A stretch of 42,940 nucleotides of DNA, taken from assembly GCA_030433115.1 (NCBI GenBank), contig JAUILH010000019.1, positions 1 to 42,940 of the forward strand, written 5' to 3'. Under the pieces are notes generated by a model. It was not told where the DNA came from. It made no database searches and saw only the letters and a list, made by a program, of their open reading frames with translations. Source of the DNA: Bacteroidia bacterium. Lineage in GTDB: Bacteria; Bacteroidota; Bacteroidia; Flavobacteriales_D; JAUILH01. Position 1 is the first letter of the stretch, and each line of letters starts with the position of its first letter. Position numbers and translations under genes: made by a program. Shown one piece after another: positions 1 to 42,940 of the stretch.

Positions 1-618
1 GGAGTTCTGATTTTACTCCTACTTCTAATAGGACTAGGTACTTTTGTTGGTCTGAAATACGATATGGTTAAGGGATGGTTTAGCGCAGAGGACACGGAAG
101 CTACTGCCACTGAGAAGCCAAAAGACAATGAAGCAAACGATCAAGATGAGATGACCGATGATGAGGAGGAAGCTGATTCGGATTCAGACGAACTGAATGA
201 AGACGCGAATATCATGAGTGAAGAGAGTGATGAGATGGAGTCAGATGTTGAAGATACTGAGGACGATTCATCAGACAATACTGAAACTGCAACGGAAACT
301 GATACAGAGCCTGAGCCAAGCCCAGAACCTGAGCCGGTTGTAGAGCCCGATCCTGAACCAACACCACCCCCCGTTACAAGTCAGGGCTCAACCGGACAAT
401 ATCATTTGATTGCAAGTGCATTCAGAAATGAAGCCAATGCGGACCAATATGTCAATGACCTTAAAGCAATGGGCTTTTCATCTGCAAGTAAACTTGGAAA
501 AGTAAATGGCCTTTACCAAGTAGCGGCGGGGTCATATAGCACAATGTCAGATGCAAAATCTGCCCTTTCTGATGCTCGAAACAAAACGGGGAAAGGCGTT
601 TGGATCATGAAATACTAG
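1..618 (+). CDS. SPOR-domain membrane protein, 5' end cut by window edge
   Basis: The reading frame is open from the first base, so the gene begins outside the window. The first ATG (64) is not the true start, because the bases before it encode a hydrophobic helix (GVLILLLLLIGLGTFVGL) that forms the membrane anchor. After it come a very acidic Glu/Asp-rich linker, a Pro-Glu stretch (PEPSPEPEP) and, in the last ~75 residues, a SPOR domain (YHLIASAF...AVANGLYQVAAGSY-like pattern, ending in VWIMKY). SPOR domains bind glycan strands of peptidoglycan lacking stem peptides, so the C-terminus should be periplasmic. In Bacteroidota this layout commonly follows N-terminal CCDC81-type HU domains facing the cytoplasm. 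That part is inference here, as the N-terminus is missing. The next small membrane gene starts 2 bases after the stop. Confidence 0.85.
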   Translation, partial: GVLILLLLLIGLGTFVGLKYDMVKGWFSAEDTEATATEKPKDNEANDQDEMTDDEEEADSDSDELNEDANIMSEESDEMESDVEDTEDDSSDNTETATETDTEPEPSPEPEPVVEPDPEPTPPPVTSQGSTGQYHLIASAFRNEANADQYVNDLKAMGFSSASKLGKVNGLYQVAAGSYSTMSDAKSALSDARNKTGKGVWIMKY

Positions 619-620
619 TT

Positions 621-797
621 ATGGGGACCATTCCTTTAATCATTGCCGGAGTCGCCAGTATCATTTCCAGTTATTTGATTGCCGACAAGTTCTATCGACA
701 GGGTTATCCGTTCTGGAAGACTTTCATCATGGGGAGTCTTGCGCTCTTCGGCATTATTGTCATGTTCATGAGTGCCGCAGAGGGTAAAGGCAATTAA
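621..797 (+). CDS. Small two-helix membrane protein, 58 aa
   Basis: Starts at ATG 621, two bases after the stop of the SPOR gene; a longer reading from 600 would overlap it and is unlikely. The protein has two hydrophobic stretches (IPLIIAGVASIISSYLIA and FIMGSLALFGIIVMFMS) joined by a short polar loop (KFYRQGYPFWK). I do not recognise the family. The tight spacing suggests co-transcription with the SPOR gene. Its TAA stop overlaps the stop codon of the convergent beta-mannosidase gene by three bases, so the two transcription units end within each other and no separate terminator fits between them. Confidence 0.6.
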   Translation: MGTIPLIIAGVASIISSYLIADKFYRQGYPFWKTFIMGSLALFGIIVMFMSAAEGKGN

Positions 798-3289
798 GGG
801 GTTGGCAAGTAAAACTTGAATTCCGCAGATTTTTTAACCGGATACGCTTTTCCTGGCAGCATGTGCAGGCCACTCACTAAGGTAACCTCATTCCCCATTT
901 TGTCAGTTTCCTTGATTGTATCCAGAAATTGGGGGGCGTAAACAAAGGTGCTGGATTTGACCATTTCGACCCCATCTTCCACAAAATAGTTCAATTCATC
1001 CGAAGGATTCTTCAACTTTAGGTTCTTAGGGTCATCAAAGAGAATAACTCGTTCGTTAAGTACCCCAATAGAATTAGACAAAGCAGCTACAGCATATATT
1101 TCCTGAGGCGTTTTTCCCTTCAGACTTGTGCCAAGCGGAATTGATGCCAACACATTGGCGGTTGCCTTATTTAAATTCACCGTTTCCTTAACAGTACCGA
1201 TCAATTTGCCGTCAAAATCGTAGAAATTAACTTCCAATTTAGCACTGGCATTCTTTGTGGAATCATTTACAGCAAAGAGTACTAAAAAATCCGGATGCAC
1301 TTCTTCAATGATTTGAATAGGATTCATCAGCTCCTGCATGGTCCCAAACACAGCTTTTGGATTATGATGACAATCCAAAGCGCTCCAAGACGCTCCTGGC
1401 CAACAATCATTCCCCTGCCACATTAAGGTGCCCGCACATTGAGGTTTCTTCATTCTATGTGCTAAAATGGCCTTCTCCATTGCCAATGCTTGCAATAGTT
1501 GAGACACATATGCCTTATTATTTGGCGCAACCGTTCCAAAATAGTGGGTCATTTGACGATCAATTTCATCATTCCCAATATAGCTTTTCTGACGCCCTTG
1601 TAATCCTTGATAGTCCCCATCAAAACCAGGGTCATATAACTTTAAAACATTATCTGAAGGATAACTCTGGAATCCATATTCCGATACAAATCTCCCCACG
1701 TTGTTGGCATATGCATCCATATTTTCCTTCCCATGCCACACGCCCCAATAATGAAGAGAACCGGATTTAAGATCACCATTTGGTCCCCAATTACTTAAAG
1801 GAGAGCTGTGCGTATAACTTGATGTTGAATTGTTCTTAACCGCTTCTGGTAAAATGTCCTTAAAAATGTTTTCATAAGCCGTCATCATACGCTTTTTGGT
1901 CTTCCCATTCATTTTATAGGTAGACTGCCAACCCCAGTTTTTCCAGGCAACATCAATTTCATTGTTCCCATTCCAGTGAATCATACAAGGGTGATGGGCC
2001 AATCGTTTTGTTTGATAAGTCGCCTCCGTCCTGATGCTCTCATAAAACCAGTCCTGATCAGGGTATGTAGTATTTGCAAACATAAAATCCTGCCAAACCA
2101 TGATGCCCAGTTGATCACAATGCGTGTAAAAGTCTTCTCTTTCGTAAGTACCTCCACCCCACACACGAATCATATTAATGCCTGTAGTTTTCAATTTGTT
2201 AAAGAATGTCTCATAATCCGCGGAAGTTACCTGAGACAAATCAACATCCATCGGCACATAATTCACACCTCTTGCAAAAGTCTGGTAACCATTGACTTTG
2301 AAGTAGAATGATGTACCGAAATCATCAGCAGCCTGCACCAACTCCGCCTCTCTTAATCCAGTAGTAATCGTTCTGGTATCAACGACTTTTTTGTCTTGGG
2401 AGACCGTAATTTTAAAAGTGTATAAATTGGGCGCTCCCATGCCTTTTGGCCACCATTTTTTGGGGAGCACTACTTCAAAATCCACCACGCCTTTCTGATG
2501 TCCGATTTTACCTTCTCCAGATATTTCGTTTTCAGTCAGATTCTCGATTTTAACATCATAGGGGCCCTGGTGACTCATTTGGATTTCGGCACTTAATTGA
2601 GATTTGACAGCGCTCAAAGTATTCATATTAATTTTACACGATTCAATTCTAGCTTGCTCTACAAAAATCAACTTTGGAACAGTATGAATCCCCGTTGTGA
2701 TGTGTTTCGGTGCAAAGTCCCAACCGAATTGATACGTTGGCTTTCTTAATACCGGACTGATTTTATGCTCTGTTTGATCATTGTCGGCAGGAAACATGAG
2801 CTCTGTTTCATCGAGCAATGTTTTGCCCAAATCTAACCAAGACATGCACCAAATTCTGATTGTGTTTTTTCCAGTTTCGAGTTTATACTGCTTCAAATCC
2901 CGTTCGAACGGCACAAAGGGTGTATGGTGCTCCCCAATCAAATTTCCATTTAAGAAGACCTTTGCATTTGCATCCAACTCTTCAATAGACAACCAAATTT
3001 GTTTACTCTGTAATTGATTTTCAGACAAATCTATGGTTGTTTCAAAGTACCACATTTTATCTTCCAGAGCAGCCATCTGACTTTCATACTCATTCGAAAA
3101 TCGCTTGAATTCTTCTTTCTTAGAAACAATGGATTGCACAGAATTTGGCATCTTAACTTCAGCCACTGCAGACTCTTTATAGTCGAGCAAAGTCCATGTG
3201 TTTAATAATTCCTCAGAATTTTGGGCATGCAACTGAACAATATTACCCAGCCAAATGAGCCCCAAGAATATGCTGAACCGTTTTAACAT
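794..3289 (-). CDS. GH2 beta-mannosidase, secreted
   Basis: An 831-residue glycoside hydrolase family 2 enzyme of the beta-mannosidase type, which removes beta-linked mannose from the non-reducing end, as in Man-beta-1,4-GlcNAc. It starts with a cleavable signal peptide (MLKRFSIFLGLIWLGNIVQLHAQ), so it acts in the periplasm or outside. An N-terminal sugar-binding sandwich (WLSIEELDANAKVFLNGNLIG) precedes the TIM barrel with MIRVWGGGTYE. The acid/base is Glu444 in WNGNNEID and the nucleophile is Glu537 in FVSEYGFQSYP; both glutamates are present. It is the last gene of a four-gene leftward operon, and its first 47 bases overlap the end of cutC, which suggests translational coupling. Substrate assignment to the N-glycan core comes from the neighbours. 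The family also attacks plant mannan oligosaccharides. Confidence 0.92.
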   Translation of the reverse strand: MLKRFSIFLGLIWLGNIVQLHAQNSEELLNTWTLLDYKESAVAEVKMPNSVQSIVSKKEEFKRFSNEYESQMAALEDKMWYFETTIDLSENQLQSKQIWLSIEELDANAKVFLNGNLIGEHHTPFVPFERDLKQYKLETGKNTIRIWCMSWLDLGKTLLDETELMFPADNDQTEHKISPVLRKPTYQFGWDFAPKHITTGIHTVPKLIFVEQARIESCKINMNTLSAVKSQLSAEIQMSHQGPYDVKIENLTENEISGEGKIGHQKGVVDFEVVLPKKWWPKGMGAPNLYTFKITVSQDKKVVDTRTITTGLREAELVQAADDFGTSFYFKVNGYQTFARGVNYVPMDVDLSQVTSADYETFFNKLKTTGINMIRVWGGGTYEREDFYTHCDQLGIMVWQDFMFANTTYPDQDWFYESIRTEATYQTKRLAHHPCMIHWNGNNEIDVAWKNWGWQSTYKMNGKTKKRMMTAYENIFKDILPEAVKNNSTSSYTHSSPLSNWGPNGDLKSGSLHYWGVWHGKENMDAYANNVGRFVSEYGFQSYPSDNVLKLYDPGFDGDYQGLQGRQKSYIGNDEIDRQMTHYFGTVAPNNKAYVSQLLQALAMEKAILAHRMKKPQCAGTLMWQGNDCWPGASWSALDCHHNPKAVFGTMQELMNPIQIIEEVHPDFLVLFAVNDSTKNASAKLEVNFYDFDGKLIGTVKETVNLNKATANVLASIPLGTSLKGKTPQEIYAVAALSNSIGVLNERVILFDDPKNLKLKNPSDELNYFVEDGVEMVKSSTFVYAPQFLDTIKETDKMGNEVTLVSGLHMLPGKAYPVKKSAEFKFYLPTP

Positions 3290-3941
3290 CCTGCGCTGAA
3301 GTTAATTTAATTTTTTCATTGTTCGAATTGATCACAGTATTGGAAAAACTGCCATGAATTCGATCATGTCCAGTGGTCTCAATAAAGTCCTTCACATTGG
3401 ACACATTCAATCCACTGCCTGCCAATATTGCAATTTGACTGCCAAACTTAATTTGCAGTGCTTTAATCGTGTCTGCTGCATTCACAACAGTATCCTCTCC
3501 TCCACTTGTGAGGACTTCTGTAACGCCCATATCGACCAGAGTCTGAAAGGCATTTTCTATGTCGTTTACCTCATCAATGGCTCTATGAAAAACGAAAGAT
3601 TTACCCCTAGTGGCTCCTAAAATGGTCTGAAGCTGTTGAACGTTGATCACATGGTCCTTTGTTAATGCACCAAACACGAATCCTTGAACAGACTGCGATT
3701 TAAACAGCTCAATCTGTCTCAACATGATCGCCATATCCTGATCAGAATACTGAAAATGACCGCCTCTGTTCCTAATCATAATATGAATGGGGATGTTAGA
3801 AAAAGACCGAATGGCCTCCAAAAGAGAGATTTCCGGTGTTAATCCGCCTTGGAACAAATCGGCACAGAGTTCCAGACGGTCTGCACCTCCTTCGATGGCA
3901 TTTTTTGCCGATTCCAAATTATCTACACAAACCTCAAGCAC
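3243..3941 (-). CDS. cutC: CutC-family TIM-barrel protein
   Basis: A 232-residue protein with the CutC signature at the N-terminus (LEVCVDNLESAKNAIEGGADRLELC), the IMIRNRGG segment, the FVFHRAIDE strand and VLTSGGEDT. It is of full family length with no signal peptide, so cytoplasmic. CutC was named for copper tolerance in E. coli, but the biochemical role is unsettled and the fold is a TIM barrel resembling enzymes. The start is a GTG whose G is the last base of the preceding hexosaminidase stop (TAGTG), and the end overlaps the beta-mannosidase start. Lying between two glycosidases of one operon, it may act on a sugar product rather than on copper; that is inference from context only. Confidence 0.9.
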   Translation of the reverse strand: MLEVCVDNLESAKNAIEGGADRLELCADLFQGGLTPEISLLEAIRSFSNIPIHIMIRNRGGHFQYSDQDMAIMLRQIELFKSQSVQGFVFGALTKDHVINVQQLQTILGATRGKSFVFHRAIDEVNDIENAFQTLVDMGVTEVLTSGGEDTVVNAADTIKALQIKFGSQIAILAGSGLNVSNVKDFIETTGHDRIHGSFSNTVINSNNEKIKLTSAQDVKTVQHILGAHLAG

Positions 3942-6253
3942 TATTCAATAATGATTTCATCAATAAAAATCCAGGCGTCTTCACCTGCCGCTTCATGCCA
4001 GTGAGGAACCTTACCTACGTTTTTGACTTTGAGTCGGAATTCAGATATATTCTTTTGATTGAGTTCGAAAAATTCGTCCTTAATCAATTTCCCTCTTAAG
4101 CGATGGTCGTCTTCAGAGATTAAACGTTTTTCTGTCACAGTTACACCAGAAATTGGGTCTGAATAAGACAACTCATATTCCTTGGGAAAGAAAATCCAGG
4201 AATTGGTATATTGATAGAAAGAAAAGCCAATTCTGGAAACATCTGTTGGCTCGTTCAAAGTAACTAAAATATCTATATCATTGCCCCAATAGCCCTGCCA
4301 ATTTCCATCTCTGAAATTAGGTGTTCCTGTTTTACCATCAAACAAATCTCCTGCGTAATAATTATTGAATGAACCAGATGTTAAATCATAAGATATATTG
4401 ACCTCCCCTTGCAGTCCCTTGTGGGCAACATAAGTTTGTTCAAATACTTCCCCAATTTGATGGTCCCCTTTCAGAGCCCTTATCAAAAGTTTTTCAGAGT
4501 ATCCCTGAGGGATTGTTAGCAAGCCATCCCAAGATTCCCAATCATCTTCCACCTTTCGTTCAAGTTCGTAATTACCATTCAATTTGGCACTAATATAAAT
4601 ATGCCCATCTTCGGAGATTTCAGAATTCAATTCAAACGGCACTCTATCCGGACCATAATTCACCCCTTTTTTCTCCAAAAAATCATAATGCGTTTCCAGT
4701 CTTTTATAAAAATCCTTTTCATCCGTAGTGTCTGACCAGAACACCTCACTGGCAGCCAACAATCTTGGGAATACCTTTTGATCGAGCACTGATTCATTGG
4801 GAACATGTTCCGTCCACATATTCACCTCTCCTCCCTTAATCAGGCTTTGATCAAAATCATATCTGTCATCCGGCATCAGTTGAAAACTGTACAACTTTGG
4901 CACATCAATCTGATCAATGCCATAATCTAAATAGCAATGAGATGTGGGAGACATGATGACACCTCTTCCCTGCTCCGCTGCTTCCCATCCACTCTTCTGG
5001 TTACGCCATACTTGAACAATGGCACTTGAATCTAAATTCGGATTGAGGATTTCATCCCAACCAATGATCGTCTTTCCTTTGGTTTTCAGATAATCAGCCA
5101 TGTGATTGATGAACCATGCTTGAAGCGCTTCAAAATCTTCCAAATCGTGTTGTTTCAGCAAGTTTTGGCAATAAGTGCTTTCTTCCCAACGCACCTTGGG
5201 AGCTTCATCTCCTCCAATGTGGACATACTGAGAAGGAAATAAGGCGCATACCTCATCCATGACATCTTCCAGGAACTGAAAAGTGGTATCTGTAGGGCAA
5301 TAAATGTCTTTGAAAACGCCCCAATCTGTGGCTACTTCAAAAGGACCTTCTGTGCACGCCAGATGAGGATAAGCAGCCAGGGCAGCTTGTGAATGACCAG
5401 GCATTTCAATTTCGGGCACAACCGTCACATACCTTTCTTGTGCATAGGCGACTATTTCTTTAATATCTTCCTGGGTATAAAATCCACCATATCGATTCCC
5501 GGAAGAATCTGGTCGCCAAGCCCCTACTTCTGTCAATTTGGGGTACTTTTTGATCTCAATGCGCCATGCTTGATCTTCGGTTAAGTGCCAGTGCAGGACA
5601 TTCATTTTGTAGAATGCCATCAGGTCAATGTATTTTTTGACGGTTTCTTTGGGAAAGAAATGTCGGCAACAATCAAGTAACAATCCGCGCCATTCGTATT
5701 TTGGGGAGTCTTCAATACTTATAGCAGAACAAGATAAGCCGGACAACTCCTGATTCTGATAAAGTGGCAATTTAAATAGCTGTTCAAAAGTCTTTATTGC
5801 ATGGAATATGCCTTGTCGGTTTTCCGCTTGAAGTAAGATGAAGTTGTCCTCTCCGGTCACCACATATTCCGTAAAAATGAGTCTTTCGTATGGACTGACA
5901 TCAGACAATAAAATGGCACTTTGGTCTTCATGCAAATCGTCTTCTCCTAAAGCGCCTTCACTGATGTGTCTGATTGAAATGGGAAAGTTGATGCTTTTCT
6001 CAAGCATATCCTTTAAAATGTATGCATCTTCTAAAAACAAGGAATCATAAATAATGATTAACTCATTCTCCAATCTAATATCCTCCGCTTCAAGAAAATT
6101 AATCTCAATGGGGTTTGGGATAATGTCTATATCATCATTTTCAATTCTAAGGTAGGTGCCGTTATTTTCACTTGACTCTTTTGTACCATCAGTTTTCTTG
6201 CCTGAACATGAACTGACTATTATGGCAATTACAATAACTATTAATCTTCCCAT
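3941..6253 (-). CDS. GH20 beta-N-acetylhexosaminidase lipoprotein
   Basis: A 770-residue exo-beta-N-acetylhexosaminidase that removes terminal GlcNAc/GalNAc. A lipoprotein signal (MGRLIVIVIAIIVSSC, Cys16) points to a membrane-anchored enzyme. After the family's N-terminal alpha/beta domain, the GH20 barrel begins near YEWRGLLLDCCRHF and contains NVLHWHLTEDQAWR. The catalytic pair is Asp349-Glu350 in HIGGDEAPK, used for substrate-assisted catalysis through the acetamido group. The C-terminal ~150 residues (YYAGDLFDGKTGT...GFSFYQYTNSWIFFPKE) look like a discoidin/galactose-binding beta-sandwich. The start ATG lies 13 bases inside the end of the glycosylasparaginase gene and the stop touches cutC. 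In this operon the expected substrate is the chitobiose of N-glycans, although chitin fragments are possible. Confidence 0.93.
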   Translation of the reverse strand: MGRLIVIVIAIIVSSCSGKKTDGTKESSENNGTYLRIENDDIDIIPNPIEINFLEAEDIRLENELIIIYDSLFLEDAYILKDMLEKSINFPISIRHISEGALGEDDLHEDQSAILLSDVSPYERLIFTEYVVTGEDNFILLQAENRQGIFHAIKTFEQLFKLPLYQNQELSGLSCSAISIEDSPKYEWRGLLLDCCRHFFPKETVKKYIDLMAFYKMNVLHWHLTEDQAWRIEIKKYPKLTEVGAWRPDSSGNRYGGFYTQEDIKEIVAYAQERYVTVVPEIEMPGHSQAALAAYPHLACTEGPFEVATDWGVFKDIYCPTDTTFQFLEDVMDEVCALFPSQYVHIGGDEAPKVRWEESTYCQNLLKQHDLEDFEALQAWFINHMADYLKTKGKTIIGWDEILNPNLDSSAIVQVWRNQKSGWEAAEQGRGVIMSPTSHCYLDYGIDQIDVPKLYSFQLMPDDRYDFDQSLIKGGEVNMWTEHVPNESVLDQKVFPRLLAASEVFWSDTTDEKDFYKRLETHYDFLEKKGVNYGPDRVPFELNSEISEDGHIYISAKLNGNYELERKVEDDWESWDGLLTIPQGYSEKLLIRALKGDHQIGEVFEQTYVAHKGLQGEVNISYDLTSGSFNNYYAGDLFDGKTGTPNFRDGNWQGYWGNDIDILVTLNEPTDVSRIGFSFYQYTNSWIFFPKEYELSYSDPISGVTVTEKRLISEDDHRLRGKLIKDEFFELNQKNISEFRLKVKNVGKVPHWHEAAGEDAWIFIDEIIIE

Positions 6254-7269
6254 CTTAGTTTACTTTCGCAATCTATCATGACATTTCCATCATTGGTATA
6301 CTGTGCAAAATTAAAACCATTGTACATGGAATAACCGCCTACTTGTCCGTCGATTGTTAATGCTAAAAATCCTACCTGAAGCCCTTCCACATTTTTATGA
6401 ATCTTGTGAATGTGTTCTACCGCCTCTTGACACGCTTCTGTGGGCGTATAACCTTGTTTTAATAATTGTACCACAAAATGACTCCCACAAGAGCGAATAA
6501 CGGCTTCACCCAATCCAGTAGCACAGGCCGCTCCTACCTCTCCATCTACATACAAACCTGCTCCAATAATAGGAGAATCTCCTACTCTGCCATGTAATTT
6601 ATAAGCTGCACCACTTGTTGTGCATGCTCCTGAAAGGCGACCTTTATTATCTAAAGCCAACATACCAATGGTATCGTGGTTTTCTATGTTAATGACTGGT
6701 TTGTACTCCGATTCTTTGAGCCATTCTTTCCATTCTTTTTCTGAATCAGGGACCAGTAAATCCTCCTCAACGAATCCATTATCGAGGGCAAACTGTTTGG
6801 CACCTTCTCCAACCAACATCACGTGTGGGGTGTCTGTCATCACTTTTCTTGCAACAGAAATGGGATTCTTAATATCTCTCAGGAATGCCACTGAGCCACA
6901 ATCGTAGAGTTCATTCATGATACAGGCATCTAAAGTGACATGCCCGTCTCTATCTGGTCGACCACCATAGCCTACGCTTCTCTCCATTGGATCACTTTCC
7001 GAAACTCGAACACCAGCTTCAACAGCATCCAGAGCATAGCCACTCTCACTAAGAATCTCCCAGGCCGCTTCATTAGCTTTTAAGCCATGTTTCCATGTAG
7101 AGACAACGATTGGCAACTCTTTCAGCTCATTTTCTTTAGATGTTACCGCTTCCTTTTGGGGTGTTTTACCAGTTGAAGATTCGTCGGTTCCAGCACAGGC
7201 ATTAACAGCTAAACCAGCCGCACCAACACTTGCCAACTTTATAAAGTCTCTTCTTGATTTATCGGACAT
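6241..7269 (-). CDS. N4-(beta-N-acetylglucosaminyl)-L-asparaginase (glycosylasparaginase)
   Basis: A 342-residue Ntn-hydrolase that splits the GlcNAc-Asn bond of N-glycoproteins. The start is the ATG at 7269, giving a Tat-type leader (SRRDFIKLASVGAAGLAVNACAG). The longer frame upstream adds only a hydrophobic tail read from the terminator region. The autoproteolysis/nucleophile site is HDTIGM with Thr200, the motif typical of human AGA and of the Flavobacterium meningosepticum enzyme. GACTTSG and GRVGDSPIIGAG, which shape the active site, follow it. The protein is therefore a precursor expected to cut itself into alpha and beta chains. It heads the operon with GH20, cutC and GH2, and the GH20 start overlaps its end. 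The motif set favours this assignment over a plain isoaspartyl peptidase. Confidence 0.94.
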   Translation of the reverse strand: MSDKSRRDFIKLASVGAAGLAVNACAGTDESSTGKTPQKEAVTSKENELKELPIVVSTWKHGLKANEAAWEILSESGYALDAVEAGVRVSESDPMERSVGYGGRPDRDGHVTLDACIMNELYDCGSVAFLRDIKNPISVARKVMTDTPHVMLVGEGAKQFALDNGFVEEDLLVPDSEKEWKEWLKESEYKPVINIENHDTIGMLALDNKGRLSGACTTSGAAYKLHGRVGDSPIIGAGLYVDGEVGAACATGLGEAVIRSCGSHFVVQLLKQGYTPTEACQEAVEHIHKIHKNVEGLQVGFLALTIDGQVGGYSMYNGFNFAQYTNDGNVMIDCESKLRWED

Positions 7270-7284
7270 AAAAACAAAGTACAC

Positions 7285-7317
7285 AAAAAAAACCACCGTA
7301 CCAGAGGCAGGTGGTTT
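7285..7317 (-). terminator. Intrinsic terminator of the thioredoxin-lipoprotein gene
   Basis: Read on the minus strand: an 8-bp stem AAACCACC/GGTGGTTT around a 12-base loop, running straight into a T tract. It sits 19 bases after the stop of the thioredoxin-like gene and only 15 bases before the glycosylasparaginase ATG. It therefore either ends the first transcript cleanly or lets a fraction read through into the glycan operon. Confidence 0.85.
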
Positions 7318-7335
7318 AAATTCGTTGAAAGAAGA

Positions 7336-7842
7336 CTACTTCACATGTTTCTTTCCAAATGAGATAAGCTGTTCTCCATTTTGATAGCCCAGAGTTCTGC
7401 CCACGATTTCTCCCTTATCGTTCAATATTAATAAAGTGGGGTATGCTGTAATTTTAAAACGATTGCTCCATGAAGGACCTTCTCCTCTTTCCATATCCAT
7501 CTTCACATTCACAAAATTTTCATTGAAGTAATCTGCCACTTCTTTCTTGGTGAAGGTTCTTGAAGCCATTGTTCTGCATGGTCCGCACCAAACGGCATAA
7601 GCATCAAAGAAAATATGTTTGCCTTCTTTTTTTGCTTTTGCCATAGCATCTGCCATTGATCCGTGAAAAAATTCAATCCCAGTGGTTTTGTCTACTGAGA
7701 TATTTGAATCGTCATCTTTATTGTCGACGGCTTCTTTATCCGGTTCATTCATATCTCCGGTTGGAATTGCAGGTGTTGCGCAAGCCGTTCCCAGCATGAA
7801 CGTGCAAAATAAAAATGTACTGCTTATTATATGTTTCATCAT
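7336..7842 (-). CDS. Thioredoxin-fold lipoprotein with WCGPC
   Basis: A 168-residue protein with a lipoprotein signal (lipobox LGTAC, Cys21), an acidic spacer (residues ~30-50), and a thioredoxin-like domain with the redox pair Cys86/Cys89 in WCGPC. The thioredoxin cis-Pro stretch ITAYPTLLIL follows. It should be an envelope disulfide reductase, isomerase or cytochrome/thiol maintenance protein. The second Met is an equally good start. It resembles the N-terminal half of the larger thioredoxin-fold protein at 24156-25109 (shared pattern: ...AKAKKE.K..F.D.Y..WCGPC..M). A terminator directly follows, so it is probably transcribed separately from the glycan operon. Confidence 0.88.
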   Translation of the reverse strand: MMKHIISSTFLFCTFMLGTACATPAIPTGDMNEPDKEAVDNKDDDSNISVDKTTGIEFFHGSMADAMAKAKKEGKHIFFDAYAVWCGPCRTMASRTFTKKEVADYFNENFVNVKMDMERGEGPSWSNRFKITAYPTLLILNDKGEIVGRTLGYQNGEQLISFGKKHVK

Positions 7843-7937
7843 TGTCCTTATTATTTATTCAAAACTATGCAATTTTCAAGCCACGCGTTGTCCGTCATGC
7901 GACAATAAGTAGCGTATGATTGTTAAAGAATGTTAAG

Positions 7938-8516
7938 TCAGAATTTGATTTCCAGGACATATTTGCCCTTACCATAGCTGATGGTTCTCATGTCGCTTTT
8001 CACCTGAATCCTGTGTTTATCAATCTGAGTGATGTAGGGAAAATCCGATTTAAAACTTTTGATTTTTCGTTCAAATTCTATGATTCCATTGTATCCAAAT
8101 AGTTCTCCATACATCTCGAAATCACCATTGGAATCTACCTCATCAAACTCCTGAACCAGTGTAAACGTATTCCCGGTCATTTGTACATCAAACCAACTAT
8201 CTGTACTATCCACTTCTTGCCTGGAAAGTGGAATCAAAAAATACTCCAAAGAATCTACGTCAGACACGTCAAATTGAACCGAGTAAATACCATTCTTTTT
8301 TTCCTTTTTGAAGTTGGATACCAATGAAGATGTTTTATGGACATGGTACCTATCAATGAATTCTTCAAATTCGGCAAGATCTTCTGAATCTTCACCTTCT
8401 ATCTTATTTGAAATTTCCAGATGCGCGGACCCGTCTTTCTTAATGAGAATATATTGAGTACAGCTGCTGAGCAAAGACAATACAAGCAGTACGCTTAAAA
8501 TTTTAATTCTCTTCAT
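7938..8516 (-). CDS. Lipoprotein of unknown function
   Basis: Starts at ATG 8516, giving MKRIKILSVLLVLSLLSSC with the lipid-anchor Cys at residue 19. A longer frame would put a polar stretch before the signal. The ~170-residue mature part is rich in beta-type and charged sequence (YILIKKDGSAHLEISNKIEGED at the N-terminus, ending GKGKYVLEIKF). No family is recognised with confidence. It is divergent from the gene at 8590, with a good promoter for the latter in the 74-base gap. Confidence 0.7.
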   Translation of the reverse strand: MKRIKILSVLLVLSLLSSCTQYILIKKDGSAHLEISNKIEGEDSEDLAEFEEFIDRYHVHKTSSLVSNFKKEKKNGIYSVQFDVSDVDSLEYFLIPLSRQEVDSTDSWFDVQMTGNTFTLVQEFDEVDSNGDFEMYGELFGYNGIIEFERKIKSFKSDFPYITQIDKHRIQVKSDMRTISYGKGKYVLEIKF

Positions 8517-8535
8517 AACACTTTGCTTACAATAA

Positions 8536-8567
8536 TTGGGCAAAACTAAACCGAATGATTAACTTTG
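8536..8567 (+). promoter_or_regulatory. Bacteroidota-type promoter for the gene at 8590
   Basis: TTG at 8536-8538 and TAACTTTG at 8560-8567, separated by 21 bases, match the Bacteroidota -33/-7 consensus (TTG and TAnnTTTG). Start of transcription would be expected near 8573, leaving a short leader before the ATG. Confidence 0.55.
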
Positions 8568-8589
8568 GGAAAATTTTTAATGAATTACG

Positions 8590-8943
8590 ATGAAGGCACC
8601 AGAGGCTAACCAATTAATAGTGAAGATTCAGAAGACTTTAACCAAAGAGTTGGATGTAGATAAAGTGGTAAAAATGCTTAAAGATTTGAGACCATTTGCC
8701 TTAGAGGAGGAAGATCCATTGGTGACCAAAGTAATTCGTTTGTCTTATGAGCACATTGCTGAGAACGAATCTTTTCAGTTCATGGCTGGCTCTGAAGAAG
8801 ATGAAGAAGGAGAGGAAATTGCAGTTGAGCCAGGAGAAGATCATGACAACCTAAACTACCTTTTGGATTTGCTCAAAAACTCTCACAACAAATTCAACAG
8901 AGAAGAAATCAAAGAGTTCAGAACTCAATTAAAGGAGTACTAG
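8590..8943 (+). CDS. Small acidic conserved protein, 117 aa
   Basis: A soluble 117-residue protein with no signal peptide or membrane segment. The N-terminal half is helical and mixed in charge (IVKIQKTLTKELDVDKVVKMLKDL). The middle is strongly acidic (SEEDEEGEEIAVEPGEDHD), and the C-terminus is helical again (FNREEIKEFRTQLKEY). I do not recognise a function. A good -33/-7 promoter precedes it, and the ABM-like gene follows after 6 bases, so the two are probably co-transcribed. Confidence 0.75.
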   Translation: MKAPEANQLIVKIQKTLTKELDVDKVVKMLKDLRPFALEEEDPLVTKVIRLSYEHIAENESFQFMAGSEEDEEGEEIAVEPGEDHDNLNYLLDLLKNSHNKFNREEIKEFRTQLKEY

Positions 8944-8949
8944 TCACTG

Positions 8950-9258
8950 GTGAAGCTTGAACCAGGAAATTACGCCGTGATTTTCACGTCTACTAGAACG
9001 GACGTAGACACGGATTATCTTGAAACTTTTGAGCACCTGATGTCTCTTGCCAAAGAGATTGATGGTTTTTTGGGAATCGAGTCTGCTAGAAAAGGCCTGG
9101 GTATCACAGTATCATATTGGCGCGATAAAGAAAGTATTGAGCTCTGGCGACGAAACGCCGATCACGTCATTGCAAAAAACAGGGGCAGACAAGATTGGTA
9201 CAAATCCTACACCTCCATTATTTCAAAAATTGAACATTGCAGTGGCTTTGAGAAGTAG
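8950..9258 (+). CDS. ABM (antibiotic biosynthesis monooxygenase)-like protein
   Basis: A 102-residue protein beginning at a GTG 6 bases after the preceding stop. It has the compact ferredoxin-like pattern of the dimeric alpha/beta barrel (ABM) superfamily: a first strand YAVIFTSTR, a helix with MSLAKEIDGFLGIES, then GITVSYWRDKESIELWRRNADHVIAK, where the 'YW.d.esi..W' element is characteristic. Members include heme-degrading and quinol monooxygenases as well as proteins without known activity, so no reaction is assigned. Confidence 0.75.
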   Translation: MKLEPGNYAVIFTSTRTDVDTDYLETFEHLMSLAKEIDGFLGIESARKGLGITVSYWRDKESIELWRRNADHVIAKNRGRQDWYKSYTSIISKIEHCSGFEK

Positions 9259-9389
9259 ACATTTTTCGTTCTGCCTTACCTAAAAACCAAATGGGTAACA
9301 GCCCTACTTTTGGACATTGATTTCGATCAGTTGATCCATTTTTTCAAACCAAAACGCTCATTCTTCGCTACAACTCAAAAACGCGAATT

Positions 9390-10832
9390 ATGAGGATTTT
9401 ATGTGTCACCTTTTTGATCTTGATGGTTTCCAGGGGAACTGGACAGGACAAAGCTTTGTTAGCTCAAAGCAACTATACACCCACGAGCAGTGTGTATTTG
9501 AACCCATCTTCTATGAGTGACGCCAAAACATGGTTAGATATTAATTTGGTGGGAGTTGGTGCAATGGCACATAATAATTATCTGTACATTCCAAACAGTC
9601 ATTTAAGTTCTCTTCTGACCTCACAAACAGTTACTGTTAGAGACCGTTTCAATTCAAGAAACAACCAGGCAGCCATCACATCTTTTGTGCAAGGACCTGG
9701 TTTTGCCCTGCAAATTGGGGATCACGCTTTTGGGATCAACACGAGTATCAGAAGCTATACCAATGCCAATAGAATTCCATCAGAACTGTCTAAATTAATT
9801 TATGAAGACCTCAATTACACGACTCTTCAAAACCAGAATTATACCGTTAAAAATGGAACCGTCGATCACATGACCTGGGGGGAAGTTGGTTTCAGTTATT
9901 CCAAAATCATTTACAAAAACGGTGTAGATTTTATCTCTCTTGGCGGAACTGTGAAAAGACTGTATGGTTATGGCAGTGGCGGATTAAAGATTAATGACAT
10001 GAGTTATACCGTGACCAATGACAGCACCTTCAACGTATCTAATTTTGACGGCGCCATTTACTACTCTAAACCCACAATTGACTTTCCTGGAAAAATCCAG
10101 AATAAGGGTTGGGGAATGGATATTGGCTTTACTTATAAGCGCATGCTCAGCCCTGTAACAGGGTATACACCTCATTCCAAAAGCTCCAACTGTGAGCAAA
10201 AAGACTATCTATTCAAATTTGGGGCGTCTTTGCTGGATTTTGGAGCGATTAAATTTGACCATCAAACCATTTATAGAACCTACAATTCAGGTCAGGGAGA
10301 ATTGCCTTTAGAAGCAGAAGCTGATTTTGAGAGTGTAGCAGCCAATACAGATGCTTTGGTCACTGAAACAGGCAACTCAAACGATAAAACTAAATATTTA
10401 CAACATCTACCAACGAGTTTGTCTGTGCAATTTGATTACAATTTAGGCCGTGGATTTTATGCCAATGCCTCTATTATTCAGAGTGCTTTACCGAGCCGAT
10501 TAACCGGTGTAATTCGTCCTAACACGCTCTCAGTGGGCATTAGGTATGCATCAAAATGGTTGGAATTTGGGATTCCTGTGACCTTATATGATTACAGATA
10601 TCCGACAGTGGGTTTAATGGTGCGTTTATACAATGTGACTGTTGGAACGGATCACCTTATACCCTTTATTGCGAAAAGTGATATTTACAGAGGTGACATT
10701 TATGCCAGTGTGAAGATTCCGTTTTATAAAAGTCCGCAGTGCAGAGATAAACGTGGCGGAGGTAATAGAGGCTCTAAAAACAAGAAAAACTCTGATTACA
10801 AGGGTGGGTTGATTGATTGTCCTAGTTTTTAA
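9390..10832 (+). CDS. DUF5723-family barrel-like outer-envelope protein
   Basis: A 480-residue exported protein: signal peptide MRILCVTFLILMVSRGTGQ, then the family's typical start (YTPTSSVYLNPSSMSDAKTWLDINLVGVG). Alternating beta-rich segments follow, such as GDHAFGINTSIRSYT and WLEFGIPVTLYDYRYPTVGLMVRLYNVTVGTD. This matches the Bacteroidota-specific DUF5723 proteins, predicted to be outer-membrane beta barrels of unknown role. The tail after the last strand is basic and Gly/Lys-rich (CRDKRGGGNRGSKNKK). The gene is monocistronic, flanked by a 131-base upstream gap and a convergent gene 8 bases downstream. Confidence 0.82.
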   Translation: MRILCVTFLILMVSRGTGQDKALLAQSNYTPTSSVYLNPSSMSDAKTWLDINLVGVGAMAHNNYLYIPNSHLSSLLTSQTVTVRDRFNSRNNQAAITSFVQGPGFALQIGDHAFGINTSIRSYTNANRIPSELSKLIYEDLNYTTLQNQNYTVKNGTVDHMTWGEVGFSYSKIIYKNGVDFISLGGTVKRLYGYGSGGLKINDMSYTVTNDSTFNVSNFDGAIYYSKPTIDFPGKIQNKGWGMDIGFTYKRMLSPVTGYTPHSKSSNCEQKDYLFKFGASLLDFGAIKFDHQTIYRTYNSGQGELPLEAEADFESVAANTDALVTETGNSNDKTKYLQHLPTSLSVQFDYNLGRGFYANASIIQSALPSRLTGVIRPNTLSVGIRYASKWLEFGIPVTLYDYRYPTVGLMVRLYNVTVGTDHLIPFIAKSDIYRGDIYASVKIPFYKSPQCRDKRGGGNRGSKNKKNSDYKGGLIDCPSF

Positions 10833-10840
10833 GTGTCTCT

Positions 10841-11548
10841 CTACTCCTCCTTCTTAGCCCCCATTTTCTCTATAGTCCCACCCAAAGTTTTGGTCTTCAA
10901 CTCTTCAGGATTGCCTCTGTAGGTAATTCTCCCGCCTGCAGTTACTTTGGCATCTAGTTTCTTAACCGGTAATACAAAAATCTCCCCGCCAGCTTTGATT
11001 TTGGCGACTACATTTTGCGCTTCCAGATTCATGGCAGCAATGGTACCTCCTGTATTCACATTGGCTTCCAGGTTGTTCGCAAATCCCTCCAAGGCGATTC
11101 TCCCGCCTTGGGAAACAGTCGCCTCAACGGAACCACAATCCAGATAAAAGAAAAGATGCCCACCAGCTTGAGCATTTAACTCGATTTTACTGATTTCCAA
11201 AGACTCTTTACTCTTCAATGTGATATTGGCATTACCAAACGCTTTCACATCCGATAGTGACTCAAGATTCAAGTACACATCAACCTGCACGGGATGTTCC
11301 TTGAAATCGCCCTTTTTGATGGACAATTTTAAATCCAGTCCATCCAGGTCAACATCCAGGTTATTGAAATCCATTTTTATGTCGTTAGACGCCACTACCT
11401 TAAATTCTTCATCACTATGAATGATATTCACATCAATGTACCCCGTTACTTTAAGCGTATTGAATTCGGAAAGTTCGAAAGTTTTTTTATTCTGACTTTG
11501 TGCTCCAAAAGCGAATAACAGGAGCAATGCTAAAATTGTAGGTTTCAT
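10841..11548 (-). CDS. Head-GIN domain (DUF2807) secreted protein
   Basis: Start taken at ATG 11548, four bases after the mvaB stop, because MKPTILALLLLFAFGAQSQ is a clean signal peptide; the longer frame would overlap mvaB. The 235-residue product has the head-GIN signature: FNTLKVTGYIDVNIIHS near the N-terminus, then repeated glycine-centred beta-helix rungs (AQAGGHLFF, SQGGRIALEG, NTGGTIAAMN, KAGGEIFVLP, TAGGRITYRG). These proteins are envelope-located beta-helices of unknown function, widespread in Bacteroidota. It is last in a probable pyrD-mvaB-GIN unit and converges on the DUF5723 gene. Confidence 0.87.
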   Translation of the reverse strand: MKPTILALLLLFAFGAQSQNKKTFELSEFNTLKVTGYIDVNIIHSDEEFKVVASNDIKMDFNNLDVDLDGLDLKLSIKKGDFKEHPVQVDVYLNLESLSDVKAFGNANITLKSKESLEISKIELNAQAGGHLFFYLDCGSVEATVSQGGRIALEGFANNLEANVNTGGTIAAMNLEAQNVVAKIKAGGEIFVLPVKKLDAKVTAGGRITYRGNPEELKTKTLGGTIEKMGAKKEE

Positions 11549-11552
11549 AGTT

Positions 11553-12422
11553 CTAGTTCTCATGTGGAAACACCTGATTTGTCATGCTCATAGCGTCCAC
11601 AAATTCGTCCTCCTTTATACCAACATTAATGCCATTTTCGTTGAAATATGCCAACATGACCTCTGTAGCCATATTACCAGTTAAATCATCTTTTGCCATA
11701 GGACAGCCTCCAAAACCTTTGATGGCACCGTCGAACCGTCTGCAGCCAGCATTATAAGCCGCTTCTACTTTTTCTTTGATGGTATGAGGAGTTGAATGAA
11801 GGTGCGCTCCTATCTGCATGTTGTCAAACTCAGGAATAATGGTAGAAAACATATTGGTAATGATCTCCGGATTGGACACACCGATGGTATCCGACAGCGC
11901 CACTACCTCAACATCTAGTTTTTTATGCAATTTCTCGGTCCATTGAGCTGCAATATCGGCATCCCATGGATCGTCATAAGGATTTCCAAATGCCATTGAG
12001 ATGTATACTACCAGGGTTTTACCCGATTTTTTGCAAATGTTCTGAATCTCCTCTACCCGACTCAATGACGCTTCTATGGTAGAATTGGTATTTCTCATTT
12101 GGAAGGTTTCTGAAATAGAAAATGGGAAACCCAAATAGTCAATTTCTTCAAATTGAGATGCATCATTGGCCCCACGCACATTGGCCACAATAGCCAGTAA
12201 TTTAGATTGCGTCTCTGATAAATCCAGTTTTGACAGAACCTCTGCGGTATCTCTCATTTGTGGAATGGCTTTGGGAGATACAAAACTTCCAAAATCGATG
12301 GTGTCGAAACCAACTTTTAAAAGCTGATTGATATAGTTTGCTTTTACATGCGTTTCGATGAAATCATGGAGTCCCTGCATGGCATCTCGGGGACATTCAA
12401 TAAGTGACAATTTTTGATCCAT
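11553..12422 (-). CDS. mvaB: Hydroxymethylglutaryl-CoA lyase
   Basis: A 289-residue HMGL-like TIM barrel that cleaves HMG-CoA to acetyl-CoA and acetoacetate at the end of leucine breakdown. Visible family marks: the first-strand Arg-Asp pair (Arg12-Asp13 in IECPRDAMQG), the metal-binding His pair in GAHLHST, and the catalytic loop GFGGCPMA with Cys240, matching the GLGGCP loop of the family. The initial motif is slightly divergent (RDAMQG rather than RDGLQ), a common variation in Bacteroidota. The protein lacks a signal peptide and is cytoplasmic. It lies 59 bases downstream of pyrD and 4 bases upstream of the head-GIN gene. A different acyl-CoA lyase of the same fold is possible but less likely given the catalytic cysteine. 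Confidence 0.9.
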   Translation of the reverse strand: MDQKLSLIECPRDAMQGLHDFIETHVKANYINQLLKVGFDTIDFGSFVSPKAIPQMRDTAEVLSKLDLSETQSKLLAIVANVRGANDASQFEEIDYLGFPFSISETFQMRNTNSTIEASLSRVEEIQNICKKSGKTLVVYISMAFGNPYDDPWDADIAAQWTEKLHKKLDVEVVALSDTIGVSNPEIITNMFSTIIPEFDNMQIGAHLHSTPHTIKEKVEAAYNAGCRRFDGAIKGFGGCPMAKDDLTGNMATEVMLAYFNENGINVGIKEDEFVDAMSMTNQVFPHEN

Positions 12423-12481
12423 ATCTCAAAGTTAGGAGATTATAAGATAGGACATCAAAATATTATTGGAACTTCTGAAAC

Positions 12482-13507
12482 TTATGCCATAGACCTATTG
12501 ATTCTCTTAACCAGTTTTGGTCCTTCGTAAACAAAACCTGTATATACCTGAACCAGGTCCGCTCCAGCTTCAATCTTTTCTTGGGCGTCTTCAGCAGAAT
12601 GAATTCCACCCACACCAATAATGGCAAAGCTTTTATTCGATTTATCTGCTAGATAGCGAATAACCTCTGTTGATCTTCTAGCCAATGGTTTTCCGCTCAA
12701 GCCACCATTTCCGATGGCTTCAATTCTAGACTGATTGGTTTTCAAATTAGACCGATCTGTAGCAGTGTTTGTGGAAATCACACCCGCTATTTTTGTAGTA
12801 TTGATGATTTCAATGACTTCATCCAGTTGTTCGTTAGACCTATCCGGACCAATCTTCAGTAAAATGGGGCGTTCTTTTCCAAGATCTATGGACAATTGTT
12901 TCAAATCGTTTAACAAAGCGATCAAATAGTTCTTGTCGTTCAATTTTTGGGTACTTCCCACATTGGGACAACTCACGTTCAGTACAAAATAATCTACGTA
13001 AGGATGCAGTTTCTTAAGGACGTATTCGTAATCTGCCTGCGCGTCATCATTGTCGGTGGCTGTATTCTTTCCCAAATTGCCGCCAACAATGATTTTGGTC
13101 TTCCGATTTTTCAATCTTTTGGCAATCACATCCGCCCCATCATTGTTGAAGCCCATTCTATTAATAAGTGCTTCATCTTCCGGAAGTCTGAAGAGTCTCT
13201 TTTTAGGATTGCCTCTCTGAGGTTTCGGGGTAACCGTTCCCAATTCAACAAACCCAAATCCGAGATATTCCAATTGATTGAGCAATAGCGCATTTTTATC
13301 GAATCCAGCGGCCAAACCAACCGGGTTTCTAAATTTGAGCCCGAATAACTCGCGTTCCAAAGACTTATTTTTAACCGTATTGGTCGCCCCTGTCAGGTGC
13401 TTAATCCCGGGAATTGCCAGCCAAACTCTTAAAAATTTAAAAACGAAATGGTGAATTTTTTCGGGATCGAAAAGAAAGAAAATGGGTTTGATCAGATACT
13501 TATACAT
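12482..13507 (-). CDS. pyrD: Dihydroorotate dehydrogenase, class 2 (quinone-linked)
   Basis: A 341-residue flavoenzyme oxidising dihydroorotate to orotate in pyrimidine synthesis, passing electrons to quinone. The N-terminal amphipathic extension (PIFFLFDPEKIHHFVFKFLR) is the membrane-docking helix pair of class 2 enzymes. FMN-site motifs include NPVGLAAGFDKN, ELGTVTPKPQRGNP, RMGFNN, NGGLSGKPL and IIGVGGI. The catalytic-base segment reads LNVSCPNVG, with Cys180 where the E. coli class 2 enzyme has a serine (NISSPN). A -7-like TACCTTTG lies just upstream of the ATG. mvaB follows closely in the same direction. Confidence 0.96.
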   Translation of the reverse strand: MYKYLIKPIFFLFDPEKIHHFVFKFLRVWLAIPGIKHLTGATNTVKNKSLERELFGLKFRNPVGLAAGFDKNALLLNQLEYLGFGFVELGTVTPKPQRGNPKKRLFRLPEDEALINRMGFNNDGADVIAKRLKNRKTKIIVGGNLGKNTATDNDDAQADYEYVLKKLHPYVDYFVLNVSCPNVGSTQKLNDKNYLIALLNDLKQLSIDLGKERPILLKIGPDRSNEQLDEVIEIINTTKIAGVISTNTATDRSNLKTNQSRIEAIGNGGLSGKPLARRSTEVIRYLADKSNKSFAIIGVGGIHSAEDAQEKIEAGADLVQVYTGFVYEGPKLVKRINRSMA

Positions 13508-13517
13508 GTCTGGAAGA

Positions 13518-13525
13518 CAAAGGTA
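13518..13525 (-). promoter_or_regulatory. -7-like element before pyrD
   Basis: On the minus strand TACCTTTG, a perfect fit to TAnnTTTG, ends 10 bases before the pyrD ATG. No convincing TTG is seen at the usual distance upstream, so this is only half a promoter match. Confidence 0.35.
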
Positions 13526-13572
13526 AGGACTTTTTGGTTACCTTAATTGCTCGATTTTCTCCTTTCGATCTG

Positions 13573-14007
13573 ATGGATTCCGATTATACTGAAATACTAC
13601 AACTCAATGAATTGTGGGTGAAACACAAAGTGATGACAAAAACGGACAGGACTCAGTTTCTTGGTGGATTGAGCTATTACCCTCTGGTTAATTTTGAATT
13701 GTCTGGTCAAAAATTTGCGCTTTTTGTGGATGATGAGTATGAGGATTTGAGGTATAACTACCCCTTACTCAATTTTTGTCTTGTACTGAGGGAGCTTGAG
13801 GGATACGCTTACACCTCTGATTATCCGGTTTGGTGTCAGGAAAGATTTCTAGATGTGTCTGACGAATCCATCAAGTTGGCTTTCGACAATTTAGCAGAAG
13901 TATTTCAAGGAGTTGAAAAGGTCCTGGGAAAGATTGACAGTTTTGTATCGGACTATGATTTTGAATTGAATGCTGGTGCTGCGCAAAGATTGAGACGAGG
14001 AGCTTAG
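13573..14007 (+). CDS. Unknown soluble protein, 144 aa
   Basis: Start taken at ATG 13573 (MDSDYTEILQLNELWV); the frame can be opened from a TTG at 13534, but that adds residues overlapping the pyrD promoter region. The protein has no signal peptide or membrane helix. It contains a hydrophobic core stretch around YPLVNFELSGQKFALFVDDEYEDL, and its C-terminal helix ends in a basic segment (AAQRLRRGA). I do not recognise the family. It is divergent from pyrD and followed within 4 bases by a strongly structured intergenic region. Confidence 0.6.
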   Translation: MDSDYTEILQLNELWVKHKVMTKTDRTQFLGGLSYYPLVNFELSGQKFALFVDDEYEDLRYNYPLLNFCLVLRELEGYAYTSDYPVWCQERFLDVSDESIKLAFDNLAEVFQGVEKVLGKIDSFVSDYDFELNAGAAQRLRRGA

Positions 14008-14011
14008 GGAA

Positions 14012-14145
14012 CCAACAACCAGACTCTTTCGTCGTGCCTCCTCTGAGTGACGGTTGTTGGATTTGGGACGAGCTACTTTAATGGCACTTATTACACGCAG
14101 TGCCTTCGCTAGCGCTTCTGATAACACCTAGGCTGAAACTTCAGC
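14012..14145. repeat. Three consecutive inverted repeats in a 144-base gap
   Basis: Arms CCAACAACC (14012-14020) and GGTTGTTGG (14052-14060) enclose 31 bases with an inner ACTC/GAGT pair. GGCACT (14083-14088) and AGTGCC (14099-14104) enclose 10 bases. TAGGCT (from about 14130) and AGCCTA (to about 14155) enclose a TGAA-AC-TTCA element. None is followed by a T run on either strand, so they are not standard terminators. They separate convergent genes. Confidence 0.6.
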
Positions 14146-14151
14146 GCAAGC

Positions 14152-16614
14152 CTACACACGGACACCTATAACGCACACATCATCTAACTGCTCAAAATCG
14201 GATTTCCAGGTATTGAACACGGATACCAGTTCATCCTTTTGACCATCGATCGACAATTCATGCGTATCAATTAACAAACGCTTCAAGTTAGCATATTTAA
14301 ACTTCTTACCCCCTTTTTTGTGCGGACTGTTTGGATCATTGCCAAATTGGTCTGCGTAGCCATCAGAGAATAAAAATAAGCGATCACCTTTTTCAACTTC
14401 AAAGGTATGGTTAGTGAAAGGTTTGATATCATCGTACGGACCAATGGGTTGTTTGTCTGCCTTGATTTCGAACAAATTTAAATGCCCGTTCGATTTATTG
14501 GGCAATAACTTGTCGTGGTTGGTGTCAATTTCTGGTCTTTCAGAGACAATCCAAAGTGGGTTATTGGCGCCCGAGTAGCTTAACGTGTTACCAGATAAGG
14601 CGCAAAGTGCAATGTCCATTCCATCTCGAACGGCTTCTCCTCCCTTTTGATCAAATGTGTCAATCACACTTTCATTTAGTTTGTCCAAAATAGTTGAAGG
14701 GGACGTGCAATTGAATTCTTTAACAGCTCTGTTCAAACCATTGTGCCCTACCATAGACACCATGGCACCCGGCACACCATGCCCTGTGCAGTCCACGGCA
14801 GCAAAGAAAACGGTCTCTTCCTTTTGAAACATCCAATAGAAATCACCGCTTACAATGTCTTTGGGCTGGAAAAAGACAAACGAATTGGGTAAACACGATT
14901 GAATAAATGCGGGCGTGGGTAAAATAGCAGTTTGTAATCGTTTGGCGTAGGTAATCGAATCAACGATATCCTGATTTTTTTCTTCAATGATGATCTTTTG
15001 ATCCTCTATCTCATCCTTTTGAGACATGATAGCAATATTTTGTTCTGCCAATTGCGCATTGGCTTTCTTTTTCTGCCTGTACCCACGTAAAATAAAGAAT
15101 GCCAAACCAAGTAAGAGGAGTAAGCCCAATACCGCTGCGGTTAACAACTGCCCTTGCCGTTTATTCTTCTCTTCATTGAGTCGATCCCGGTCCGCAGCCT
15201 TTTGACGTTCTGCCAGTGCTTCTGCCGCCTGAAGTTCCTTATCTTTATTCAACAAATCTATCTCCTGAGCTTTCCGTTCATTTTCCAATTTAACTTGTTC
15301 ACTCACCATGAGTGCCTTGGATTTTTCGAGTTCCGCTTTTTCCTTGAGTGCCTCTTCATTCTTTTTTGCAAGCGCCAAAAGTTTGATGGCCTGTGCCTGA
15401 CGAATGGCTTCTTCCTGAGATTTAAGAATCTCCATTTGATTGAGTTCGTTTTGCTTATTGAGGAGTGCAATTTCTTTCTCCTTCTTTTCGGCTTCAAACC
15501 TTGCAGACATTTTTGACACAGATTCTGCATACTCTGACTTATAGAGGGTGTCTTTATACGTTCCATAATAAGACATATATATGGCGGAATTTTTGTAGTT
15601 TTTTTTGTAAAAATGGAGTTCTCCTAATCTTTTAGACGACTTAGAAAGTATGTCGAGATGAAGGGTTTTAACGCCCATACTATAGGAGGAATCCAAATAG
15701 CTCATTGCCAAACTGGTGTCCTTATCAAAATCAAGGTAGTCTGTGGCAATATCATAGTACAAATCGCCCAGTAGACGATGGTCATTGACCTGCCTGGCAT
15801 ATTTCAGTGATTTGAATAAGTATTTATTGATGTCCTCCCTACTGCCTCCCGAATTTGAAATGTGTTGTGACATTTGCTGATAGCCTACTGCCAAACCGCT
15901 GATATCTCCCAGTTCTTCTTTAATATTGATAGACTCTTGCAAGACCGCCATTTGTTCTTCATAGGGCGCATTTTGACTCTGCAATGCCCGAACGTAGTTA
16001 TTGATAACCGTTGCTTTTGATTTTTTATCCTTAATCTGGTCTTTTAAAGCATAAGATTGCTCATAAAAATCTACGGCCTTTGGCATATCTCCCATTTTAA
16101 CATAGAGCCCCCCCAGGTGACTCAAAGTCATGGCCTTGTTGTCAATCAAATTTCTCTGTTCGTACAATTTCAATGCATCCAGATACATTTCCAGGGCTTT
16201 GTCAAACTTGGATTGATTGTAATAAATGATTCCCAGACTGCTAATACAGGCTTCAATTCCGTCAATAGCTCCAATGGCTTTATTAATATCATAGGCTTTT
16301 TCAACATACGTTTGGGCCTTCTGATAATTTCCGGTGATATCGTATGCAATGCCAACCAATCTAAGCGCATATGCCTGGTTGTACTGATCTCCTATTTCCT
16401 TCGCTGAATTGGCTGACTTGAGGGAATAATCCAGAAACTTTTCTGAATCCTTACCATAATATTCAAAAGCAATATTCCTAAGTATCACAGGTTTTAAAGA
16501 TGCCCTGGCCGTGTCTAAACTCCTAATCATTTCATCAGCACGAGTTTGTCCCAGGACGTGACTGCCCAGAATACAAAATACCGTTATGATCAAAATTTGT
16601 TTCAACATACCCAT
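14152..16614 (-). CDS. TPR-transmembrane-SpoIIE (PPM) phosphatase receptor
   Basis: An 820-residue protein with a signal peptide (ending VLGQ) and a periplasmic array of tetratricopeptide repeats (roughly residues 60-350). A charged coiled coil (~365-485) follows, then one membrane helix (about 489-508, TAAVLGLLLLLGLAFFIL), a second short coil and a cytoplasmic PPM/SpoIIE phosphatase domain (~590-820). Metal-site motifs are intact: Asp608 in AAVDCTGHGVPGAM, DGMDIALC, and the final Asp811-Asp812 (DDVCVIG). Such proteins dephosphorylate Ser/Thr partners, often anti-sigma-factor antagonists. No partner is encoded nearby. It is a paralogue of the next gene upstream and is separated from it by 97 bases. 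Confidence 0.9.
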   Translation of the reverse strand: MGMLKQILIITVFCILGSHVLGQTRADEMIRSLDTARASLKPVILRNIAFEYYGKDSEKFLDYSLKSANSAKEIGDQYNQAYALRLVGIAYDITGNYQKAQTYVEKAYDINKAIGAIDGIEACISSLGIIYYNQSKFDKALEMYLDALKLYEQRNLIDNKAMTLSHLGGLYVKMGDMPKAVDFYEQSYALKDQIKDKKSKATVINNYVRALQSQNAPYEEQMAVLQESINIKEELGDISGLAVGYQQMSQHISNSGGSREDINKYLFKSLKYARQVNDHRLLGDLYYDIATDYLDFDKDTSLAMSYLDSSYSMGVKTLHLDILSKSSKRLGELHFYKKNYKNSAIYMSYYGTYKDTLYKSEYAESVSKMSARFEAEKKEKEIALLNKQNELNQMEILKSQEEAIRQAQAIKLLALAKKNEEALKEKAELEKSKALMVSEQVKLENERKAQEIDLLNKDKELQAAEALAERQKAADRDRLNEEKNKRQGQLLTAAVLGLLLLLGLAFFILRGYRQKKKANAQLAEQNIAIMSQKDEIEDQKIIIEEKNQDIVDSITYAKRLQTAILPTPAFIQSCLPNSFVFFQPKDIVSGDFYWMFQKEETVFFAAVDCTGHGVPGAMVSMVGHNGLNRAVKEFNCTSPSTILDKLNESVIDTFDQKGGEAVRDGMDIALCALSGNTLSYSGANNPLWIVSERPEIDTNHDKLLPNKSNGHLNLFEIKADKQPIGPYDDIKPFTNHTFEVEKGDRLFLFSDGYADQFGNDPNSPHKKGGKKFKYANLKRLLIDTHELSIDGQKDELVSVFNTWKSDFEQLDDVCVIGVRV

Positions 16615-16679
16615 CTACACCCCCAATCAAACTTGGTTCAAGATGTGAAATAATGTAAAAAAACCGGACTGGGGAATTA

Positions 16680-16711
16680 TTATCTGGTCAAAGACGTTTT
16701 TTATCTGGTCA
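16680..16711. repeat. Tandem direct repeat TTATCTGGTCA, 21-bp period
   Basis: TTATCTGGTCA occurs at 16680-16690 and again at 16701-16711, two helical turns apart. The pair lies in the gap between the two paralogous phosphatase genes, next to the stop of the upstream one and ~65-95 bases ahead of the start of the other. Spacing and length suit a dimeric or tandem-binding transcription factor. Confidence 0.5.
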
Positions 16712-19411
16712 CTAAGCTTGAATTCCGATAAAGCAGATGTCGTCAATCTGTTCATAGTCTTTTTTCCATTCCGCCATCACTTCCTGCATTTTTTGTCTCT
16801 GCGCCTCCATAGGAATGTCTTGCATGCCAAGCAATAATATTTTAAGCGTGCTGTACTTAAACTTCTTCCCCTTGGCTCCTCCAAATTGATCGGCGTATCC
16901 GTCAGAAAACGTGTAAACCGAATCTCCCTCATTCAAAAGGATTTTATGGTTTGAGAAAGGCACACGGTCTTCATAGGCGCCAATGGGTTGCTTGTTGGCT
17001 TTAATCTCAAACAACTTGTAGTCTCCTTCCTGCCGATTTGGTTCGATTGACTCTGCTCCAATGGACAAAGTATCTCTTTTAGATACGATCCACAGCGGAT
17101 TATTGGCGCCAGCAAATTCCAATTCCCTTTTTTCAGGGTCAAACTTACACAAAGCTATGTCCATTCCATCCTTGACACCTTCTTCACTTTGGCTAAAAGT
17201 TTCCTCTACCAAATCATTGATCGTGTCCAGAATTTCGGAAGGTTTGGTTTTACCAAATTCCTTCACTGCTCTGTTCAAAGCATTGTGTCCTACCATAGAC
17301 ACCATGGCTCCGGGCACACCATGACCTGTACAATCTGCAACAGCATAAAGTACGCCATCTTTGGTGGGTTGCATCCAGTAGAAATCGCCGCTCACTATGT
17401 CCTTTGGCATAAATAGAATGAAAGATTCGTTGAGATTTTCTTTCACCAATTTTTTAGGAGGCAGAATGGCTTCCTGGAGTCTTTTTGCGTAAGTAATGGA
17501 ATCTAAAATGTCTTTATTCTTTTCCTCGATAATTTCCTTCTGAAAAGTAATTTCTTCATTCTGTTGGGTGATTTCATCGTTCTTAGATTGAAGAACCAAA
17601 TTGGCTTTCTTTCTTTGTTGAGAGGATCTGATCACGAAGAACACAACCAATAATACAGCGATTAAAATGGCTGCGAATAGCCAGAACTGAGCCTTTCTGT
17701 CGGCATTAGCCTTGTCTTTCTCAGCTGCAGCTCGGTTTTTCTCAAGAATGGCATTTTCTTCAGATTGCTGAGAGAGCGCCAATGAATCCTCAATTTGCTG
17801 CGTTTCGTAAACTGTTCTCATTTCGGCAATTTGATTTGTCATATCTGAGGTAAACAGTGAATCTTTCAGGTCGACATACTTCCAAAGAACTTCATTGGAT
17901 TCTTTATACATTCCTAAACCTTTGTATACGTTTGATAAGGTGTGATAAGAATCCATTAAGTATAAATTATTATCCATTTCCTTTCTGATGTTGTAGGATT
18001 TCTCAATGTATTCACGTGCCTTTTGATACTGACCACTTTCCTCATAAATCACCCCAATATTGTGTGCTAAACCAGCTACTTGAGCAGGGTTATTCTGCTG
18101 TTCATAAATATTATAAGATTCCAGATAATACTTTAGGGCATTCTCATCATCGTCAAACTTCTTGTATACATTTCCTATGGATAGCAGCACGCCTGCTTTT
18201 CTACCTGGGTTTTGCTGTTGTTCAATGATTTCAAGTTGTTTGTTATGGTAGTACAAGCTGGAATCTTTTTGACTCCTGGCCAAATAGTAGGTTCCATATT
18301 GCCCATAAATTGACGCCATGAGCATGATATTTTTACCAGTACTCTCTTCGAATTCATGTGCCCGTCTGATAAAGTATAGTTGTTGCACCGTGTCTTTCAT
18401 CTTTCCATAAATGCCGGAAATATTGATGTACGATAAACTTAACTGTTGATTCTCTTTTTTACCTTTTCTAAGATCGAGTACTTCCAAATGCAATTTGAGC
18501 GACTCATCGTATTTACTTTCACTATTGTAGGCCAGAGCCAGATACTCTTTTGCACTGACAATGCCATTGGTATCCTCAACCGCCTGATAACACTTTGTAG
18601 CTTCATCAATTGACCAACGCAAACTATCCAGATCTTCCAAACTTGAATAAACACTTGCCATATTGATGTATGCGTGTCCGGTATTAAGTGTGTCATTGAT
18701 TTCTTCAAATGCCTTAACACTTTTGCGGAAGGCTGCCAGGGCTGGGGCCAACTCTCCGAACTTATATTTAATGATCGCAGAATTCATAAGGACTCCGGGA
18801 AGGGCAGCTCCCCAGTCTTCTCCTTTCTCAGCTTGCATAGCTTTTGCTGACTTATCAAAACTCTCTCCGGATCCCTTGTAATCTCCAATACGATATTGAT
18901 AACCACCGTATGATTTGTGAAACAGACCATAGGCGTAATTGGAATTTAATCGTTGGGCAAAAGCCATATTGACTTCATGCTGTTTTTCTGCTGCTTCTCT
19001 ATTTCCCGCTTTTGCAGCCCGGTTAAATTTACTATTAAGAAAATCTGCGTAATACTTTATGTCAGAGTTTTGAAAGTCCTTGTCTATTTTTTCTGAAAGC
19101 GCTTGTTGTTTTGACGTTTCTTCAAGCTTAGCGTATATATTGTACAACGCAGCAGCTGACTTCAACAGATATTCCTGGTTCTCAAGATCGGCAAATGACT
19201 GGTACGCTTCTTCCAAATAAGCTCCATAGGTCTCCGGTTGTTTTTTGTAATGCTTTTTAGCCAACCAATATTTGGCCAGAGCCACTTTTTCAGTTTTAGC
19301 ATTGGAATCAACAATCCGATTGAGTTCAGCCTCAGAAGATTTGGACAAGTTCTGAGTAAACCCAATAAGGGAGAGACAACACAGCAATAACGTAATTAAA
19401 ATATTTTTCAT
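16712..19411 (-). CDS. TPR-transmembrane-SpoIIE (PPM) phosphatase receptor, paralogue
   Basis: An 899-residue protein with the same plan as its downstream neighbour: signal peptide (MKNILITLLLCCLSLIGFTQ), a longer run of TPRs (~50-500, including GDYKGSGESFDKSAKAM and GQYQKAREYIEKSYNI), a coiled coil, a membrane helix (~574-594, FWLFAAILIAVLLVVFFVI), a juxtamembrane coil rich in Gln/Glu, and a C-terminal SpoIIE/PPM domain. Asp693 in AVADCTGHGVPGAM, DGMDIALC and Asp890-Asp891 (DDICFIG) keep the two-metal site. The phosphatase halves of the two proteins are nearly colinear, while the sensing halves differ, so they probably read different signals into related pathways. A GGCTCA-AGATA-TGAGCC hairpin (19412-19428) touches the start codon. 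Confidence 0.9.
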   Translation of the reverse strand: MKNILITLLLCCLSLIGFTQNLSKSSEAELNRIVDSNAKTEKVALAKYWLAKKHYKKQPETYGAYLEEAYQSFADLENQEYLLKSAAALYNIYAKLEETSKQQALSEKIDKDFQNSDIKYYADFLNSKFNRAAKAGNREAAEKQHEVNMAFAQRLNSNYAYGLFHKSYGGYQYRIGDYKGSGESFDKSAKAMQAEKGEDWGAALPGVLMNSAIIKYKFGELAPALAAFRKSVKAFEEINDTLNTGHAYINMASVYSSLEDLDSLRWSIDEATKCYQAVEDTNGIVSAKEYLALAYNSESKYDESLKLHLEVLDLRKGKKENQQLSLSYINISGIYGKMKDTVQQLYFIRRAHEFEESTGKNIMLMASIYGQYGTYYLARSQKDSSLYYHNKQLEIIEQQQNPGRKAGVLLSIGNVYKKFDDDENALKYYLESYNIYEQQNNPAQVAGLAHNIGVIYEESGQYQKAREYIEKSYNIRKEMDNNLYLMDSYHTLSNVYKGLGMYKESNEVLWKYVDLKDSLFTSDMTNQIAEMRTVYETQQIEDSLALSQQSEENAILEKNRAAAEKDKANADRKAQFWLFAAILIAVLLVVFFVIRSSQQRKKANLVLQSKNDEITQQNEEITFQKEIIEEKNKDILDSITYAKRLQEAILPPKKLVKENLNESFILFMPKDIVSGDFYWMQPTKDGVLYAVADCTGHGVPGAMVSMVGHNALNRAVKEFGKTKPSEILDTINDLVEETFSQSEEGVKDGMDIALCKFDPEKRELEFAGANNPLWIVSKRDTLSIGAESIEPNRQEGDYKLFEIKANKQPIGAYEDRVPFSNHKILLNEGDSVYTFSDGYADQFGGAKGKKFKYSTLKILLLGMQDIPMEAQRQKMQEVMAEWKKDYEQIDDICFIGIQA

Positions 19412-19428
19412 GGCTCAAGATATGAGCC
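19412..19428. repeat. Short hairpin abutting a start codon
   Basis: GGCTCA (19412-19417), AGATA, TGAGCC (19423-19428). On the minus strand it would fold directly before the ATG of the 899-residue phosphatase, where it could limit ribosome access. No T run follows, so it is not a normal terminator for the methyltransferase gene upstream. Confidence 0.4.
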
Positions 19429-19441
19429 CAAAATAAGGCTT

Positions 19442-20212
19442 TTAATCCTTAAAGCAAACGTATAGATTCTCGTTCTTTTGAATCCTATAGCGTTCAACCA
19501 TCTCCGGACCTATCTCGTCCTGCAGTCGAACATTCTCAACCCTAAAGCCAGCTGCTTCCAGTTTTTTGGGGTAATCCAGTCCAAACAAACGCACATGATC
19601 CTTTTGCCAGAAATGCTTTTCCCTTTCTTCGGGAGAGGTGATACTGGGATCCTCATAAGTCTCTTCTCTATTGGTATCCTGAGGCACCTGAAAGATTCCC
19701 CAACCACCTGATTTCATTACTCTATGCAACTCTGTCATACATTGATGGGCATCTTCTACGTGTTCCAATACATGATTGCAAAAAATGACATCAAACGAAT
19801 TGTCTTCAAGCGGAATGTTGTGTAAGTCGAAATGGATATCTGCAATCGGCGACTCAATATCACCAGTCGTATAATCCAGGTTTTTCATTTCCTTGAAGGT
19901 CTTATGAAAACACTGTTCTGGTGCCATATGCAGCATCTTTAATTCAGCTTCAAAAAAATTGGTTTTGTGATTAAGGTAGTACCACAAAAGTCTGTGTCTC
20001 TCCAAACTGAGACAATAAGGACATAGCACATTATCGCGCGCAGCTACTTTGGAACCGTAGGACAGAAATTTTCTGAACTTTTTCTCGCAGACAGTGCACT
20101 CCACCTTGTTTCCTTTATAAACAACAGGAGCCACTCTCTTGAATAAGTAGCTCATCCTAATTAATAAAGGACGGGGTAATGTATTGAGCAACCAGCTATA
20201 TAATTTCTTCAT
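19442..20212 (-). CDS. Class I SAM methyltransferase with N-terminal CxxC pair
   Basis: A 256-residue protein with two cysteine pairs near the N-terminus (CTVC and, ~33 residues on, CPYC), which look like a zinc ribbon. A Rossmann methyltransferase domain follows: LHMAPE(Q)CF in place of the usual glycine motif I, DIHFDLHNIPLEDNSFDVIFCNHVLEHV for motifs II-IV, then MTELHRVMKSGGWGIFQVP. This is the 'methyltransferase type 11' pattern. The substrate is unknown. The N-terminus is hydrophobic only weakly, so it is probably cytoplasmic. It precedes the TPR phosphatase by 30 bases and may be co-transcribed with it. Confidence 0.83.
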   Translation of the reverse strand: MKKLYSWLLNTLPRPLLIRMSYLFKRVAPVVYKGNKVECTVCEKKFRKFLSYGSKVAARDNVLCPYCLSLERHRLLWYYLNHKTNFFEAELKMLHMAPEQCFHKTFKEMKNLDYTTGDIESPIADIHFDLHNIPLEDNSFDVIFCNHVLEHVEDAHQCMTELHRVMKSGGWGIFQVPQDTNREETYEDPSITSPEEREKHFWQKDHVRLFGLDYPKKLEAAGFRVENVRLQDEIGPEMVERYRIQKNENLYVCFKD

Positions 20213-20247
20213 AAGTTAATGCTGAGGCAAAACTATAACTTTTCTGA

Positions 20248-20928
20248 TCAACACAACTTGACTAAAGCCTCTACTGCCATTTTAATGTTCTCTCTTACTT
20301 CCAAAAGACTCGCTTCCATCATGTAGCATGGTGCACTGATGATCTTATTGGCCTCATCAACATGAATTTCTTTGACTGAGGATAAATGGTTGGTGGCTCC
20401 GGTGGCTTCCATTCCAGCGCCAATTGCTCCAATATCGTATGGCGACTTCTCCTCAGTGGTTCCAACACTTAGTTCTGCTTGAATAGTTGAGCCTTGAAGT
20501 GCCTTAGCAACGACAGTCGGTCCCATGCACAACGCGCAGATGGGCTTTTTGGCATCTGTGAAACTTAAAATAGCGCTTTTAACGTCTTCGTTGATCTCGG
20601 AATCTGGTCCGGAAAATGCCCAGGTTGTCAAATTCTTAGCAGCTCCAAACCCTCCTGGTATCATTAAACCATCTGCATCATTGGCAGACAATTCCTTTAG
20701 GTCCAAAATATTGCCACGTGCAATTCTTGCAGCTTCAACCAAACAATTTCTGGTTTCATCCATCTCTTCTCCATTGATATGGTTGACCACATGGTGTTGA
20801 TTGATATTGGGTGCATAACACTGGTACGAGACGCTATTTTCTTCCAATGCCAATAAACTCAAAACACTTTCGTGAATTTCTGAACCGTCATATACACCAC
20901 TACCAGAAAGGATTACAGCTATTTTCAT
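20248..20928 (-). CDS. elbB: ElbB-like glyoxalase (DJ-1/PfpI superfamily)
   Basis: A 226-residue protein matching the ElbB branch of the DJ-1/PfpI superfamily: N-terminus KIAVILSGSGVYDGSEIHE, then MIPGGFGAAKNL, the nucleophile elbow with Cys134 in CALCMGPTV, and the C-terminal ISAPCYMM. E. coli ElbB shows modest glyoxalase activity and was linked to isoprenoid production, so the physiological role is uncertain. It has full family length and no export signal. The 336-base gap upstream of it holds the inverted repeat and terminator described separately, and it reads away from them. Confidence 0.93.
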   Translation of the reverse strand: MKIAVILSGSGVYDGSEIHESVLSLLALEENSVSYQCYAPNINQHHVVNHINGEEMDETRNCLVEAARIARGNILDLKELSANDADGLMIPGGFGAAKNLTTWAFSGPDSEINEDVKSAILSFTDAKKPICALCMGPTVVAKALQGSTIQAELSVGTTEEKSPYDIGAIGAGMEATGATNHLSSVKEIHVDEANKIISAPCYMMEASLLEVRENIKMAVEALVKLC

Positions 20929-21034
20929 AAACTTAATTTTTCATTAAAAATAAAAAAAAATGAGCGCCCTGTAACTTTTCAGTAACTCAGCTGTTCTACT
21001 ATTGAAACAACAGCCCAATTACAATACCATGAAG

Positions 21035-21112
21035 GCACCCGATGATAATATTAGTATGTTCTTTTCCCTGTTTTGACCTTTTTATTTTCCTTGCTAAGAC
21101 ATTATCGGGTGC
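21035..21112. repeat. Long-range inverted repeat in the elbB upstream gap
   Basis: GCACCCGAT (21035-21043) and ATCGGGTGC (21104-21112) are 9-bp perfect arms 60 bases apart. Beyond a two-base bulge the pairing continues through TAAT/ATTA. The stem could fold in an RNA from either strand. Right of it lies TGTTAAAATCTGTTAA (21121-21136). Confidence 0.5.
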
Positions 21113-21165
21113 TGGATTGGTGTTAAAATCTGTTAATTTTTTGGACTTCACACAACATTTTTAAT

Positions 21166-21256
21166 TCTGCTGCGTATATAATAGTAACTATATAGCAGTA
21201 GTTTTTTCATGGTAGTAAGTAGTGAAGTCCCCGCGCAAGTGGGGGCTTTTCTTATA
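21166..21256 (+). ncRNA. Candidate small RNA or attenuator leader before the gene at 21265
   Basis: A possible promoter TTG (21141-21143) - 18 bases - TAATTCTG (21162-21169) precedes a segment that can form CTGC/GCAG plus TATATA/TATATA pairing (21167-21198). A strong terminator follows at 21225-21253. No protein gene lies on this strand for the preceding ~300 bases. The transcript either stands alone or is a leader whose terminator controls the outer-envelope gene starting 12 bases later. Boundaries are approximate. Confidence 0.35.
21225..21253 (+). terminator. Intrinsic terminator with GCAA tetraloop
   Basis: AGTCCCCGC / GTGGGGGCT pair over 9 positions (two G-T wobbles) around a GCAA (GNRA) tetraloop, followed by TTTTCTTAT. 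It lies 12 bases before the GTG start of the downstream gene, an unusual position for a terminator. Confidence 0.75.
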
Positions 21257-21264
21257 TTAGCGTA

Positions 21265-21885
21265 GTGAGTAAATCGATCATCATAAGTTTAATCCTCTGT
21301 TTTTCAGTTAATCACTGCTATTCTCAGGATGACTCCTTGTCCTATTATTTTGATGACAACAATCTGTCTACAGCCAAAAATCTGATAAAATTTAATGCAA
21401 CAGCTGCCCTGGCTGGTGATTTTGGCTTGTCGTATGAGCGTGTGGTATCCGATTTATTATCGTTTGAAGCGGGCTTTTCAATGTGGCAAGGTGGTTTGTT
21501 CTTTTATCCTTCGATAGATTACCCTGGTGACATTCCTGAAGATATGTTGACACCAAGTTTTTTCTTTCAAACCAGATTCTATTACACGTTTCTGGGTCTG
21601 GTTGATGCCCCCAGTGGCTTGTACAATTCATTTATGTATCGCAGAAGGCAAGTGGATTACACATCCGAACCTAGCGCTTACTACGATGAAGTAGTTTCCA
21701 ATGAAGTAATCTATCATGTTGGTTATCAATGGTTGAATGGCGCCAGGTTTGCAATTGATACTTTTGTGGGAATTGGCGTTGGCTTTATGGATTACACGCT
21801 AAAAAATCCTGGATCATCTAATTTCGTTGGGGTTTCCCATGAATTTATGATTAATTTGGGAACAAAATTTGCATATAGATTTTAA
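21265..21885 (+). CDS. Secreted beta-rich outer-envelope protein
   Basis: A 206-residue protein starting at GTG 21265; the start is fixed by the intact signal peptide SKSIIISLILCFSVNHCYSQ. The mature part looks like a small outer-membrane barrel: alternating aromatic strands such as ALAGDFGLSYERVVSDLLSFEAGFSMW, FFQTRFYYTF and FVGIGVGFMDYTL, with a C-terminal MINLGTKFAYRF ending in Phe, as outer-membrane strands often do. No specific family is recognised. The next gene follows after one base, so they form an operon. Expression may depend on read-through of the terminator just upstream. Confidence 0.75.
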   Translation: MSKSIIISLILCFSVNHCYSQDDSLSYYFDDNNLSTAKNLIKFNATAALAGDFGLSYERVVSDLLSFEAGFSMWQGGLFFYPSIDYPGDIPEDMLTPSFFFQTRFYYTFLGLVDAPSGLYNSFMYRRRQVDYTSEPSAYYDEVVSNEVIYHVGYQWLNGARFAIDTFVGIGVGFMDYTLKNPGSSNFVGVSHEFMINLGTKFAYRF

Positions 21886-21886
21886 T

Positions 21887-23461
21887 ATGAAATACATCAT
21901 TCTAGTACTTGGCTTCTTGGGCATTGGATACTTAAACGCTCAGGGAGATACTTCCATTCCGGCAGAACTTACCTGGGGCAATAGCTTCAAAGAGAAAAAA
22001 AGAGCTCAAATGTTGGGCATTGTTGGCAAAACGGAGGATGCTTACTACACGTTAAATTTCACCCGAGGGAAGTACACGCTGAATAAAATGGATAAGGGAT
22101 TATCTCCTCTGGAAAAATACCCTCTTAACATGCAATTTGAAGGCAAGAAAATGAGCTTTGAGGGCATTGCTCAAGTGAACGATCAGTTCTTTTTGCTCAG
22201 TTCATTTTCTAACCAAAAATTGAAGAAGAACTTTTTGTTCGTTCAAAAAATATCTGCTTCAAATCCAACAAATGCCACTCAACTCACTAAAGTAGCGGAA
22301 ATCTCATTTGCTAAAAGGCGATTTACTGGCTCTTTTGGCTATCATGTTTCGGATGACAGTTCAAAAATTTTGATTTACTATGCCCAACCTTATGTGAAAG
22401 ATGGTCCTGAAAAATTTGGTTTCTCTGTTTACGATACTGACCTCAACCTAATCTGGAATAAAGACATTTCGCTGCCATTTAGTGAAGATTTGTTTTCTGT
22501 TAAGGGCTACCGTGTGGCCAATAATGGAGACGTTTACATATCCGGAAGGGAGTTCAAAAACAAACTTAAATCAAAAGACCGAGATGGCAGTCCCAATTAT
22601 GTATACCACATTTTGAGCTACACCGATAATGGTGAACACGTGAAGGACTATGAGATTGATTTGGACGATAAGTTCATAACGGATCTTCAATTTGCACTCG
22701 ACAATGAAAAATCACTACGTTGCGGAGGTTTCTATGGCGAAAATTCAGGCGCCGGTATTAAGGGGACATTTTACATCACCATTGATTTGGAGACCAAACG
22801 TACTATGACGAGTAATTTCAAAGCTTTTCCTGAAGATTTTATTACGCAGGGATGGTCTCAAAGATCCATTAAAAAAGCCAAAAAGAAAGAAGCTAAAAAA
22901 GGGAAAGCCATTGAAATGTACCAGTACGACATGAGAGACTTTATTTTGAAAGATGACGGCGGCATTATTATGTTGGCGGAGCAATACTATGTCCACGTTG
23001 TTACTACCACCACTTATGATGCTCAAGGGCGACCAACTACCCGCACAACCTATCACTATTACTATAATGACATTATTGCGGTGAATATTGATGCCAATGG
23101 CAATATTGAATGGCAAACTAAAATTGACAAATACCAACACTCTACTAACGATGGCGGCTATTTTTCCAGTTTTACTACAGCAGTTGTTGACGACAAAATC
23201 TACATTGTGTATAACGAAAATGCAAGACTATATTATACCAAAGAACAGTTGAAAGCGTTGAGCAGAAAAGAGAAAAAAGCCTACTTCACCCTACTGGTAG
23301 AACTCAACTCGGATGGAGAGTACAAAAAAACACCCTTGTTCAACACGAAGGAAAATGAAGTAGCTACGCGTCCTAAAGCCAGTTTACAAACCGGAGACAG
23401 GGAGCTGGTACTTTATGGGAAGTGGTATAAGAAGCAGCGATTTGCTAAGTTGAGTTTTTGA
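21887..23461 (+). CDS. Secreted protein of unknown function, 524 aa
   Basis: The ATG at 21887, one base after the preceding stop, gives the signal peptide MKYIILVLGFLGIGYLNAQ. The mature protein is beta-rich with recurrent 'observed-value' phrases (FFLLSSFSNQKLKKNFLFVQK, VSDDSSKILIYYAQP, SVYDTDLNLIWNKDISLPF, NNGDVYISGREF), a pattern suggestive of a beta-propeller. A Lys-rich segment (KKAKKKEAKKGK) and a Tyr/Thr-rich stretch (VVTTTTYDAQGRPTTRTTYHYYYND) follow. I do not recognise a Pfam family. It is translationally close to the upstream barrel-like protein, so they may share a surface role. Confidence 0.72.
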   Translation: MKYIILVLGFLGIGYLNAQGDTSIPAELTWGNSFKEKKRAQMLGIVGKTEDAYYTLNFTRGKYTLNKMDKGLSPLEKYPLNMQFEGKKMSFEGIAQVNDQFFLLSSFSNQKLKKNFLFVQKISASNPTNATQLTKVAEISFAKRRFTGSFGYHVSDDSSKILIYYAQPYVKDGPEKFGFSVYDTDLNLIWNKDISLPFSEDLFSVKGYRVANNGDVYISGREFKNKLKSKDRDGSPNYVYHILSYTDNGEHVKDYEIDLDDKFITDLQFALDNEKSLRCGGFYGENSGAGIKGTFYITIDLETKRTMTSNFKAFPEDFITQGWSQRSIKKAKKKEAKKGKAIEMYQYDMRDFILKDDGGIIMLAEQYYVHVVTTTTYDAQGRPTTRTTYHYYYNDIIAVNIDANGNIEWQTKIDKYQHSTNDGGYFSSFTTAVVDDKIYIVYNENARLYYTKEQLKALSRKEKKAYFTLLVELNSDGEYKKTPLFNTKENEVATRPKASLQTGDRELVLYGKWYKKQRFAKLSF

Positions 23462-23486
23462 TATTCTTTTTAGCTAAAACATCTTT

Positions 23487-23834
23487 CTAATTTTCAAGGT
23501 ACGATTCTAGCTGACTTTTTAAATCAATCAAATTCCTGGCAAGTTTTTCAAGGTCTTTATTATTATAGGAATCTAAAGTATGTTCAATAGGGTCCTTGAT
23601 TAACTCTCCATTATCATTGGCTGCTCCCTTTAAGGTCAAATTATACCTTATTGTTTGCCATTGATCACTAAGGTCATCCGGAAATGCGCGCTCATCATAT
23701 AATACGGGAAGGAGATCCATTCTGGCCTCATGAAATCTTGACTTGATTGGTCCATGATTGAATGTAAGGGCGTCTTCAAACAACTGAAGTTTTTCTAAGG
23801 TCCAAAAGTATCTGTTAGAGTCAACACTGTTCAT
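23487..23834 (-). CDS. Unknown soluble protein, 115 aa
   Basis: Start taken at ATG 23834 (MNSVDSNRYFWTLEKL); the frame is open upstream to 23891, but that adds an unconvincing N-terminus. It is helical and charged, with FHEARMDLLPVLYDERAFPDDLSDQW and a C-terminal helix DLEKLARNLIDLKSQLESYLEN. It has no export signal and no recognised family. It converges on the preceding plus-strand gene with 25 bases between stops. Confidence 0.6.
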   Translation of the reverse strand: MNSVDSNRYFWTLEKLQLFEDALTFNHGPIKSRFHEARMDLLPVLYDERAFPDDLSDQWQTIRYNLTLKGAANDNGELIKDPIEHTLDSYNNKDLEKLARNLIDLKSQLESYLEN

Positions 23835-23950
23835 TGATATTGTTTTTTGTTTCTTAATAAGATAAGAAATTTGACAACCAAAATCAATCAATAATTATGA
23901 ACATTTGAGGTCGTTTTGATAGTACTTCAATAAAAAAACAGTTCAAACCA

Positions 23951-24024
23951 AGCAGATTTCGTTCACTAGATTTCCCTCTACTTGTTAAAATATGTTAAGC
24001 CTATACTATGGCACGAAATCTGCT
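23951..24024. repeat. 12-bp perfect inverted repeat around a possible promoter
   Basis: AGCAGATTTCGT (23951-23962) and ACGAAATCTGCT (24013-24024) are perfect reverse complements 50 bases apart. Between them lie TTGTTAAAATATGTTAAG (23982-23999) and TACTATGG (24004-24011). The arms could be a regulator's paired operators or an RNA stem. Confidence 0.6.
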
Positions 24025-24134
24025 GTTACTATAATAGATTACATAAAATACCTAGCCAATATCCCACCTGCTAGGTAAACCTAAAGCAGCAACAAGTCAT
24101 AAGTCCCAACGATCCTAGTTGGGACTTTTCTTTT
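24013..24134 (+). ncRNA. Candidate structured small RNA
   Basis: A plus-strand segment of ~120 bases with no protein gene ahead of it, ending in a textbook terminator. It can fold as an outer stem TGCTGTT (24021-24027)/AGCAGCA (24085-24091) enclosing an 8-bp stem TACCTAGC (24049-24056)/GCTAGGTA (24070-24077) with a 13-base loop, then the terminator hairpin. A TTG (23982-23984) -19 bases- TACTATGG weakly resembles a Bacteroidota promoter with a start near 24016. It does not match the SRP RNA or tmRNA cores that I know. The flanking minus-strand genes do not need a terminator in this orientation. Confidence 0.5.
24101..24134 (+). terminator. Perfect intrinsic terminator, plus strand
   Basis: AAGTCCCAAC (24101-24110), 7-base loop GATCCTA, GTTGGGACTT (24118-24127), then TTCTTTT. 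The stem is a perfect 10 bp. On the minus strand it is followed by ATGACTTG, not by Ts, so it serves plus-strand transcription best. Confidence 0.85.
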
Positions 24135-24155
24135 ATCCATCAATTTAGAAATGAA

Positions 24156-25109
24156 CTACTTACGCTTCTTTTTTCGCTTTTTCTTCTTCTTAGTATTGGT
24201 ATCCTCCGCTTTGGAGTTGGTTTCATCATCTCCTTCTTCAACTGACTCTTCTGCCTCCGGAGTGACTTGAGGAAATACTTGCTCATAATAATAGTCTTTA
24301 GACGCTACGTCTCCGCCCAACATCTTAAAAATGTCATTGTAATATGTGTCTAGTTCTTTCTTGATTGCGGCCAGCTCTTCATCGTTTTTTGCTTTAGACG
24401 CTTTATCTTTCAGCTCCAGTATTTTATAATCCTGATGTCTGTATGACCCATATTCTTTTTTATCATTCAATAACTCCTGCACAATAGGGTTATCTAGAGG
24501 CAACTGAACATTGTAAAAAATCTGTTGGTCCAAATCGTCCTTAATAGCATCCAACCCGAACTGAGCTACATAATCTTCACTGGCTTTTTTGAATTCCTGA
24601 TAATGACCATTTTTGTTTAAATACGTCATGTTTTCTCTCCAAATTGTCTTGTCCTGAGGATTGTCGGTCATGGCTTTTAAAGCCACATTCTTTGGTTGCT
24701 GATCTTCTGGTAAGAATGTATCCAGTTCTTTGTTAAAACCATCAAGTGACCTTGAGCCGTAAATGCGCCCTATCTCCTTCCCTTCTCCATCTAAAATCAG
24801 CATGGTTGGGTAACCCTTGATTCCGTAAGGAGAAACTTTCGCTTTGTCCGGACTCTTTTCAAAATCAACCTTCAAGGCTACATAATTTTTGGCTATGCGT
24901 TTACCTACCTCAACATCAGAAAATACGTATTTATCCATTCGCTTACACGGTCCACACCATGTGGTATAGACATCTACAAATAGTTTTTTGTTCTCTTTTT
25001 TAGCCTTAGCCAAAGCCTCATCAAATGTAGAAGACTCAAATTTTATCTGGGAAAAGCCAGAGCTGCTCATTAAAATTCCAAGGGTAATTACTGCAATTCT
25101 TTTTATCAT
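24156..25109 (-). CDS. Thioredoxin-fold secreted protein with basic C-terminal tail
   Basis: A 317-residue protein: signal peptide (MIKRIAVITLGILMSSSGFSQ), then a thioredoxin-like domain (residues ~25-130) with Cys52/Cys55 in WCGPC and the cis-Pro region IKGYPTMLILDGEG. A helical C-terminal region of about 130 residues of unknown function follows. The end is unusual: an acidic stretch (EEGDDETNSKAEDTN) followed by an almost pure Lys/Arg tail (KKKKKRKKKRK). It is probably a periplasmic thiol-disulfide protein. The N-terminal domain resembles the lipoprotein at 7336-7842. It is monocistronic, with a 113-base gap upstream and the candidate small RNA downstream. Confidence 0.85.
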   Translation of the reverse strand: MIKRIAVITLGILMSSSGFSQIKFESSTFDEALAKAKKENKKLFVDVYTTWCGPCKRMDKYVFSDVEVGKRIAKNYVALKVDFEKSPDKAKVSPYGIKGYPTMLILDGEGKEIGRIYGSRSLDGFNKELDTFLPEDQQPKNVALKAMTDNPQDKTIWRENMTYLNKNGHYQEFKKASEDYVAQFGLDAIKDDLDQQIFYNVQLPLDNPIVQELLNDKKEYGSYRHQDYKILELKDKASKAKNDEELAAIKKELDTYYNDIFKMLGGDVASKDYYYEQVFPQVTPEAEESVEEGDDETNSKAEDTNTKKKKKRKKKRK

Positions 25110-25221
25110 GTTGTAAATGTCGTTAAAAAATATGGTTCGATTACTTAGTACTAAATAATGATGCCAAAAATAGTTTTGGGAGAAACAAAGTGAGAGTGAG
25201 AATGAGTGGGGAAAGAGGATA

Positions 25222-25929
25222 TTATAAATCTTTCAATTCCTCAGATCGGTTTACAACTGTTCCCGCTCTATGTCTAAAATCTGACTTTTTCATAAGCTTA
25301 AATTGATTGTTAATTAGCTCAAAGTAGGTAAATTCCATACCTAAATAATCGCAACAACCGTCAGCCGACTCCAACCAATGTTCGTGAATTAGCTGTTTAT
25401 CTGTAAAACTAAATTTGTATGGAGCGTATAGTTTAGAGAGGTCGCCATACTCCAGGCTATCTCCCTCCAGTTCATACATATTAATAGTCGCATAGGATGC
25501 CTGCCCATCAATAGTTATCACATACAATTCCAGTAAACCATCATTGTCAAGGTCTCGAATATATACATTCTCCACTTTTGCAATTGATGGGAGACGTTCC
25601 CTTAGAGTGATTGAAGAGTCGTCTACTTTGGTCACATCAATATACAGAGAGTCTCGATATTTAAGGTGTTTGATATCGAAGAGGTATTTACCGAACTGAT
25701 GTTTGAATTGAAAACGATCTTCAAGATGATTGTTGTATGATGTTGTATCGTTTGAGCCATTCTTGTTCCTAACTGTTTTTGCATCAATCTTCTCGTCAGT
25801 TTTAGCATCCATCCCACAAGAAATTATCACACAAATGAGCATGGTAAAAGAGACAGCATAACTGAGCTGAGATTTAAACGTCTCCTTTTTTTGACTTGTT
25901 GATTCTCTATTTAAATTGCCAGGCATCAC
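25222..25929 (-). CDS. Lipoprotein of unknown function, 235 aa
   Basis: A predicted lipoprotein with a long charged N-region before the hydrophobic segment (SFTMLICVIISCGMDAK; lipobox Cys38). The true start may be further in than the first Met, but no better Met precedes the hydrophobic stretch. The mature part contains VYIRDLDNDGLLELYVIT, an FG-GAP/EF-hand-like 'DxDxDG..E' element suggesting a beta-propeller-type or calcium-binding fold, and a CC pair (ADGCCDYLG). No family is assigned. Confidence 0.65.
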   Translation of the reverse strand: MMPGNLNRESTSQKKETFKSQLSYAVSFTMLICVIISCGMDAKTDEKIDAKTVRNKNGSNDTTSYNNHLEDRFQFKHQFGKYLFDIKHLKYRDSLYIDVTKVDDSSITLRERLPSIAKVENVYIRDLDNDGLLELYVITIDGQASYATINMYELEGDSLEYGDLSKLYAPYKFSFTDKQLIHEHWLESADGCCDYLGMEFTYFELINNQFKLMKKSDFRHRAGTVVNRSEELKDL

Positions 25930-26033
25930 ATTGAAGCGCTTATTATAAGGTATTGATCACTACAACTTACAAAAAACGATACTCATAAAACAAAACGGAA
26001 TCGGTTGAATAGTTTTGTCCATATAAAAGGGAA

Positions 26034-26543
26034 TTACCAATCTCCCGCATAATCTAAACTCACACCTGATTCTTGCTTAAGGTATTCAAATTTCAATCGC
26101 AGAATCTGCCGGATGTGCAAGTAATCATGCGCCAACCAGTTTGACAAAAACAAATGAGCACTCATGTCTCCAAACGTCTCGTGTGAATAGGCATTATCCC
26201 ATTTTGGTGATTCCAGAGATTGCAACCAGTTGATGGAATGTTCTCTTTCTTTCAAAAATGCGGTTAATTTGTTGTTGTAATCATTGCTCATATAGGCTCT
26301 GTTTTTCACCCATGCAGGAGGATCTATTGGAGGTAAAACCTGTGTGGGATCTTCCAAAACCAATTTTGTTCTGATCCGAAAATCTTCACGTTCTTCATCA
26401 TACAAATGACACACAATTTCCTGTAAACACCATTTCTCTGGTGCTGGTCGCCAGGTATACTCTTTTTCACTCAACCCAGTCAATAAACCATTAAAAACGG
26501 CTTTGTTCTGACTCAGTTGATTGATGATGTTTGTTTGATTCAT
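26034..26543 (-). CDS. DinB-family four-helix protein
   Basis: A 169-residue cytoplasmic protein with the DinB/YfiT fold pattern: first helix LSQNKAVFNGLLTGLSEKEYTWRPAPEKWCLQEIVCHLYDEE, where His-47 region ('E.v.Hl.d.e') is the first metal ligand, and a later HDYLHIRQI supplying the other histidines. Such proteins are putative metal-dependent thiol transferases or hydrolases. The reaction here is unknown. Its ATG overlaps the stop of the upstream DUF6794-like gene by four bases, a sign of translational coupling. Confidence 0.85.
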   Translation of the reverse strand: MNQTNIINQLSQNKAVFNGLLTGLSEKEYTWRPAPEKWCLQEIVCHLYDEEREDFRIRTKLVLEDPTQVLPPIDPPAWVKNRAYMSNDYNNKLTAFLKEREHSINWLQSLESPKWDNAYSHETFGDMSAHLFLSNWLAHDYLHIRQILRLKFEYLKQESGVSLDYAGDW

Positions 26544-27943
26544 TCTGCGCTGTGTTTTTCATGAAAGGCCTCCCAGCCCTTATGTTCGTTATTCAACCAG
26601 TCGTAATAGAACTCCAGAATTTTGGAGGACATTGAATCCGGATGGCGGACTCCTCTTTCAATAAAATAAGTCTGTAAACGGGAACCACCCCACAATCCCC
26701 AATTATTTCTGAGCCATGTCCCAAACCCATGATGATACATAATGGTCTCATTCCTATCCTTTAAATTTTTGATGGTTTCAATGTCTTTAGTCAAAAGTGT
26801 TCGGTCTAAATCTAAAAAGCAATCCTTGATGTTTTTGGGAATATAAATTCCATCGATAGAATCAGCTACCAGGTTCTTCTGATGAATCATCTTTTGTTGC
26901 TCGATTTCTATTTCACGTTCTTTCTTTGCTTGGGACTTATTTTTATTCATGAAACTTACCCAGCCTGAGTATTGCCACTTGCCAACACCGGGAGGAATTT
27001 TATCCGTATTGAATTTTTGAGATGCAACAAAGGCGTTGATTCTATCTTCCGGAAGCGCATCATAATTTTCCATCTTAATGACGGTTGCATTTCCTTGCTT
27101 ATCCACAAGCATATCTATCATGGCTGAGTGTCTTCTGTATTTAGAAGCTCCCTTTTTACCTTCAGGATACACTGCCATATCAAGATAATCTGCCATGCCC
27201 CGCTCCACAGTTAGTCCTGACTCTAATAAAGGTAGATTGTAACCAAATCCACATTCAATGGATTGAGACTCTGCTTCCAAGACTGGAATTGATAATATGT
27301 TGGAGTCATCGGGCTCTGAAAATGTCGTTTTTTTGATCTGAGTGGAAGTTAAATCGAGCGTGACGAGCTGACCTGTTTTAGTGAAGATGTACACGGTATC
27401 CTTGTCAAAATAGACCGCTCTTTGGGTGATAGCCTTCTCAAAATCGGTGGCATTCTGCTTGAAATGAATGATTTTTTCACCCTCTTGGTATTCATACGTT
27501 TCCATGGCATCATTGTAGAACAAAAAGCAGGTTTCCTTATCAGGATCACAAGTGATTAAATCACTTAACGCATACTCCTTGATAAGTTTTCCACGCTTGT
27601 AAAGGCGTATACTTTTATTATGATCGCCTTCATAAAAGAATTCTTCATTGATGATATATGCTACCGTTTCTCCATCATTACTCAAAAACAAAGCCTCTCT
27701 GTTTGAGTTGATCTCAAAGTATCTGGGCAATTCGTACAGTACCTCCCCTTTTTGGTTACTTACAACAGATTTTCCCAAAGCCGTTTCGTCTACATTGTCA
27801 TAAGGGTAAGTAGTCAAGGAAAAATCGCCATTTAAAGACTTAATTTTGTGGATATGGACAACGGAACTCGTTGTTTCCGCATGGCTCTGAAATGTACAAA
27901 AAATGAGCGTTAAGAGCGTTAATATAAGTGAGATCAGTCTCAT
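26540..27943 (-). CDS. Secreted protein with DUF6794-like C-terminal domain
   Basis: A 467-residue protein with signal peptide MRLISLILTLLTLIFCTFQSHA. Residues ~30-220 are beta-rich and resemble a WD-like or propeller readout (FEINSNREALFLSNDGETVAYIINEEFF, YIFTKTGQLVTLDL). The middle (~220-330) looks like a TonB-C-type segment (KGASKYRRHSAMIDMLVDKQGNATVIKM...DRINAFVASQKF). The C-terminal ~90 residues (CFLDLDRTLL, TMYHHGFGTWLRNNWGLWGGSRL-type pattern, GVRHPDSMSS) match my recollection of DUF6794. Function is unknown. It is translationally coupled to the DinB-like gene. Confidence 0.75.
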   Translation of the reverse strand: MRLISLILTLLTLIFCTFQSHAETTSSVVHIHKIKSLNGDFSLTTYPYDNVDETALGKSVVSNQKGEVLYELPRYFEINSNREALFLSNDGETVAYIINEEFFYEGDHNKSIRLYKRGKLIKEYALSDLITCDPDKETCFLFYNDAMETYEYQEGEKIIHFKQNATDFEKAITQRAVYFDKDTVYIFTKTGQLVTLDLTSTQIKKTTFSEPDDSNILSIPVLEAESQSIECGFGYNLPLLESGLTVERGMADYLDMAVYPEGKKGASKYRRHSAMIDMLVDKQGNATVIKMENYDALPEDRINAFVASQKFNTDKIPPGVGKWQYSGWVSFMNKNKSQAKKEREIEIEQQKMIHQKNLVADSIDGIYIPKNIKDCFLDLDRTLLTKDIETIKNLKDRNETIMYHHGFGTWLRNNWGLWGGSRLQTYFIERGVRHPDSMSSKILEFYYDWLNNEHKGWEAFHEKHSAE

Positions 27944-28025
27944 GGTAGGTAAGTTACCATTTTTTAAGATTATTCCCCCTCTACCTGATCAATTCTTTAC
28001 TCAAAAAATCGCGGGTTGTTTGTGC

Positions 28026-29114
28026 CTAAGGTTGGAACTTCACAAAATTGTCGCCGTCTTGTTTGTATACCCCATCATTATCAGTTCCTAACCAAAGCAG
28101 ACCTTCTGCATCCATGAATACTGAAACAACCAAGACTTCTTTACTGCCATTTCTGACCTCAAAATTGGTCAATTTTTCTCCATCATACTTCCAAACGCCA
28201 TCACCATATACCGTCATCCATAAATCACCATTTTTGTCTGTCACGCCAGAAGTAAAGTACAGAAGTTCATCCTCTGCTATTGTTGCAGGCAAGTCAACTG
28301 CCTTCATCTTTTCATAGCCTTTTGGCTTGCTCGAATCAATTTTATATTTACTGTAGAAATTACTCAACCAGAAGTATCCGTCTTTATCCTGAATCATGGA
28401 GCGAACGCCTGGTACTCTCCCGTCTGGCAATGTGGATAGCTCTTTTTCTCCAAACCATAAAAATGACTCACCATCGTACCGGAAAGCACCGGCAGTGGCT
28501 GTTCCAAACCATACATTGCCTTCCTTATCCTTGTTGACTCCAAAAACGGCATATGGCGTATTATTCAGACCTTCAAAAGGCACACCTTGGGGGGCTATAT
28601 CAAATGCTTTTCGAAGGTCTTGTCTGGGCAGTTTTAAACCATACAAGGAGTCTCCATCAAATCGGTAGAGGTCATCCGCATTGTAACCAAACCAGAGGTC
28701 ATCCGGTAAAAGCTTCCATTCATTGTTCTTCGATCTGGATTTGGGGAGTAATGTAAACTCCTGACCATCAAATCGATTAATTCCAGAGGGGGTCTCAATA
28801 TAGATATTGCCTTTTTTATCCTCTTGAATGCCTCTAATTTGTTCGTCAACCAATCCATCCTTCAATGTGAATAGAGTCAATGCTGAATCATTGTATCGGT
28901 ATAGCCCTATGCCATTGCTGCCAAACCAATAATTCCCTTTTGAGTCCTGGAATATGCCCCAGATTCTGTCGTATAATTCATTGGCTGGTTGTGGGTTGAC
29001 GGCTTGACTTTCTTTCTTTTTTTGAGAAGCCTTTGTACTGCTCTTAGTTTGTTGATCATCACATGCCACTAGGCCTAGCAGAATCATGAATGCGGTTATG
29101 GTTATATTCAGCAT
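28026..29114 (-). CDS. Reg_prop beta-propeller lipoprotein
   Basis: A 362-residue lipoprotein (MLNITITAFMILLGLVAC, Cys18) with a low-complexity Lys/Ser linker and then repeated propeller blades of the two-component-regulator type: 'GIFQDSKGNYWFGSNGIGLYRYN', 'GIQEDKKGNIYIETPSGINRFDG', 'GVNKDKEGNVWFGTATAGAFRYDG', 'MIQDKDGYFWLSNF', 'VFMDAEGLLWLGTDNDGVYKQDG'. These blades normally form the periplasmic sensor of hybrid two-component systems in Bacteroidota. Here they stand alone with no kinase, so a binding or scaffold role on the membrane surface is more likely. It resembles in style the tectonin protein at 41817. Confidence 0.88.
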   Translation of the reverse strand: MLNITITAFMILLGLVACDDQQTKSSTKASQKKKESQAVNPQPANELYDRIWGIFQDSKGNYWFGSNGIGLYRYNDSALTLFTLKDGLVDEQIRGIQEDKKGNIYIETPSGINRFDGQEFTLLPKSRSKNNEWKLLPDDLWFGYNADDLYRFDGDSLYGLKLPRQDLRKAFDIAPQGVPFEGLNNTPYAVFGVNKDKEGNVWFGTATAGAFRYDGESFLWFGEKELSTLPDGRVPGVRSMIQDKDGYFWLSNFYSKYKIDSSKPKGYEKMKAVDLPATIAEDELLYFTSGVTDKNGDLWMTVYGDGVWKYDGEKLTNFEVRNGSKEVLVVSVFMDAEGLLWLGTDNDGVYKQDGDNFVKFQP

Positions 29115-29192
29115 ATGGTGAAGCTATAAGATTGCTTTCAAAACTTTGTTGGAGAAGTGTAAAAAAAGGTAAAAAGGACATTGAATTATCAA

Positions 29193-29603
29193 TTAATCAT
29201 GGAAAACGGTTAGAAAGAAATCTTTATCTGAAATCTGATAGGCGTGATCATTCTTCCACTTATATCTGTCTCCATTTGTACGGATATCAATCACACCTGA
29301 ATCCATATATATGCGATAAACGAACTGTGAGATCCATTTATATGGTCCGATATACTTTGCAGTATTCAAATTTTGCACAAACTCTTTGATTTGCTCCTTT
29401 GATAATTTTTGACTCGTTTCAATACTTGTCTCTGAAGATTGGATGAGCGTGATAGAGTCTATTTCGTTGAGATCCAAGTTTATTTTTTCAGATATTTTTT
29501 CTCCTTCATATGTCTTTGCTGTGCCATCACCATCGCATGAAACAAGTACAAATAAAAAGTATATGAGTAAACACAGATAGCGGCTATTTTGATCTTTCTT
29601 CAT
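29193..29603 (-). CDS. Small lipoprotein of unknown function
   Basis: Starts at ATG 29603, giving MKKDQNSRYLCLLIYFLFVLVSC with the anchor Cys at residue 23. The 113-residue mature part contains ETSQKLSKEQIKEFVQNLNTAKYIGPYKWISQFVYRIYMDSGVIDIRTNG, a pattern seen in small Bacteroidota lipoproteins without assigned function. It is separated from the propeller lipoprotein by ~78 bases and follows the gene at 29636 by 32 bases on the same strand. Confidence 0.65.
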   Translation of the reverse strand: MKKDQNSRYLCLLIYFLFVLVSCDGDGTAKTYEGEKISEKINLDLNEIDSITLIQSSETSIETSQKLSKEQIKEFVQNLNTAKYIGPYKWISQFVYRIYMDSGVIDIRTNGDRYKWKNDHAYQISDKDFFLTVFHD

Positions 29604-29635
29604 TTTACAAATTAGTGTGGTCATCAGCGAATCAA

Positions 29636-30040
29636 CTAGTTAATCCCTTTTGGCAAGTCAATCATCTCTATAAGTTTTAGTCCCTCTTTCACCAAATAAG
29701 GGCTGTTTTGCTCTTCGGGCGACCAACCATGACCTGTGAAATGTCTCACAAAGGCGGCGATCACTGCTGGTCGATTTAAGTTAATTTGAACTGTTTTTCT
29801 TGACGACAAGGCTTTATCGTCAACAGACCAAAGAACACCTTTATCCGGATGTCCCACTCTCCATTTTAAGCGGTATCCTTCCTTGAAAATGATTCGCAAT
29901 GGTGATTTTTTGAATCCTTCCTGGTATATGGTCACTTTTTCGGTACAGATGGTCCTACCGAATTCCGTTTCCTTATGGTGTTCTACCTTGTGAAGGTAGT
30001 GCTTGTTATCAATTACGATTAGTCTGAGTTTACCGGACAT
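29636..30040 (-). CDS. Unknown soluble protein, 134 aa
   Basis: A 134-residue protein with no signal peptide, rich in basic and aromatic residues (SPLRIIFKEGYRLKWRVGHPDKGVLWSV). It contains FVRHFTGHGWSPEEQNSPYLVKEGLKLI near the C-terminus. No family is recognised. It lies between the GNAT gene (27 bases away) and a small lipoprotein, all on the minus strand, so these may form one transcript. Confidence 0.6.
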   Translation of the reverse strand: MSGKLRLIVIDNKHYLHKVEHHKETEFGRTICTEKVTIYQEGFKKSPLRIIFKEGYRLKWRVGHPDKGVLWSVDDKALSSRKTVQINLNRPAVIAAFVRHFTGHGWSPEEQNSPYLVKEGLKLIEMIDLPKGIN

Positions 30041-30067
30041 TTGAACTATTTTTAAATCAGCTTCAAT

Positions 30068-30595
30068 TTATGACGCTCTATATGTTTCAATTAGTTCCTT
30101 GTTGCACCAATACCAAGCTACATCCTCTCCTCCCGGGTCGTAAGGTGCCAATTTATCGAATGCCATCCCTACCTTTTCCATTACTCTGGTGGATGCTTTA
30201 TTCTCAATCATGGCAATGGCGATTATTCTGTCCAATTTAAGTATCTCAAAAGCATAATCCAAGATGGCGTTGGAGGCTTCAGTGGCAATTCCTTGTCCCC
30301 AGTACTCAGGCAGAAATCTATATCCAAGATCAATTTCATCAAATTCAGGCAAATAAGCGAGTCCTGACCAACCAACAAACTGCATCCCATCTTTCAAAAA
30401 CGTAGCCCATCTTCCATATCCGTATTTCTTGTAGTTGGCAATTCTAGTACTGATGGCCTTTTCCATTACTTCAATAGATTCGATGACAGGTTCTCCGGTG
30501 TATAATTGTACTTCTGGATTAGAATGTAGCTTATATAAATCCTCTTTATCATTGAGTGTGATTTCTCGGAGGAGCAATCTATTTGTTTCTATCAC
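30068..30595 (-). CDS. GNAT N-acetyltransferase, RimJ/RimL-like
   Basis: A 175-residue acetyltransferase using acetyl-CoA. It starts at a GTG (MIETNRLLLREIT, the classic N-terminus of the RimJ/RimL group) and has the GLAYLPEFDEIDLGYRFLPEYWGQGIATEA stretch containing the acetyl-CoA-binding loop (GQGIATEA). It then has IAIAMIENKASTRVMEKVGM, the 'N.aS..v.eK.Gf' motif. The acceptor is unknown (ribosomal protein, antibiotic or small amine). It is first of a small minus-strand cluster. The 415-base non-coding region upstream contains hairpins. Confidence 0.92.
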   Translation of the reverse strand: MIETNRLLLREITLNDKEDLYKLHSNPEVQLYTGEPVIESIEVMEKAISTRIANYKKYGYGRWATFLKDGMQFVGWSGLAYLPEFDEIDLGYRFLPEYWGQGIATEASNAILDYAFEILKLDRIIAIAMIENKASTRVMEKVGMAFDKLAPYDPGGEDVAWYWCNKELIETYRAS

Positions 30596-30699
30596 GTTTT
30601 CTGGCTTTGTTTGAACTTTAAAAGAGATTTTTTAATCTTGTTTCCAATTAAATTTTATGCCTTTTACCTCCGTAATATCGTATTCGGATATTGTAAAAT

Positions 30700-30725
30700 A
30701 GATAGTCTATTTTCTTAGACTATCT
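30700..30725. repeat. 10-bp perfect hairpin
   Basis: AGATAGTCTA (30700-30709), loop TTTTCT, TAGACTATCT (30716-30725). A smaller TCAGCT-CATT-AGCTGA hairpin follows at 30738-30753. Neither has a following T run. They lie in the 415-base gap 30596-31010, in which I see no gene. Confidence 0.55.
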
Positions 30726-30796
30726 CAATTCTGCACTTCAGCTCATTAGCTGAGGCATTACCACCTATTTACATTTTACTAATAAACACAACAGTT

Positions 30797-30842
30797 GTAA
30801 ACGCATTTGTATCTGGATTAAACAGATACCGCAAGTGTTTAC
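30797..30842. repeat. Nested inverted repeat
   Basis: Inner arms TATCTG (30810-30815)/CAGATA (30823-30828) with a 7-base loop sit inside outer arms GTAAAC (30797-30802)/GTTTAC (30837-30842). The geometry recalls a folded recombination or regulatory site, but the sequence does not match the integron attC core. Confidence 0.4.
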
Positions 30843-31010
30843 GCTATTTAAAATCTTCATCCGGCATTAAATTCGAATATCACTTATACGACCCACAAAA
30901 TTCTCTACTATCTTTTCTATTTATTTCAATTAGTAAGTTTTGACAAAGAAATGCTTTTCTAGCATTCTTAGTTTTAAGATAGTTAGTGGCTTGGTTAACA
31001 AAAAAATCAT

Positions 31011-32210
31011 TTACAAGTTAACAGTTTGATCCATAAATTGTATTTTTTCTATACCATTCAACGTATTTACCCCATCTCTATTGGATATATTGTCAGTTAC
31101 AGTAGTCACCCCATTATTTGTGTTTACTGTATATTCTGAATATACTCCTGAAAAAATAACCGTATTTGTTCCTGAGTTTCCAGTTAGATTATTGTCTAAA
31201 TTATTTACTTTTAGATTTGTGTTATTTGAACCTGTTAGAGTAACGTCTTTTATATATTGAGATTTTAGAGTATAGGACTGAAAAGCATCCAATGACAGGC
31301 TAAAAGTGCCAGTAAACGAATTATCTAATTGAATATTCCAGTTTAGGTATGGCAAATGGAATTTTTCTACTAGTCCATATCCAGTTGGGTCAATAGATTG
31401 AAGATTTGCACGTGTAGTTGGTGTATATTCCCCATAAAAAGAGCTTCCGGAAGTTGAATGTGCCCAAAAGCCAAAATAAACATCAAAGGCACTGATAATG
31501 TATTCAAATCGACTAACCTCAACATCACCTCCGTAATTGTAGATACCAACCGCAGAAGCGGCTTGTTCTCCTTGTTTGATTTCGTTGTCATATGCAGGTA
31601 GGGCCTCTACAATACCATAATTGTGAACCATGTGAAATATCTCTTCATAACTAGCATCCCTTACGCTATTGTTAATGTATGATGCCGACCCTTCTACCGG
31701 AGATTCATTTGCGTAAAGATCTTGTATTCCTAATCCGAGATCTGACACTTGATCTCTGTAATCCATTGCTTGCTGCTCATTATCAAAATAGATAAGAGTT
31801 GCCTTATTGTCCGACATTTTATTTGCAATTGCAGATTTGTCAGATCCATATTGAGTTCCTTGTGCACTGCGCAAAATGTACTCTAGTATGTTTCGTGCTC
31901 TGACTATTTGTTTTACCTCCACACCAGAGGTAGCAAAAATATGAATTGGTTTACCATTAGGAGCTACCACTTTTGTGTAATTAGAAAATACTGTCGATAA
32001 AGGTTCGGGCAAATCATGAGGAACTTGCACTACTCCATTCGAAGAAGATGAAATATCTATATTATCCAATTTTTCTAATGAAACTGGATTCTTATCTTTT
32101 TTACATGACGTTAAAAAGAAGAAACACACTATAAATAGAACCAAAATAGCTTTGATGTTTTTCGTTTTTATTAGATATAATTTAACATTATCTATAAATA
32201 GAGTGTTCAT
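31011..32210 (-). CDS. Lipoprotein with RTX-type C-terminal module
   Basis: Start taken at ATG 32210, which puts the lipobox Cys at residue 36 (VCFFFLTSC); an ATG at 32240 is also possible, and the GTG at 32285 inside the palindrome is unlikely. The central region is unfamiliar and contains YEEIFHMVHNYGIVEALPAYDNE. The last ~65 residues (NNLTGNSGTNTVIFSGVYSEYTV, VTDNISNRDGVNTLNGIEKIQFMDQTVNL) follow closely the terminal module common in RTX/serralysin-like secreted proteins (G..N.D..vFsG...dYt...dn..RDG.dtL.giE...F.D.t). The gene is visibly more A+T-rich than its surroundings, and a perfect 52-bp palindrome lies upstream. Function is unknown. Confidence 0.72.
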   Translation of the reverse strand: MNTLFIDNVKLYLIKTKNIKAILVLFIVCFFFLTSCKKDKNPVSLEKLDNIDISSSSNGVVQVPHDLPEPLSTVFSNYTKVVAPNGKPIHIFATSGVEVKQIVRARNILEYILRSAQGTQYGSDKSAIANKMSDNKATLIYFDNEQQAMDYRDQVSDLGLGIQDLYANESPVEGSASYINNSVRDASYEEIFHMVHNYGIVEALPAYDNEIKQGEQAASAVGIYNYGGDVEVSRFEYIISAFDVYFGFWAHSTSGSSFYGEYTPTTRANLQSIDPTGYGLVEKFHLPYLNWNIQLDNSFTGTFSLSLDAFQSYTLKSQYIKDVTLTGSNNTNLKVNNLDNNLTGNSGTNTVIFSGVYSEYTVNTNNGVTTVTDNISNRDGVNTLNGIEKIQFMDQTVNL

Positions 32211-32277
32211 ATATTTTATATTTAAGTTTAACTCTTCCATTACTTTTATTTTGTAGCTACTTAATATTGAGTCAAAA

Positions 32278-32329
32278 AAAAGCACATACTTCAGTTGCCA
32301 TAATTATGGCAACTGAAGTATGTGCTTTT
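32278..32329. repeat. Perfect 52-bp palindrome
   Basis: Arms of 26 bp with no loop, beginning AAAAGCACATACTTCAGTTG, centred on AATT at 32302-32305. On the minus strand the right end continues into seven Ts, so it could terminate leftward transcription, but no minus-strand gene precedes it. It lies ~70 bases before the start of the RTX-type lipoprotein. Confidence 0.9.
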
Positions 32330-32394
32330 GGACACAAAACTAAAATTACTGTACCTCCAATTCCTTCTTCAGTGATAAGGCACAATAATATCAC

Positions 32395-32423
32395 TTTAGT
32401 AATCTTATAGCAAGATTACTAAA
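32395..32423. repeat. 12-bp perfect hairpin
   Basis: TTTAGTAATCTT (32395-32406), loop ATAGC, AAGATTACTAAA (32412-32423). On the plus strand it is followed by ATATTTTCTTAT, a weak T-rich tail. It sits between the 52-bp palindrome and the MarR gene's operator. Confidence 0.75.
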
Positions 32424-32515
32424 ATATTTTCTTATATACATTATATCTAACTCATTTTTATCGGTACTTGACACATATCACTGTGTTTTTTTATGAAAGC
32501 ATTTTTTATACTTGA

Positions 32516-32551
32516 TCATAAAATTAGTTTGAATTCAAACTAATTTTATGA
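32516..32551. promoter_or_regulatory. Perfect 36-bp palindrome, likely MarR operator
   Basis: Left half TCATAAAATTAGTTTGAA, right half its exact complement, centred on GAATTC; it ends 9 bases before the MarR ATG. The inner TTAGTTTGAATTCAAACTAA has the form of MarR-family operators. TTTG (32528-32531) and TGACTTTG (32549-32556) with a 17-base gap may be the promoter, which the bound repressor would cover. The start would then fall at or near the ATG. Confidence 0.7.
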
Positions 32552-32560
32552 CTTTGTACA

Positions 32561-32986
32561 ATGAATAAATTTAAGACAAGTGAATTAATAGGAAAAGCCT
32601 CCAGAATACTCAACAATACACTATCAAATTCGCTTTCAAAATCCGGACTGGAAATAACATCAGAGCAATGGATAATCCTAGAAATTCTACAAGACGGTCC
32701 TAAAACTCAAAAAGAGCTTTGCGATATTACAATGAAAAATAAAGCCAGTGTGAATAGCTTGATAAATTACCTTATCAAACAAAAATACATTACCAAAACT
32801 AACTCGTCAAAGGATAAAAGAAGCTCGTCAATTTGTATCACCGCGTCTGGCAGGAAAGTGAAAGGAGATGCAAATTCAATTGCATCTGGTGTGATAAGCA
32901 CAGGATTAAAAGACCTTTCACATGAAGAAATCATTGAATTAAATATTTATCTAAAAAGAATAATCTCAAATCTAATTCCAAAATGA
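32561..32986 (+). CDS. MarR-family transcriptional regulator
   Basis: A 141-residue winged-helix regulator. It has the MarR layout: an N-terminal dimer helix (SELIGKASRILNNTLSNSLSKSGLEITSEQW), the helix-turn-helix ILEILQDGPKTQKELCDITMKNKASVNSLINYLIKQKYI, the wing with Ser-Lys-Asp-Lys-Arg (TKTNSSKDKRSSSICITASGRKV), and a C-terminal dimer helix. The 36-bp palindrome immediately upstream fits autorepression. The NAD(P)H oxidoreductase gene overlaps its stop by four bases (ATGA), so the regulator probably controls its own two-gene operon in response to a quinone, oxidant or phenolic compound. That last step is inference from family practice. Confidence 0.93.
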   Translation: MNKFKTSELIGKASRILNNTLSNSLSKSGLEITSEQWIILEILQDGPKTQKELCDITMKNKASVNSLINYLIKQKYITKTNSSKDKRSSSICITASGRKVKGDANSIASGVISTGLKDLSHEEIIELNIYLKRIISNLIPK

Positions 32987-33537
32987 ATTTATTGATAATT
33001 GTAGCACACCCAAAAACAGAAAGTTTTTCATTTGCCATGACACAAAAAATTTTAAGCCAGGCAGAGGAAAGAGGAGATACTGTTAATGTAATTGACTTAT
33101 ATAGAGATGAAAATCAACTACCATTTTTCGTATTTGATGATGCTAATGATGTCCCAATAAGAAAAGAAACAAAGTATTTTCAGGAAAAGATCTCAAAAGC
33201 CGATCAATTGATCTTTGTTTTTCCCTATTGGTGGGGAGGAATGCCATCCATTCTTAAGAACTTTATTGAGTGGAATTTTTCTAAAGGTTTTGCCTTCAAG
33301 TATGTAAATTCCAAGCCTAAAGGGTTGTTAGTCGGAAAATCTGTGAAAGTATACACAACAACCGGTGCTCCATCAATCATCTATAAAATTACCGGAGCAA
33401 ATAGACGAATTAGAAAAACATTTCAGCAACAAATCGTTAATTTTTGTGGAATGAAATTAACGAGCTTTAATATATACGGTGGTATGGATAAAAGTAGTAC
33501 CAATACTGAATTTATTTTAAATAAAGTGACGCTTTAA
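32983..33537 (+). CDS. NAD(P)H-dependent oxidoreductase, flavodoxin-like fold
   Basis: A 184-residue member of the quinone-reductase/KefF/MdaB-like flavodoxin_2 family. The first strand LLIIVAHPKTESFSFAMTQKIL carries the flavin phosphate loop. KADQLIFVFPYWWGGMPSILKNFIEWNF is the family's central signature, and KVYTTTGAP follows. These enzymes reduce quinones, nitro compounds or azo dyes with two electrons, using FMN or FAD. Translational coupling to a MarR regulator suggests induction by a toxic quinone or phenol. Downstream, ~440 bases hold no convincing gene. Confidence 0.92.
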   Translation: MNLLIIVAHPKTESFSFAMTQKILSQAEERGDTVNVIDLYRDENQLPFFVFDDANDVPIRKETKYFQEKISKADQLIFVFPYWWGGMPSILKNFIEWNFSKGFAFKYVNSKPKGLLVGKSVKVYTTTGAPSIIYKITGANRRIRKTFQQQIVNFCGMKLTSFNIYGGMDKSSTNTEFILNKVTL

Positions 33538-33976
33538 TAATTTAAATATCCAATCAATTTTTTGTTGCTGAAATGTTTTTCCAATTCTGTTTTTTATATC
33601 AAACGATTGGTATAAATGAGGAAATTCTCTAATAAATACTTTGAACTTCCTAGTTTTCACGGATTTTGGTTTTTAATTAAGCCCAACTATCAGATAAACC
33701 ATCTATCCAATAATTTCCAACCACAAATTACAAAATTCACCTCAAACCCGACTCTCCCACAAACTAATATAATAAAAGATCAAAACCAATTACAAACGAC
33801 TACAATTAGACTCTAAATGCTTATTAACCGACTATTGGTTTCGACCTGTCTTTACTTTGCACCGTTGTTTGAAACCATGCCGGCTCGTTTCTCTCAACAC
33901 ATGCTCACAGGTCGCTTTAACTAAAAACGATACGTCATGATCTGTGGGTGAACGATGAACTATTAATTTAAATTTT
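33538..33976. other. A+T-rich gap of ~440 bases, no convincing gene
   Basis: This stretch separates the oxidoreductase from ssb. Its first part is strongly A+T-rich. A 66-codon open frame there (33616-33816) is Asn/Gln/Thr/Pro-rich and has no recognisable features. The last ~130 bases before ssb are G+C-richer and presumably hold its promoter, but I see no clean TTG/TAnnTTTG pair. The composition change near 33840 may mark the edge of an inserted segment. Confidence 0.4.
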
Positions 33977-34315
33977 ATGACAATGAAAAACTTAAGAAAC
34001 AAAGTGCAGTTGATTGGTAACGTAGGTATGGAACCTGAAGTGAAAGACGTGAATGGAAACAAGCTGGCAAAATTTGCCATGGCAACCAACGAATCATACA
34101 CCAATAAACAAGGTGAGCGTGTGCAAGAAACTCAATGGCACAACCTGGTTGCATGGGGTAAAACCGCAGACATTGTAGAGCGATTCGTGACCAAAGGCAA
34201 AGAAATTGCCATCGAGGGTAAACTCAATACCAGATCTTTTGAAGATACGGAAGGTAGAAAGCGTTACATTACCGAGATTGTGATGCAAGAAGTGCTTTTG
34301 CTTGGCTCCAAGTAG
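33977..34315 (+). CDS. ssb: Short single-stranded DNA-binding protein
   Basis: A 112-residue OB-fold protein: LRNKVQLIGNVGMEPEVKD, KLAKFAMATNESY, ERVQETQWHNLVAWGKTADIVERFVTKGKEIAIEGKLNTRSFEDTEGRKRYITEIVMQEVLLL all match the SSB core. It ends right after the last OB strand (LLLGSK), without the flexible linker and acidic DDIPF-type tip that recruits partner proteins in replication SSBs. A Met six bases downstream (33983) is an equally good start. It is therefore likely a secondary SSB used in competence, recombination or mobile-DNA handling, not the main replicative one. A strong terminator follows, so it is monocistronic. Confidence 0.93.
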   Translation: MTMKNLRNKVQLIGNVGMEPEVKDVNGNKLAKFAMATNESYTNKQGERVQETQWHNLVAWGKTADIVERFVTKGKEIAIEGKLNTRSFEDTEGRKRYITEIVMQEVLLLGSK

Positions 34316-34366
34316 ATTATTTGGGCAACAGGGGTGTTGGATGTGCTGACACCTGATCATCATAGT

Positions 34367-34418
34367 GAGCCTTCCGATTTTCCGGATGTTTTTCGGGAGA
34401 ACGGAAGGCTCTTTTTTT
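34367..34418 (+). terminator. Intrinsic terminator of ssb
   Basis: GAGCCTTCCG (34367-34376) pairs with CGGAAGGCTC (34402-34411); the 25-base interior can pair further (TTTTCCGG with a near-complementary CGGGAGAA). Seven Ts follow directly. This ends the ssb transcript before the convergent bestrophin gene. Confidence 0.9.
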
Positions 34419-34457
34419 CCAATGAGTTGGGCTAATGAGGTATTCTGAGGATTTATA

Positions 34458-35441
34458 TTACATCAAAAAACCATTTTCTGCTTGAATCGGTTTTGGAATA
34501 TTCTCATCATTGATCATTTCCCGCATGTCAATTTCTATCCCAACTGAAATGGACGTAATGGGAACATCATTGTACGTACCCTCAAATGGATTCTCGGAAT
34601 AGTCTCCGATCTTCTCCATTAAAAAGAAAATCCAGATAATCAGTGCCGAAATAACAGGACACAGGACATTCATCCAGTCACTTCCACCAAAAAAATTGAT
34701 TAATCCGAAAGGCACCAATGCACAAAAGACAAATGTGAGCCAAACTGCCGTAGACGCGTATTGTCTTGGGAAAGGAAAATTCTTAATCCGCTCTACCTTT
34801 CCCTGACCATCAAATAATTTACTAACCAGCTGGTGCAATTCCATGTGTCTGAAATCATCAAAATAGTCTTGATCCCTTAGCTCTTGAAAGCGTTTTGATT
34901 GATTTCTTAAAATTTGAGTAGCTCTATTCGATTTATTTTCCAAATCCTGAAGCTCAGTCTCCGACAAATATTTCGCCAGTTCCTTATTCAGTTTATTCTC
35001 GTAATCTTCACACACAGTTGGAGAATAAACACCATTTAAACGGTCTTCAACATGCTCCCATCCCCTGCTCAATCTCAATTGATGTCTCAATGCAGTCAGC
35101 CAGGCCACATGACGGTATATCAATTCCTTCCTGATCGCATCTTCATCCTTTCCCTGGGTAAACGATACGATGGCCACGCCAATAGATCGACTGTCATTGA
35201 CAATACCTCCATAGATTTTTCGGGCTTCCCATGTCCTGTCATAAGAGCTGTTATTCTTAAATCCTAAGTAAAAGGCAACTGCAATACCGATGACGCTCAC
35301 AGGTTGCCATGGTAAAAACAGTTCTAAGTCTGCCAAATACACCAAAACACAAATTAATGCTGAGTATGCCAAACCAATCAGAAAGGGTTTCTTCGACCAA
35401 TTGAAGGTCATCCAAAATCCATAATTCTTTTTCGTATACAT
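34458..35441 (-). CDS. Bestrophin-family channel-like membrane protein
   Basis: A 327-residue integral membrane protein of the bacterial bestrophin (RFP-TM/UPF0187) family. Hydrophobic helices lie near residues 20-35 (KPFLIGLAYSALICVLVYLADL) and 45-65 (VSVIGIAVAFYLGFKNN, which holds the family's 'FR.n.syDRW.EaR' region as NSSYDRTWEARKIYGGIVNDSR). Two more lie near 230-275 (WLTFVFCALVPFGLINFFGG, VLCPVISALIIWIFFLMEKIG). The ENPFEG motif after the last helix is also present. Prokaryotic relatives form pentameric ion channels. Charge selectivity varies in the family and cannot be read here. It is divergent from the outer-membrane gene at 35558. Confidence 0.92.
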   Translation of the reverse strand: MYTKKNYGFWMTFNWSKKPFLIGLAYSALICVLVYLADLELFLPWQPVSVIGIAVAFYLGFKNNSSYDRTWEARKIYGGIVNDSRSIGVAIVSFTQGKDEDAIRKELIYRHVAWLTALRHQLRLSRGWEHVEDRLNGVYSPTVCEDYENKLNKELAKYLSETELQDLENKSNRATQILRNQSKRFQELRDQDYFDDFRHMELHQLVSKLFDGQGKVERIKNFPFPRQYASTAVWLTFVFCALVPFGLINFFGGSDWMNVLCPVISALIIWIFFLMEKIGDYSENPFEGTYNDVPITSISVGIEIDMREMINDENIPKPIQAENGFLM

Positions 35442-35533
35442 CCTTTAAGTTTTATTTCAGTCGAGCACTTGCTGAGCAAATTAATACAATAATTTAATTT
35501 TCTACCAAATTATGGAATCACTGAAAGTTTTAC

Positions 35534-35548
35534 ATTTACGTAGTAAAT
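35534..35548. promoter_or_regulatory. Inverted repeat ATTTAC-GTA-GTAAAT before the transporter gene
   Basis: A 15-bp near-palindrome, 9 bases upstream of the ATG at 35558, in the 116-base divergent gap. Position and symmetry suit a repressor site for the outer-membrane/metal-uptake run downstream. Confidence 0.4.
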
Positions 35549-35557
35549 ACTATCCGC

Positions 35558-36460
35558 ATGAGATTTATTATTTGTACCCTTTTCATCTTAACATTCCTAA
35601 ATGTATCACTAGCTCAGAACACTGATAATTCTGAAAAAAGTGACAGTTTAAGTCAGGAATTAGTTTCACTGAGACCTGGAAATTGTAGTGGTCCAATTCG
35701 TATAATTACACCAGCTGAGTATGTCATGATTGTTACTCATACCGTATCTTCAGACAGACCAACTGTAGGTACCGGTACTTATGTGATGCCTCACAAAAAA
35801 ATTCAAATTGAAGCAGGTGGATGGTATGGATCAGATAAGGATGCAGATTACAGAACAGATCAATTGGGATATAACAGCACGCAAATTAGGTTTGGAATTA
35901 GCCAGAATGCAGAATTGAGAGTGAGCTCTACCTTTTCAAAAAACACATATACTCATGAGCCTACCGGTTTAAGTTCTGATGATTCGGGTTTATCCCCATT
36001 AGTAGTAGGCACCAAAATTCGTTTGAATAAAAGAACTCCCAGAAAATGGAATAACTTCACTTTGATGGCAAATGTCCATCTCAACAAAGTCGCAACTCCT
36101 ATTTATCAAACACCAACTTTAGGTCATGATTTAACCCTTGCCAATACGATTCAATTCTCAGACAAAGCCAGCTTAGGCAGTAATGTTGGTTTGACCTGGG
36201 ATGGTTTTGGGAGTACCGTAACAGGGATTTATACCTCCGCTTTTTCACGACAGTTGACCCAAAAAGCGACCATAATCGGCGAACTGTATGGCTACTGGCC
36301 TCAAGGTGCCGGAATTGACGTGAGTTTTGACGGTGGGTTTACTTTTTTGTTTAACAACCAACTTCAAGGTGATATAATCGGTGGGTTTGGTATTTCAGAA
36401 CGCGCCCAAGACTGGTTTGTAGGAATTGGACTTTGCTTTCTACTAAATCCAATAGATTAA
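35558..36460 (+). CDS. Outer-membrane transporter-like beta-barrel protein
   Basis: A 300-residue exported protein (signal MRFIICTLFILTFLNVSLAQ). After a short Cys-containing segment it has the 'SDRPTVGTGTYVMPHKKIQIEAGG' start typical of the MetA-pathway/'transporter' barrel group. Regular barrel strands follow (TQIRFGISQNAELRVSSTF, FTLMANVHLN, ASLGSNVGLTWDGFG, FTFLFNNQLQGDIIGGFGI), with a C-terminal strand WFVGIGLCFLLN. It precedes the Zn/Mn ABC operon by 65 bases, so it may be the outer-membrane step for the same metal or simply a neighbour. Substrate is not determined by sequence. Confidence 0.78.
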   Translation: MRFIICTLFILTFLNVSLAQNTDNSEKSDSLSQELVSLRPGNCSGPIRIITPAEYVMIVTHTVSSDRPTVGTGTYVMPHKKIQIEAGGWYGSDKDADYRTDQLGYNSTQIRFGISQNAELRVSSTFSKNTYTHEPTGLSSDDSGLSPLVVGTKIRLNKRTPRKWNNFTLMANVHLNKVATPIYQTPTLGHDLTLANTIQFSDKASLGSNVGLTWDGFGSTVTGIYTSAFSRQLTQKATIIGELYGYWPQGAGIDVSFDGGFTFLFNNQLQGDIIGGFGISERAQDWFVGIGLCFLLNPID

Positions 36461-36497
36461 GGTTTCTTTTCCTTTTTATTACCTAATTTTGTCAGGT

Positions 36498-36511
36498 GTC
36501 ATTAAAATGAC
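36498..36511. promoter_or_regulatory. Inverted repeat GTCAT-TAAA-ATGAC before the metal-binding lipoprotein gene
   Basis: A perfect 5-bp inverted repeat around TAAA, flanked by AGG and CCT set one base off symmetry, 14 bases upstream of the ATG at 36526. The form (AGG...CCTAA) loosely recalls DtxR-class metal-regulator boxes. This is a guess from shape. Confidence 0.35.
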
Positions 36512-36525
36512 CTAAAATATTTTTT

Positions 36526-37473
36526 ATGAGATACTTGATACTTTGCCTTATTCTGCTTGGTTTTACTCAGTGTAAGATTGATAACAAAGAAGTAACTGGC
36601 AAGCCGAAAATTGTTTGCACTACCAGCATGAGTGCAGACCTTGTAAAACAGATCACCGGAGATAAGGCGGAAGTAAGTTACTTGATGGGGGCTGGTGTAG
36701 ATCCGCACGAATACAATCCTAAATTGAGTGATTCTGAAAAACTACTGGAAGCAGATATCATTGTTTATCACGGCTTAAATTTTGAGGGAAAAATGAGTGA
36801 TGACCTTAAAAAAGCTAGAAAAAATAAAAAAATTGTGATTGACCTGAGTGAGAAGATTGATCACCATTCATTAATTCACCTGACCGAAGACCATACACAT
36901 GCAGATGGTGTGACACACGCACATGAAGGGGAAGTAGACCCTCATATGTGGCATGACGTGAAACTATGGATTCAAGCAACAAATCACCTGGCAACAGCCT
37001 TGGGCAAATACAACAAAGAAAACAAGGACATCTTTCTTGAAAACGCTTCAAACTACTCTAAAGAATTATTGGAGTTAGATGATCATTTGACAAAAAAGTA
37101 TGCAGAAATCCCCGATTCTCAAAGGGTATTGGTTACGGCACATGACGCTTTTGGTTATTTATGCAAACGATACAAAATCAAGTCAAAAAGCCTACAAGGC
37201 ATTTCTACTGCCGCAGAATTTGGGATCAAAGATGTGACGGATTTGGCCGAGTACCTGATTAATAACAACATCAAATCTATTTTTATCGAAAGCAGCGTTC
37301 CCAATAAAAATCTGCAGGCTGTTATTGACCATTGTGCAGACAAAGGACATTCTGTAAAAATAGGAGGCACACTCTATTCGGATGCATTGGGAGATAAAGC
37401 CTCTGGGGCAGATACTTACGATTCGATGATGAGAAGCAATGCAAACACCATTGTCAATGGCCTCAAAAAGTAA
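36526..37473 (+). CDS. Zn/Mn ABC transporter substrate-binding lipoprotein (TroA-type)
   Basis: A 315-residue lipoprotein (MRYLILCLILLGFTQC, Cys16) of the cluster-9 metal-binding family that delivers Zn(II) or Mn(II) to an ABC permease. The predicted ligand set is His61 (GVDPHEYNP), His140 (VDPHMWHD), His206 (TAHDAFGY) and Asp286 (LYSDALG), as in TroA. The Mn-specific PsaA type has Glu at the third position. A His-rich loop (residues 113-133: HH...H...H.H....H.H) precedes the second ligand, a feature commoner in zinc-binding members. It begins the ABC operon, and the ATPase gene overlaps its end. Confidence 0.94.
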   Translation: MRYLILCLILLGFTQCKIDNKEVTGKPKIVCTTSMSADLVKQITGDKAEVSYLMGAGVDPHEYNPKLSDSEKLLEADIIVYHGLNFEGKMSDDLKKARKNKKIVIDLSEKIDHHSLIHLTEDHTHADGVTHAHEGEVDPHMWHDVKLWIQATNHLATALGKYNKENKDIFLENASNYSKELLELDDHLTKKYAEIPDSQRVLVTAHDAFGYLCKRYKIKSKSLQGISTAAEFGIKDVTDLAEYLINNNIKSIFIESSVPNKNLQAVIDHCADKGHSVKIGGTLYSDALGDKASGADTYDSMMRSNANTIVNGLKK

Positions 37474-38269
37474 TCCGCATAATAATTCTGCACTTCAAGT
37501 TCATAGTTTATCTGTTTTCTATGGCGACAAACCAGCTTTGTGGGAAATAGATTTCGAACTCAAACAAGGGAAAAAAATCGGCATTCTAGGTCCTAATGGG
37601 TCGGGAAAATCTACTTTGATGAAAACCATTATGGGACTCATCAAGCCAGCCAGTGGTTATGTAAAAATTTTGGGAGAACCATTGTCAAATGTCCGTTCCA
37701 AAATAGCCTATGTTCCACAAAAAGAGTCCGTAGACTGGGACTTCCCGATTACTGTGAAAGAAGTGGTTCAAATGGGGCGATATAAACCCAATAAACTCTT
37801 TGGACGTTTGTCTAAATTGGATAAAGAACTCGCTACAAAAGCACTTGAACAACTGAAAATTTCTGATCTGGCTGACAGGCACATTGCACAACTCTCCGGA
37901 GGACAACAACAACGCGTTTTTCTGGCCAGAGCTATTTGTCAGGAAGCCGATATTTACTTCATGGATGAGCCTTTTACCGGTGTAGATGCTGCCACGGAAG
38001 AGACCATTATTGGCATTATTGATGAACTCGCTGCGGAAGGCAAAACAATTATCATGGTGCATCACGACCTCAATTCGGCGCAGGAGTACTTTGACCACAT
38101 TGTAATGCTCAATACCCGATTAATTTGTTGTGGAAGCACAGCAGAGGTTTACAATCAGGAAAATATAAAAAGTGCCTTTGGTTCACAGCTGACCATCCTT
38201 TCAGAAATTGGCAATAAAATTAATGAGTTAAACTATCCGGTGAGAGAAGCGGGTGAATCTGATTCATGA
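37457..38269 (+). CDS. Zn/Mn ABC transporter ATP-binding subunit
   Basis: A 270-residue ABC ATPase (starting at ATG 37457; an ATG at 37439 is possible and both overlap the preceding gene). It contains Walker A GPNGSGKST, Q-loop VPQKESVDWDFP (the 'vdw.fP' after the Q-loop is typical of metal importers), the signature LSGGQQQR, Walker B IYFMDEP, and the switch His in MVHHD. It powers uptake with the two permeases encoded next; its stop overlaps the first permease start by four bases. Confidence 0.95.
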   Translation: MASKSNPHNNSALQVHSLSVFYGDKPALWEIDFELKQGKKIGILGPNGSGKSTLMKTIMGLIKPASGYVKILGEPLSNVRSKIAYVPQKESVDWDFPITVKEVVQMGRYKPNKLFGRLSKLDKELATKALEQLKISDLADRHIAQLSGGQQQRVFLARAICQEADIYFMDEPFTGVDAATEETIIGIIDELAAEGKTIIMVHHDLNSAQEYFDHIVMLNTRLICCGSTAEVYNQENIKSAFGSQLTILSEIGNKINELNYPVREAGESDS

Positions 38270-39549
38270 GAGATTTTATCGAGTTCATATCTCTCTCTAA
38301 TCCGACGGTCAAGATTGTCTTAATTGGCGTTGTGCTCATCAGTTTATCTTCTTCTTTAGTAGGCAACTTTGCCTTTCTTCGAAAACGCGCCATGTTAGGA
38401 GATGCCATTTCCCATAGTGTGTTTCCAGGAGTCTGCCTCTCCTTTATAGTCTCTGGTGAAAAAGATCCCCTGATGATTCTTATCTACTCCATTGTTACGG
38501 GATTGATCGCCATGTTTTTGATTGATGTCATAGGTCGACACAAAAAAGTAAAAGTTGAAACTGCCATTGGAATCGTGTTATCAATTTTCTTCGGATTGGG
38601 CATTATGCTCATTTCTTATATCCAGGGCAATCTTGGAGACGCACAGTCGGGCTTACAGCACTTTTTCTTTGGTCAGGCAGCGGCTATGTCCAGAGAGGAT
38701 GTTCAAGTCTTTTTGTATTGCTCCATCATCATTGCAGGTACCATTATTCTATTCTACAAGGGGCTGAAACAAGTCTCGTTTGATCGGGAACATGCCATAG
38801 CAACAGGGCAACCAGTGGTTCTCCTAGAAATTGTGCTTTCCATATTAACCGTTATGGCCATTGCTATAGGCATCAATGCCGTTGGTGTTATCTTAATGGC
38901 AGCTTTATTGATCACACCGGCTTCAACCGCACGCTTATGGACCAATCGCCTATTCCCTATGATGGTGATTGCAGCTATTCTCAGTGTTGTATCCGCCATT
39001 GGAGGTGCGTTCATTTCATACAAATACAGTGGCATGCCAACTGGTCCATGGGTTGTTGTACTTCTATCCATTATGGCGTTTGGTTCCATCCTGTTTTCTC
39101 CAAAAAGAGGCGCATTATCCAGAGTCATCGCGCGAAAAAGACTGGAGAGAAAAATTTTAAAGGAGAACATTCTCAAAACCTTATTCAAACTTCAGGAAGC
39201 TGATAAAGAACAAACCTCCGGTTTCTCGCTTCAAGAAATTAACTGCTTAAAGGCCTTTGATGGCAGAGCACTTGAAAGAGGGTTAAAATGGCTTCAACAG
39301 GAGAAATCTACTCAAATTAAAAACAATAAATGGACCTTAACTGCAAGTGGCAATCAAATTGGCAAAAGGATCACACGGGTGCATAGATTGTGGGAGCTCT
39401 ACCTTACAAACAAAGTAAAATTGGACATTGATCATGTGCATCCATCGGCAGAATCCTTAGAGCACATCATTACACCAGAAATCGAAAGAATGTTGCAGGA
39501 AGAGCTCAACTTTCCGGATAAAGACCCTCATAATAAATTGATTCCATAG
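38266..39549 (+). CDS. Zn/Mn ABC permease fused to a DtxR/MntR-like domain
   Basis: A 427-residue protein. Residues ~15-280 are an ABC-3 family permease with about eight membrane helices (LRKRAMLGDAISHSVFPG is the characteristic cytosolic loop). A basic linker (RVIARKRLERKILKEN) leads to a C-terminal ~130 residues that read as a DtxR/MntR-type winged helix (FSLQEINCLKAFDGRALERGLKWLQQ, then KWTLTASGNQIGKRITRVHRLWELYL). The metal/dimer domain follows (HPSAESLEH, then FPDKDPHNKLIP). His392, Glu396, Glu399 and His400 align with MntR ligands. The family normally ends after the membrane part (~280 residues). The next permease is unfused and starts at the very next base. Confidence 0.93.
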   Translation: MRDFIEFISLSNPTVKIVLIGVVLISLSSSLVGNFAFLRKRAMLGDAISHSVFPGVCLSFIVSGEKDPLMILIYSIVTGLIAMFLIDVIGRHKKVKVETAIGIVLSIFFGLGIMLISYIQGNLGDAQSGLQHFFFGQAAAMSREDVQVFLYCSIIIAGTIILFYKGLKQVSFDREHAIATGQPVVLLEIVLSILTVMAIAIGINAVGVILMAALLITPASTARLWTNRLFPMMVIAAILSVVSAIGGAFISYKYSGMPTGPWVVVLLSIMAFGSILFSPKRGALSRVIARKRLERKILKENILKTLFKLQEADKEQTSGFSLQEINCLKAFDGRALERGLKWLQQEKSTQIKNNKWTLTASGNQIGKRITRVHRLWELYLTNKVKLDIDHVHPSAESLEHIITPEIERMLQEELNFPDKDPHNKLIP

Positions 39550-40434
39550 ATGGCAGCAGTTTGGATCATAGCGGTGAGTTGTTTAATTGGTATTTGCTGT
39601 GCCTGGATAGGGTCAATTCTGGTGATCAGGAGAATGGCCATGTTGTCGGATGCTGTCTCACACTCAGTGCTTCCGGGAATTGTAGCTGCTTATTTATTGA
39701 TTGAGGAGATGGATTATGGCATCTTTATTATTGCGGCAGCGGTTACTGCATTCATCAGTACCATGCTCATTGAAGGGGTGTCTAAACTCGCTAACTACAG
39801 AAAAGATGTGTCCATGGGCATCATCTATACCTTATTGTTCTCAATTGGCATTATTCTTTTATCCGCGCACCAGGATTCTGTTCCAATTCAAAGCGATCAC
39901 ATCATTCAGGGAAACCTTGAAATGATTCCTTTGGAAGAACTCTGGATCATTAATGATGTGTATAGTCTTGGTCCCTACCCTATCTGGTCGTCATTGTTAA
40001 ATCTTGTGGTGGTGGTCATCACGTTTGCCTTGGCATACAGAGGCATTAAGCTCATTAGTTTTGATCATTCCTACGCATCTGTGAAGGGGGTTAAGACATC
40101 CAGATGGAACCTCATATTTATGGCGTTGACATCACTTACTGTGGTCATTTCATTTAGTGAAATTGGCGCCATTTTGGTGATTGGCTTCATTGTTATTCCT
40201 CCGGCAACAGCACTTATTTTCTCAAAAAAACTGAGCCATGTCTTACTGTATTCTTCTCTAATTAGTTGTGCTTCTTGCATTGGTGGCTACTTTTTGGCCA
40301 GGCATTTCGATAGTTCTGTGGCAGGGTCTATTTGTGTGGTCATGGGAATTTTATTCTTCATTGTGTTTTGTTTCGACAATCTAAGAGCTAAATTTGCGCA
40401 GAAGAATGGGGTCAGGATTGAACATAAAGAATAA
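39550..40434 (+). CDS. Zn/Mn ABC permease, second subunit
   Basis: A 294-residue ABC-3 permease with about eight membrane helices, starting immediately after the stop of the first. It has the same signature loop (IRRMAMLSDAVSHSVLPGIVAAYLL) and the family's C-terminal pattern (IGAILVIGFIVIPPATALIF). Two different permeases with one ATPase make this a TroABCD-like heterodimeric importer. It lacks any C-terminal regulatory domain. The smpB gene begins within its last 29 bases. Confidence 0.94.
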   Translation: MAAVWIIAVSCLIGICCAWIGSILVIRRMAMLSDAVSHSVLPGIVAAYLLIEEMDYGIFIIAAAVTAFISTMLIEGVSKLANYRKDVSMGIIYTLLFSIGIILLSAHQDSVPIQSDHIIQGNLEMIPLEELWIINDVYSLGPYPIWSSLLNLVVVVITFALAYRGIKLISFDHSYASVKGVKTSRWNLIFMALTSLTVVISFSEIGAILVIGFIVIPPATALIFSKKLSHVLLYSSLISCASCIGGYFLARHFDSSVAGSICVVMGILFFIVFCFDNLRAKFAQKNGVRIEHKE

Positions 40435-40852
40435 AAAAGCCAGGTTTGAGTTTGAAATACTTGAAACCTATGTTGCTGGTATGGAGCTAATGGGGAGTGA
40501 AATTAAATCCATCAGAGCTGGCAAAGCACATATAACGGAGGCTTTTTGTCAGTTCAAGAATAACGAGCTCTATATCATCAATATGTACATTGACGAGTTT
40601 AAACAAGCAAGTTATACTGGACATAATATGCGACGGGAGCGCAAACTCTTGTTAAAACGCCAGGAACTCAACAAACTTCAAAAGAAGGTCAATACCAAGG
40701 GGTTCACAATTGTTCCTCTAAAAGTTTTCATGTCATCTAATGGCTTTGCCAAATTAGAAATTGCTTTGGCTCAAGGTAAAAAACTTCATGACAAACGATC
40801 TACAATTAAGGACCGTGACATTAAAAGAGATCTGGAAAGAGCTCTGAAATAA
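40406..40852 (+). CDS. smpB: SsrA-binding protein SmpB
   Basis: A 148-residue RNA-binding protein that brings tmRNA to stalled ribosomes. It has the family's N-terminus (NIKNKKARFEFEILETYVAGMELMGSEIKSIRAGKAHITEAFC), NMYIDEFKQASYTGHNMRRERKLLLKRQEL, and the basic C-terminal tail (GKKLHDKRSTIKDRDIKRDLERALK) that enters the mRNA channel. The start could be ATG 40406 or TTG 40418; both lie inside the permease gene. No tmRNA gene is seen in the window. Its place at the end of a metal-uptake operon is odd but may be only chromosomal convenience. Confidence 0.95.
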   Translation: MGSGLNIKNKKARFEFEILETYVAGMELMGSEIKSIRAGKAHITEAFCQFKNNELYIINMYIDEFKQASYTGHNMRRERKLLLKRQELNKLQKKVNTKGFTIVPLKVFMSSNGFAKLEIALAQGKKLHDKRSTIKDRDIKRDLERALK

Positions 40853-40857
40853 AAAAT

Positions 40858-41772
40858 ATGGATCTAGGCATTACTCAAGACGAATTATCATTATACTCGG
40901 CACCGCTGATTGGTCTTTTGATCTTTATTGAAATTGTAATCGGAGTAAGATCGAAAAAGGGGCTCTACACTACAGGGGAAACCTTGACGAACTTCTACCT
41001 CACAGGACTTGCCATTGGATTAAACCTATTGTTCAGAGCATTTTATGTTTGGATTTATGGTTTCTTTTATGCCATAAAAGTGGCTCAAATAGGTGACCCG
41101 GTGCTCTATTGGCTTGGCTTATTGTTAATCCAGGATTTTCTATTTTACTGGCTCCATTATTTCGACCATTACAGCCGTTTGTTCTGGGCCGTACATGTGA
41201 CACATCATAGCAGCACCGACTACAATTTCACCGTTGGCTTTAGATCCTCCGTATTTCAACCTTTGTATAGATTCATTTACTACATTCCATTGGCATGGCT
41301 GGGATTCAGACCCCTGGATATCATGTTAATGTATTCATTGACCCAAATTTGGGGGATTTTTGTGCATACCAAAACCATTGGCAAATTACCCGCTTTGATT
41401 GAATTTATATTCGTCACACCTTCTCACCATAGAGTGCACCATGGTTCCAATGTGCGCTACCTGGATAAAAACATGGGCATGTTTCTCATCATCTGGGACC
41501 GTCTCTTCGGCACTTTTCAGGAAGAATTGGACAACGATCCGGTTGAATATGGACTTACCACGAACCCTGAAGACAGGGGACCAATTAATATTGTGTTTCA
41601 CGAATTTTCAGGTATTGCCAAAGACATGAAGAAGCCTGTTGGTTTTGGAACCAAATTGAAATACGTCTTTTGTCCACCTGGCTGGTCACATGATGGGTCT
41701 ACACTGACCAGTCGTCAACTGCGGGAAACAATGGATAAAAATGAGGCCTCAAAGTCAGCGTCTAACAAGTAA
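40858..41772 (+). CDS. Sterol desaturase/fatty acid hydroxylase-family membrane enzyme
   Basis: A 304-residue integral membrane di-iron enzyme. The eight-histidine pattern is present: His100 and His104 (WLHYFDH), His113, His116, His117 (HVTHHSS), and His190, His191, His194, His195 (PSHHRVHHG). Helices lie on both sides. Relatives hydroxylate or desaturate lipids, and alkylglycerol monooxygenase is in the same superfamily. A substrate cannot be named. It starts five bases after smpB and is followed by a possible promoter gap of 44 bases before the tectonin gene. Confidence 0.92.
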   Translation: MDLGITQDELSLYSAPLIGLLIFIEIVIGVRSKKGLYTTGETLTNFYLTGLAIGLNLLFRAFYVWIYGFFYAIKVAQIGDPVLYWLGLLLIQDFLFYWLHYFDHYSRLFWAVHVTHHSSTDYNFTVGFRSSVFQPLYRFIYYIPLAWLGFRPLDIMLMYSLTQIWGIFVHTKTIGKLPALIEFIFVTPSHHRVHHGSNVRYLDKNMGMFLIIWDRLFGTFQEELDNDPVEYGLTTNPEDRGPINIVFHEFSGIAKDMKKPVGFGTKLKYVFCPPGWSHDGSTLTSRQLRETMDKNEASKSASNK

Positions 41773-41816
41773 TTTTTGGCAAAATTATTGTACATTGAGA
41801 GTGCAAAATTAAAACC

Positions 41817-42521
41817 ATGAAACACATATTTTTACTGCTAGCCGTATCGTTTTTATCCATCACCGTTTCTGCTCAAAATGAGAAGGATCAGGAGTGGACA
41901 AAATTGAAAGGAAAACTCAAACAAATCTCGGTTGCCAGTGATGGCAATGCCTGGGGGTTGGGATTGAACCATGGTGTTTGGCAATGGGATGGAACTAAAT
42001 TCAACCTCAAAAAAGGCATTTTGCAATCAATTTCTGTCGGTCACGATGGCGCATGTTGGGGCGTTGGTGTAAACAATGGCGTTCACAAATGGGAAAACAA
42101 TAAGTGGGTAAGAATCCCCGGGAATTTAAGGCAAGTATCTGTAGGAAGTAAAGATCATATTTGGGGCGTTGGCGAAGGCAATGGCATTTGGAAACGTGAA
42201 GGAGATCGTTGGGTGAAAGTAATTGGACAGGCCAATTGGATTTCAGTTGGTCATGATGGCACTGTTTGGGGTACCAGAGTAGATGCCACAGTTTGGCAAT
42301 ATGTAGACAACAAATGGCAAAAAGTAAATGGGGAGCTTAAAAAAGTAATTGTAAACAACAAGGACGACATTTGGGGTTTGAACTTCTTCAATCAACCTGT
42401 AAAATGGAATGGCACTTCCTGGGACATCAAATATGAAGGCACGCTTGAAGACATGTCTGTTGGCGCGGATGGCACTATCCTGGGTGTTAAAGCCAATGGA
42501 AATATTTACAAATTGAACTAA
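41817..42521 (+). CDS. Secreted tectonin beta-propeller protein
   Basis: A 234-residue exported protein (signal MKHIFLLLAVSFLSITVSAQ) made of six tectonin repeats of ~35 residues: each has 'W..i.G.lk.isVg.dg..WGv..n.gi..w....' (examples: QISVASDGNAWGLGLNHGVWQWDG, QVSVGSKDHIWGVGEGNGIWKREGDRW, ISVGHDGTVWGTRVDATVWQYVDNKW). Six repeats make one closed propeller. Tectonins are lectin-like and bind lipopolysaccharide, glycans or phosphocholine. Here it is probably periplasmic or surface-released. No enzymatic domain is attached. Confidence 0.92.
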   Translation: MKHIFLLLAVSFLSITVSAQNEKDQEWTKLKGKLKQISVASDGNAWGLGLNHGVWQWDGTKFNLKKGILQSISVGHDGACWGVGVNNGVHKWENNKWVRIPGNLRQVSVGSKDHIWGVGEGNGIWKREGDRWVKVIGQANWISVGHDGTVWGTRVDATVWQYVDNKWQKVNGELKKVIVNNKDDIWGLNFFNQPVKWNGTSWDIKYEGTLEDMSVGADGTILGVKANGNIYKLN

Positions 42522-42571
42522 TCCGGTTTCAATTTCGCTTTCTTCGCCTTATTTTTTCGTTTCTTTGAAAC

Positions 42572-42940
42572 ATGAAATTGATTGGCTTTGTACTTATTTC
42601 TTGTTTACTTTTTTCCTGTTCGGATGAGAAGAGTTCGGAAGAATCCGGCGATTCCGCTTCTAGTGAAAAAACAGATCAACTCATTGTGAAAGATACCACC
42701 GTCACTGTTGTTGAGGATGAAGTGGTTCTAAACTTTGCATTGCTGAGCACTGAGACGGACGACCATGGCCTGGATAGTCTCATTTATGACAGAGCCAGTT
42801 TATATGCCGTCACGCATTCTGACATTGAACAAACCAGAGAAGAATGGGAAACCATGGGGAATGGCTTAATTGCCACATCATACCAAGTGAATTATAATAA
42901 AAATGGCATTTTCGATATCAGTTACGACCTTGAATATCTT
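42572..42940 (+). CDS. Lipoprotein, 3' end cut by window edge
   Basis: The frame is open from ATG 42572 to the last base (123 codons) with no stop. MKLIGFVLISCLLFSC gives a lipoprotein signal (Cys16), followed by a Ser/Glu/Asp-rich linker (SDEKSSEESGDSASSEKTD) and a beta-type region (IVKDTTVTVVEDEVVLNFALLST). No family is recognised from the visible part. The gene lies 50 bases after the tectonin gene on the same strand. Confidence 0.75.
   Translation, partial: MKLIGFVLISCLLFSCSDEKSSEESGDSASSEKTDQLIVKDTTVTVVEDEVVLNFALLSTETDDHGLDSLIYDRASLYAVTHSDIEQTREEWETMGNGLIATSYQVNYNKNGIFDISYDLEYL

Follow-up and report, generated by a model that had tools for sequence, protein, structure and literature searches.

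Transcription attenuators and leader RNAs are a kind of regulatory RNA. Small RNAs of the Bacteroidota are also described: the available text of PMC7366714 gives 49 high-confidence intergenic terminated sRNAs for B. thetaiotaomicron, of which 27 are strain-specific, so that an sRNA confined to one lineage would be ordinary, and that of PMC11697453 presents FopS (RF04319) as 14 paralogous sRNAs. PM2 is named, in the portion of the literature at hand, as a second promoter motif of B. thetaiotaomicron. In the limited literature searched, no paper was found on TTAACA/TGTTAA sites or on terminated sRNAs in Flavobacteriales. Here, we analyse E1, a candidate small-RNA element at 23951-24134 of a 42,940-nt stretch of DNA from a Bacteroidia bacterium (the window), together with E2, a second element in the same window. 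Our leading reading, in which we place about even confidence, is that E1 is an intrinsically terminated small-RNA gene restricted to its lineage, a sibling of E2 that acts in trans; we infer its transcription, its start site, its action in trans and its common origin with E2. E1 contains the following features.

23951-23962 and 24013-24024, no strand assigned: 12-bp perfect inverted repeat, AGCAGATTTCGT / ACGAAATCTGCT (direct reading, repeat search)
23983-23998, plus strand: direct repeat TGTTAA-N4-TGTTAA, common to E2, a presumed promoter or regulator element
24019-24037, plus strand: TCTGCTG-N4-TATAATAG, identical in E2
24021-24027 and 24085-24091, plus strand: outer stem, TGCTGTT / AGCAGCA, with one G-U pair; excludes the 12-bp repeat
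24049-24056 and 24070-24077, plus strand: inner stem of 8 bp, TACCTAGC / GCTAGGTA, with the 13-nt loop CAATATCCCACCT
24101-24127, plus strand: intrinsic terminator, a 10-bp stem AAGTCCCAAC-N7-GTTGGGACTT followed by TTCTTTT, with the T-run reaching 24134

Direct reading and a recheck bear out the preliminary description of a 10-bp plus-strand terminator with only minus-strand genes beside it, and direct reading and the repeat search place the outer and inner stems where it had put them. Its picture of three nested stems holds in part: the outer and inner stems do nest, but the 12-bp repeat and the outer stem both need 24021-24024 and are therefore mutually exclusive in one molecule. In folding from 23950 onward the 12-bp repeat forms, whereas in an RNA starting after the repeat the outer stem forms. 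The repeat around the start of E1 may be either a DNA-level operator or a stem in RNAs that start further upstream. As a pair of arms it occurs once in the genome, and no second arm lies within 160 nt at any of the 21 near-matching sites outside E1. The idea that the arms belong to a dispersed repeat was rejected (23 sites at up to one mismatch versus 33 for the reversed control), and what resembles another copy, in L119, reads as the end of a coding frame.

The fold of E1 goes beyond chance. The MFE z is -5.7 for 23950-24134 and -5.3 for 24012-24134, with 0/200 shuffles as good in both cases. When the terminator is left out, the fold of 24012-24098 is less striking (z -2.9; 2/200 shuffles), and 23950-24098 has a z of -4.3 (0/200). 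The nested outer and inner geometry is reached by none of 5000 dinucleotide shuffles, under a criterion fixed after the stems were seen, a version without G-U pairs having missed them; the inner stem alone is found in 61/5000 shuffles and the 12-bp inverted repeat in 8/5000. Ranked by a coarse 25-shuffle z against the other members of a set of 724 distinct intergenic windows of 123 nt, taken from both strands of 412 kb, E1 is fifth; its fold is unusual, not unique, and four others have a lower coarse z. Chance could also have put together a terminator-like hairpin and further stems in intergenic DNA rich in A+T. This would accommodate the several other intergenic windows that fold equally well or better, as well as a promoter score at chance level, but the shuffle controls on fold, repeat and nested stems speak against it, and we regard it as highly improbable.

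E2 was found through a match at 21159-21255 (26.7 bits) to R1, a single-sequence covariance model of E1 that starts at 24012; this score is below those of the terminator matches in other genomes, and E2 is unlisted in a lax R1 search of its own genome. Its features are as follows.

About 21121-21264, plus strand: E2, ~2.9 kb from E1 and directly before the plus-strand operon 21265-23461
21121-21136, plus strand: TGTTAA-N4-TGTTAA
21143-21151 and 21222-21230, plus strand: antiterminator-like 9-bp stem, GGACTTCAC / GTGAAGTCC
21166-21184, plus strand: TCTGCTG-N4-TATAATAG
21225-21255, plus strand: terminator, with stem 21225-21234 / 21239-21248 and two G-U pairs

The stem of the E2 terminator ends 16 nt before the GTG at 21265, where a 206-aa gene opens the two-gene operon 21265-23461; hence a message of the operon must cross this terminator or start within it. 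The pairing of GGACTTCAC with GTGAAGTCC is perfect, and GTGAAGTCC takes in the first bases of the 5' arm of the terminator. A competing stem as good occurs in 7/5000 shuffles; truncated E2 folds into this stem (z -5.5), and full E2 folds into the terminator. With a terminator before a gene and a mutually exclusive upstream stem, E2 has in its sequence what defines an attenuator, and we describe it as an attenuator-like leader whose regulated read-through is a prediction. By comparison, E1 has no significant competing stem: four perfect pairs are found, equalled by 994/1000 shuffles. Since it has neither a competing stem nor a gene behind it, every E1 transcript would be expected to terminate as a free RNA, and E1 resembles a free version of E2 in which termination is constant.

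The relation between the two elements is suggestive, not proven. Both carry TGTTAAAATnTGTTAA and TCTGCTG-N4-TATAATAG, in the same order, and a plus-strand terminator; because R1 starts at 24012, the upstream TGTTAAAATnTGTTAA is independent of the R1 match to E2. TCTGCTG-N4-TATAATAG occurs exactly at E1 and E2 only in the 4.38-Mb genome, all 11 sites with one or two mismatches lie inside open frames of at least 197 codons, and at up to three mismatches there is little enrichment (151 sites versus 137 in the control). An alignment of the whole regions with their terminators is matched by 4/2000 shuffles, with 3/221 other intergenic comparisons scoring higher; without the terminators, 92/2000 shuffles match it and E2 falls outside the eight best of 222. 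In a two-block test E2 is second of 156, and the first is the region before a gene that, from its translation, we take to be dxr-like. The energy of an E1-E2 duplex is unremarkable (-35.6 versus -32.6, sd 4.5).

These common blocks also permit two readings in which E1 derives from a leader. E1 could be a decayed or orphaned attenuator leader, functionless after the loss of the gene that it controlled. The blocks in common with attenuator-like E2 and the missing gene behind E1 fit such an origin; decay would be expected to destroy the stems and the terminator, yet both are intact in E1, and we find this account very doubtful. Alternatively, E1 could be a copy of the E2 leader, now detached and without its gene and switch, that acts in trans on E2 and the operon behind it, one possibility being that it serves as a decoy for the factor that sets the choice between terminator and antiterminator in E2. 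This would make E1 a riboregulator born from duplication of an attenuator, a scenario that we judge quite improbable.

The reading of E1 as a small-RNA gene calls for a promoter, and the preliminary description had placed one within the 12-bp repeat. The repeat is present, but shuffled DNA scores as well as the presumed promoter, whose consensus score of 7 of 9 is equalled by 240/500 shuffles and attained by 60/69 real upstream regions, so that the test has little power either way. Exact copies of TGTTAA-N4-TGTTAA number 12 genome-wide, and the window holds 3 of these (7921-7936, 21121-21136 and 23983-23998, all plus strand). Of the 12, 11 are either intergenic by the gene predictions or no further than 30 nt from the edge of a gene. 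When one mismatch is tolerated, the motif is not enriched (54 sites versus 71 for the reversed control). It is possibly a regulator's site or a promoter element. The region before the dxr-like gene (L117:17820-17973, minus strand) has ACAGTTCAAA and TGTTAAAAAAAGTTAAGCCT, like the region upstream of E1, and its TGTTAAAAAAAGTTAAGCCT block has the same orientation as that of E1, with 46 nt from the repeat to the ATG. The presence of the block before E1, E2 and the dxr-like gene provides modest evidence, at the level of sequence, for a real plus-strand promoter region of E1. Separately, overlapping near-copies of the direct repeat with a 10-bp period are seen on contigs C146 and C184.

Both genes flanking E1 lie on the minus strand, 23487-23855 (or to 23891) and the thioredoxin-like 24156-25109. 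The closest plus-strand gene stops at 23461, 640 nt ahead of the E1 terminator, with a minus-strand gene between them. A strict script finds 25 strong terminators in 412 kb, of which 16 come after a same-strand gene, 5 are inside predicted genes and 4, E1 included, have no same-strand protein gene ahead; one of the other three comes after tRNA-Ser, i.e. an RNA gene. The script tolerates one G-U pair and rests on crude gene calls, and it misses the E2 terminator with its two G-U pairs, so these counts are lower bounds. For the 16 terminators, the distance from the stop codon has a median of 25 nt, and 80% fall within 16.5-68.5 nt. E1 therefore has an intrinsic terminator without a same-strand gene ahead. 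The unit had been called an orphan, which is right in that no plus-strand gene adjoins it; the stretch from the operon's last stop at 23461 to the E1 terminator at 24101 yielded no other terminator, however, which makes read-through from the operon 21265-23461 possible.

Such read-through underlies a further explanation, in which the operon 21265-23461 has a displaced 3' end: its transcript would cross the minus-strand gene 23487-23855 and stop at the E1 terminator, and any small RNA would be cut from the 3' end of that transcript. Besides the lack of an intervening terminator, the intervening gene itself is in keeping with displacement. Its product (122 aa) matches nothing in Pfam or NCBIfam and lacks a relative in 149 other genomes of the order. 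The gene itself, which converges with the operon at a distance of 26 nt, also has no relative in 29 loci that carry relatives of the second operon gene; it may thus be a late insertion. The longer RNA, in which the 12-bp repeat forms a stem, also has a very good fold. Against this, 640 nt far exceeds the usual distance from stop to terminator; among the 29 loci of relatives, 3 have a terminator within 50 nt of the stop by the script and none has the arrangement seen here; and the TGTTAA block common to E2 and the dxr-like gene would be left unexplained. We consider a displaced 3' end unlikely, though worth weighing.

Opposite transcription is the other possibility raised by the neighbouring genes: the hairpins could be a minus-strand 3' UTR that ends and protects the thioredoxin-like message of 24156-25109, their plus orientation being incidental or the terminator bidirectional. 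The 10-bp hairpin is indeed 28 nt past the stop of this gene, a usual terminator distance, and the minus-strand RNA folds well too (z -3.8), its inner hairpin having TATTTTAT after it. The T-run, by comparison, is on the plus side, whereas the minus side has ATGACTTG after the hairpin, and the z of -3.8 for the minus strand compares with -5.3 for the same stretch on the plus strand. On balance, a minus-strand 3' UTR appears improbable. Elsewhere in the window, a 16-bp hairpin with its T-run on the minus strand (32285-32322, minus) is located at the start of the minus-strand ORF 31011-32285, and the intergenic region 32286-32560 holds two more perfect inverted repeats, at 32395-32423 and 32516-32551.

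No known RNA family accounts for E1. None of the Rfam 15 covariance models matches the window at the gathering score; with the limit relaxed to E 10, E1 obtains matches at chance level only, namely MicC (18.8 bits versus 90), mir-981 and RAGATH-27. Novelty, which a match to a known family would have ended, is thus left standing by the Rfam scan, and the kinship with 6S-type or Flavo-1 RNAs entertained beforehand is negative by covariance model: Flavo-1 (RF01705) does not match E1 in the Rfam 15 scans, nor does 6S-Flavo (RF01685, gathering 85 bits), even at E up to 10. 6S-Flavo likewise has no match at E up to 10 in the genome of E1 itself and reaches its cut-off in 0/100 genomes of the order, indicating that the 6S RNA of this order may be divergent and unrecognised and that this test says little about 6S function. 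Like 6S-Flavo as described in the available text of PMC2864571, E1 has a closing stem and an internal loop that is asymmetric; unlike 6S-Flavo, its inner stem is just 8 bp long and an intrinsic terminator comes after it. In another genome of the order (G059), L065:1478-1653 scores 41.4 bits with 6S-Flavo (cut-off 85) and 27.3 bits with Bacteroidales-1 (cut-off 60), and is likely a divergent 6S RNA, Bacteroidales-1 being itself a suggested 6S. The proposal that E1 is a 6S RNA of this type was dropped, as the 8-bp inner stem and terminator of E1 differ from the G059 element. FopS (gathering 56 bits) does not match E1 at E up to 10, and E2 scores 17.8 bits with it (E 2.2), at chance level.

Relatives were sought across the order, the search for related genomes having returned none of the same family as E1. 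By blastn, E1 matches only itself in 60 genomes including its own; phage DNA gives only matches with E 0.3 to query bases 2-54, outside E1, plasmids give no DNA match to E1, and viral contigs give no match for one exact pattern. R1 and R2, the latter a model without the terminator, were scanned against 399 genomes, including that of E1, with stricter filters at which weak matches are lost. The 8 R1 matches in the 398 other genomes are all mainly a terminator-type hairpin with a T-run and are not homologues, although one of them (L062) fits the inner stem too. With an E limit of 1, R2 has matches in 27 other genomes; the best is 0.03 per genome over 398, and they were set aside as chance. No homologue of E1 was thus found by R1 or R2 in these 398 genomes. 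The best relative of the thioredoxin-like neighbour is 36% identical over most of the protein. Synteny, proposed beforehand as a check, lends no support: seven window proteins compared with 29 thioredoxin-like loci, and eight with 16 loci, show no shared neighbour, and viral contigs show none.

Taken as a small-RNA gene, E1 would work as follows. The promoter region with TGTTAA-N4-TGTTAA (23983-23998) would drive a plus-strand transcript of roughly 90-130 nt, which would start between ~24005 and ~24042 and end at the terminator (24101-24134); the start would be ~24005 if the RNA begins just past the TGTTAA block, and ~24042 if TATAAT is the -10 box. An RNA starting near 24005 would contain the outer stem, the inner hairpin (8 bp, its C-rich loop CAAUAUCCCACCU left open) and the terminator, and would most likely pair in trans through the C-rich loop or the A/U-rich internal loop. 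Its sibling E2, as leader of the operon 21265-23461, would switch between the terminator and the competing 9-bp stem. Neither ATG nor GTG is present within 24012-24134. A 28-codon frame (23992-24078) would be available if transcription starts further up, and the 28-aa product has no Pfam match and no plasmid match; a leader peptide MARNLLLL (ATG 24008) was dropped, E2 having no ATG in a matching frame. As for targets, AGGTGGGAT, the complement of the E1 loop, lies 28 nt before the start of a presumably queD-like gene, the best of 307 start regions. We rejected this site as a target: apart from E1, 412 kb contain the 9-mer three times, and a single such occurrence near a start is about what chance would give.

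As a whole, the case for E1 as the window's best candidate for an undescribed small RNA stands with respect to its class, a small-RNA gene being the best reading and Rfam 15 leaving it unmatched, but not with respect to a demonstrable promoter between the repeat arms or to the simultaneous formation of all stems, which the analysis does not support. If expressed, E1 would be an Rfam-unmatched sRNA of a lineage without a close relative among the genomes searched, and E1 and E2 may show a leader and a free sRNA of common origin within 3 kb. The pair would then offer a concrete test of how RNAs that act in trans evolve from leaders that act in cis. Without expression, E1 would be a stray terminator of an ordinary sort. 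What deserves specialist attention is that E1 is paired with an attenuator-like sibling.

By comparison with attenuators, E2 has the expected arrangement, a terminator 16 nt before the start codon and a competing upstream stem, whereas E1 differs from them in having no gene behind it. The sibling RNAs sharing a sequence block that we propose for E1 and E2 resemble FopS as described in the available text of PMC11697453, which differs in that E2 precedes a gene. Closest are the GibS-type Rho-independently terminated sRNAs of the Bacteroidota: as far as the available text of PMC7366714 goes, E1 differs from GibS in being known from sequence alone, with a predicted start site, and is like these RNAs in its intergenic position and its own terminator. 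E1 is thus a plausible addition to the common Bacteroidota class of terminator-ended intergenic sRNAs.
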